From assembly GCA_002688925.1 (NCBI GenBank), contig NZEC01000009.1:1-37012 (forward strand): a stretch of 37,012 nt of DNA. Direction: 5' to 3'. Position 1 is the first letter of the stretch. Each line of letters opens with the position of its first letter. Below the pieces are notes generated by a model. The model made no database searches and was not told the origin of the DNA. It was given only the letters and a program-made list of their open reading frames with translations. The translations under genes were made by a program, and so were the position numbers. The stretch is from an archaeon (lineage in GTDB: Archaea; Nanobdellota; Nanobdellia; Woesearchaeales; GW2011-AR4). Positions 1 through 37,012 of the stretch are shown one piece after another.

Positions 1-114
1 ATCTTTACAAAGAATCTTAATGATTTCATCAAGAAGGGGAACAATTTTATTGAGCTGCGGCCAAGGACAAGCCTTGACGTAGTTGAGCTTAAGGTAGAAC
101 TGGAAGAAACTTAA
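1..114 (+). CDS. C-terminal end of an upstream protein (partial)
   Basis: An open frame enters from the left edge and stops at TAA 112-114, leaving 37 residues of a C-terminus. The text (FIKKGNNFIELRP followed by VVELKVELEE) reads like the last beta-strands of a secreted carbohydrate-binding or jelly-roll domain, in which a 'KKGNN-IEI' turn precedes the final strands. It lies 58 bp upstream of the membrane-protein gene on the same strand, so it may belong to the same surface-protein block. The family cannot be assigned from this fragment. Confidence 0.6.
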   Translation: MFTKNLNDFIKKGNNFIELRPRTSLDVVELKVELEET

Positions 115-172
115 GCAAAGAGGTGGTTCGGAAAGAATTCTGTATAGTTTTGTTTAGGTGAAGGTAAATAAT

Positions 173-2131
173 ATGGCTGATAAGGACGAAATAAAAAATA
201 TAGAAGAGGAGATGCTGAAAAAAGCAAGGGAAGGTGAAGAGGAGCAGTTGCAAGAAGAAGAATTAAATGATGTCAAACTAAAGAGAGAAAAACTTGCCTT
301 AAAGAGAGAGGAGACAGAAGATAATAAAAGTAAAGAAGAAAATGGAAAACAGGGAGCAAGAGGCCTAGAAGCTTTAAGCAAGGCTACTGTGGAAAAGAGC
401 GCTCGTTTTGTTGTTCTATTTGCGTTTATCTTGTTTATTTTAGATATTACTTTTCAATATAAAGGATTTAATATAGTAGTAACAGACGGAGGATCTTTAT
501 TCTCCGGTATCTTAGAATTTATTTTGTCGTTATTCTATCCAATACTTATAGGGGTTATGTTTTATTGGCTGATAGCAAAAAAGAAAGGCTGGGCTTCTAT
601 AATTTCTTTTATTGCTCTTATGATTTTTGGCTTATTCATTATATCAATACTTGTGCCAAATTTTCATCCTCTGATACTCATACACATACTCTATATCTTA
701 TTTTTCTGGTTGGCTTTTATAAAAGGGAGGGATGATGAAGCCAGAGCAAATTGGATCTTAATAGGGCTTCTATTTGCTGATCTGTATCTCTTTTCCGCAA
801 TCAATAATTTTTCATCAGGATTAGCTGAAAGTTTTATGGGATTCCCTTTCTTGTTTTTTTTAACAATTGCTTATGTATATAAGGAAACTGGCAACCTCTG
901 GGCAGCGATTTCGATAGTCTTGGTTTTGGGTTATTATATTATTGTGGCCACGCCTACAGCAGATTATTTCCAGGGAATTGATGTTGTTAAAGAAAAAATT
1001 CCGTTAAGGGAATGGCCAGGATTATTTATTGAAAGGGTAATTAAAGAACCGTCCGAAAAATTTGGAGGTGGGACTAGTAGTTGGTTTTCCAGTCAAATCC
1101 AGTATGCAATAACCGGCAAGGTTGAGAAAAACAAGGATGAGCCTTTAGGCGTCTATCTTGAAAATGTCCAGCCTGCTGACAAGAAATATTATTCGGATGA
1201 GAATGTGGTTGTATGGGGGACTGTAAATGCAAGGACTCTGGATGACCCAATCAAGATAAAATTAGGGTGCTATGTAAAAAAAGATGGTGAGAAGATAAAA
1301 TCAAATGAAGTTGACCCTGAAGACAAGGTCACTGTATATAAATTAGAGGAGCAGGATTTTGTATGTACCTTTACTGAAAACCCAGTATCCGAAGGAGTGT
1401 TAAAAGAGGGCATAAATACTGTTACAGCGTTTGCAGACTTTAATTTCGAGACTCTTGCTTATCTAAAAACATATTTCATAAACAGGGAAAGGAAAAGGGC
1501 AATGGAAAGGGAAGAGATTGATATATTCAAGGAATTTGGAATCAAAGATAAAAAACCAATTTCTGTCTATACGAACGGCCCTGCAGCGCTTGGAATGGAG
1601 ACAACAACACCTTTAATCGGAGTTACAAAGGAATATAATGGTGCGTTCCCAAGACTGAGCATCAGCCTGAAGAGAAACAAGGGATGGAAAGGAAATATAA
1701 AGGAATTGAAAGAGATGGTAATAATAGCTCCGAAAGGGGTTAAACTGGAAAAATGCGCTGGAGATTATCAGGCTTATGATAAGGCTAAATGCGTTGATAA
1801 TTGCAATAAGTTTAATATCTATGAAGATGATGATGCAGGTGAAGAGAATGCTTGTGAGAGTTCCTGCGCATCTTTTTTTGAAGATATTGGAGAAGATGAA
1901 AATTTATATTCCATTGATTTAAACAAATCATCTGACAGGGAATTTGATGAGGATGAGGATGATGATTTTAAGTTTTTTACGTGCAGCTTTAATCCGGAGA
2001 TCTCTGAAGTTTTGGAAGAAAATTCCCCGATAACAACAAAATTCTTCAGGGCAAAGGCCAGATATGATTATATTGTTGAAGATGATGTGACTGTGAAGAT
2101 AGAAAAAAGCCTGCCAGATTTGGATAAATAA
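173..2131 (+). CDS. Polytopic membrane protein with extracellular cysteine-rich domain
   Basis: Family not recognised. I prefer ATG 173 to the GTG at 158 because GGTGA (157-161) gives a Shine-Dalgarno-like site 11 bp before it; this yields 652 residues. The first 75 or so residues are highly charged (E/K-rich, likely coiled coil, cytoplasmic). About six or seven hydrophobic segments follow between residues 80 and 275. The remaining ~370 residues are soluble, rich in beta-strand-like text, acidic, and carry several cysteines (CYVKK, FVCTF, KCAGDY, a cluster around residues 540-580, and FFTCSF near the C-terminus). Stop TAA 2129-2131 is 1 bp from the ATG of a lipoprotein gene, so the two are surely co-transcribed. 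Inference: a membrane anchor or platform whose outer domain works with the three lipoproteins. Confidence 0.75.
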   Translation: MADKDEIKNIEEEMLKKAREGEEEQLQEEELNDVKLKREKLALKREETEDNKSKEENGKQGARGLEALSKATVEKSARFVVLFAFILFILDITFQYKGFNIVVTDGGSLFSGILEFILSLFYPILIGVMFYWLIAKKKGWASIISFIALMIFGLFIISILVPNFHPLILIHILYILFFWLAFIKGRDDEARANWILIGLLFADLYLFSAINNFSSGLAESFMGFPFLFFLTIAYVYKETGNLWAAISIVLVLGYYIIVATPTADYFQGIDVVKEKIPLREWPGLFIERVIKEPSEKFGGGTSSWFSSQIQYAITGKVEKNKDEPLGVYLENVQPADKKYYSDENVVVWGTVNARTLDDPIKIKLGCYVKKDGEKIKSNEVDPEDKVTVYKLEEQDFVCTFTENPVSEGVLKEGINTVTAFADFNFETLAYLKTYFINRERKRAMEREEIDIFKEFGIKDKKPISVYTNGPAALGMETTTPLIGVTKEYNGAFPRLSISLKRNKGWKGNIKELKEMVIIAPKGVKLEKCAGDYQAYDKAKCVDNCNKFNIYEDDDAGEENACESSCASFFEDIGEDENLYSIDLNKSSDREFDEDEDDDFKFFTCSFNPEISEVLEENSPITTKFFRAKARYDYIVEDDVTVKIEKSLPDLDK

Positions 2132-2132
2132 A

Positions 2133-3107
2133 ATGCCACTCAATAAAAAAATAATTTTGATTTTTGCTGTGATAGCATTATTGCTGATTGCAGGGTGCAA
2201 AGGACGCACTGGAACTAAGGGGTCAATTACGGGTGTTGATATAAGAAGCGGTGTAAAGGGCATTGCTATGGATTTTGTCAAGGGTTCCCCTCCTAAGAAT
2301 GTCTTTGAGGATGATGTTTTTCCGATTGCCATAAGGTTAGAGAATAAGGGGGCATTTAATATTGAAGAGGGAAAGGGGATTTTAGTGTTTGGGTTTGAGA
2401 AGCAGTATGTTGAGGCAACCAAAGAGGGTGATGGTGAGAAGCAGAAATTTAAAATTGAAGGCAAATCTGTTTTTAATCCGGATGGAGATACAGAGTTTAT
2501 AACAATAGATGCAAAAGTAAAGAAGATAGGTTCGCAGAGCGAATCAAGAGCTTCAACTATTTTAGCGACTGCCTGCTACAGATACGAGACTTTGCTTGGA
2601 ACTTCTGCGTGTATTGACACTGATATTTATGGTGCAGAGGTCAGGAAGAAAGCATGTACTATTAAAGACCTGAGTTTTGGAAACGGCCAGGGAGCTCCTG
2701 TGGCAATAACAAAAATAGAGACCAGGATGCTGCCTCAGGAAGATGACAACAGGATAAAACCTCAATTCTTGATTCATGTGGAAAATAAAGGCAATGGGGA
2801 GGTTATAAGGCCAGGTAAATATGAGAATGCGTGTACGAGCGGGGCATTGGAATACGAGGATTTAAACAGGATGAATATAAAGGCATTATTATCAGGGGAA
2901 GAGCTGGACTGCAGTTTAGGGCTGGATGAAGAGCCGGAAAATATCATAAGGCTTAGAGACAAGAAAGATATTGTGAGGTGCACACTGGAAGAAGGTATTG
3001 AGAAAAGCGAGGGTGCTTACACTGCCCAGCTAAAAGTTGAGCTGGATTACGGCTATAGCTTCACAATATCAAAAGATATAACAATAGAAAAGGTTTTGAA
3101 GTATTAA
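2133..3107 (+). CDS. Predicted lipoprotein, tandem paralogue 1
   Basis: 324 residues. The N-terminus is a lipoprotein signal peptide: KK, a hydrophobic stretch, then LIAG-C22 as the lipobox. The mature part opens with a segment shared with the next two genes (KG-x-x-MDFVKGSPP, then an IRLENKGAF strand), resembling CARDB/immunoglobulin-like extracellular folds. A second shared block reads ILATACYRYET...C...C. Six cysteines align among the three paralogues, suggesting disulphides outside the cell. It starts 1 bp after the membrane-protein stop and ends 1 bp before the next lipoprotein, so the three genes form one tight operon. No enzyme motif is visible; a binding or structural surface role is inference. 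Confidence 0.75.
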   Translation: MPLNKKIILIFAVIALLLIAGCKGRTGTKGSITGVDIRSGVKGIAMDFVKGSPPKNVFEDDVFPIAIRLENKGAFNIEEGKGILVFGFEKQYVEATKEGDGEKQKFKIEGKSVFNPDGDTEFITIDAKVKKIGSQSESRASTILATACYRYETLLGTSACIDTDIYGAEVRKKACTIKDLSFGNGQGAPVAITKIETRMLPQEDDNRIKPQFLIHVENKGNGEVIRPGKYENACTSGALEYEDLNRMNIKALLSGEELDCSLGLDEEPENIIRLRDKKDIVRCTLEEGIEKSEGAYTAQLKVELDYGYSFTISKDITIEKVLKY

Positions 3108-3108
3108 A

Positions 3109-4080
3109 ATGACAGGAAAAAACAAAGTTTTGATTGTGTTCTTTATTCTTCTGCTTATCGCTGTTTCTGCATGCAATCCAGAAGCCAGAAAAAAGAAAAG
3201 TACAGATGGGGTAAAAGGGACTAACGGGCTGATTATAAAATTTGTTGAAAACAGCCCTCAGGACAGCTATCTGATGGATGAGGAAGAAGAGGATATTTTT
3301 ATTTCATTAGAGGTAAGGAACAAGGGAGCGTATCCTGAGGAAGATGAGCAGAATGTATTGAGCAGGGGCCAGGTTTACCTTGGAGGGTTTGATAAGACAA
3401 TTATTGAGATGGATGATATTTCAAAAAGGCTGAATGCCGGGTTTTTGACAGGACTGAGCTCTATAAATCCCGAGGGAGGGTTTGATACAGTGGAGTTTGA
3501 GGGTGTTATCGAGCCTGATACTATTGTTGATAAGTATGAGCCAACTATTCTTGCTACTTTATGCTATCCTTATATCACAAAAGCGAGCCCTTCTGTGTGC
3601 ATTGACCCTTTCCCGTTTGATGACAAGCAAAAGAAGGTATGCAAGATTGGAAGCCAGGCCCTGTCAAGCCAGGGTGCTCCTATCATGGTTACAAGTGTTG
3701 ACCAGGAAGCCTCTTCCAGCAGGATGCAGTTCAAGATAAACATTAAGAATGTCGGCAATGGGGATGCAGTAAGATTTAATTCCTTGGAAAAGTGCGACCC
3801 ATCCGGGGATGAGAGGATAGATAGGGATGATATTGATCGTGTGGAATTAGTGAACGTAAGGGCAGGCTTATCATCATTAACATGCGGCCCTTTTGCAGAT
3901 AACAGGAGAAATATCAGGCTTTATAATAATGAAGGGTTTGTTATCTGCACTTTGGACAGGGCTGACTTTGAAGATGCAAATTCAGCTTATACAACCCCAT
4001 TGAACATAGAATTAAGATATGGATACAGGTCAACAATTTCAAAAAAAATAAAGATATCCAAGATTACAAGCGTAAGTTAA
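3109..4080 (+). CDS. Predicted lipoprotein, tandem paralogue 2
   Basis: 323 residues with signal peptide and lipobox AVSA-C22. It is clearly homologous to the preceding protein: GLIIKFVENSPQ and LEVRNKGAY correspond to GIAMDFVKGSPP and IRLENKGAF, TILATLCYPY to TILATACYRY, and both end in a Y-G-Y/R-S/T-x-x-ISK-x-I strand (here RYGYRSTISKKIKI). The six shared cysteines are kept. Start ATG 3109 follows the upstream TAA by 1 bp with no separate promoter. The gene closes the first operon; a 184 bp gap separates it from the third paralogue. Confidence 0.75.
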   Translation: MTGKNKVLIVFFILLLIAVSACNPEARKKKSTDGVKGTNGLIIKFVENSPQDSYLMDEEEEDIFISLEVRNKGAYPEEDEQNVLSRGQVYLGGFDKTIIEMDDISKRLNAGFLTGLSSINPEGGFDTVEFEGVIEPDTIVDKYEPTILATLCYPYITKASPSVCIDPFPFDDKQKKVCKIGSQALSSQGAPIMVTSVDQEASSSRMQFKINIKNVGNGDAVRFNSLEKCDPSGDERIDRDDIDRVELVNVRAGLSSLTCGPFADNRRNIRLYNNEGFVICTLDRADFEDANSAYTTPLNIELRYGYRSTISKKIKISKITSVS

Positions 4081-4133
4081 ACAATGTTAAGATTAAGTGT
4101 TAAAATAAACAATTTTGATAAAAAAGAAATTAG

Positions 4134-4184
4134 GCCTCGCCAATGCGCTCGGCATCTATATCGCTCGCCACAATGCTCGCTTTA
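4134..4184. other. GC-rich island in an AT-rich intergenic region
   Basis: Within the 184 bp gap between lipoproteins 2 and 3 the first ~50 bp and last ~80 bp are strongly AT-rich, but this middle stretch is much richer in G+C and contains two imperfect copies of CTCGCC(AC)AATGC. No reading frame, tRNA or terminator is recognisable. Part of it (GCTCGGCATCTAT) resembles GCTCAGGTCATCTAT inside the foldback element at 20825-20952, so it may be a decayed relative. That link rests on a short match only. Confidence 0.25.
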
Positions 4185-4264
4185 ATAAAATCCTTAACAT
4201 ACTCAAGTTGATATTACCATTAAACAGAAAGCTTTAAATAAAAGAAATCAAAATAAAACTAATA

Positions 4265-5281
4265 ATGAAGCAGGAAAAACGAGGTTGCAGGAGTTTAGTT
4301 GCAGTTAGTGTTATTTTGGTGTTTTCAATATTTCTTATTACTGGTTGCGGTGGAACTGGAATAGATGCCCCTGCTAATGCTCCTACAACTCCTTTTCTTG
4401 AAGGGTCAAGGGGCGTTGAGATAAAATTTCTTGAAGGCGCGCCTCCTGAAGAAGTGACTGATTCAGGAACATTTGATTTCCAGGCCATTGTAAGCTTAAG
4501 GAATGAAGGCGAGTATGACCTGAAAAGAGATGATATAAAGATTGATTTGCTTGGAATATTGGCAAGTGATTTTGGCGCTAATCCTGATGAACTGAATGAT
4601 AAGAGGCCTGATGATGATCCAATGCCAAGGAGAAGGGATGCAGAAGGCAATATAATAGAGGCTACAGAGGTATTTGTCACATTTCCAAATGAGGACCAAT
4701 TTTTTGATTATGAAAGAAGCGTGACAGGAAACACTGTTTTCCTTTTCAGGGCAGATGTCTGCTATAAGTACCAGACAAAGGCGCTTTCTCAGATTTGTGT
4801 GTTGAGTGATTTAGTCAATGTGGATGCAGATACTGTATGCGATCCTATTGAAACAAAAACTGTTTTTAGCTCATCTTCTCCTTTACAGGTAAATTCGTTC
4901 AGGCAGACAGTTGCCGGACAGAACAAGATACAGTTCAGCTTTGATATAACTCATTCGGGAAATGGAGATGTTTTCAAGGAAGGTGATGCTTCAAGCCCTG
5001 CTGCTGACTGCCCAAGAGATCCTAGAGAGAGGAGGCAGAAGGAAAATAGGGTAAAGGTCACTGTTGATTCAGGCCTTCCAAACCTTAGGTGTGTTGGCTT
5101 GGATGGAAATACTGTTGGATTTGTGACAATGAACCAGGGCAGGAGAACAGTAACATGCCTGCAAGAGTTGGATTCTGACAGGCAGGATTTTGAGACAAAT
5201 GTTGACATAACACTGGACTTTAACTACAGGGATGATGTTGATGAAGAAGTTTTAGTAAAGCATTTGGTTGATAGTTCTTAA
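4265..5281 (+). CDS. Predicted lipoprotein, tandem paralogue 3
   Basis: 338 residues. The signal peptide has a basic N-terminus (KQEKRGCR), a hydrophobic core and lipobox LITG-C28. It keeps the family blocks GVEIKFLEGAPP, VSLRNEGEY, and FRADVCYKYQT...C, with six cysteines in register with paralogues 1 and 2; it is the most diverged and lacks their GYxxTISK ending. Unlike them it has its own promoter: CTTTAAATAAA at 4232-4242, about 25-30 bp before ATG 4265, which implies a leaderless transcript. The gene is convergent with the small gene at 5305, whose stop is 23 bp away. Confidence 0.75.
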   Translation: MKQEKRGCRSLVAVSVILVFSIFLITGCGGTGIDAPANAPTTPFLEGSRGVEIKFLEGAPPEEVTDSGTFDFQAIVSLRNEGEYDLKRDDIKIDLLGILASDFGANPDELNDKRPDDDPMPRRRDAEGNIIEATEVFVTFPNEDQFFDYERSVTGNTVFLFRADVCYKYQTKALSQICVLSDLVNVDADTVCDPIETKTVFSSSSPLQVNSFRQTVAGQNKIQFSFDITHSGNGDVFKEGDASSPAADCPRDPRERRQKENRVKVTVDSGLPNLRCVGLDGNTVGFVTMNQGRRTVTCLQELDSDRQDFETNVDITLDFNYRDDVDEEVLVKHLVDSS

Positions 5282-5304
5282 AGTTCTTATTTTAAAAGTT
5301 TTAA

Positions 5305-5649
5305 TTATTTTTGGAAATTCTTAACTTTAGAATTCTTGAACTTGGATATAAGATTGGGAATATTCGCAGTTGCCATTTCCATCAATTTATTGCTCAAATC
5401 GAATTCTTCTGATGTTTCATCATCCAGCTTGTCAGCAATAGATTTTTGATATGTTAAAAATATGCATTTAGTGATATAACATTTCAACATTTTTAGGTCT
5501 TCTCTATCAATTTGAGGATTTAAGATGTGGATTCCATATTTTGGGAAATGCTTTTCCTGCATGGTTTGAAAATTATCATTTATTGTTTCAAATGCATCTT
5601 TTACTTGTGCTGTGTTATAGTCATATTTTATGCATTGAGCTATTGTCAT
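5305..5649 (-). CDS. Hypothetical protein, 114 aa
   Basis: Not recognised. It is a mostly helical, soluble-looking protein (no signal peptide, no membrane segment) with scattered cysteines (C6, then two in the KCYITKC segment) and a lysine-rich C-terminus. Upstream on the minus strand TTTTTAAATAC lies about 20-30 bp before the ATG, a TATA-like signal for a leaderless mRNA. That promoter and the compact frame support a real gene. Its left neighbour converges on it; the RFC gene to the right runs in the same direction, ending 52 bp upstream. Confidence 0.55.
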   Translation of the reverse strand: MTIAQCIKYDYNTAQVKDAFETINDNFQTMQEKHFPKYGIHILNPQIDREDLKMLKCYITKCIFLTYQKSIADKLDDETSEEFDLSNKLMEMATANIPNLISKFKNSKVKNFQK

Positions 5650-5701
5650 AAACCAAAGTATATCTCTTGTATTTAAAAAGTTAATTATATATTAGAAATT
5701 G

Positions 5702-6661
5702 CTATTTTTTGTTGCCGTACAACGCAAACTGGCTTAATAAGGCTTCTAATTGTAAGAATTCATCACTGCCTTCTGTCATTCTAAATTCGATTTCTCCGCA
5801 TTTTTCTATTAAAAGCATCTTGCTTTCGTTGTTTAATTCTAATGTTAGGATTTCCTGCTGTATTTGTTTGATTACATCTAATCCTGAAAGGCCGTAATTT
5901 AACATAACATCCATCAGCTTGGTTCTTGCTTCGATGAATTTATTGTTTATGGCTAGTTTTAATGCTTCGTCAATCTCTTTTGGCCTTGCTACTGATGCCA
6001 TTGAATAGATAACTTCTTCTGTTATGTTGTTGCTTATTGCAGCTGAGCTTTGCAGAATATTTTCTAATTTTCTTGCATCGCCTTCGCATATTGTATAAAG
6101 TGCTTGTTTTGCTTTATCGTCTATCTTTATATTTTCATCTTTTTCTATTTTTTCTGCTATTGCGTGGATTTCTTTTTCTTCTAGAAGCTTAAATCTGAAC
6201 ATTGCGCATCTTGACTGGATTGGGTCTATGATTTTTGATGAGTAATTTGCTGATAAGATAAATCTGCAGGTAGATGTGTAGTTTTCCATGGTTCTTCTTA
6301 ATGCCTGCTGTGCTTCTCTTGTTAGGGCATCACATTCATCCAGGAAGATTATTTTGAAAGGCACATTGCCAATTGCCTTTGTCCTTGCAAAATCCTTTAC
6401 CTTGTTTCTTATTATGTCGATGCCTCTTTCATCACTTGCATTTAATTCCAGGAAGTTCTGATGCCATGAGTCTTTAAAGAGGTTTTTTGCCATTACCAAT
6501 GCAGTAGTTGATTTGCCTACACCTGCAGGCCCTGCAAACAGTAAATGAGGTATGTTTTTTTGCTCAACAAAGGCTTTTATTCTCTTTACTATCTCTTTTT
6601 GGCCTTTTATTTCAGAGAATTCTTTTGGCCTGTACTTTTCAGTCCATATAGTGCTTTCCAT
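5702..6661 (-). CDS. rfcS: Replication factor C small subunit (clamp-loader ATPase)
   Basis: 319 residues starting MESTIWTEKYRPKEF, the standard RFC-S N-terminus; the frame is open upstream, but the extra 28 codons are not part of the family, so ATG at 6661 is chosen. Motifs in order: Walker A GPAGVGKST (44-52), ELNASDERGID (RFC box), Walker B IIFLDECD, LRRTMENY, sensor-1 SANY, and the arginine-finger motif IQSRC. Length matches archaeal RFC-S. It forms a clamp loader with RFC-L, which is not in this window, and loads PCNA at primer ends. A TATA-like ATTATTTAAATTATT lies 25-35 bp before the ATG, so it has its own promoter behind the PRC-barrel gene. Confidence 0.96.
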   Translation of the reverse strand: MESTIWTEKYRPKEFSEIKGQKEIVKRIKAFVEQKNIPHLLFAGPAGVGKSTTALVMAKNLFKDSWHQNFLELNASDERGIDIIRNKVKDFARTKAIGNVPFKIIFLDECDALTREAQQALRRTMENYTSTCRFILSANYSSKIIDPIQSRCAMFRFKLLEEKEIHAIAEKIEKDENIKIDDKAKQALYTICEGDARKLENILQSSAAISNNITEEVIYSMASVARPKEIDEALKLAINNKFIEARTKLMDVMLNYGLSGLDVIKQIQQEILTLELNNESKMLLIEKCGEIEFRMTEGSDEFLQLEALLSQFALYGNKK

Positions 6662-6698
6662 CAACTTAGAGAATGAAGAATAATTTAAATAATTATGC

Positions 6699-6962
6699 TT
6701 AAATGATGTCTTCTTCAGCAACGACCATAAAATCACCAATGGCAATCACTGCGGAGAATGGTATTAAGATGTGGCCATCGCTGTCCTTTTCAAGCTCTAA
6801 TTTTGCTGTGTAAGAAGTCGGGTTATGAAGGACCATATGGATTAACTCGCCAGAGCGTGTTTCAAATATAAGGTCTCCTACTTCGCCAAAACGCTTTCCG
6901 GTCTTGCTTACTACTGTTTTTCCTATAAGCTGTTTTGAAAATTTCTTATCCTCTTCTGCCAT
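6699..6962 (-). CDS. PRC-barrel domain protein
   Basis: 87 residues comprising one PRC-barrel fold: KQLIGKTVVSKTGKRFGEV, GDLIFETRSGELIHMVL, and ILIPFSAVIAIGDFMVV are its characteristic strand blocks. Such single-domain proteins are common in archaea and bind RNA or protein partners; the exact role is unknown. The start has a Shine-Dalgarno-like GTGAGGG 7 bp before the ATG, and TTTAAACC further upstream as TATA, so this gene has a short leader, unlike most neighbours. RFC-S follows 37 bp downstream. Confidence 0.85.
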   Translation of the reverse strand: MAEEDKKFSKQLIGKTVVSKTGKRFGEVGDLIFETRSGELIHMVLHNPTSYTAKLELEKDSDGHILIPFSAVIAIGDFMVVAEEDII

Positions 6963-7026
6963 AATAATCCCTCACGAGTAAATATAGGGTTTAAATAAAT
7001 TAAGTTATATTTAAATGTTTTGTTTG

Positions 7027-7869
7027 TTATATTTCTGACAATAAGGTGTCTATTTGGGCTTCATTATAGCAGTCTTCCCTTAGGCCGCAATTGGTGCATT
7101 TGTTTTTGTTTTGGCAGTAATTTGGAGGATATTGTCTATTTAACAGCTCTTGCACTTCTTTTGTTAAAGCTGTTATTTCCTCTTTCATGAAAGGGTTAAT
7201 AGCTACATGCCTTAATTCTTTTGCATCAAGGTAATGGATAAAGCCTTCCTTGATTTTTTTATTGTATTTTTCTTCTAAAAGCAATGCGTAAGCTGCTATC
7301 TGGATCCTATGTCCCGGCCAGATTCCTTCTTTTGGCATTTTACCTGTTTTTAATTCAACAGGGACATAGCCATCTTTATGTATTTCTACTTTGTCTATTA
7401 TGCCTTTTAATTGTAATATGTTTGATTCCACTCTTAATTCTGAGATTATTTTTGGGGTTAAGTTTTCCCACAGCTCTTTTCCATAGATATTGTATTCTTG
7501 TATGAAATTAAAGATATTAGTTGCCCTTGCTTCTGCTTCATTAAGTATTAAAGGATAAGTTCTTTTGAAGACAGATGCAAGCTCTAGATTTACTGAGCTT
7601 AATTTTGACTTGTTCTTGATTATCTTTTCCCTTAATATTTTCAGGTAAAGAGCCTTGTATATGTTTAAGATATTACTGAGCTGGAGCTTTTTTGTTATTG
7701 ATGTTACTATGCCTTCTTCATTCTTGTTTATGAAATCATATATCTCATGCCTTAAAGACCCAAGAACAAGGCTTTCTTTAGGCGGTTCTGTAATACAAAG
7801 AACATACTGCAGGTATAATTTCCTGGGACAGTACTCATAACCCGAAAGCATCGAAACAGAAATCTTCAT
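7027..7869 (-). CDS. Cas4/RecB-like PD-(D/E)XK exonuclease
   Basis: 280 residues from ATG 7869 (the longer frame to 7977 runs through the promoter and is rejected). Hallmarks of the Cas4/Dna2-nuclease (DUF83) family: N-terminal CPRKLYL (Cys14), the nuclease core GIIDKVE...VPVELKTGK (D, ExK), the QIAAYALLLEE (QxxxY) motif, and a C-terminal Cys cluster C-x5-C-x2-C-x5-C that with Cys14 could hold an Fe-S cluster. No CRISPR array or other cas gene is visible, so a stand-alone DNA-repair nuclease is more likely than CRISPR adaptation. The promoter has TATA ATATATAAAT (7891-7900) and, just upstream, two copies of the motif shared with the MCM promoter. Confidence 0.82.
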   Translation of the reverse strand: MKISVSMLSGYEYCPRKLYLQYVLCITEPPKESLVLGSLRHEIYDFINKNEEGIVTSITKKLQLSNILNIYKALYLKILREKIIKNKSKLSSVNLELASVFKRTYPLILNEAEARATNIFNFIQEYNIYGKELWENLTPKIISELRVESNILQLKGIIDKVEIHKDGYVPVELKTGKMPKEGIWPGHRIQIAAYALLLEEKYNKKIKEGFIHYLDAKELRHVAINPFMKEEITALTKEVQELLNRQYPPNYCQNKNKCTNCGLREDCYNEAQIDTLLSEI

Positions 7870-7890
7870 ATAAACAAATAAGTAAAATTG

Positions 7891-7943
7891 ATTTATATAT
7901 TTTACGGGTGAATGTCCAGTGCAGTATAAGCTATGTCCAGTGG
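7891..7943 (-). promoter_or_regulatory. Promoter of the Cas4-like gene with tandem upstream motif
   Basis: On the minus strand the TATA box ATATATAAAT (7900-7891) lies 22-31 bp before ATG 7869. Seven bp further upstream is GCACTGGACATTCAC (complement of 7908-7922), and 21 bp beyond that a second core, CCACTGGACAT (complement of 7933-7943). The same motif stands 8 bp upstream of the MCM TATA box and 9 bp upstream of that of the gene at 19135. The two copies are about two helical turns apart, as expected for cooperative binding. The binding protein is unknown. Confidence 0.55.
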
Positions 7944-7949
7944 TAAAAA

Positions 7950-8006
7950 GGTCGCATAACAACGATTTAACTCCCAAAATGTTCGTTAAATCTCTGTTAT
8001 ACGCCC
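7950..8006. repeat. Stem-loop with long interrupted arms
   Basis: GATTTAAC (7964-7971) pairs perfectly with GTTAAATC (7985-7992) around a 13-nt loop, and after a 2-nt bulge on each side ATAACA (7956-7961) pairs with TGTTAT (7995-8000), with weaker pairing further out. It lies between the stop of the TPR gene and the promoter of the Cas4-like gene. It could be a transcript-end structure for the TPR gene or a short mobile-type inverted repeat. No other copy was noticed in this window. Confidence 0.5.
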
Positions 8007-8040
8007 CTTTCTAATAACCTAATTATGACTAAATACATTA

Positions 8041-8841
8041 TCAATTGACTTTTGTGAAATCTTGTTGGTAAACTTTTATATTTAAGATTTTATCAATGTT
8101 TTCTTTTGCAGTTTGTGTTATTTCTTCAAGAGTGTTTGGATATCTATCTATGAACCTATGGAAGTATTGGTTCATAAGTTCTAAATGTTTGTTTATGTCT
8201 TCTTCATCGAGTTTCAATATTTTTTTGTAATGGTCAATTGCAGATTTATAATTTCCTATTCTGTCATTCTCATTATCTATTGCTATTCTTTCATGCATCT
8301 GGCCTAATGCCAAATAAAGCAAAGGGTGGTCTGGAGCTATATCTAGCGCTTTTTTGAACATTTTTTCAGATTCACCATATTCTTTGTTTTCCCCATAAAT
8401 AAAACCAAGCATACCATAAGTATAAATATCTGTTTTATTTAATTCCAAAGCTTTGTTATAGCTTTCTATCGATATTTTTAATGAAGCATCTGAAGTGGAT
8501 ACCATTAAAATCCCGATTCTTTTTTGCAGATAAGAGTCCTTTAGAAAGGCATCTCCGCGTATTATATGATTCCTATAATCATCGGGATATTTTTTCACTA
8601 ACGCATCAAATATTCCTGTACCTCCAATTTTAAATAATTTTTTTGTAAGATCTTCATGAATTTCATTAATATTTTTACTTTCTATCAAATCATCCAATTT
8701 GCAGTCGAATTTTATTGTATTATCTTCGAATTCTTTCGCCATCATCAAATCAAACCTGCTGAAATTACCAGCACATCCCAAAGCAGAGATTAAAATTGTG
8801 CCTATAGCTGCTGTTTTTATTACATACTCTGGCTTTAGCAT
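8041..8841 (-). CDS. TPR-repeat lipoprotein
   Basis: The frame opens at GTG 8925, but ATG 8841 (266 residues) gives a clean lipoprotein signal peptide: MLKPEYVIKTAAIG, a hydrophobic core and ISALG-C23, followed by AGN. I therefore favour that start. The second half holds tetratricopeptide repeats (for example YNKALELNKTDIYTYGMLGF, the helix pair around FKKALDIAPDHPLLYLALGQ, and YKKILKLDEED), which form protein-binding superhelices. The protein would be anchored outside the membrane, like the three lipoproteins at the window start, though it is not their homologue. The start is uncertain: with the GTG, a 28-residue basic extension would precede the signal. Confidence 0.7.
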   Translation of the reverse strand: MLKPEYVIKTAAIGTILISALGCAGNFSRFDLMMAKEFEDNTIKFDCKLDDLIESKNINEIHEDLTKKLFKIGGTGIFDALVKKYPDDYRNHIIRGDAFLKDSYLQKRIGILMVSTSDASLKISIESYNKALELNKTDIYTYGMLGFIYGENKEYGESEKMFKKALDIAPDHPLLYLALGQMHERIAIDNENDRIGNYKSAIDHYKKILKLDEEDINKHLELMNQYFHRFIDRYPNTLEEITQTAKENIDKILNIKVYQQDFTKVN

Positions 8842-9000
8842 ATTATTAGAATATGGGTATTCTTTATTAATTTTCTTTAAAAATCCGGTTTTGATATGGA
8901 TAAAAAGCTTTAACCAGTCTTCCACATTTTAAACTATATTCTATTTTTGATGTTTAACACACCAAATAATTTAAATACCAATGTATAAATCAATATTGTC

Positions 9001-10077
9001 ATGAACGCTGAAGCAAAGCTAAACCTAATAAAGCAGGTAGGAGAGGAGATAATAACAGAAGATGGCCTAAAGCAGTTATTGGAAACTAAGAAAAATCCTA
9101 TTGCTTATGATGGTTTTGAACCTTCTGGAACTAATGTGCATATTGCGCAAGGGCTTCTTAGAGCTATTAACATCAATAAGATGACCAAAGCAGGCTGCAA
9201 GTTCAAGATGCTGGTTGCAGACTGGCATGCCTGGGCCAATAACAAGATGGATGGTAATTTAGAACATATACAAAAAGTCGGTAAATACTTAATAGAAGTG
9301 TGGAAAGCCTGCGATATGGACATAAAAAACGTTGAATTTGTCTGGGGTAATGAATTAATGAAAAGCCAAGATTATTTAAAAACAGTAATGCAGGTAGCAA
9401 GAAACAGTACTGTAAAAAGAATAACAAGATGCTCGCAGATAATGGGAAGGAGTGAAAGCGATGTACTGCAAGCCTCTCAGATATTCTACCCGTGCATGCA
9501 GGCAGCAGATATTTTTTATCTTGATGCAGATATAACACAATTAGGGATGGACCAGAGAAAAGTGAATGTATTAGCAAGAGAAATAGCTCCAAAATTAAAG
9601 TTTAAAAAACCAATTGTTGTAAGCCACCATATGCTGATGGGCCTAGGAAATCCGCCAAAAGGAGAAAAGACAGCTGAAAGGGCTGTTGAAATAAAAATGT
9701 CAAAGTCAAATCCTGATTCTGCAATTTTTATGGATGACAATGAAGATGATATTAAAAGAAAATTAAACAAGGCTTATTGTCCTGAAGGTGTTATTGAGGA
9801 AAATCCGGTCTTAGAGTATAATAAATACATTATTTTTGAAAAATTCAAAAGTATAAAGATTGAGAGGCCAGAAAAGTTTGGAGGCAATCTTGAATTTAAT
9901 TCTTATGAAGAATTAGAAAAGGAGTTCCTGCAAAAAAAACTGCATCCAATGGATTTAAAGCAAACTACTTCAATTTATCTGAATAAATTAATAGAGCCTG
10001 TAAGAAATAAACTAAAAACGAATAAAACAGCTGAAAAATTAGCTAAGGAAATCAAGAGCTTTAAGGTTACTAAATAA
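9001..10077 (+). CDS. tyrS: Tyrosyl-tRNA synthetase
   Basis: 358 residues, the archaeal/eukaryotic class Ic type. Tyr36 in IAYDGFEPSG and the HIGH-like HIAQG (47-51) bind tyrosine and ATP; YPCMQAADIFYLDAD and LGMDQRK complete the amino-acid pocket; KMSKS is at 232-236. It charges tRNA-Tyr for translation. The promoter is TTTAAATA at 8970-8977, so the message is probably leaderless. It ends at 10077 directly against the M16 peptidase stop codon (10078) on the other strand, with no base between. Confidence 0.96.
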   Translation: MNAEAKLNLIKQVGEEIITEDGLKQLLETKKNPIAYDGFEPSGTNVHIAQGLLRAININKMTKAGCKFKMLVADWHAWANNKMDGNLEHIQKVGKYLIEVWKACDMDIKNVEFVWGNELMKSQDYLKTVMQVARNSTVKRITRCSQIMGRSESDVLQASQIFYPCMQAADIFYLDADITQLGMDQRKVNVLAREIAPKLKFKKPIVVSHHMLMGLGNPPKGEKTAERAVEIKMSKSNPDSAIFMDDNEDDIKRKLNKAYCPEGVIEENPVLEYNKYIIFEKFKSIKIERPEKFGGNLEFNSYEELEKEFLQKKLHPMDLKQTTSIYLNKLIEPVRNKLKTNKTAEKLAKEIKSFKVTK

Positions 10078-11286
10078 TCATTCCTGCTCTACAACAACTA
10101 AAGTGTATTTGTCATTAAGAAATCTTCTTGAAACTCTTTTAATATCATTAATATTCACTTTTTTTATCTTACCCATATAATTCTTAGACAAAGAAGCGTC
10201 TTTTATCGTTTCCCAGAAAGCAAGATTGTCTGCTGCATGGAAATTGTCTTCCAAAGTTAGAGTATGATTTCCTTCAATATACATTTTAGCTTCTTCCAAA
10301 TCTTTGTTGCTTGTCTTCCCAAGCTTCCTGAACTGCTGTAATATTAGTTTTTTTGCCTTTTCTATGTTTTTTTTGTCTAAGCCTATAACAACAGCAAAAT
10401 AGCCATAGTCAGACTCATGCTCGCTATGGACGCTGACTTGATAAGCTAAGCCTCTTTTATTCCTTATCTCATCAAAAATCCAGCCTGATTGGCCTCGGCC
10501 TAAAATTGAGGTTATGACATCAAGAACATAGCTTTCTTTATCCATCCTGGGAATTGTCTTATAGCCCAAAACCATGTATGAATTGAAGATTTTTCTTTTC
10601 TCAACAAATTTTTTGATTTTAGCCTGCAACGGCTCTCTTATCTTTTTCCTTAATATTGTTTTCCTGGGCTTTAATTTTCCGAAATACCTGTTAATTTTAT
10701 TTTTTACATTATCGACGTTGCCAACAACAGAAATAATCATGTTGTTAGGAGAATAATGATTTTCGAAATAATCAGCTATTATGTTCCTGTTAAGGTATTT
10801 GATTGTTTTTACGGTTCCGTAAGTGGGATTTTTTGCAGGGTGCTTTTCAAACAGATTTTTCTGAAATAGTATCCACTGATGCTGCCTTGGGTCATCTGTA
10901 ACCATATTTATCTCTTTTTGTATCACATCTTTCTCTTTTTTGATGAACTTGTTGGCAAAAAGAGGGTTTGCGACCATATCAGAAAGTATGTCTAAAGCTA
11001 TGTCAAATTTTTTGTTGATGATCTTGATAAAATATGCTGTTCTATCTGCAGAAGTATAGGCATTAAATTCACCACCATACTTTTCAATCTCGTTGGCAAT
11101 TGCCTTGTTGTTTTTCCTTTTTTTAGTGCCTTCAAACAGCATATGCTCAAGAAAATGAGAGATTCCGGATACTTTCTCATTTTCATCATTAGAGCCGACT
11201 TTAAACATGACTTCCAAGGCAACTGATTTTGATGAGTTTTTCTCAAAAATAATTGTTATGCCGTTTTTTAGCCTGTATTTTTGCAT
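10078..11286 (-). CDS. M16 family zinc peptidase (insulinase/processing-peptidase type)
   Basis: 402 residues, a one-unit M16 protein. The inverted zinc motif HFLEH (44-48) followed by the distal glutamate in the QKEINMVTDDP segment marks an active N-terminal domain. The C-terminal half has GRGQSGWIFDEIRNKRGLAY, with the Arg/Tyr pair that contacts substrate in M16B enzymes. Bacterial and archaeal M16B proteins act as dimers on unfolded peptides; no signal peptide is visible, so a cytoplasmic role is likely. TATA TTAAATATA lies about 30 bp before ATG 11286. The divergent neighbour is another peptidase. Confidence 0.9.
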   Translation of the reverse strand: MQKYRLKNGITIIFEKNSSKSVALEVMFKVGSNDENEKVSGISHFLEHMLFEGTKKRKNNKAIANEIEKYGGEFNAYTSADRTAYFIKIINKKFDIALDILSDMVANPLFANKFIKKEKDVIQKEINMVTDDPRQHQWILFQKNLFEKHPAKNPTYGTVKTIKYLNRNIIADYFENHYSPNNMIISVVGNVDNVKNKINRYFGKLKPRKTILRKKIREPLQAKIKKFVEKRKIFNSYMVLGYKTIPRMDKESYVLDVITSILGRGQSGWIFDEIRNKRGLAYQVSVHSEHESDYGYFAVVIGLDKKNIEKAKKLILQQFRKLGKTSNKDLEEAKMYIEGNHTLTLEDNFHAADNLAFWETIKDASLSKNYMGKIKKVNINDIKRVSRRFLNDKYTLVVVEQE

Positions 11287-11372
11287 TTTTAGAGAATTTT
11301 GAGTTTGATTATATTTAAGTTTTTGTTGTTTTATGAAAAGATTTATATCATATTTAATATTTTTCTATTTTG

Positions 11373-12440
11373 ATGGGAATAAATGAATTAAAAGCAATAC
11401 TGAAAAAGAAAAAGCTTGATCTTGCCTTAATGTATAATCTTGATTCTATGAAGGCAAACCCGAATATTCTATATCTTTCAGGTTATAGTGGAATTGGGGC
11501 ATTAATAATCCTGAGAAAGGAAAAACATTTCGTTATAGCTCCGGAGATGGAAGTAGAGTGGGCAAAAAAATCCAAAATAAAAGTCTTTACTATGGATAAA
11601 AAGAAGTTTTTTGAGTCCATAAACAGCGTAATTAAAAAAAACAAGATTAAAGCTAAAAAAATTGGATTAGATAATAATAATTTCAGCCTCAATGCCTATA
11701 AGCATTTTAAAAAGCAATTCAGAAAGACAAAAACAAAAGATATGTCTTTGGATTTCTTAAGATTAAGGCAGATTAAAAGCAATAATGAGATAAAAATTTT
11801 AAAAAAAAGTTGCAGTTATGCCAGCAATATACTGAAAAAAGCAATAAACAACTTTAAAGATTTCAGGACTGAGTCTGAAGCTGCGGCTTTTCTTGAATAT
11901 GAGACAAAAAAGTTAGGATTAGATATTGCATTTAATCCAATTGTTGCTTCTGGGAAAAATGCAAGCATGCCTCATTATGAGCCAAAAAATACAAAATTAA
12001 AGGATGGATTTTGTGTGATTGATTTTGGAGTTAAATACAAGGGATATCATTCAGACATAACAAGAACAATTTATCTTGGGAAGATAAGCAAAAAGGAAAA
12101 AGAAGCCTATGCTTTACTGTTAAATGTGCAGAAAAATACAATCAAAAATATCAGAATAAATGATAATTGCGGAAAAATATATGAAAATTGCATAAAAGAG
12201 TTAAAACAATATTCAGAATACTTTATACATGGGCTTGGGCACGGCATTGGAACAGAGATACATGAGCTTCCAAACTTAAGTTTAAACTCAAAAGATAAAA
12301 TAATGAGGAATATGGCCTTTACAATCGAGCCGGGGATTTACATCCCAAACAAATTAGGAGTAAGGATTGAAGACTCTATACTGATGAAAAACAAACCTCA
12401 TATCCTAACTAAGGTTGCGAAAGATTTATTAATTGTCTGA
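11373..12440 (+). CDS. M24 family metallopeptidase (Xaa-Pro dipeptidase-like)
   Basis: 355 residues from ATG 11373 (a TTG one codon earlier is less likely). It has a creatinase-like N-terminal domain followed by the pita-bread catalytic fold. All five metal ligands can be read: two Asp in CVIDFGVKYKGYHSDITRT, His in HGLGHGIGTEIHE, Glu in FTIEPGIYI and Glu in GVRIEDSIL. It resembles PepQ-type prolidases that split Xaa-Pro dipeptides, more than methionine aminopeptidase, because of the N-terminal domain. It begins a rightward run with the two M29-type peptidases: the next start is 14 bp after its stop. Confidence 0.9.
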   Translation: MGINELKAILKKKKLDLALMYNLDSMKANPNILYLSGYSGIGALIILRKEKHFVIAPEMEVEWAKKSKIKVFTMDKKKFFESINSVIKKNKIKAKKIGLDNNNFSLNAYKHFKKQFRKTKTKDMSLDFLRLRQIKSNNEIKILKKSCSYASNILKKAINNFKDFRTESEAAAFLEYETKKLGLDIAFNPIVASGKNASMPHYEPKNTKLKDGFCVIDFGVKYKGYHSDITRTIYLGKISKKEKEAYALLLNVQKNTIKNIRINDNCGKIYENCIKELKQYSEYFIHGLGHGIGTEIHELPNLSLNSKDKIMRNMAFTIEPGIYIPNKLGVRIEDSILMKNKPHILTKVAKDLLIV

Positions 12441-12454
12441 TAATCCGGAATTCT

Positions 12455-14227
12455 ATGAAATACGACGAGAAAAAGTTCAGTTCTAATGTAAATGAATACA
12501 AAAAGATCCTGGGAAATGTAAAGGCAAAATCGTTTTTGGTTGTTTTCAATACAAAAAACAAGGAAGCTTTCTTTTCCATTGCGCCTTTATCAAGGGCAAT
12601 ACACGAGCTGGATGCAGATATGAATGTTATGGGGATTGATAAAAAATCAGAAAGCTTAGATGCTTTGCATAGAGTATGGGAAACATTCAGGAAAAATAAG
12701 GAAGGGAATGTTGATGATAAGACAAATGCGCTGATGGATTTTATAGAAGAGACTGAAAAAAGGGCAGAAGGTCAGTTTACTGGGCTTTTTGAAGGTCCTG
12801 ATTATATAATAGAGGCAAAGGATTTTGGTTTTGAAGGTGACTTCACCCTTCCATTTAAGGATGATTGGTTTGCAGAGCATAGAGTTGAAGAATTAAATGA
12901 AACATGCGGAAGGGTATGGGAAGATGTGTATGACTTAAAAAAAGGAGAAAAAGTATCTATGGGATTTGTGCTGGTCCAGAAAGATAAGATGCTTGGTCAT
13001 CCTTTAGAAGATTATCTGGATTCTTATGCAATATCGTGGTCTATGTTGATTAATTGCAAAAATGATGCTGAGATTGTTTTGGGTGCCAGCACAGCAAGGC
13101 AGTCTATGCTTGACAAGAGCGAGAGCATATCTGAATTAAAGGCAACTTTGCTTGGGTGCGAGCTAAGCAAAGAGTCTGACGAAGATATATTCAGGAAATA
13201 CAAAAAATTGTCAGGTTTATTGAAGTTAGACAAGGTAAAAACCCCTGATGCGTCATTTTTTATATCTGGGAAGGGGTATTCAGGTAAGCACCTGTTTGGT
13301 GAGGTTATCGGCTATCCCTCTCCTAACAAAAAAACAAGGTGGCAGGGTCCCGGACAGATTATATACAAGCTTGATTTTTATCCTCAGTCTGCCCTGGATG
13401 ACAGGAAGCCAATGGCAAGAGTTGGTTTTACAGAAACCCTGCCAATAGATATTTTCATAGATACCTGCAATATAGACTGGAAAAAAATGAGAGACAGGAA
13501 CTGGAAGATCAAAGAGATAGCTGACAAGTGCGATATAATTAAGGTTTTAGGGGAGAAGATTGACGGGTTCCAGACAGATTTTGAGGTTGGGCTTGTAAGG
13601 GAAGACAAGGTTCATAGATGGGTAAGGACGTCTGACACAGATATCAGGGAAAAGATAAATCAGGAGTACCTGCAAAGGACAGGTATAGATGCAGGCAATA
13701 TGGCAAACTTTCCCGGAGGAGAGACTTTTGTAACTCCTGAATATGTAAAGGGAACTATTGTTGGAGATGTAGTTATAAGCATTGATCAGAGCTATCTGCT
13801 GTCTGACAAAGAGCCGCTAGTGATAGAATCTGATGGTAAAGAGTACAAGATAATATCAGGACCGAAAAAGATAATAGGCAAGATAAAAGAAAAAAAGAAA
13901 GAGGCATGGGAGATGATATTGAACCAAGAAAGATTCAAAAGCCTGCCCCAGGAAATCATTGACCTGAAAAAAAGGAATTTTAACATGATAAATGAGTTTG
14001 CGATAAACACAAATCCAAATGCAAAACTATGCGACTATCTTATTGTCAATGAGAAAATTGCAAAGATGATGCATATTGCTTTAGGCTCGGGATTTGAGCC
14101 GGACAGGGCAACAGAATACCATACTGACATTGTGATTAATTCCCCAAGGCAGAAAATGGATATTTACGGCATTGACAAGGACGGAAATAAGCAGTGGGTA
14201 ATCAAGAAAGGGGAATTTGTTGTTTGA
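12455..14227 (+). CDS. Large M29-type aminopeptidase-like protein
   Basis: 590 residues, longer than typical M29 (AmpS/PepS) enzymes of about 400. The last ~200 residues carry the M29 metal-site blocks: NFPGGETFVTP (Glu), NEFAINTNPNAKL (Glu), MMHIALGSGFE (His) and EYHTDIVIN (His, Asp). The N-terminal ~250 residues are not recognisable and may be a diverged activation or oligomer domain. It sits between the M24 peptidase and a smaller M29 relative (6 bp gap), consistent with a co-expressed peptide-degradation set. Substrate is unknown. Confidence 0.75.
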   Translation: MKYDEKKFSSNVNEYKKILGNVKAKSFLVVFNTKNKEAFFSIAPLSRAIHELDADMNVMGIDKKSESLDALHRVWETFRKNKEGNVDDKTNALMDFIEETEKRAEGQFTGLFEGPDYIIEAKDFGFEGDFTLPFKDDWFAEHRVEELNETCGRVWEDVYDLKKGEKVSMGFVLVQKDKMLGHPLEDYLDSYAISWSMLINCKNDAEIVLGASTARQSMLDKSESISELKATLLGCELSKESDEDIFRKYKKLSGLLKLDKVKTPDASFFISGKGYSGKHLFGEVIGYPSPNKKTRWQGPGQIIYKLDFYPQSALDDRKPMARVGFTETLPIDIFIDTCNIDWKKMRDRNWKIKEIADKCDIIKVLGEKIDGFQTDFEVGLVREDKVHRWVRTSDTDIREKINQEYLQRTGIDAGNMANFPGGETFVTPEYVKGTIVGDVVISIDQSYLLSDKEPLVIESDGKEYKIISGPKKIIGKIKEKKKEAWEMILNQERFKSLPQEIIDLKKRNFNMINEFAINTNPNAKLCDYLIVNEKIAKMMHIALGSGFEPDRATEYHTDIVINSPRQKMDIYGIDKDGNKQWVIKKGEFVV

Positions 14228-14233
14228 TGAAAA

Positions 14234-15178
14234 ATGCTGGATTCAGTTCGAATTGTATTAAAAAAATGCATGGGTCTGAAAAAGGATGAGAGTGTCCTGA
14301 TAGTTACTGATTCTGAGCTTTATGATATCGGGAAAGTTTTTTTTGAAGAAGCTAAAAAGATTTCTGAAAATACTAAATTAATCAAGATTCCTATTCCTGA
14401 GGTGCATGGTATGGAACCTCCAAAAGAAATCAGTGAAATAATGTTAAATTATGATGTTGAAATCCTTGTCACAACAAAATCACTTAGCCATACTGCTGCA
14501 AGGAAAAATGCCTCAAAATCAGGAGCTAGAATCACAACTTTGCCCGGAATTACTATTGAAACTATGAAAAGAGCCATAGATGTCGATTATGATAAACTAA
14601 AGGAAATGACTTCAAAAATTTCAGGTATCCTGGATAAAGGGAATAATGTTAAAATAACCACAGAAGCAGGGACTGATATGAATTTTAGCATCAAGGGAAG
14701 AGAAGGCCAAGGAGATGATGCCGGAATCTATGATAAAAAAGGGAGTTTTGGCAATCTTCCATCAGGAGAAGCTTTTCTTGCTCCTGTTGAAAAAACCTGC
14801 AATGGAACTTATGTTGTTGACGCGTCTTTTGGGGGTATTGGAAAGCTAAACAGCCCGATAAAAATTACAGTAAAAAATGGTTATGCTGTTGATTTTTTTG
14901 GGGAAGATGCTGAAAAGCTCAAGGAAATTTTAGAAAAATTCGGGAAAGAAGCAGGGAATATTGCAGAATTCGGCATCGGGACAAATACAAATGCAATAAT
15001 AACAGGCAATATCCTTGAAGATGAAAAGGTTTTTGGAACCTGCCATATTGCATTAGGAAATAACAGTGGTTTCGGAGGTAAGGTTGATGTTCCTATTCAT
15101 TTGGATGGGATTATTAAAAATCCGATAATTTATGTTGATAATAAAAAGATCATGGATGATGGAAAGTTAATAGTATAG
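14234..15178 (+). CDS. M29-type leucyl aminopeptidase-like protein
   Basis: 314 residues. The C-terminal half shows the same metal-site order as the larger upstream protein: NLPSGEAFLAP (Glu), AEFGIGTNTNA (Glu), CHIALGNNSGFGG (His) and PIHLDGII (His-x-Asp). The N-terminal half (SVRIVLKKCMGLKKDESVLIVTD) matches the start of short archaeal M29/'leucyl aminopeptidase' proteins. The family also includes ring-cleaving dioxygenase-like members, so peptidase activity is probable but not certain. The start follows the previous stop by 6 bp, with no promoter in between. Confidence 0.8.
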   Translation: MLDSVRIVLKKCMGLKKDESVLIVTDSELYDIGKVFFEEAKKISENTKLIKIPIPEVHGMEPPKEISEIMLNYDVEILVTTKSLSHTAARKNASKSGARITTLPGITIETMKRAIDVDYDKLKEMTSKISGILDKGNNVKITTEAGTDMNFSIKGREGQGDDAGIYDKKGSFGNLPSGEAFLAPVEKTCNGTYVVDASFGGIGKLNSPIKITVKNGYAVDFFGEDAEKLKEILEKFGKEAGNIAEFGIGTNTNAIITGNILEDEKVFGTCHIALGNNSGFGGKVDVPIHLDGIIKNPIIYVDNKKIMDDGKLIV

Positions 15179-15217
15179 CAAGTTATTTAAACATGAATAG
15201 CATACTTAATCTGTAAA

Positions 15218-16363
15218 ATGACTGCAAAAGATAAAAACATTCTTGACAGTGTAGTATACAACTATACTTCAAACGCGAACCAGCTGGAAGAAGAGAACAA
15301 TATTCTTAAGGAAACTATAAATAAATTAAAAGAAGACTTAGACAGGTTTAAAGTCCCTCCATTAATGGTGTCTGAAGTAAGAGATGTCTTTGGAAAAAAT
15401 GCAGTAATAAGGCTGCCAAACGGCAACCAGTTCTATGTCAACATTTCTGAAGACTGCGAAAAAGTAAATCCCGGGGATATGATATTGTCAGACCAGAAAA
15501 ATCTCACTATAATCAAAAAAATACCAATAACACAAAAGTTTGATGTTGGAAATTTTGTTATAATTGAAAAGACAAAGGTTTCGTGGAATGATGTCGGTGG
15601 CTTAGATGACCAGGCAAGGGAGATAAAAGAAGTAGTTGAGCTTCCGTTAAAAAAGCCGGAATTGTTCAAAAAAGTCGGCATAACGCCTCCAAAAGGAATT
15701 TTGCTTTACGGCCAGCCTGGAACAGGAAAGACATTATTGGCAAAAGCTGTGGCTGCTTCTACAAATTCTACGTTCATACAGGTTGTGGGCTCTGAACTGG
15801 TGCAGAAATTTATCGGAGAGGGGGCAAAGATGGTCAAGGAGATTTTTGAGCTTGCAAGGAAAAAAGCACCTGCGATTATATTCATAGATGAGATTGATTC
15901 CCTGGCAGCAAAAAGGGTTGAGATTGGCACAAGCGGGGAAAGAGAGGTAAGCAGGACATTCATGCAGCTGCTTGCAGAAATAGACGGGTTCAGGCCACTT
16001 GGCAATATCAAGGTTATCGGGGCTACAAACAGAAAAGATATACTTGACCCTGCTATTGTAAGGCCCGGAAGACTGGACAGGCTTATACATATACCCATCC
16101 CTAAGGGGGATGCGCGTTTGGAAATCTTAAAAATTCATTGTGGGGATATGAAATTCAGCAAAGATGTTGATTTAAAAAATATTTCTGGGCTGATGGAAGA
16201 TATGTCCGGAGCAGAGATAAAAGCGGTCTGCACTGAATCAGGATATTTTGCAATTAGGGAAGACAGGACTATAGTCACAAAAAAAGATATCACAGAAGCA
16301 ATAGACAAAGTAAAGAATGAAGAAAAGATTGAAGGCATGGATTATATGAATATGTTTGGCTAA
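15218..16363 (+). CDS. pan: Proteasome-activating nucleotidase (AAA+ unfoldase)
   Basis: 381 residues. Domains in order: N-terminal coiled coil (about 18-45), OB-fold (50-110), AAA+ domain. Walker A is GQPGTGKT (165-172; GPPGTGKT is usual), the pore loop KFIGEG is near 197-202, Walker B IIFIDEID is at 220-227, and ATNRKDILDPAIVRPGRLDR holds sensor 1 and the arginine fingers. PAN hexamers unfold proteins and feed the 20S proteasome. The C-terminus ends M-F-G, so the HbYX gate-opening motif has Phe in place of Tyr. The gene has its own TATA (TTATTTAAAC, 15182-15191) for a leaderless message and follows the peptidase genes. Confidence 0.95.
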   Translation: MTAKDKNILDSVVYNYTSNANQLEEENNILKETINKLKEDLDRFKVPPLMVSEVRDVFGKNAVIRLPNGNQFYVNISEDCEKVNPGDMILSDQKNLTIIKKIPITQKFDVGNFVIIEKTKVSWNDVGGLDDQAREIKEVVELPLKKPELFKKVGITPPKGILLYGQPGTGKTLLAKAVAASTNSTFIQVVGSELVQKFIGEGAKMVKEIFELARKKAPAIIFIDEIDSLAAKRVEIGTSGEREVSRTFMQLLAEIDGFRPLGNIKVIGATNRKDILDPAIVRPGRLDRLIHIPIPKGDARLEILKIHCGDMKFSKDVDLKNISGLMEDMSGAEIKAVCTESGYFAIREDRTIVTKKDITEAIDKVKNEEKIEGMDYMNMFG

Positions 16364-16371
16364 GGCCAAAC
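16354..16371 (+). terminator. Hairpin across the PAN stop codon
   Basis: GTTTGGC (16354-16360) and GCCAAAC (16365-16371) form a perfect 7-bp stem with loop TAAG, which contains the PAN stop codon. A run of A, then ATTTTTAA, follows within 25 bp. It could help end transcription or protect the 3' end of the message. The pairing is seen directly; archaeal termination usually needs only a T-tract, so the function is uncertain. Confidence 0.35.
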
Positions 16372-16465
16372 GACAAAAAATCTTTGATTTTTAAGTATGT
16401 TTGGGTAGTTCTGATGTTTTTTGGAATCATAATAACTGCCTTTTCTCCTGTTAGTTATAATAAGA

Positions 16466-16566
16466 TTTAAATAGGCAATTTCATTACTTGTCTTTGTACG
16501 CGATGATTGAGTGAACACCCTTAGAAGCTAACGCTGATGATATGCGGAAGTAACTGCTGAGCGTAC
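16466..16566 (+). ncRNA. Candidate C/D box guide sRNA with its own promoter
   Basis: The predicted RNA is about 16496-16566; the interval given includes its TATA box. A terminal stem GTACGC/GCGTAC (16496-16501, 16561-16566) encloses, in order, a C-box-like GATGATTGA (16502-16510; canonical RUGAUGA, so imperfect), a 17-nt spacer, a D'-like CTAA (16528-16531), 3 nt, TGATGA as C' (16535-16540), a 16-nt spacer and a perfect D box CTGA (16557-16560). This is the order and size of archaeal 2'-O-methylation guides. TTTAAATA at 16466-16473 would place the start at about 16495, where the stem begins, and a T-rich stretch follows the RNA. The guide targets were not identified. Confidence 0.55.
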
Positions 16567-16621
16567 GCTTATTTTCTATGACCCAAAAACTTATTAAGTG
16601 ATTCTTTAACATAAAAACAAA

Positions 16622-17224
16622 ATGCCACAAAACGTATGCTCTGAATGTGCAAAAGGAAAAATGGAATGTATGGATTGCTGCACTTCCCCATTTATTGAAT
16701 CAGAACCCGGTTTCTGGATGACATTGAGTGATGTTGCAAGGATAGTTAAGAAGACTAGTATGGATCCTAATAAATTCTGTAGATTTGTGGAAGTTGAGGA
16801 TGACGATGATGAAGCAGGCTCAGATGAAAAATATGGTGAGTTTATGTGCCATAACGACAAGTCGATTCTCATGAATGGAAATGAGAAGTGCTTTTTTTTA
16901 TCAGAAGGTGGATGCTCAATATTTAATGAAAGGCCGAGGATGTGTAGGATATATCCTTTCTGGTTTCATGAAAAAGATGGAGATATAAACATAACAATAG
17001 AACAGGAAGATAAGATTAACGAGGATGACTGCTTGATAACAAAATCAAATTACAGCAATAATAATGTCAATCACCTATTAAGCCATATGGATGAAACAGA
17101 AGGGAACATGAAAAAATGCATCTGGGAGTATATTGAAGAGATGAAACTGCATGATAAGTTCAAGCATCAATTAGAGAAAAAACCAGTCATAGACGTTCTA
17201 AAAGACAATGGCTTTTTGGATTAG
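16622..17224 (+). CDS. YkgJ-like cysteine-cluster protein (zinc/iron-chelating domain)
   Basis: 200 residues. The N-terminus has C6, C9, C16, C19 and C20 (CSECAKGK, CMDCC), and the middle has CFFLSEGGCSIFNERPRMCRIYPF, the typical YkgJ/UPF0153 pattern in which spaced cysteines bind a metal or an Fe-S cluster. Members of this family have no firmly established function. The RPRMCRIYPF block is the family signature. ATG 16622 is preceded by a TATA-like CTTATTAA about 30 bp upstream. It converges with the methyltransferase gene, whose stop codon begins 1 bp past its own. Confidence 0.85.
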   Translation: MPQNVCSECAKGKMECMDCCTSPFIESEPGFWMTLSDVARIVKKTSMDPNKFCRFVEVEDDDDEAGSDEKYGEFMCHNDKSILMNGNEKCFFLSEGGCSIFNERPRMCRIYPFWFHEKDGDINITIEQEDKINEDDCLITKSNYSNNNVNHLLSHMDETEGNMKKCIWEYIEEMKLHDKFKHQLEKKPVIDVLKDNGFLD

Positions 17225-17225
17225 T

Positions 17226-18056
17226 TTAACTGACTTTAAAATCCACGCAAATCCTGAAAACTCTTGGAGAAAACTGGCCGCACTTTACTGTCCTTAAAAT
17301 CCTGCATTTCTTTTTCTTCTTTTTGCACTCATCTTTTATCATATCGGTGATATTATCATATTTATCTTCTTCGGAAAAAGTATAGAAATGGATAATGCCT
17401 TGTTTTTTAATTCTGATTAACGCTAAATCAAGAAAGTTTTCCGCTCCTTTTGGCAGCGGCATTAAAATCCTGTCAAATTTTTTATTCAGATTCAATAAGA
17501 TTCTTCTTGCATCTCCTTTTATCAGGCTGATGTTTTTGATTTTGTTCAGTTTTATGTTCTTTTCCTGGTATTTGCATGCTGTTGGATTCATTTCAACAGA
17601 ATATATCTCCTTTGCCTGAGAATTTCTTGATATTATAATTGGATAAGGGCCGCAGCCGGAAAACAACACTAAAATTATTTCGTTTGGCTTTACCAGCTGG
17701 AATATTCTTTTTCTTTCTGTGGATGATCTTGAAGAAAAATATACTTTTTCAACATCCAGATTTAGCCTTGTGTTGTTTTCCTTGTATAATGTCTCTCTGC
17801 TTTTATCACCTGCTAAAAGACTAAGCTTTGAAGTCCTGAATTTCCCGGAAAATTTTTTTGTTTTTTTGAAGACTGATCTTATGTGCTTATAATTTTTTAA
17901 TATTTCATTTCCGATTATTTTTTCTTTTTTTTCCAATTGTTCCGGAAAATCGGAAAATATCATAATATTTCCTATAACATCGAAAGAAGCAGGCAATATA
18001 TCGAGCTCTTTTTTTGTTAGTTTATTTTTTAAAAAATCTTTTAGCTTGTTTGTCAT
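17226..18056 (-). CDS. Trm5/Tyw2-family tRNA methyltransferase-like protein
   Basis: 276 residues. It matches the Trm5/Tyw2 layout: SFDVIGNIMIF and IRSVFKK...GKFRTSKL (D2 domain), then VYFSSRSSTERKRI, the SAM-binding loop LFSGCGPYPI, the acidic end of strand 2 (SVEMNPTAC), and LMPLPKGAENFLDLAL. Trm5 makes m1G37 in tRNA, preventing frameshifts; Tyw2 acts in wyosine synthesis. In classical Trm5 an Asn stands in the MNLPK motif; here the residue is Pro (MPLPK), which may mark a Trm5b-like subgroup or altered chemistry. No D1 tRNA-elbow domain is present. It starts 3 bp after the FEN1 stop, in the same operon. Confidence 0.75.
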   Translation of the reverse strand: MTNKLKDFLKNKLTKKELDILPASFDVIGNIMIFSDFPEQLEKKEKIIGNEILKNYKHIRSVFKKTKKFSGKFRTSKLSLLAGDKSRETLYKENNTRLNLDVEKVYFSSRSSTERKRIFQLVKPNEIILVLFSGCGPYPIIISRNSQAKEIYSVEMNPTACKYQEKNIKLNKIKNISLIKGDARRILLNLNKKFDRILMPLPKGAENFLDLALIRIKKQGIIHFYTFSEEDKYDNITDMIKDECKKKKKKCRILRTVKCGQFSPRVFRICVDFKVS

Positions 18057-18059
18057 TTT

Positions 18060-19091
18060 TTAGAAATCTGAAAGTGATTTTTGCTGTTTTTTTGCTGTTC
18101 CATTATTTATTTTTTGCAGGGTTGAATTTACTCTTTGCTCTGAAAAATCGTGCTTATCAACAAGCAGCCTGTACAGCTCGTCTTTTTTTACATTGCCCCA
18201 CCCCAGCTTAAAATCATCTGTTACCGGCATCTTCTTAATCAGGTAATACACTTCCTCCCACGAAAATTGGAAAAAATCATCCCATTTCACTTCTTTGAAT
18301 AAAGAGTCAAAGTCGTTTTTGTGTTTTTTTACTAACTTCAATGCATTTTTAGGCCCAATTCCCTTAATGCCTCCGGGATTATAGTCTGTCCCGATAATTA
18401 TTGACAACACTATTAGCTGATCAGAGTCAATTCCAAGATTATGAAGGTTTTCTGACAGGTCTATAAGCTCCGGCTTTATGGTTTCATATCCGATTGTATT
18501 TCCTTTTTTTCTTCTGCCTGCAACAGAAAGGTTTCTTGCTAATCTTGTTGCTCCATGTATCAACGAGTCAAAATCCTGGCTTCCTACTGCAAATCCGTGG
18601 TTTTCTTTTACCATATACGAGGCCTGGGCTTCGCCTTCAGAAGGTGCCTGCACAACTGGAAGGCCCATTGAGGATATCAGTTTCTTTGACTCTTCTATCA
18701 TATCTTTAGTTAATCTGGAAGTTCTGGAAGCATATTTTTTCATCTCTTCCTCATCTCCTCTTTTTTTTGCCTCCTGGAATTTTCTCTCTGCATCCAGTTT
18801 TAATTTTTTCCTCTGCTCCCTTGTCTTTTGCTTCAATTCCGGAGGCTTTCCATCAAATACAAATGCAATTTTTATCCCTCTTTGCATTAAATTTGCTGTT
18901 CTTGTAAACAAGCCAACAAGATGGGAAGTTATATTTCCTTTAGAATCCATAAGCTGGGACCCATCCCGGCCTCTTATTGTAGTTATGAACTGGTAAAGGA
19001 TGTTATGGGCATCTAAAATAATGATTTTGTTTTTAAAAAAATCCAAGTCTGTTTCTTGTGATACTATGATGCCTTTAAATGCAACTCCCAT
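18060..19091 (-). CDS. fen: Flap endonuclease 1
   Basis: 343 residues from the second ATG, giving the conserved MGV start (Gly2 lies by the active site), rather than MCKMGV at 19100. Active-site Asp27 (IILDAHN), the Asp in VFDGKPPELK, PSEGEAQAS and GSQDFDSL are in place, followed by the helix-hairpin-helix region GIKGIGPKNALKL. It removes 5' flaps during Okazaki-fragment maturation and long-patch repair. The C-terminus reads QKSLSDF and stops, a PCNA-interacting PIP box (QxxLxxFF) lacking the last aromatic residue. A TATA-like TTATTATAAC upstream may give it its own promoter within the run of leftward genes. Confidence 0.95.
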   Translation of the reverse strand: MGVAFKGIIVSQETDLDFFKNKIIILDAHNILYQFITTIRGRDGSQLMDSKGNITSHLVGLFTRTANLMQRGIKIAFVFDGKPPELKQKTREQRKKLKLDAERKFQEAKKRGDEEEMKKYASRTSRLTKDMIEESKKLISSMGLPVVQAPSEGEAQASYMVKENHGFAVGSQDFDSLIHGATRLARNLSVAGRRKKGNTIGYETIKPELIDLSENLHNLGIDSDQLIVLSIIIGTDYNPGGIKGIGPKNALKLVKKHKNDFDSLFKEVKWDDFFQFSWEEVYYLIKKMPVTDDFKLGWGNVKKDELYRLLVDKHDFSEQRVNSTLQKINNGTAKKQQKSLSDF

Positions 19092-19134
19092 TTTACACAA
19101 CCCAAATATTTAGTTATAATAAAAAATAAATTTG

Positions 19135-20085
19135 TTAAATTGCCTTAAATTTGATGTTTTTGAACTCATTGTTCAGCATTGTGCTTGCTTTTTTTGTCAA
19201 TATTCCGTTAGTCAAAAATAGAAGCGGAAGGTTTTTTGACTGAGCCTGTATAGAGGCAGTGCTGAGGTCTGCATCATTTATCTTTTTCTTGTTTTTTGAC
19301 TTGCAGAAATATTTAATGTTTCCTATTGAAGTTTCAAGCTCAACTATAAAGTCCATTTCAGAATTTTTCTTTACCTCATATTTTTCGGTAATTTTTATTT
19401 TGTTTTTATCCAGAAAATTGTGGATTTTATTCAGAAAGGCGTTTTTGTCTGTTTTTATTGTTTTTTTTACTGGCTCTTTTTTTATTTCTTCTTTTAGTTT
19501 TTCTGTTGGCCTATCATGCTGCATTATTTCTGGTTTTTTATATTCCTGAGGTTTTTGTTCTGGCTGTTTTTTTTGTTCTTCAATTTTTTCCTGTATTGGG
19601 ATTGCTTTTTTAGGTGGTAATTCTGGTTTTTTTATATCTTCTTTTTTTGATAATATCTCCTTGATTAAAGACTGGGCGTCTTTGCTATCGAACAGGTACC
19701 ATTTCCAGAATATTTCATTTTTATGCTCATAGCTAACCTGCAATGGAACTGCAAAATCCTTGATTTCTCTTAAAGCTACCCTGATGACTGGCTCCTGTGA
19801 AGAATCCCGCAAAATTTTATTTTGCTTCAGCATTTCATACGCTTTTTTCTCCTTTTCGTGAAGGTTTTCAGAAAAATTCTGAAGCATGTGTTCCTGTCCA
19901 GGAAAGTAATATAATGGGGATCCCCCTATTTTGACGTAAGATATTTTTATCTGTTTTTTAGATGACAGCTCAGAAAGCCTCGCAGAAGTCATTAAGATAT
20001 TGTCATCTATCTCTTTTGACAGCTGCACGGGCAAAACAGGCCCTTTTTCCTTAACAAGCAATAGTATTTTTTCGTTTGCGTCCAT
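19135..20085 (-). CDS. Winged-helix protein with C-terminal nuclease-like domain
   Basis: 316 residues; family not recognised with certainty. Residues 1-60 look like a winged helix (ILLLVKEKGPVLPVQLSKEI, then ARLSELSSKKQI as recognition helix). About 155-215 is a P/E/K-rich linker. The last ~100 residues read like a PD-(D/E)XK fold: EMDFIVELET, GNIKYFCKSKNKKK, an alpha-helical DLSTASIQAQSKNLP, then LLFLTNG. The catalytic ExK position appears as C-x-S-K, so it may be diverged or inactive. It lies 43 bp upstream of FEN1, and its promoter carries the motif shared with MCM and the Cas4-like nuclease. A DNA-repair role is inference from that context. Confidence 0.65.
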   Translation of the reverse strand: MDANEKILLLVKEKGPVLPVQLSKEIDDNILMTSARLSELSSKKQIKISYVKIGGSPLYYFPGQEHMLQNFSENLHEKEKKAYEMLKQNKILRDSSQEPVIRVALREIKDFAVPLQVSYEHKNEIFWKWYLFDSKDAQSLIKEILSKKEDIKKPELPPKKAIPIQEKIEEQKKQPEQKPQEYKKPEIMQHDRPTEKLKEEIKKEPVKKTIKTDKNAFLNKIHNFLDKNKIKITEKYEVKKNSEMDFIVELETSIGNIKYFCKSKNKKKINDADLSTASIQAQSKNLPLLFLTNGILTKKASTMLNNEFKNIKFKAI

Positions 20086-20106
20086 ACTATAACGCTAAAG
20101 AACTTA

Positions 20107-20142
20107 GTTTTAAATATGTTTTGATGGTGACATGTCCGGTGG
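20107..20142 (-). promoter_or_regulatory. Promoter of the winged-helix/FEN1 gene run with shared motif
   Basis: On the minus strand CATATTTAAAAC (complement of 20107-20118) is the TATA region, about 23-32 bp before ATG 20085. About nine bp upstream stands CCACCGGACATGTCAC (complement of 20127-20142), the third copy of the motif found upstream of MCM and the Cas4-like gene, with one base changed in the core and one extra G before TCAC. Confidence 0.5.
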
Positions 20143-20147
20143 CTTTT

Positions 20148-20729
20148 TTAGGGACGCAGCCACCTACTTTCCCAATAGCTCACACAATTCTCTTCATCAA
20201 CTACACCGATGAGCAATCTTTTCCTTGTGGAATGCGCAACCCTATTTTTTGCTGCAAATTCATGCCATGTTAGTGTATTGCCTTCATACACAGGAAATAC
20301 AACCCATTTTGCATGGTCTTCTCCTGGCTTAACACCTCTGTCATATACCCTAAAATCAGCTCCAAACTTCAATGCGGTTTTAATTATATAGCCTCTATTC
20401 CTCATATCCTTGAAAACGCAATACCTGATCCAGAAATTCGGCTCGAGTTTTTTTGCTTTTTTGGATAATTCATCAAAATCCATTTTTTTGGTTTTTGATT
20501 TGAAAATCTCAATCCTGTTTTTTTCAAGAAGATATAAGGATTCAATTAAAGATAATTGAACTCTGCCATTATCAAGCAAGGTTCCGTACCTGCCCTGGTT
20601 ATATAATTCCCTTGATTCATCGGAGTTTTCTGACAGTATATTATCTCCAATAAATTCTGTTATGACTATTTTTTTATCTTTCTCTTCCTTTTCCGGTTTT
20701 TGCTTTTTCTCTTTCTTGGCTTTTTTCAT
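20148..20729 (-). CDS. endA: tRNA-intron endonuclease
   Basis: 193 residues from ATG 20729; the frame to GTG 20756 overlaps the TATA-like GATATATC and is not favoured. After a Lys/Glu-rich N-terminus comes the EndA fold, with the triad visible as Tyr129 (FRVYDRG), His139 (GEDHAKWVV) and Lys170 (STRKRLLIGVV), and the C-terminal SYWESRW. It cuts bulge-helix-bulge motifs in pre-tRNA and pre-rRNA. Its length fits the homotetrameric alpha4 class (about 180 residues). No intron-bearing tRNA is in this window. The gene ends 62 bp upstream of the start of the winged-helix gene at 20085; the shared-motif promoter lies in that gap. Confidence 0.93.
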   Translation of the reverse strand: MKKAKKEKKQKPEKEEKDKKIVITEFIGDNILSENSDESRELYNQGRYGTLLDNGRVQLSLIESLYLLEKNRIEIFKSKTKKMDFDELSKKAKKLEPNFWIRYCVFKDMRNRGYIIKTALKFGADFRVYDRGVKPGEDHAKWVVFPVYEGNTLTWHEFAAKNRVAHSTRKRLLIGVVDEENCVSYWESRWLRP

Positions 20730-20824
20730 TTTATACAATAAGCATTGATATATCACTTAAAAATGTTTTTGTTTTGTATATTAGTTAATTTCTATATTGA
20801 AAATTATTATTATTATTTATTCGA

Positions 20825-20952
20825 GAAAATCAGCGCTTATGCGGGGCCTTAGCACTCTTCTCAACTTCACAAAACTGCGTTTTGCTCAGGTCATCTATCT
20901 AGATCCTACGGAGTTTGCTCCATTGGCAATTTACGCATAAGCGCTGATTTTC
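20825..20952. repeat. Foldback intergenic element, copy A
   Basis: The 128-bp element has a perfect 19-bp terminal inverted repeat: GAAAATCAGCGCTTATGCG (20825-20843) and its complement (20934-20952). The interior has a hairpin CAAAA-CTGCG-TTTTG (20870-20884) and a second, GGAG-TTTG-CTCC (20910-20921). It matches the reverse complement of copy B (26915-27029) over long blocks such as GCCTTAGCACTCTTCTCAAC and TGGCAATTTACGCATAAGC. It sits between the divergent EndA and RNase Z genes. No reading frame or target-site duplication is visible. Confidence 0.8.
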
Positions 20953-21009
20953 AAACAAAACCCAATATAAATGAAAAGTATTTTAATGTTAAATTGATTT
21001 CGTGATTAC

Positions 21010-21900
21010 ATGCAAATTTTATTTTTGGGCACTTCTTCAATGGTGCCGACAAAGGAAAGGAATCAAAGTGCTGTTTTAGTTAGCTATGGCTCTGAAGGGA
21101 TTCTTGTTGATTGCGGGGAAGGCACGCAAAGGCAGCTGAAAATTGCGGGTGTCAAGCTGACTAAAATCACAAAAATACTTATCAGCCATCTGCATGGAGA
21201 CCATGTATTGGGGCTTCCGGGCATGATTCAGAGCATGAGCTCTGCAGATTATAATGATATATTGGATATTTATGGTCCTGTCGGAACTAAAAAATTTGTG
21301 GAAAATTTGTTTAAAACGTTTTTGTTTGACAGAAAAATTGAAATTCGGGTTAGGGATATTAAAAGCGGAAGGTTTTCTGAAAGTGATGACATGATATTAG
21401 AAGCGCAGTCGCTTGAGCACAATGTTGATACTCTTGGATATAGCATCATCGAAAAAGACAGAAGAAAAATAAATTTGAAATTTACAAAAAAGTTAGGTAT
21501 TCCAGATGGGCCATTGCTTGGAAAAATGCAGGATGGTAAAAACATTGTGTGGAAGGGAAAGAAAATAAATGTAGATGATGCAACAGATATTGTAAAGGGC
21601 AAAAAGGCAACGATTATCAGCGATACTGTGCCGTGCAAGGGAGCGGATATGCTCGCAAAAGACAGTGATTTGCTGATATCCGAAGCAACCTATGCATCTG
21701 ATCTGGAAGATAAAAGTATTGAGTATGGGCATATGACTTCAAAGCAGGCTGCAGAGCTTGCTAACAGGACTGGCTCAAAAAAACTTGTTCTTACACATTT
21801 CAGCGCCCGCTATAAAAACACATTAAAATTAGAAGAGGATGCAAGGGATTACTTTGATGATGTTTTATGTGCAGAAGATTTTATGAAAATTAATTTATAA
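21010..21900 (+). CDS. rnz: Ribonuclease Z (tRNA 3' endonuclease)
   Basis: 296 residues. It is a metallo-beta-lactamase fold: N-terminal MQILFLGTSSMVPT, DCGEGTQRQL, the zinc motif HLHGDH (60-65), further ligands in LEHNVDTLGY, ISDTVPC, SEATY and the C-terminal LTHFSARY. Archaeal RNase Z removes the 3' trailer of pre-tRNA next to the discriminator base. Its stop is 2 bp before the Hjc start, so the two are co-transcribed. The promoter region (ATTTTAATG about 30 bp upstream) begins just beyond foldback copy A. Confidence 0.95.
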   Translation: MQILFLGTSSMVPTKERNQSAVLVSYGSEGILVDCGEGTQRQLKIAGVKLTKITKILISHLHGDHVLGLPGMIQSMSSADYNDILDIYGPVGTKKFVENLFKTFLFDRKIEIRVRDIKSGRFSESDDMILEAQSLEHNVDTLGYSIIEKDRRKINLKFTKKLGIPDGPLLGKMQDGKNIVWKGKKINVDDATDIVKGKKATIISDTVPCKGADMLAKDSDLLISEATYASDLEDKSIEYGHMTSKQAAELANRTGSKKLVLTHFSARYKNTLKLEEDARDYFDDVLCAEDFMKINL

Positions 21901-21902
21901 AA

Positions 21903-22295
21903 ATGAGCCTTAAAAGCAAAGGGATAAATGCCGAAAGGGACCTGATACATAAGTTCTGGGGAACAAAATCCTGGGTAGCTGTAAGGGTTGCAGGCAGCGG
22001 ATCAATGAAATATCCTTGTGCAGATATACTTGCATCAAATAAATTAAGGAAACTAGCTATAGAATGTAAAGTCACCAAAGACCATAAAAAATATTTTGAA
22101 AAAAAGGAGATAGAAGATTTAAAAAATTTTGCAGATTATTTTGGCGCAGAGCCGTGGATCGCTGTAAAGTTTAAAGGCCATGAATGGCTTTTTGTTTCTT
22201 TAGAGGACCTTGAAGAAACAGATAAGTGCTTTGTTGCTGATGTTAATAGCGCAAAAAATAAAGGGTTGTTATTTGAAGAAATCGTGAAAAATTAA
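21903..22295 (+). CDS. hjc: Holliday junction resolvase Hjc
   Basis: 130 residues, the usual Hjc length. The nuclease residues can be read in order: Glu11 (GINAERDLIHKFW), Arg28 and Ser32 (VRVAGSGS), Asp41 (YPCADILA), and Glu54 with Lys56 (LAIECKVTK). Hjc cuts four-way DNA junctions symmetrically in recombination and fork repair. It starts 2 bp after the RNase Z stop. Pairing a tRNA-processing gene with a resolvase looks like operon compaction rather than shared function. Confidence 0.94.
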   Translation: MSLKSKGINAERDLIHKFWGTKSWVAVRVAGSGSMKYPCADILASNKLRKLAIECKVTKDHKKYFEKKEIEDLKNFADYFGAEPWIAVKFKGHEWLFVSLEDLEETDKCFVADVNSAKNKGLLFEEIVKN

Positions 22296-22302
22296 ATAAA
22301 AA

Positions 22303-22497
22303 TTACTTCCTTTTTTTCTTTAAGGATTTTTCAATCTGTATCTCTTCTTTCATTATATTATTGACAACTTTCTCGATATGCGCTTCTATCCTGGCAATTC
22401 TTCTTTCCATCAAAACAAGAACCCTCAAAGAATAGACTATTGATGCTAAAGTGCCTATTATTATGGATAATGTTAATTCCTGAACACCAAAAGCCAA
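22303..22497 (-). CDS. Small membrane protein with coiled-coil tail
   Basis: 64 residues. One hydrophobic segment (residues 8-30, LTLSIIIGTLASIVYSLRV) is followed by a charged helix with heptad-like spacing (MERRIARIEAHIEKVVNNIM) and a lysine-rich end. Start is TTG at 22497, chosen because a strong Shine-Dalgarno site, GAGGTGAT, lies 5 bp upstream (complement of 22503-22510), with TATA TTTTTATATAAC further up. Strong initiation signals for a tiny gene argue that it is real. Function is unknown. Confidence 0.65.
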   Translation of the reverse strand: MAFGVQELTLSIIIGTLASIVYSLRVLVLMERRIARIEAHIEKVVNNIMKEEIQIEKSLKKKRK

Positions 22498-22604
22498 TTA
22501 AATCACCTCTTTATTTAATTTATACCCTTAGATATATGTTATATAAAAAGCTTTCGTATTTTTTAAGTGACTTAGAAAGTATATAAGAAAATTATTTGTT
22601 GTGC

Positions 22605-23300
22605 TTATATTGCCTGGCTTAAGATGCCTTTCAAAAACTCTGTTGTTTCTTTGTGCTTAACCCAGATGCAAAAATCATAATCCGGATGAACATCCAGCCC
22701 GCTAAGGGGGAATATCATGGAATTATCATTATCGATTGTGTATAATCTCATTTTTGAGTCGTGTGATTTTATTTCAATGTTTTTGTTTATGTTCTTTATT
22801 TTACCTGCTGCCCCGAAGTGTTGTTTTAGTTCCTGGTCCTCAGACATAATTATCTCTTTTTTAGCGTTCTTAAATAAATATTCCAGATGTTTTCTGATAT
22901 TTTTGTTTCCTTTGAGTATAGCAGTTGTATCTCCAACAGTATTTGTATTGCTTTCATGCATCTCCTGCAGGTTGTTTATTAAATCATTGAAACTTTTGCT
23001 TTTGATGTCTAATATTAATTTGTGGGTTTTTTGTTCAATCTGTTTTTTTACATTATCCAGAACTTCTTTTGGCTCAACAGCAAGATATTTTATTGGTTTT
23101 CCTGGCTTCATGACAACAAAGCCTTTTTTTTCTAAACTCTCGAGAACATCATAGCTTCTGCTTCTTGGAACGTTGGCTATATCAGAAAGCTCACCTGCTG
23201 TAGATGTGCCCCTGCTCAATAAAGCGGCCCATATCTTGACTTCGTAAGTATTCAGCCCTAGTGATTTTATCCTTTTTATTGTTTCCTGGTTATGTAGCAT
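22605..23300 (-). CDS. TrmB-family transcriptional regulator
   Basis: 231 residues from ATG 23300 (MLHNQETIKR); the longer frame to 23363 runs through the promoter. Residues 1-75 form the TrmB winged helix: LGLNTYEVKIWAALLSRG, then TAGELSDIANVPRSRSYDVL as the helix-turn-helix, then LEKKGFVV. A coiled-coil linker and a C-terminal ligand-type domain follow. TrmB proteins often sense sugars, but this short form lacks the typical sugar-binding extension and its ligand is unknown. ATTTAAATATAAT lies about 30 bp before the ATG (leaderless). Confidence 0.85.
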   Translation of the reverse strand: MLHNQETIKRIKSLGLNTYEVKIWAALLSRGTSTAGELSDIANVPRSRSYDVLESLEKKGFVVMKPGKPIKYLAVEPKEVLDNVKKQIEQKTHKLILDIKSKSFNDLINNLQEMHESNTNTVGDTTAILKGNKNIRKHLEYLFKNAKKEIIMSEDQELKQHFGAAGKIKNINKNIEIKSHDSKMRLYTIDNDNSMIFPLSGLDVHPDYDFCIWVKHKETTEFLKGILSQAI

Positions 23301-23330
23301 ATACAGAAGTATTGTGTTATTATATTTAAA

Positions 23331-23361
23331 TGTTACTGTTTTTTTGTTACTGTAAAATAAC
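23331..23361 (-). promoter_or_regulatory. Possible operator upstream of the TrmB-like gene
   Basis: TGTTACTG occurs twice, at 23331-23338 and 23345-23352, 14 bp apart, and the second copy starts an inverted repeat GTTA...TAAC (23346-23361). The sites adjoin the upstream edge of the regulator's TATA box. TrmB-type proteins often control their own promoters, so this is a reasonable autoregulatory site, by inference only. Confidence 0.35.
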
Positions 23362-23433
23362 AAAAACTATTTGTTGTTAAGAGTAAATTTATTGGTTTAA
23401 ATCATTTATTTTCTATATTGTAATTAATTAAAA

Positions 23434-23455
23434 GTTCCATGGGAAACAAAGGGGG
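23434..23455 (+). promoter_or_regulatory. ORB-like Orc1/Cdc6 binding site upstream of TBP
   Basis: TTCCATGGGAAACAAAGGGG (23435-23454, with one further G on each side) matches the archaeal origin recognition box: a TTCC-GGAAA dyad, AAC/AAA, then a run of G (Pyrococcus/Sulfolobus form TTCCAGTGGAAAC-AAA-GGGG). It stands alone between the TrmB-like gene and TBP, about 50 bp upstream of the TBP TATA region. Confidence 0.6.
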
Positions 23456-23504
23456 CATATCTTCTATAATATTGATATCAAAATCCTGCTATTTAAAGAC
23501 AAAA

Positions 23505-23560
23505 GTATTTAAATACAACCCTATTTTTGAGGCTTTATAAACAAAATTTATGTTGGGGGT
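23505..23560 (+). promoter_or_regulatory. TBP promoter and Shine-Dalgarno site
   Basis: GTATTTAAATAC (23505-23516), a palindromic TATA box, would start transcription near 23535-23540. The message therefore has a leader of about 30 nt with GGGGGT (23555-23560) 7 bp before the ATG. This differs from the leaderless promoters of most neighbours. Confidence 0.5.
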
Positions 23561-23567
23561 AATATAA

Positions 23568-24137
23568 ATGGCTAAGGCTAAAAAAGTTAATAGAGATATC
23601 AAAATCGTTAATATTGTTGTTTCTGCTTCATTAGAGCATGACATACCATTGGAAAAAATGGCTGCTACATTAAGCAATACTGAATACAATCCAGAGCAGT
23701 TTCCGGGACTTGTAATAAGGATAAAAGAGCCTAAAACATCTGCTTTAATCTTCAGCTCGGGCAAAATTGTCTGTACAGGGGCCAGGACCATTGAAAAAGT
23801 CCAGGAGAGCATAAAAAAGATAATCAAGAGCCTGGAAAAGATAAATGTCAAGATTACTGTAAAGCCGGAAATCAAGATCCAAAATATTGTGGCTTCTGGA
23901 GGGGTGGGCATGGACTTAAACTTAAATGTGCTTGCAACAAAACTGCAGCATGTTGAATACGAGCCAGAGCAGTTTCCCGGTTTGGTTTATAAGCTGCCTC
24001 CAGGAAAGAATAATCCGCAGGCAACATTTTTATTGTTCAGTAATGGAAAGATAGTATGCACTGGAACTAAAAGTGAGAATGAGGTGCATGCAGCAGTTGA
24101 CAAGCTGGTAGAAAATCTCAAGAAAGTTAAAGCTTAG
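23568..24137 (+). CDS. tbp: TATA-binding protein
   Basis: 189 residues made of two imperfect direct repeats that form the saddle. Repeat 1 has IVNIVVSASLEHDIPLEKMA, YNPEQFPGLVIRI, and SALIFSSGKIVCTGAR; repeat 2 has IQNIVASGGVGMDLNLNVLA, YEPEQFPGLVYKL, and ATFLLFSNGKIVCTGTK. It nucleates every archaeal promoter with TFB. The unusual feature is upstream: an ORB-like element about 110 bp before the start codon. Confidence 0.97.
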   Translation: MAKAKKVNRDIKIVNIVVSASLEHDIPLEKMAATLSNTEYNPEQFPGLVIRIKEPKTSALIFSSGKIVCTGARTIEKVQESIKKIIKSLEKINVKITVKPEIKIQNIVASGGVGMDLNLNVLATKLQHVEYEPEQFPGLVYKLPPGKNNPQATFLLFSNGKIVCTGTKSENEVHAAVDKLVENLKKVKA

Positions 24138-24169
24138 TCCTGATTTATTTCTTTTTATTTTGTATGTGC

Positions 24170-24200
24170 CCACTGGACATTCACGCGTAAGGTTTTTAAA
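24170..24200 (+). promoter_or_regulatory. MCM promoter with shared upstream motif
   Basis: CCACTGGACATTCAC (24170-24184) is followed after 8 bp by TTTTTAAA (24193-24200), the TATA box, placing transcription start at or near ATG 24223 (leaderless). The 15-bp motif differs by only one base from the copy at the Cas4-like promoter; the spacing to TATA is almost the same. Confidence 0.55.
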
Positions 24201-24222
24201 TCACAAGAGGTGTATTTAGTTC

Positions 24223-26256
24223 ATGCAGGAATTAATAAAAATTGATGCAACAGAGCAAATAAATCGTTTTCATGAATTTATAGAGTCATATTACTATACT
24301 CAGATTGTTGAAAACCTAAGAAAAGACCATAAATATGTTGTAGTGGATTTTGCAGAGCTTTCTAAATTTGATCTTGATTTGGCAAATGGCCTGTTAGAGA
24401 ATCCTGAAGATGCTATAAAGGCTGCAGAGCTGGCTGTAGAGCAGTTTGACCTTGAAGATATAAAAGGATTTAAAGTCAGATTTGAAAATCTGCCTGACAG
24501 CCAGAAGCTTATGATCAGCAACATAAGGAGCAAGCATATTGGCAAATTCATAAAAGCAGAGGGTGTTGTAAGGCAGAAATCCGATGTAAGGCCCCAGGTT
24601 ACAAGTGCAAAATTTGAATGTCCTGTATGCGGCAATGTGATTAACGTATTACAATTGGATGGGAGCTTTAAAGAGCCTTCAAGATGCGGCTGCGGGAGAA
24701 AAGGAAAATTTAATCTTTTAAGTAAAGAGCTTGTTGATGCCCAGGGGATTGTGCTTGAAGAAACTCCTGAAAGTTTGGAAGGAGGAGAACAGCCAAAAAG
24801 AATAAGCCTTTTTCTCAGCAATGACTTAGTCAGCCCTTTAAGCGAAAGAAATACAAATCCCGGAAGCAAGATTGATGTTGTTGGTATGGTAAAAGAAGTT
24901 CCAATCATATCCAGAGTAGGGACAAAATCAACTAAATTTGATTTGATTATTGATGCAAATTATGTCAAGGCAGTTGAAGAGACATTTTATGAAGTTGACA
25001 TAACAGAAGAGGAAGAAAAGGAAATTGTTGATTTATCACAAGACCCTAAGCTATATTCTAAACTTGTTGATTCTGTTGCTCCATCAATTTATGGATATGA
25101 TAAAGTAAAAGAGGCTTTGCTTCTGCAGCTTTTTGGGGGTGTGAGAAAAATAAGAAGCGATAAAGTAGTCAGCAGGGGAGATACTCACATTTTGCTTGTT
25201 GGAGATCCTGGCTCAGGAAAAAGCGCGATGCTTAAAAGAATAGGGACCATAGCTCCAAAAGGAAGATATGTAAGCGGCAGAGGTGTTTCTGGAGCCGGCC
25301 TTACTGCATCTGTTGTAAGAGATGAATTCCTGAAAGGATGGAGCTTAGAAGCAGGAGCTTTGGTATTAGCTTCAAACGGAATATGTGCAATTGATGAGAT
25401 GGATAAGATGAACCCGGAAGACCGGGCTGCAATGCACGAAGCGCTTGAGCAGCAGACTGTCAGCATTTCTAAAGCAAATATACAGGCCACGTTGATTTCC
25501 CGCACTACTGTCCTTGCAGCAGCCAACCCAAAATTCGGCAGGTTTAACCCTTATGAAATGATTGCAGGACAGATAAATTTGCCTCCTACTCTTATCAATA
25601 GGTTTGACCTAATATTTCCGATTAAAGATCTTCCTGATGAAAATAAAGATAAAAAGATGGCAAGCCACATCCTGGAATTGCACCAGACCCCTGATCTTCA
25701 CGAGCCTGAAATACCCACGGATTTTTTAAAAAAATACATTGCATACGCAAAACAAAGGATAGTTCCAAAGCTCGAGGATTCTGCTCTGGAAGAGATTCAA
25801 GAATTCTATCTTAAGATGCGCGCAAGCGGAGGCTCAGATGAGGGCATTAAGCCTATACCTATATCCCCAAGACAGCTGGAAGCGCTTGTCAGGCTAACAG
25901 AGGCATCTGCAAGGTTGAGGTTAAGTGAAAAGGCAACAAAGAGCGATGCGAAAAGAGCCATTAATCTTGTAGAATATTGCCTTAAGCAAGTAGGTTTAGA
26001 TAGAGAAACCGGGAAGATAGATATTGACAGGATTGCTACAGGAATCTCTGCTTCTCAAAGGAATTATATAAGCATTGTAAAAGAGATTATTGGTGATCTT
26101 GAAAATAAGCTTGGAAAAACAATTCCTATTGATGATGTCATAGAGGAGGCAAAAAATAAAGGTATTGCTGAAGAGAAGGTTGAGGAAGTTTTGGAAAAAT
26201 TAAAGAGGGTTGGCGAGATATTTGAGCCCAGAAGGTCTTTCATACAAAAATTATGA
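24223..26256 (+). CDS. mcm: MCM replicative helicase
   Basis: 677 residues, full archaeal length with no intein. The N-terminal domain includes a zinc site CPVC (133-136) plus C-x-C (155-157) and the DNA-binding hairpin region. The AAA+ core has Walker A GDPGSGKS (327-334), Walker B ICAIDEMDKM (from about 387), sensor 1 LAAANP and the arginine-finger motif LINRFD. A C-terminal winged helix follows (IPIDDVIEEAKNKG...VEEVLEKLKRVGEIF). MCM hexamers unwind DNA 3'-5' ahead of the fork. It forms an operon with the RPA-like gene starting 6 bp downstream. Confidence 0.97.
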   Translation: MQELIKIDATEQINRFHEFIESYYYTQIVENLRKDHKYVVVDFAELSKFDLDLANGLLENPEDAIKAAELAVEQFDLEDIKGFKVRFENLPDSQKLMISNIRSKHIGKFIKAEGVVRQKSDVRPQVTSAKFECPVCGNVINVLQLDGSFKEPSRCGCGRKGKFNLLSKELVDAQGIVLEETPESLEGGEQPKRISLFLSNDLVSPLSERNTNPGSKIDVVGMVKEVPIISRVGTKSTKFDLIIDANYVKAVEETFYEVDITEEEEKEIVDLSQDPKLYSKLVDSVAPSIYGYDKVKEALLLQLFGGVRKIRSDKVVSRGDTHILLVGDPGSGKSAMLKRIGTIAPKGRYVSGRGVSGAGLTASVVRDEFLKGWSLEAGALVLASNGICAIDEMDKMNPEDRAAMHEALEQQTVSISKANIQATLISRTTVLAAANPKFGRFNPYEMIAGQINLPPTLINRFDLIFPIKDLPDENKDKKMASHILELHQTPDLHEPEIPTDFLKKYIAYAKQRIVPKLEDSALEEIQEFYLKMRASGGSDEGIKPIPISPRQLEALVRLTEASARLRLSEKATKSDAKRAINLVEYCLKQVGLDRETGKIDIDRIATGISASQRNYISIVKEIIGDLENKLGKTIPIDDVIEEAKNKGIAEEKVEEVLEKLKRVGEIFEPRRSFIQKL

Positions 26257-26262
26257 TCCAAA

Positions 26263-26907
26263 ATGCCAGAGCTAGAAAACCGGACAATACAAAAAAGGCA
26301 GATTGCATATAAGACAGGAATAAAAGATATGCTTGATTCTGATTACATAAAAACAGAGGGTTTTGAGCCCAATTATCTGAAAATAAACGGCCTGGAAATT
26401 TCCAGGGTTAATGTCATAGGTGTTGTTGTCCAGAAATTAGATACAGATAATCATAAAAATATCCTGATTGATGATGGTACTGGAGAGATAAGCGCAAGAA
26501 TATTTGAAGATAATGCGCTGCTTGATAAGATAAATGTGAGTGATATTGTAATTATAATCGGGAGGCCAAGGGAATTTTCAGCAGAAAAATATATACTTAT
26601 CGAGAGTATTAAAAAAATTGATTCAAAGTGGGCAGAAGTAAGAAAACTGGAGTTAAAGAGAGATGTTAGCAAAGCGCCTGTTGTTGGAATTCCTGCGGCT
26701 GAATACAATACGGGAAATAAAGAAATTGTTGACTTAAGCCCTTCAAATGAAATTGTTAATCTGATAAAGGAGCTGGATAAAGGGGAAGGTGTGCCTATAG
26801 AAGAAATATATTCAAAAAATAAAGATGCAGATAAATTGGTTAATATACTTTTAAAAGAAGGGGATGTTTTTGAAGTAAAGCCTGGAAAATTAAAAGTGTT
26901 GGAATAA
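26263..26907 (+). CDS. RPA-like OB-fold protein (RPA32/COG3390-like)
   Basis: 214 residues. Residues 45-115 form an OB fold (RVNVIGVVVQKLDTD, ILIDDGTGEISARIF, DIVIIIGRPREFS, YILIESIKKID). The last 50 residues look like a winged helix (GVPIEEIYSKNKDADKLVNI, LLKEGDVFEVKPGKLKVL), the same OB-plus-winged-helix layout as RPA32 and archaeal RPA-associated proteins. It probably binds single-stranded DNA at the fork, alone or with an RPA not in this window. Cotranscription with MCM (6 bp gap) supports a replication role. The exact subfamily is uncertain. Confidence 0.78.
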   Translation: MPELENRTIQKRQIAYKTGIKDMLDSDYIKTEGFEPNYLKINGLEISRVNVIGVVVQKLDTDNHKNILIDDGTGEISARIFEDNALLDKINVSDIVIIIGRPREFSAEKYILIESIKKIDSKWAEVRKLELKRDVSKAPVVGIPAAEYNTGNKEIVDLSPSNEIVNLIKELDKGEGVPIEEIYSKNKDADKLVNILLKEGDVFEVKPGKLKVLE

Positions 26908-26914
26908 TGCAACG

Positions 26915-27029
26915 TTGGTGCTTATGCGTAAATTGCCAAATTGATAAGCTCAGCAGGATGTGTTATACTACCTGAGCATACGCAGTATGCGAAGTTGAGA
27001 AGAGTGCTAAGGCTCCGCATAAGCACCAA
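26915..27029. repeat. Foldback intergenic element, copy B
   Basis: The 115-bp element has a perfect 14-bp terminal inverted repeat, TTGGTGCTTATGCG (26915-26928) and its complement (27016-27029). The internal hairpin GCATA-CGCAG-TATGC (26976-26990) stands at the place of the CAAAA-CTGCG-TTTTG hairpin in copy A read on the other strand: the loop is conserved and the stem has changed on both sides. It lies just after the RPA-like gene stop, between convergent genes. Confidence 0.8.
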
Positions 27030-27083
27030 TCTGACTTTCATACTAACCCAAAATAAAGCAAAAAAAATCCTAAAGCCCTGCCA

Positions 27084-27935
27084 CTAAAACAAAATTGGAG
27101 TTATGTATACTTCTATGAGCGCTGCGATAAGCAGAAATGAAAGTGAAATGATAAGCAGTTCTGAAATGTCAAAGACAATGTGAGCAAATTTTTCACTTTT
27201 GTAGTGTTCTTTGATTATAGCAATGGATATTATTCCTCCTGCCAGGCCTCCGTAAAAATAAGCCAGCATCTCCGGGATACCATGCAATGAATATTTTAAC
27301 AGCCCAATTGAAACAACACTGAAGTAATTTGAAAATTGCGAAAGGCCTATGGCGCTTGCATACTCGCTAATATTTGACCTGATAAAATTTCCTATAGCTG
27401 CTCCTATAACGCTTGCATTCCATGTTAAAATAAATATTGCTCCTGCTCCATAAATAAAAGCAAACAAAGTTGCGAATGCCAGAACTTTTATATTATTTAA
27501 TAATATTTTTGTGAATACCGAAAATTGTATGAAAGCGTTCCCTGAAACCTTGTTATTGATAGCCTGAATTGTGCTTGTCTGCTTGTCAAAGACAATGTTT
27601 GTGGTTTCAGAAGGCAGAAAAACATACCATGTCACAAAAGATAAAGTTATTCCAAGAAAAAGAAACATCAGAAATACTATAGCTTTGTTATGCTCTTTCA
27701 AAAGTAATTTTTCTTTTGATATTTTCATATCTTTGCTTTCTTCCAGCTTCATTGTATTATACACTATGGGAACACAAGCCATGACTGTAAGAAAAACCAT
27801 TATTAAGCTTGCCTGGTCTTTAAATATCCACAAAGAAAGCAATATTCCGACAGAAGCGTACAAAAAGCCGATGAAAAACATTTCCCACGGCCTTCTTTCA
27901 GCCTTTAACGGATTAAGGAGGGATTCTAATACCAT
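27084..27935 (-). CDS. SpoIIM/DUF95-like membrane protein
   Basis: 283 residues with about six membrane segments (near 20-55, 87-110, 145-175, 205-235, 250-283). The blocks FAFIYGAGAIFILTWNASVIGAAIG and GIPEMLAYFYGGLAGGII are typical of the SpoIIM (stage II sporulation protein M-like) family, which is widespread outside spore formers and whose biochemical function is unclear. TATA TTTATATATTTTA (27958-27970, read on the minus strand as AAAATATATAAA) lies about 25-35 bp before ATG 27935. It is divergent from aIF2-beta. Confidence 0.82.
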   Translation of the reverse strand: MVLESLLNPLKAERRPWEMFFIGFLYASVGILLSLWIFKDQASLIMVFLTVMACVPIVYNTMKLEESKDMKISKEKLLLKEHNKAIVFLMFLFLGITLSFVTWYVFLPSETTNIVFDKQTSTIQAINNKVSGNAFIQFSVFTKILLNNIKVLAFATLFAFIYGAGAIFILTWNASVIGAAIGNFIRSNISEYASAIGLSQFSNYFSVVSIGLLKYSLHGIPEMLAYFYGGLAGGIISIAIIKEHYKSEKFAHIVFDISELLIISLSFLLIAALIEVYITPILF

Positions 27936-27986
27936 GAGTTAGTTTTTTGATTTGGAGTTTATATATTTTATTATTGAATGGGAGTT

Positions 27987-28008
27987 TTAATTAGACATGT
28001 CTTATTAA
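27987..28008. promoter_or_regulatory. 22-bp palindrome between divergent promoters
   Basis: TTAAT and ATTAA arms flank the perfect core AGACATGTCT, with one mismatched base pair on each side. It lies between the TATA boxes of the SpoIIM-like gene (minus) and aIF2-beta (plus; TTTTAAAA at about 28028-28035). Its symmetry fits a dimeric regulator that could affect both promoters; this is inference. Confidence 0.4.
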
Positions 28009-28056
28009 TCTTCTAAAAACAAAATCCTTTTAAAAAAACCTGAACTTCTATCAGTA

Positions 28057-28470
28057 ATGGAAGAATACAAAAAGTTATTAGGGGAAGCCAGGAAAGGGCT
28101 GCCTGAACATGTTTTCCAGAAAGAAAGGTTTGAGATACCAAAGGTAAAAGGCCATATACAGGGGAATAAGACTGTAATAAGCAATTTTTTGCAGATAGCA
28201 AATCTTCTTCATAGAGAGCCGGAACACATGCTGAAATTCATATTAAGGGAACTTGCAACACCAGGAGAAATAAAAAAAAGCGGCAGTGTTATTATCGGCA
28301 CTAAAGTCCCGGCATCAAGGATAAATGAAAAAATAAAACAATACTCAAATTCCTATGTTTTTTGTTACGAATGCAGCAAGCCAGACACAAAAATAGAGAA
28401 AGAAGGTAATTTTAATTTTTTGAAATGCTTGGCTTGCGGTGCAAGGCATTCTATCAAGGCAAGAGTATAG
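28057..28470 (+). CDS. eif2b: Translation initiation factor aIF2 beta
   Basis: 137 residues. The N-terminal part (EYKKLLGEARKGLP) includes the gamma-binding helix. The middle alpha/beta domain has VIGNFL-like text (VISNFLQIANLLHREPEHMLKF) and ends with a zinc ribbon, CYEC...CLAC. It joins aIF2 alpha and gamma in delivering initiator Met-tRNA to the small ribosomal subunit. TTTTAAAA about 25 bp upstream gives a leaderless message. It converges on the DP2 stop with a 24-bp gap. Confidence 0.96.
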   Translation: MEEYKKLLGEARKGLPEHVFQKERFEIPKVKGHIQGNKTVISNFLQIANLLHREPEHMLKFILRELATPGEIKKSGSVIIGTKVPASRINEKIKQYSNSYVFCYECSKPDTKIEKEGNFNFLKCLACGARHSIKARV

Positions 28471-28494
28471 GATATTATTTTGGGTTTTTTAATC

Positions 28495-31400
28495 TCATCC
28501 GAACCATCTCCCAAGGCCTTCCTGTTTCTCTTTTTCCCTTCCAAACATGCTTTCCACATTTCTTTTTGTCAGTTCGAGAGTTTGTTTTAAGTATAATGGC
28601 AGGTCATATTTATCAGCAAGGGATATTGCCGGCTCAAGGTATTTTATTATAAAACCCTCTGATATCGTAAATATTATCTTACCATCACACTTTATACATT
28701 TTCCGATTAATGGGGGTCTCCTGTATTTTTCATTGCAATTGCTGCACCTGAACTGCTGCATTGAGAATTTTCTTAAGTTTCCTTTTATATCCTTGATAAG
28801 GTGTTTTTCTATCACTAGCTTTGCAACATCTGATGCGTCTACAGCCCTTATTTTATCTGCCAGGTCCATCTGCCCCTTGATTTTTTTCTCCATTGAAGGT
28901 ATTGTTTTGTATGCAGAACATCTAACACCACCATTAATGCTTGACACGTTATGGGTGAAACCAAGTCCAGAATACTGGTTTTCTTTATCCAACCTGCTGC
29001 CAAATCTTTCAATCTCTACCTCCCATGGCTGCTTAAAATCCATGCAGGCTTCATAAAATTCCAAAGGGTATTTCCATCCTATATCCAGGTCAAAAGCCAT
29101 GTCATCCACTTCTGATGGTATTAGTTTAGATGACAAAACTAGGGGTGCATCTTGTGTTGATCCTCTCGTGCCGGGGAGGAATTGTTTTGAAAAGTTAAGC
29201 AAAGTATCCATTAATAAAGTTACAGAAGCTTCATCCCCATCGCAGTCTCTCCTTGTAGCTGCATGGAACATAGGGTGTGCTAAAAACCCTTGTGTTCCTG
29301 AAAATCCTATAATCCTGCCAACAACTGCTGCAGAAGTATGGGGCGCTAATACACTAACAAGAGCCCCGGTAATATCCTTTTCAGATTTCATGTTATAAAA
29401 CTTATTAAGTTTATAAAACTCTGATAAAATATCATCAATAAAAAAAGAAGTCTTGAGAAGTATTTTATCTGCACCTAGTTCCGGGCTTTCATCGCAGGAA
29501 GGCAGGATTATATCTTGTGGCATTATCTCAAGTATCTGGTTTTCCTGTTTGAGTTCTTTTCCCGATATATCTTTAGTGTATCCAAGCTCTCTAAGCCTCT
29601 GTACAGTGGTTTTTATTTCTTTAGGCTTGAAATGGGTTATAGGCAGCTGCGTCATGTCATATCTTGTAGTGCCGTCTTTATTGACGCAAATATCATATTT
29701 TGCCCTGAATATGCCTTTTACAAAATGTTCAGGTATATGTTCTTTGTTTGATGTTCCCCTAACTCCCTTTATTAGGTCTGGATATGTCTTAATTTTGAGT
29801 TTTTTTAGGTATCCATCAAAATAATCTTTTATAGCGATTGTTTGTTCAGAATATGCTGACATTGGGCCATGACTGCATTCATTGTTTTCAGATGTTCCGC
29901 AAATTCTGCAGTGGTATTTTTGTGTTGTTTTTTTGTCGCATGTTTCGCATATGCTGAAAATTGTGTTTTTATTGCACTTGTCGCAGCGATATAATGGAAA
30001 TTCCGCGCTTATTTTATTGCTTTCAAAAGAACTTTGGAAAGACCTTAATCTGCCGCCTTCCCCCCCAACAGGAAATAATGTATGTGGGCTGCCGGTTAAT
30101 TTTCTCATCTTTGCTTTTTCAGGCCTTCCCATCCTTGCTCCTATAAACACCCCAGATTTATCTCTAATTTTTACATCAGAAATCGTATTGATTAAATATA
30201 ACCCTTCCTCGGAAGAATTGTCATTTATTTTATCCTCAAATTTAATTCTATCATTTGAATTCAAATGAAAAATTTCTGAAATTGTATGTGCATCATCATT
30301 TTCTATGACTATGAATTCTTTGTTAACAACTAAGTGTGGCAGCCCGATATTGTCAAATATGGATTTTAGGCTGTCTTCATATGTAATCACCAGTTTTGTT
30401 ACAATGCTGTTGTTTGATATCAGCTTTGAATTTACAATTAGCTTTAACAAATGGGAAAAATCTTCTGCTGTGACAAGATCCCAGTGATATGTGAATTTCG
30501 GGTGCAGCGGTATTTTTAATTTTTTTGATATTTTGAATGCTGTTGCTGCATTTATTTGGGTGTTTATAGGATCCTTGAATAAAATTTCTAAAGATGATTT
30601 TTCTGTTTCCAACAGCTGGGCCAATTTTTCTAAATCAAATGTTCCGAATATATCGACGCTTGCGCGCTCTGCTTCCAGGCTCCACCATTCTTCGCAATAG
30701 CCTGGAGGCAGTAAAGTATGCGCCCTGTTATAAAAATCCCCATAGCTTACAAGTATGTCTCCTAAAAATAATATCTCTTTTATTTCGCTTTCATGTTGTT
30801 TTGCCAGGCTTTCATTTTCCAGCCTTATCACGCTGTCATCTTTTAATTTTACTATGGGCCCTTCAATGCTGTCGCAAACAGTTATAGCAGCTGCTTTGCC
30901 TGGCCTTTCTACTCTTAATTGTGTTCCGGTAGCAAGGTACTTGTTAGATATGATCATAGTAGCAGGATGAATTGATGTTGCAGAATATCCTGAATTCCTG
31001 CTTCTCCCATACCTGAGCCTGAATCCTCCTGCTGCCAGAGGATATGTCAGAACAGGCCTTCCGGCCACTAAATCCTGGATAAATGTATAAACTGGCAGGA
31101 GTTTGCCTGTGTCTGTGTCTTTTGCCTTTGCCTTTTTTTGTAATGAGAGGAACTCTTCCAGAAAAGACCAGTTCTCAAGCCCGAAATCTTTTGTTCCCCT
31201 GGATATCAGGTTCCAGACTTTAGAAGCTTTTTGCGCTATGCACTCTCCTAACACAAGACAAGGCCCGCTTCTTATGTTGTTTGTCTCTATTCTCCCCAGG
31301 TCCTTGTAGTTAGATACCTCTATTTTCTCTGAAGAGTCTCCGTCTATCTGCACCGGGAGATTTTTGACAAGAAATCTTATCTCTTTTTCGCTCGGAAGAT

Positions 31401-32013
31401 ATTGCAAGTTTGTAATCCTCTCATGATAATCATAAAGTTCTGTGACTGTTCTTCTTATCTCTTTTTCTGTGGCATCAAACACATCATAACCCATGTTTTT
31501 TCTTATATTGTCTGCTATAACAATGGAAAGGGCGCCTGCTGTTCCACCGGCGCTCCTTATAGGCCCGGAGTACATCAGGCAAAAATATTCTTTTCCATCG
31601 GCTCTTTTCTTCAATTTTAGCTCTACAAAGCCTTCGAGAGGACTTGATACAACTCCCATGGTAAGGTATGCCAAGCCAACCCTTATGCCTGCTTCCATTG
31701 CCCTGACCTTATTTTCAAATTTGCAGAATTTTTCCTTGACAACCTCCAGAGATATTGATAATGCAACCCTTAAATCAGATTTGCCGTATTTTTTCTCTAA
31801 TGATTGTATTTGCCTGGAAAGGCCTGAATTTATAATATCCGGGATTAATGCTCCTACCAACCCCTCTACCCTCTCAGCCATGTTTTTAGCTAAGGTTATG
31901 TTGACTTCGTCTTCAGGGTCATATCCTTTTTTCCTGGCTTTATTTGCTGTTTTATATGCATCAACTACCTTTTTGTCTATTTCTTTGAAATAATTTTCAA
32001 TTTGCTGCTTCAT
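28495..32013 (-). CDS. polC: DNA polymerase D large subunit (DP2)
   Basis: 1172 residues, intein-free. DP2 is the catalytic polymerase subunit: the double-psi barrel region includes HAATRRDCDGDEAS with Asp923, Asp925 and Asp927 as metal ligands, and GSTQDAPLVL downstream. Zinc sites occur at about 672-705 (CDKC...CETC, CRIC) and near 1087-1107 (CSNC...CIKC). The extreme C-terminus reads QEGLGRWFG, a good PIP box (Q-x-x-L-x-x-W-F) that would dock PCNA. PolD is the replicative polymerase of most archaea outside the Crenarchaeota. It starts 1 bp after the DP1 stop, in the orc1-DP1-DP2 operon. Confidence 0.97.
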   Translation of the reverse strand: MKQQIENYFKEIDKKVVDAYKTANKARKKGYDPEDEVNITLAKNMAERVEGLVGALIPDIINSGLSRQIQSLEKKYGKSDLRVALSISLEVVKEKFCKFENKVRAMEAGIRVGLAYLTMGVVSSPLEGFVELKLKKRADGKEYFCLMYSGPIRSAGGTAGALSIVIADNIRKNMGYDVFDATEKEIRRTVTELYDYHERITNLQYLPSEKEIRFLVKNLPVQIDGDSSEKIEVSNYKDLGRIETNNIRSGPCLVLGECIAQKASKVWNLISRGTKDFGLENWSFLEEFLSLQKKAKAKDTDTGKLLPVYTFIQDLVAGRPVLTYPLAAGGFRLRYGRSRNSGYSATSIHPATMIISNKYLATGTQLRVERPGKAAAITVCDSIEGPIVKLKDDSVIRLENESLAKQHESEIKEILFLGDILVSYGDFYNRAHTLLPPGYCEEWWSLEAERASVDIFGTFDLEKLAQLLETEKSSLEILFKDPINTQINAATAFKISKKLKIPLHPKFTYHWDLVTAEDFSHLLKLIVNSKLISNNSIVTKLVITYEDSLKSIFDNIGLPHLVVNKEFIVIENDDAHTISEIFHLNSNDRIKFEDKINDNSSEEGLYLINTISDVKIRDKSGVFIGARMGRPEKAKMRKLTGSPHTLFPVGGEGGRLRSFQSSFESNKISAEFPLYRCDKCNKNTIFSICETCDKKTTQKYHCRICGTSENNECSHGPMSAYSEQTIAIKDYFDGYLKKLKIKTYPDLIKGVRGTSNKEHIPEHFVKGIFRAKYDICVNKDGTTRYDMTQLPITHFKPKEIKTTVQRLRELGYTKDISGKELKQENQILEIMPQDIILPSCDESPELGADKILLKTSFFIDDILSEFYKLNKFYNMKSEKDITGALVSVLAPHTSAAVVGRIIGFSGTQGFLAHPMFHAATRRDCDGDEASVTLLMDTLLNFSKQFLPGTRGSTQDAPLVLSSKLIPSEVDDMAFDLDIGWKYPLEFYEACMDFKQPWEVEIERFGSRLDKENQYSGLGFTHNVSSINGGVRCSAYKTIPSMEKKIKGQMDLADKIRAVDASDVAKLVIEKHLIKDIKGNLRKFSMQQFRCSNCNEKYRRPPLIGKCIKCDGKIIFTISEGFIIKYLEPAISLADKYDLPLYLKQTLELTKRNVESMFGREKEKQEGLGRWFG

Positions 32014-32014
32014 T

Positions 32015-33520
32015 TTAATTTCCTAATTTTAGCATTTTTACGTGCCTTGTTTGTAAGTTTACTATAGGGACGCGGCTCGGTTCTGGATTGTGCCCTACTT
32101 TCTCCTGGAATGTTGTTTTGCTTTGCCAGCAGCTTCCGGAAATCAGAGTAACGTTCCTGTAGTTTGCTGCGGCAGCTTTATGGATGTGCCCGCTTACAAA
32201 GAAATCAGGAACCATGGTTATAGCCAGATTATCCAGTTCTGTGTCCGGGACATAAAGGGTTGATGTGTGGGAGGGAGCTAAATTCCTTTTTTGCAGTAAA
32301 AACTTCATTATAAGGTCTGCCCGGTCATAACCCCCGTTGTTTCTTATTGAAGCGACTTCAGAAACATAAAAATCAAAAGAATAGCCGTGGTAAAGAAGAA
32401 CATCAAATCCGGAAAAACCGGCTGAGGAGTGTATGTTTATGATTGATGGATTTGAAACCATGGTTGCATTAGGCAGATTATAGAGGGATTCTGCGAAATC
32501 CCTGTAAATAGGCAATTGCGGCTCTGCAACCCTCATCGCATCGTGGTTTCCCGGGCATATTATTAATTTTATATCTGAAGGTATTTTGCTGAGAAGGTTT
32601 GCGCATTCTTCATACTGCTCTTTTATATCTTTTATCTCAAGCTCTTTCTCCTGGTTAGGGTATATGCCGCACCCATCCACTAAATCACCTAAAACAAATA
32701 TATACTTGACTCTTGATGCTATTTGTCTTTGCTCTTCATTGCCTAGGTCGCAGTTTATCCATTTTAAAAATCTGTTAAAGTCTTCCTTTAAAAAATTTTT
32801 AGATCCCACATGGATATCAGAAAGGAACAGTGCATATGATTCTTCCTTTGCCTTTTTTACTTCCCTGTCAAGAGGTATGTCTGGGAAAGATATATTATTT
32901 ACAAATATTATGTTGTCGCCATTGGCTCCTGTGATGCCAATCACTTCATCCAGCACAATATCCTGGGCAATCTTGAACAGTTTGGGCTTGTTTTTGGTTA
33001 TTATTATCCTTATAGAGCCTGTGTTGTCTTCTATGGTCAGCATATAGTTTCCGTTTTTTGTTTGCTGCTTGTCCCTGACCATGCCAATAACAGATATCTG
33101 CTCCCTGTCTTTTTTATTGGCCAGCCGGTTTATCGAAAGTCTGTTGTGCAGTTCCGGTCTTTGTTTTAGAATTTGCTGCAGTGTTCTGAACCTATTGTTG
33201 AAATATTGTATAAAGTCATTGGCCTCTCTTTTTTTTGCGGTTCCATTATAAGAATAAACAACTTTGACGTTGCTTTCCGAATCTGGGGTTTTTTTTTCAT
33301 TAGTATTTTCAAGTTCATCCTTTACGATCTGTTCAAAAAGATATTTGATTTTTTTGTTAAGAACTGATATGTCTTTGGCATAGTTGGTTTCAACCAGCTT
33401 GTGAACTTCTGCAAGGTTTTTTTTGTCTTCCAGGTGTTCTAATATATCCTGGCTTACAAGCATACCTTTCTTTAGGAAAAAATTCACGATGTCTTTTTTC
33501 TTTGTTTCCAGCTTTTGCAT
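32015..33520 (-). CDS. polB: DNA polymerase D small subunit (DP1, 3'-5' exonuclease)
   Basis: 501 residues. An N-terminal helical region and an OB fold (ISVIGMVRDKQQT...GNYMLTIEDNTGSIRIII) precede an Mre11-like phosphodiesterase domain, with all metal motifs present: LSDIHVG (about 233), LGDLVDG, PGNHDAMR (about 323), LYHGYSFDF and SGHIHKAA (about 445). This subunit proofreads for DP2. It lies 2 bp downstream of the orc1 start-to-stop frame and 1 bp upstream of DP2, so it is surely co-transcribed with both. Confidence 0.96.
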   Translation of the reverse strand: MQKLETKKKDIVNFFLKKGMLVSQDILEHLEDKKNLAEVHKLVETNYAKDISVLNKKIKYLFEQIVKDELENTNEKKTPDSESNVKVVYSYNGTAKKREANDFIQYFNNRFRTLQQILKQRPELHNRLSINRLANKKDREQISVIGMVRDKQQTKNGNYMLTIEDNTGSIRIIITKNKPKLFKIAQDIVLDEVIGITGANGDNIIFVNNISFPDIPLDREVKKAKEESYALFLSDIHVGSKNFLKEDFNRFLKWINCDLGNEEQRQIASRVKYIFVLGDLVDGCGIYPNQEKELEIKDIKEQYEECANLLSKIPSDIKLIICPGNHDAMRVAEPQLPIYRDFAESLYNLPNATMVSNPSIINIHSSAGFSGFDVLLYHGYSFDFYVSEVASIRNNGGYDRADLIMKFLLQKRNLAPSHTSTLYVPDTELDNLAITMVPDFFVSGHIHKAAAANYRNVTLISGSCWQSKTTFQEKVGHNPEPSRVPIVNLQTRHVKMLKLGN

Positions 33521-33522
33521 TT

Positions 33523-34731
33523 TTAGGCTATAGATAACTCCTCTTCGAGAATTTTTTTAGTTAATGGATTAGTGGAAGACGGAATAGACATGGTTATTTC
33601 CCTTGTCCTGCCATACCTTCCCTTGGATATTGTCTTGGTATTAATGATCCCGATAAGCTCAAATTCCCCAATGATATCAGATACTCTTCTCTGTGTTAAC
33701 GGCCTTAATCCTATCTTAAAGCATATTTTTTTGTAAAGATCGTAAATTTCTCCGGTGTATACTATTGGGTTTTTGTTTTTTAGTGTTATTATTGAATATA
33801 AAACTGCCTGGAATTGTTTTGGTTGTGTTTTTATGATGTCAAATATTTTTTCCCTTTCAAGCTTTTCTTCTGCTTCATCAATATGCTCAAATGATACTTT
33901 TTCGCTTTTGCTCCTTTCAGCTAACTCACCGGCGACCCTTAACAATTCTATTGCTTTCCTTGCATCCCCGTGCTCTCTGGCTGCATATGCCGCGCATTTT
34001 TCAATCACTCCCTGCTCAATTGTATTTTCGTGGAAGGCCTTTGATGCCCTTTCCTGAAGTATGCTTTTCATTTCAACAGCATTATAGAGTGCAAAAAAAA
34101 CATCTTCCTCGGATAAAGAAGATTTTACCCTTATATCCATATTTTCAGTAAGTGTAGTATCATTTGAAATTCCCAATATGGAGATTTGGGCGCCTTTCAG
34201 TTCTTCATTTATCCTTGTTAAGTTATAGAGCACATTGTCTCCTACTTTTTTTATCAGTTGGTCAACCTCATCTAAAACCAGCAAGATTATTCCCTGTTCT
34301 TTTTCAGCAGCACTGTAAAAACTCTTGTATACTTCGTCTGTTGGGAGTCCTGTTGAAGGTATTGCTTTTCCAAAACAGGATGCAAGCTGTGACATCAGCC
34401 TGTATTCTGTATCCGCAACCCTCTTTAGCTTGCAGTTTACATATATAACTTTCAAAGGTATTTTCTTGTTTTTGGATATTTCGCCCATATTTTTAACAAC
34501 GTGCTTGACTACGAGGGTTTTTCCTGTGCCTGTGTTGCCATAAATAAAAAGATTAGAGGGTTTTTCCTGCTTTAAAGCTGGAGCAAGTATACTAGCTATA
34601 TTGTTCATCTCTTTATCCCTGTGTGGTATGCTTTCTGGGGTATAAGAAGATAGTAACGCGCTTCTATTGACAAACAAAGACTTATTATGCAGGAATTCTT
34701 CAAAGAAAGTTGTTAGGTTGTTTTTTGTCAT
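33523..34731 (-). CDS. cdc6: Orc1/Cdc6 origin-binding initiator
   Basis: 402 residues. AAA+ motifs: Walker A GNTGTGKT (65-72), Walker B LLVLDEVDQL (about 150-157), sensor 1 ISNDTT, and the initiator-specific sensor-2 region AREHGDARKAIELL. The C-terminal ~80 residues form a winged helix (YTGEIYDLYKKIC, LTQRRVSDIIGEFELIGII) that binds ORB repeats. It marks the origin and recruits MCM. A TATA box (TTTTTATAGC on the minus strand, near 34754-34763) is followed by an ORB-like site that covers the transcription start. It is the first gene of the PolD operon and lies beside the candidate origin. Confidence 0.97.
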   Translation of the reverse strand: MTKNNLTTFFEEFLHNKSLFVNRSALLSSYTPESIPHRDKEMNNIASILAPALKQEKPSNLFIYGNTGTGKTLVVKHVVKNMGEISKNKKIPLKVIYVNCKLKRVADTEYRLMSQLASCFGKAIPSTGLPTDEVYKSFYSAAEKEQGIILLVLDEVDQLIKKVGDNVLYNLTRINEELKGAQISILGISNDTTLTENMDIRVKSSLSEEDVFFALYNAVEMKSILQERASKAFHENTIEQGVIEKCAAYAAREHGDARKAIELLRVAGELAERSKSEKVSFEHIDEAEEKLEREKIFDIIKTQPKQFQAVLYSIITLKNKNPIVYTGEIYDLYKKICFKIGLRPLTQRRVSDIIGEFELIGIINTKTISKGRYGRTREITMSIPSSTNPLTKKILEEELSIA

Positions 34732-34733
34732 TA

Positions 34734-34753
34734 TTTTCCAGCGGAAACGGAGC
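34734..34753 (+). promoter_or_regulatory. Mini-ORB over the orc1 transcription start
   Basis: The TTTCCAGCGGAAACG core is close to the mini-ORB TTCCAGTGGAAACGAAA. It lies between the orc1 TATA box and its ATG (34731), so Orc1 bound here would block its own promoter. Confidence 0.55.
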
Positions 34754-34914
34754 TATAAAAATCTTTGTTATCCTCACACAGTTATATTTCCTATGGAAAA
34801 TCATTTTAATTTTATTTATTAAAAAATATATTTATTTTTATTATTATAATATATTATATATTATTTTCTATATAGAAAATAATAATATTAATAATAAAAG
34901 AAAAAATATAATTT

Positions 34915-34935
34915 TTTCTATAGGAAATCAAGGGG
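34915..34935 (+). promoter_or_regulatory. ORB-like site with G-run at the far side of the AT-rich region
   Basis: TTTCTATAGG followed by AAATCAAGGGG aligns with the upstream-of-TBP site at 23434 in 16 of 22 positions, including the GGAAA and AAGGGG blocks. Together with the mini-ORB at 34734 it flanks the most AT-rich part of the gap. Confidence 0.5.
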
Positions 34936-35048
34936 TAACTCTGATATATAAAATAATTACTTGAAAATTCAATATAATTATAAAATAATACAAATAAATA
35001 ATAAAAATTCAACGATATTATTAAAAAAACACGAATTAAACAAGCAAA

Positions 35049-35696
35049 ATGATTGATATTGTTATCCCAAACAACAACGAGGAAGAATTTATCACAATAG
35101 CAGGAAAACTGGGATATAAAGAACTATTATTTCTTTATTCTTTTGATAATTACATTAATTTAAAAAACAACCCAAACAAAAAAAAAGAGATTGAGGAAAA
35201 AAACAAAAAAATCAGGATCCATTATGGGATTTTGGCAGACCCAAAAAACATTCAAAAAATAAACACCAAACTAAAAGATAAGGGTGATTTTATTGCAATA
35301 AAATGCTCCAATATTAACAGGGAAGTAATAGAGAAGCCAAAAGCAAACCTTGTTTTTGCTCTTGAAGAGTATGGGTGGAAGGATTACATGCACCAAAGGG
35401 CATCAGGATTAAATCATATCTTATGCAGGCTGGCAAACAAAAATAAAGTGATGATAGGGTTTTCAATAAGCTCTTTGCTTGATTATGGAAATCAAAGTAT
35501 AATTTTAGGAAGAATGATTCAAAACATTATACTTTGCAGAAAATTCAAAGTCAAGACTGTGATAGGTTCTTTTACACAAAATCCATATCAGATGAGAAGC
35601 CCGCATGATATAATGAGCTTATTTGCAATTTTAGACATGCATGAGAAAGAAGCTAAGGATTCTCTTGAGAATTTTTTAAATTATAAAACAAAATAA
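35049..35696 (+). CDS. rnp3: Ribonuclease P protein subunit p30 (Rpp30)
   Basis: 215 residues, matching archaeal RNase P component 3, a PHP-like TIM barrel without the metal-binding histidines of active PHP enzymes. The signature is RASGLNHILCRLANKNKVMIGFSISSLL, preceded by the strand FIAIKCSN and followed by KTVIGSFTQNPYQMRSPHDIMSL. With the RNase P RNA and other subunits it cuts the 5' leader of pre-tRNA. It starts right at the end of the candidate origin and reads away from it. Its stop lies 5 bp from that of the convergent last gene. Confidence 0.9.
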   Translation: MIDIVIPNNNEEEFITIAGKLGYKELLFLYSFDNYINLKNNPNKKKEIEEKNKKIRIHYGILADPKNIQKINTKLKDKGDFIAIKCSNINREVIEKPKANLVFALEEYGWKDYMHQRASGLNHILCRLANKNKVMIGFSISSLLDYGNQSIILGRMIQNIILCRKFKVKTVIGSFTQNPYQMRSPHDIMSLFAILDMHEKEAKDSLENFLNYKTK

Positions 35697-35701
35697 TAAT
35701 T

Positions 35702-37012
35702 TTACCTATAAACCAAATCTCTTTGCCTTGATGTAAATTCACGCTTTAATCCAGCACTGTCCTGGATTATCTTTCCTCTTGCACGGACTTTTGTAGAAAT
35801 TCCATCAGACTTTATATTATAAAGGTAAGTGTGATCTCTAGCAGCATAAGAGTTTATCACTTTAACATCTTTATTGAAAATTATTGCACTGTCCCCTTTT
35901 AGTACATTTCTGCTTAACAATGGAAACAGCTTTTCTTTCCCAAGAAGAATAATATCCCCAAAACCCTTTGCAATTATTTGGTATCCACTTCCAGTACTTC
36001 CTAAGTCAACAGCGTTTTTAAAATCCGGAGAAGTGTAATGATTAAAGCTGATGGCAAGATTGCTATCACTTGGAGAAGCACTAACTGCTCCAGTTGGCAC
36101 AGGAAGGCTGATAGTACCAAAAACATCTCCACTCCTATCATTTGTGGCATCAAAAGCAATCTTTGAGTCTATATGAAAAATCAAATTATTACCTATGTAT
36201 GTATCTATGTTATCTGATCCAACACCATAATAAATATTAGTTCCCCCACCGACAAATATCCGGTTATTATACTGGTCAATAATATATGCTCCATCACTTC
36301 CAACAGAAATTTCTGTCTGGCCATAATCATGTATGTTAAAAAAACCACCATCATGAAGAAAAACCCCAAGGTTCTTGTCTCCTTTAACTGTGAAAATATT
36401 ATTGTGGGTAGTATCGACAACATGAATACTCCCAATGATAACTTCATTATCTATAGCCAATTCAGTCATGCTTTGTTCCTGCCTTCCAGAATCATCTACA
36501 GATACAATACAATTTGGCTTTCCAAAATCCCTTGGCACCCTGTTATCTTTGCATAAGACAAAAAACACCTCTTTAAGTGAATTCCTCCTAAGTATCACAT
36601 CAATCTCAACATTTACATCTTCCTTATTCTCTTCTAAATCATTTAATTCCTCTTCTCCTTGTTCAGTCACCAGGTCTGTTTCAGTATTCTTGGCAGTAAT
36701 TAAATCACCCCCATCATCACTATCTAATATTTGGTTGTCTTTGGTTGAAGATTGGGTAATAAGAGGTCCAATAACAGCTTTTAATATCTCTTCTTTAAGC
36801 GTATATTTTCCAGGTTCATTCTTATTAGCAATCGAAGCCGCATTTCTCACATTCTCCATCCTTAGCAGCTCAGGATCCTGGGCTTGGTAAACTTCATTAC
36901 TCAGATAACCATTTTTAATAAATTCAGCAAATTTTAAAGGACCGGGATCTGTAGTTGGAAATTTAAATACAGTTCCTTCTTTAGACACTTCATTTATTGC
37001 AGTTCCCCATTC
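35702..37012 (-). CDS. Unrecognised protein, 5' end beyond the window
   Basis: The frame is open from the right edge (first codon read: Glu at 37012-37010) to the stop at 35702, giving at least 436 residues. GTG 36988 is not a convincing start, because coding text (EWGTAINE) continues upstream of it. About 95-125 residues in is an acidic linker rich in D/E/N. The following region is rich in beta-strand-like, Gly/Asp text (VGSDGAYIIDQYNNRIFVGG, DNIDTYIGNNLIFHID), as in secreted or surface beta-solenoid proteins. No enzyme motif or membrane segment is visible. It converges with the Rpp30 gene. Confidence 0.6.
   Translation of the reverse strand, partial: EWGTAINEVSKEGTVFKFPTTDPGPLKFAEFIKNGYLSNEVYQAQDPELLRMENVRNAASIANKNEPGKYTLKEEILKAVIGPLITQSSTKDNQILDSDDGGDLITAKNTETDLVTEQGEEELNDLEENKEDVNVEIDVILRRNSLKEVFFVLCKDNRVPRDFGKPNCIVSVDDSGRQEQSMTELAIDNEVIIGSIHVVDTTHNNIFTVKGDKNLGVFLHDGGFFNIHDYGQTEISVGSDGAYIIDQYNNRIFVGGGTNIYYGVGSDNIDTYIGNNLIFHIDSKIAFDATNDRSGDVFGTISLPVPTGAVSASPSDSNLAISFNHYTSPDFKNAVDLGSTGSGYQIIAKGFGDIILLGKEKLFPLLSRNVLKGDSAIIFNKDVKVINSYAARDHTYLYNIKSDGISTKVRARGKIIQDSAGLKREFTSRQRDLVYR

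What the first reader, a model, noticed from the sequence alone, without database searches (positions are those of the whole stretch)
20825..20952. Foldback intergenic element family with conserved interior (copy A)
Seen: copies A and B (26915-27029, opposite orientation) share long blocks and both have perfect terminal inverted repeats, but the outermost arm bases differ between copies while staying complementary within each. A simple mobile repeat would be expected to keep end sequence rather than pairing. This suggests selection on a folded form: a structured RNA, a recombination hairpin, or an element moved as single-stranded DNA. It does not match an element I can name.
Basis: partly seen in the sequence, partly recalled or inferred. 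Interest (0 to 1): 0.75.

Follow-up and report, generated by a model that had tools for sequence, protein, structure and literature searches.

The report
Promoter-targeting archaeal MITE with structured core
The two folding repeats are copies of a small non-coding 'hitch-hiker' transposon of Woesearchaeota that inserts a fixed 15 base pairs upstream of gene promoters' TATA boxes and carries a folded core whose base pairing, rather than sequence, is preserved by compensating mutations.

Summary
Copies A (core 20833-20944, +) and B (26918-27026, -) belong to a family of about 31 strong copies plus fragments in this 864-kb Woesearchaeota-like genome. It is a MITE: intact copies are about 152 bp, end in GRGGTTGGTGCGAAA...TTTCGCACCAACCYC, and lie between 9-bp target duplications. 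A relative (G013) carries many copies of an IS with the same ends and an IS5-like transposase.

Two features are unexpected. (1) All 8 duplication-verified IS insertions, and nearly all duplication-verified MITE insertions, have a BRE/TATA box starting 15 bp (9-bp duplication + 6) from one edge: insertion is targeted to just upstream of promoters. (2) The 110-bp core is a conserved fold (outer stem, GCC/GGC clamp, two hairpins) with 16 of 30 pairs doubly substituted (0 of 500 shuffles). It recurs in five other families of the order and inside different transposon ends; copies are extreme mosaics. No Rfam match.

'Selection on a folded form' is supported. 'Moved as single-stranded DNA' is not, since ordinary ends, target duplications and a DDE-type source exist. 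What the core does is unproven, and how targeting works (TBP/TFB contact or sequence readout) is inferred.

The parts
20809..20963 (+). Copy A, whole element as inferred by register with intact copies (decayed terminal inverted repeats included; exact edges uncertain)
   Evidence: alignment with full-length 152-bp copies; no target duplication left in this copy
20833..20944 (+). Copy A, structured core (112 bp)
   Evidence: covariance model 126 bits
20825..20843 (+). Copy A, left arm of outer stem (P1 20833-20843 plus 8 paired bases outside)
   Evidence: sequence; covariation
20934..20952 (+). Copy A, right arm of outer stem
   Evidence: sequence; covariation
20864..20891 (+). Copy A, hairpin P3 (ACTT/AGGT plus hypervariable CAAAACTGCGTTTTG tip)
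   Evidence: several distinct, always self-complementary tips
20904..20912 (+). Copy A, small hairpin P4 (TCC TAC GGA)
   Evidence: UA/CG, CG/UA exchanges
20979..20987 (+). TATA box (TATTTTAAT) of the tRNase Z-like gene starting at 21010, about 15-17 bp beyond the element's right edge
21010..21900 (+). Metallo-beta-lactamase / tRNase Z-like gene whose promoter copy A sits in front of
   Evidence: PF12706, PF00753; weak PF13691
26918..27026 (-). Copy B, structured core (109 bp)
   Evidence: covariance model 113 bits
26899..27050 (-). Copy B, whole element by register; lies between two convergent genes, an exception to the promoter rule

Best explanation
Copies A and B are old, immobile copies of a MITE moved in trans by IS5-like DDE transposases. 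The transposase recognises GRGGTTGGTGCGAAA inverted ends, makes 9-bp target duplications, and integrates so that the duplication ends 6 bp before a TATA box, i.e. directly against the BRE, in either orientation. Shown: ends, duplications, autonomous source in a relative, spacing. Inferred: that TBP/TFB bound at the promoter (or direct readout of BRE/TATA) positions the transposase. Inside the ends the MITE carries a ~110-bp module with a conserved fold (P1 outer stem, P2 GCC/GGC, P3 and P4 hairpins, constant single-stranded blocks CTCAACTTC, CTCAGGTCG, GGCAA). That module is under constraint of its own: it pairs compensatorily, outlives the decayed ends, and is found inside different transposon ends. 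My preferred reading is that it works as a folded + strand nucleic acid that lets the insert sit in front of promoters harmlessly or usefully (insulator/terminator-like or protein-binding). That last step is a guess (about 35% within this explanation).
For: TIR and perfect 9-bp duplications: L031 in the own genome, L050, L052, L055, L060, L063, L065, L083, L088, L090, L095 in relatives. Autonomous IS: in G013, 10 contig ends carry identical end 1 and 12 carry end 2 of one IS; 8 end pairs share a 9-bp duplication; L170 runs into an ORF matching NCBIfam IS5 transposase NF033579 at 1.1e-6. A distant full-length relative (G160) hits DDE_Tnp_1 at 4.1e-9 and also sits beside a TATA box. Targeting: 8 of 8 verified IS insertions have the TATA match at offset 15-16 on exactly one side (4 on each IS end), against 6% of nearby intergenic positions per side; 15 of 16 unique verified MITE insertions match at 14-17, and the 16th (L053) has CTTATAAA there. 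The BRE-like AA at positions 11-12 was not used for selection. Own genome: TATA matches pile up at offsets 14-17 (16 of 34 right, 4 of 35 left). Fold; independent stems in other families. Core outlives ends: own-genome column conservation 0.60/0.71 in outer arms against 0.92-0.98 in stem and constant blocks.
Against: The own genome holds no detectable source transposase, so mobility there is past. The G013 transposase is known only as a 161-aa N-terminal piece (contig break), with no Pfam hit and an NCBIfam score well below the cutoff. About 45% of own-genome copies, B included, have no TATA match at the expected spacing, which I attribute to decay and opposite orientation without proof. The TATA regex is loose. 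One candidate insertion (L081) lacks a TATA box, as do two of four 8-bp-duplication TIR-B copies. No expression data.
Confidence: 0.82

Rival explanations
1. The core is a functional small RNA, transcribed left to right, that is carried and spread by MITEs; the fold is kept because the RNA works in trans or in cis.
For: Wobble pairs on the + strand outnumber A-C mismatches 79 to 18 (25 to 18 without one nearly fixed U-G pair); the U-G pair at columns 39/63 is U-G in 35 and C-G in 3. Constant unpaired blocks with a hypervariable hairpin tip are typical of structured RNAs. No Rfam match, so it would be a new family.
Against: In about 15 of 35 own-genome sites the flanking genes are divergent, so no read-through transcript is expected, and no internal promoter was seen. 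G-T is also the best-tolerated mismatch in folded DNA. No RNA-seq.
Confidence: 0.3
2. The elements are ordinary decaying MITEs, and complementarity is restored by a mutational process (template switching between arms, or gene conversion among copies), not by selection.
For: Copies are extreme mosaics: r2 falls to about 0.03 beyond 20 bp and the four-gamete test fails for 379 of 406 site pairs. Hairpin tips are perfect palindromes of many sequences, including inserted ones (L038, L047, L048).
Against: Conserved unpaired blocks and the small P2 and P4 helices are kept across families while stems change wholesale; arm-correction would not keep those. Outer arms decay while inner arms do not.
Confidence: 0.2
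3. The elements were recruited as upstream regulatory sites of the promoters they flank; fixed spacing reflects function, not insertion specificity.
For: In the own genome the right end faces the promoter more often (TATA matches 16 right, 4 left), and four right-end-only remnants also sit before promoters.
Against: The G013 IS copies are identical and recent, lack the core, and show the same spacing in both orientations. Relatives show no orientation bias.
Confidence: 0.12
4. An integron-like (attC) or IS200/IS605-like element that moves as a folded single strand.
For: Long imperfect hairpin with a left-arm bulge and a variable tip.
Against: Perfect 9-bp target duplications and ordinary inverted ends; dispersed single copies, not arrays; the source transposase is IS5-like.
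Confidence: 0.03

Closest known systems
Prokaryotic MITEs (Correia/NEMIS, RUP, ERIC, QMITE2)
   Same: 100-200 bp, inverted ends, target duplications of 7-9 bp, intergenic, fold strongly; Correia elements mostly map immediately upstream of genes (review PMC10969869)
   Different: Here the spacing to the TATA box is exact, and the core fold is shared between different transposon ends and across families
IS5 family (IS903-like members have 9-bp duplications; from own knowledge)
   Same: DDE_Tnp_1 / NF033579 similarity; 9-bp duplication; one distant copy has an IS903-like end GAGTTTGTTGAATAA (L250)
   Different: Below curated family cutoffs; promoter targeting is not something I know for IS5, and I found no paper on it
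Ty3 and Ty1 retrotransposons of yeast (from own knowledge)
   Same: Integration at a fixed place relative to a promoter through the transcription machinery
   Different: Different element class and domain of life; here the factor contact is only inferred
Bridge RNA of IS110 (PMC11208160; from own knowledge)
   Same: A structured non-coding part inside a small mobile element
   Different: IS110 is not a TIR/TSD element; here the IS ends seen do not contain the core

Membership tests
MITE | Short, non-coding, terminal inverted repeats | tested here: met
   152 bp, GRGGTTGGTGCGAAA ends
MITE | Target-site duplications | tested here: met
   9 bp perfect in L031 and many relatives' copies; lost in copies A and B
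MITE | Autonomous relative with the same ends | tested here: met
   G013 IS; none detected in the own genome
IS5 family (source transposase) | Score above the curated family cutoff | tested here: not met
   28.4 bits (G013, partial) and 41.8 (G160) against a cutoff of 140 for NF033579
IS5 family (source transposase) | DDE_Tnp_1 catalytic domain | tested here: inconclusive
   Met in distant relative G160; the G013 piece stops before most of the domain
Rfam structured RNA | Match to a known family | tested here: not met
   No match at gathering threshold in the window; only chance-level hits on elements
Integron attC site | Tandem arrays, no target duplication | tested here: not met
   Dispersed single copies with 9-bp duplications
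REP/RAYT (IS200/IS605-like) palindromes | No target duplication, Y1 transposase source | tested here: not met
   Duplications present and the source is IS5-like; a Y1 transposase was not searched for
Factor-directed (Ty3-like) integration | Fixed distance to promoter elements | tested here: met
   Offset 15-16 in 8 of 8 IS insertions
Factor-directed (Ty3-like) integration | Physical contact with a transcription factor | not testable with these tools
   Needs biochemistry

The most novel reading that the evidence does not exclude
A new class of structured nucleic-acid module (RNA or folded DNA), spread through Woesearchaeota by several different transposon ends, that acts at archaeal promoters, delivered there by transposases that recognise promoter-bound TBP/TFB.
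Probability: 0.25. Interest if true: 0.9.

Novelty: new variant of a known kind. Interest (0 to 1): 0.72.

Why it matters
Integration aimed at a fixed distance from a promoter is known for some eukaryotic retrotransposons; a DNA transposon family doing it in archaea, whose transcription machinery is the simple version of the eukaryotic one, would be a tractable model and a possible tool for marking active promoters in uncultured DPANN archaea. The core, a fold preserved across families and across different transposon ends, is a candidate new structured RNA or DNA family.

Tried and rejected
Rfam search of the window and of six elements: nothing above chance on the elements. Exact 20-mer in viral contigs gave one chance match; genome contigs gave two chance matches and two Woesearchaeota MAGs with the element. 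A 15-mer TIR scan of viral contigs gave single chance matches without a paired end. The transposase piece found nothing in plasmids or viral contigs. Promoter proximity as a mere by-product of intergenic insertion was rejected because the spacing is exact. Literature searches found no promoter-targeted archaeal IS and no Woesearchaeota MITE; the library is open-access only, so this is weak evidence of absence.

Full report
Setting. The window is contig 9 of an 864,511-base, 20-contig draft genome. Its genes (tRNA intron endonuclease, MCM, PolD subunits) are archaeal. Two named records carrying the same element are Woesearchaeota MAGs, and two searched relatives share contig lengths with those records, so the host is very probably a Woesearchaeote; the window itself is unnamed.

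The observation. Copy A (arms 20825-20843 / 20934-20952) and copy B (core 26918-27026, minus strand) are as described. BLAST of copy A finds 36 pieces in the genome; a covariance model finds 31 strong and 3 weak places and only A and B in the window. Pairing of arms within copies exceeds pairing between arms of different copies in the stem and in the next eight bases out (0 of 2000 shuffles each), also in copies with decayed ends. On 38 aligned cores from five genomes, 16 of 30 pairs show changes on both sides (7.0 +- 1.4 in shuffles) and sliding the partners by 1-3 columns drops pairing from 95% to 25-40%. Shuffles do not correct for relatedness, but wholly different stems in other families agree (below).

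True ends. Aligning copies outward shows a longer inverted repeat, GAGGTTGGTGCGAAA / TTTCGCACCAACCTC, around the core, with about five extra bases in the left arm. It is decayed in many own-genome copies, A and B included. L031 keeps a perfect 9-bp duplication, TATTACTGC. In relatives of the same family perfect duplications are common: TATTGCTCT, TATGAATCA, TATTATTCT, GTTCTATTG and others. This is the anatomy of a DDE transposon derivative.

The source. In relative G013 ten contig ends carry one identical IS end and twelve the other; eight pairs share a 9-bp duplication in the expected orientation. Contigs break inside the IS, as expected for a multi-copy repeat. One end reaches 161 codons into an ORF whose best match is an IS5-family transposase model, well below cutoff. 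A remote homologue in G160 is 299 aa, has a DDE_Tnp_1 domain, ends GAGTTTGTCGCA..., and also stands next to a TATA box. No homologue was found in the own genome.

Targeting. In all eight duplication-verified IS insertions a TATA-like sequence begins 15-16 bases from the element's edge on exactly one side, four on each end of the IS; the background is about 6% per side in nearby intergenic DNA, so about 12% per insertion, and 8 of 8 has a probability of roughly 1e-7 or less (my arithmetic). Among 16 unique verified MITE insertions in relatives 15 match at 14-17 (nearly always 15), and the other (L053) has CTTATAAA in that place. Six verified type-2 elements, on several kinds of ends, and two verified type-1 copies in other families agree; elements with a third kind of end (GTAACTGCTAACA, 8-bp duplications) agree in two of four. 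The site profile shows BRE-like AA at positions 11-12, not used in choosing sites, and on the TATA side of most IS insertions a long ORF begins shortly downstream. In the own genome the TATA matches pile up at offsets 14-17, chiefly on the right. Copy A sits in this relation to the tRNase Z-like gene at 21010; copy B, between convergent genes, does not.

The core. Four helices: P1 (outer stem), P2 (GCC/GGC), P3 (ACTT/AGGT continued by a hypervariable hairpin that can be long or nearly absent), P4 (TCC..GGA). Constant blocks: CTCAACTTC, CTCAGGTCG, GGCAA. In other families of the order (G404, G313/G311, G104/G129, G432, G463) the model finds cores with other stems (GAGCTGTGGTGC/GCACCACAGCTC, GCGCTGGCATC/GATGCCAGCGC, GCCTTTTGCACCA/TGGTGCAAAAGGC) and other hairpins, but largely the same constant blocks. 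A second core type with the same logic (GGTTGCCATC/GATGGCAACC stem, GACATTCCCCGTAAGGGACGTCCCCCTTGTC centre) occurs in 14 of 36 family genomes and on several different ends. So cores and ends are exchanged. Within the core, linkage between sites vanishes beyond about 20 bp in both genomes tested, which means frequent short conversion or template switching between copies.

What is shown and what is not. Shown: MITE anatomy, source family in a relative, exact promoter spacing, constrained fold, mosaicism. Inferred: that promoter factors guide insertion. Open: what the core does. Wobble pairs favour the + strand as the folded one, which fits RNA or single-stranded DNA; but about 15 of 35 own-genome copies lie between divergent genes, where a read-through transcript is not expected. 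Insulation or protein binding at the DNA level is therefore my first guess, an RNA the second.

Novelty. Non-coding folded MITEs are known, and Correia elements are known to lie mostly immediately upstream of genes (PMC10969869). Exact TATA-spaced insertion in archaea and a fold shared across different transposon ends were not found in the literature held here. I file it as a new variant of a known kind.

Noticed in passing
L091-L095, L211-L235; G000:C4:17210-17294: A second structured core type (GGTTGCCATC..CCCCGTAAGGGACGTCCCCC..GATGGCAACC) rides on several different transposon ends in 14 of 36 family genomes, one copy in the own genome.
   Followed up: partly
G010 loci L064, L071-L080: The type-1 core also sits inside a different pair of ends (GTAACTGCTAACA, 205-210 bp, 8-bp duplications).
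   Followed up: partly
L009-L043, L052-L086 cores: Linkage inside the 112-bp core decays within about 20 bp; copies look like free combinations of recurring blocks.
   Followed up: partly
L039-L042 (G000 C16:18923, C2:9171, C20:6470, C11:15779): Four remnants keep only the right end, all starting near ATTGGCAATTTACGC and lying before genes; no left-only remnant was seen.
   Followed up: no
L038, L047, L048, L053, L054: Other palindromic sequences are inserted exactly in hairpin tips or arms, so the fold is kept.
   Followed up: no
L170 1570-1594: The IS transposase start lies in a hairpin (GGTGGTGGAGGTAACCACCATG) that could hide its ribosome-binding site.
   Followed up: no
window 20148-21900: Copy A separates two divergent genes of tRNA processing: tRNA intron endonuclease and a tRNase Z-like protein.
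   Followed up: no
window 158-2131 and 19135-20085: Proteins of 657 and 316 aa without any Pfam match.
   Followed up: no
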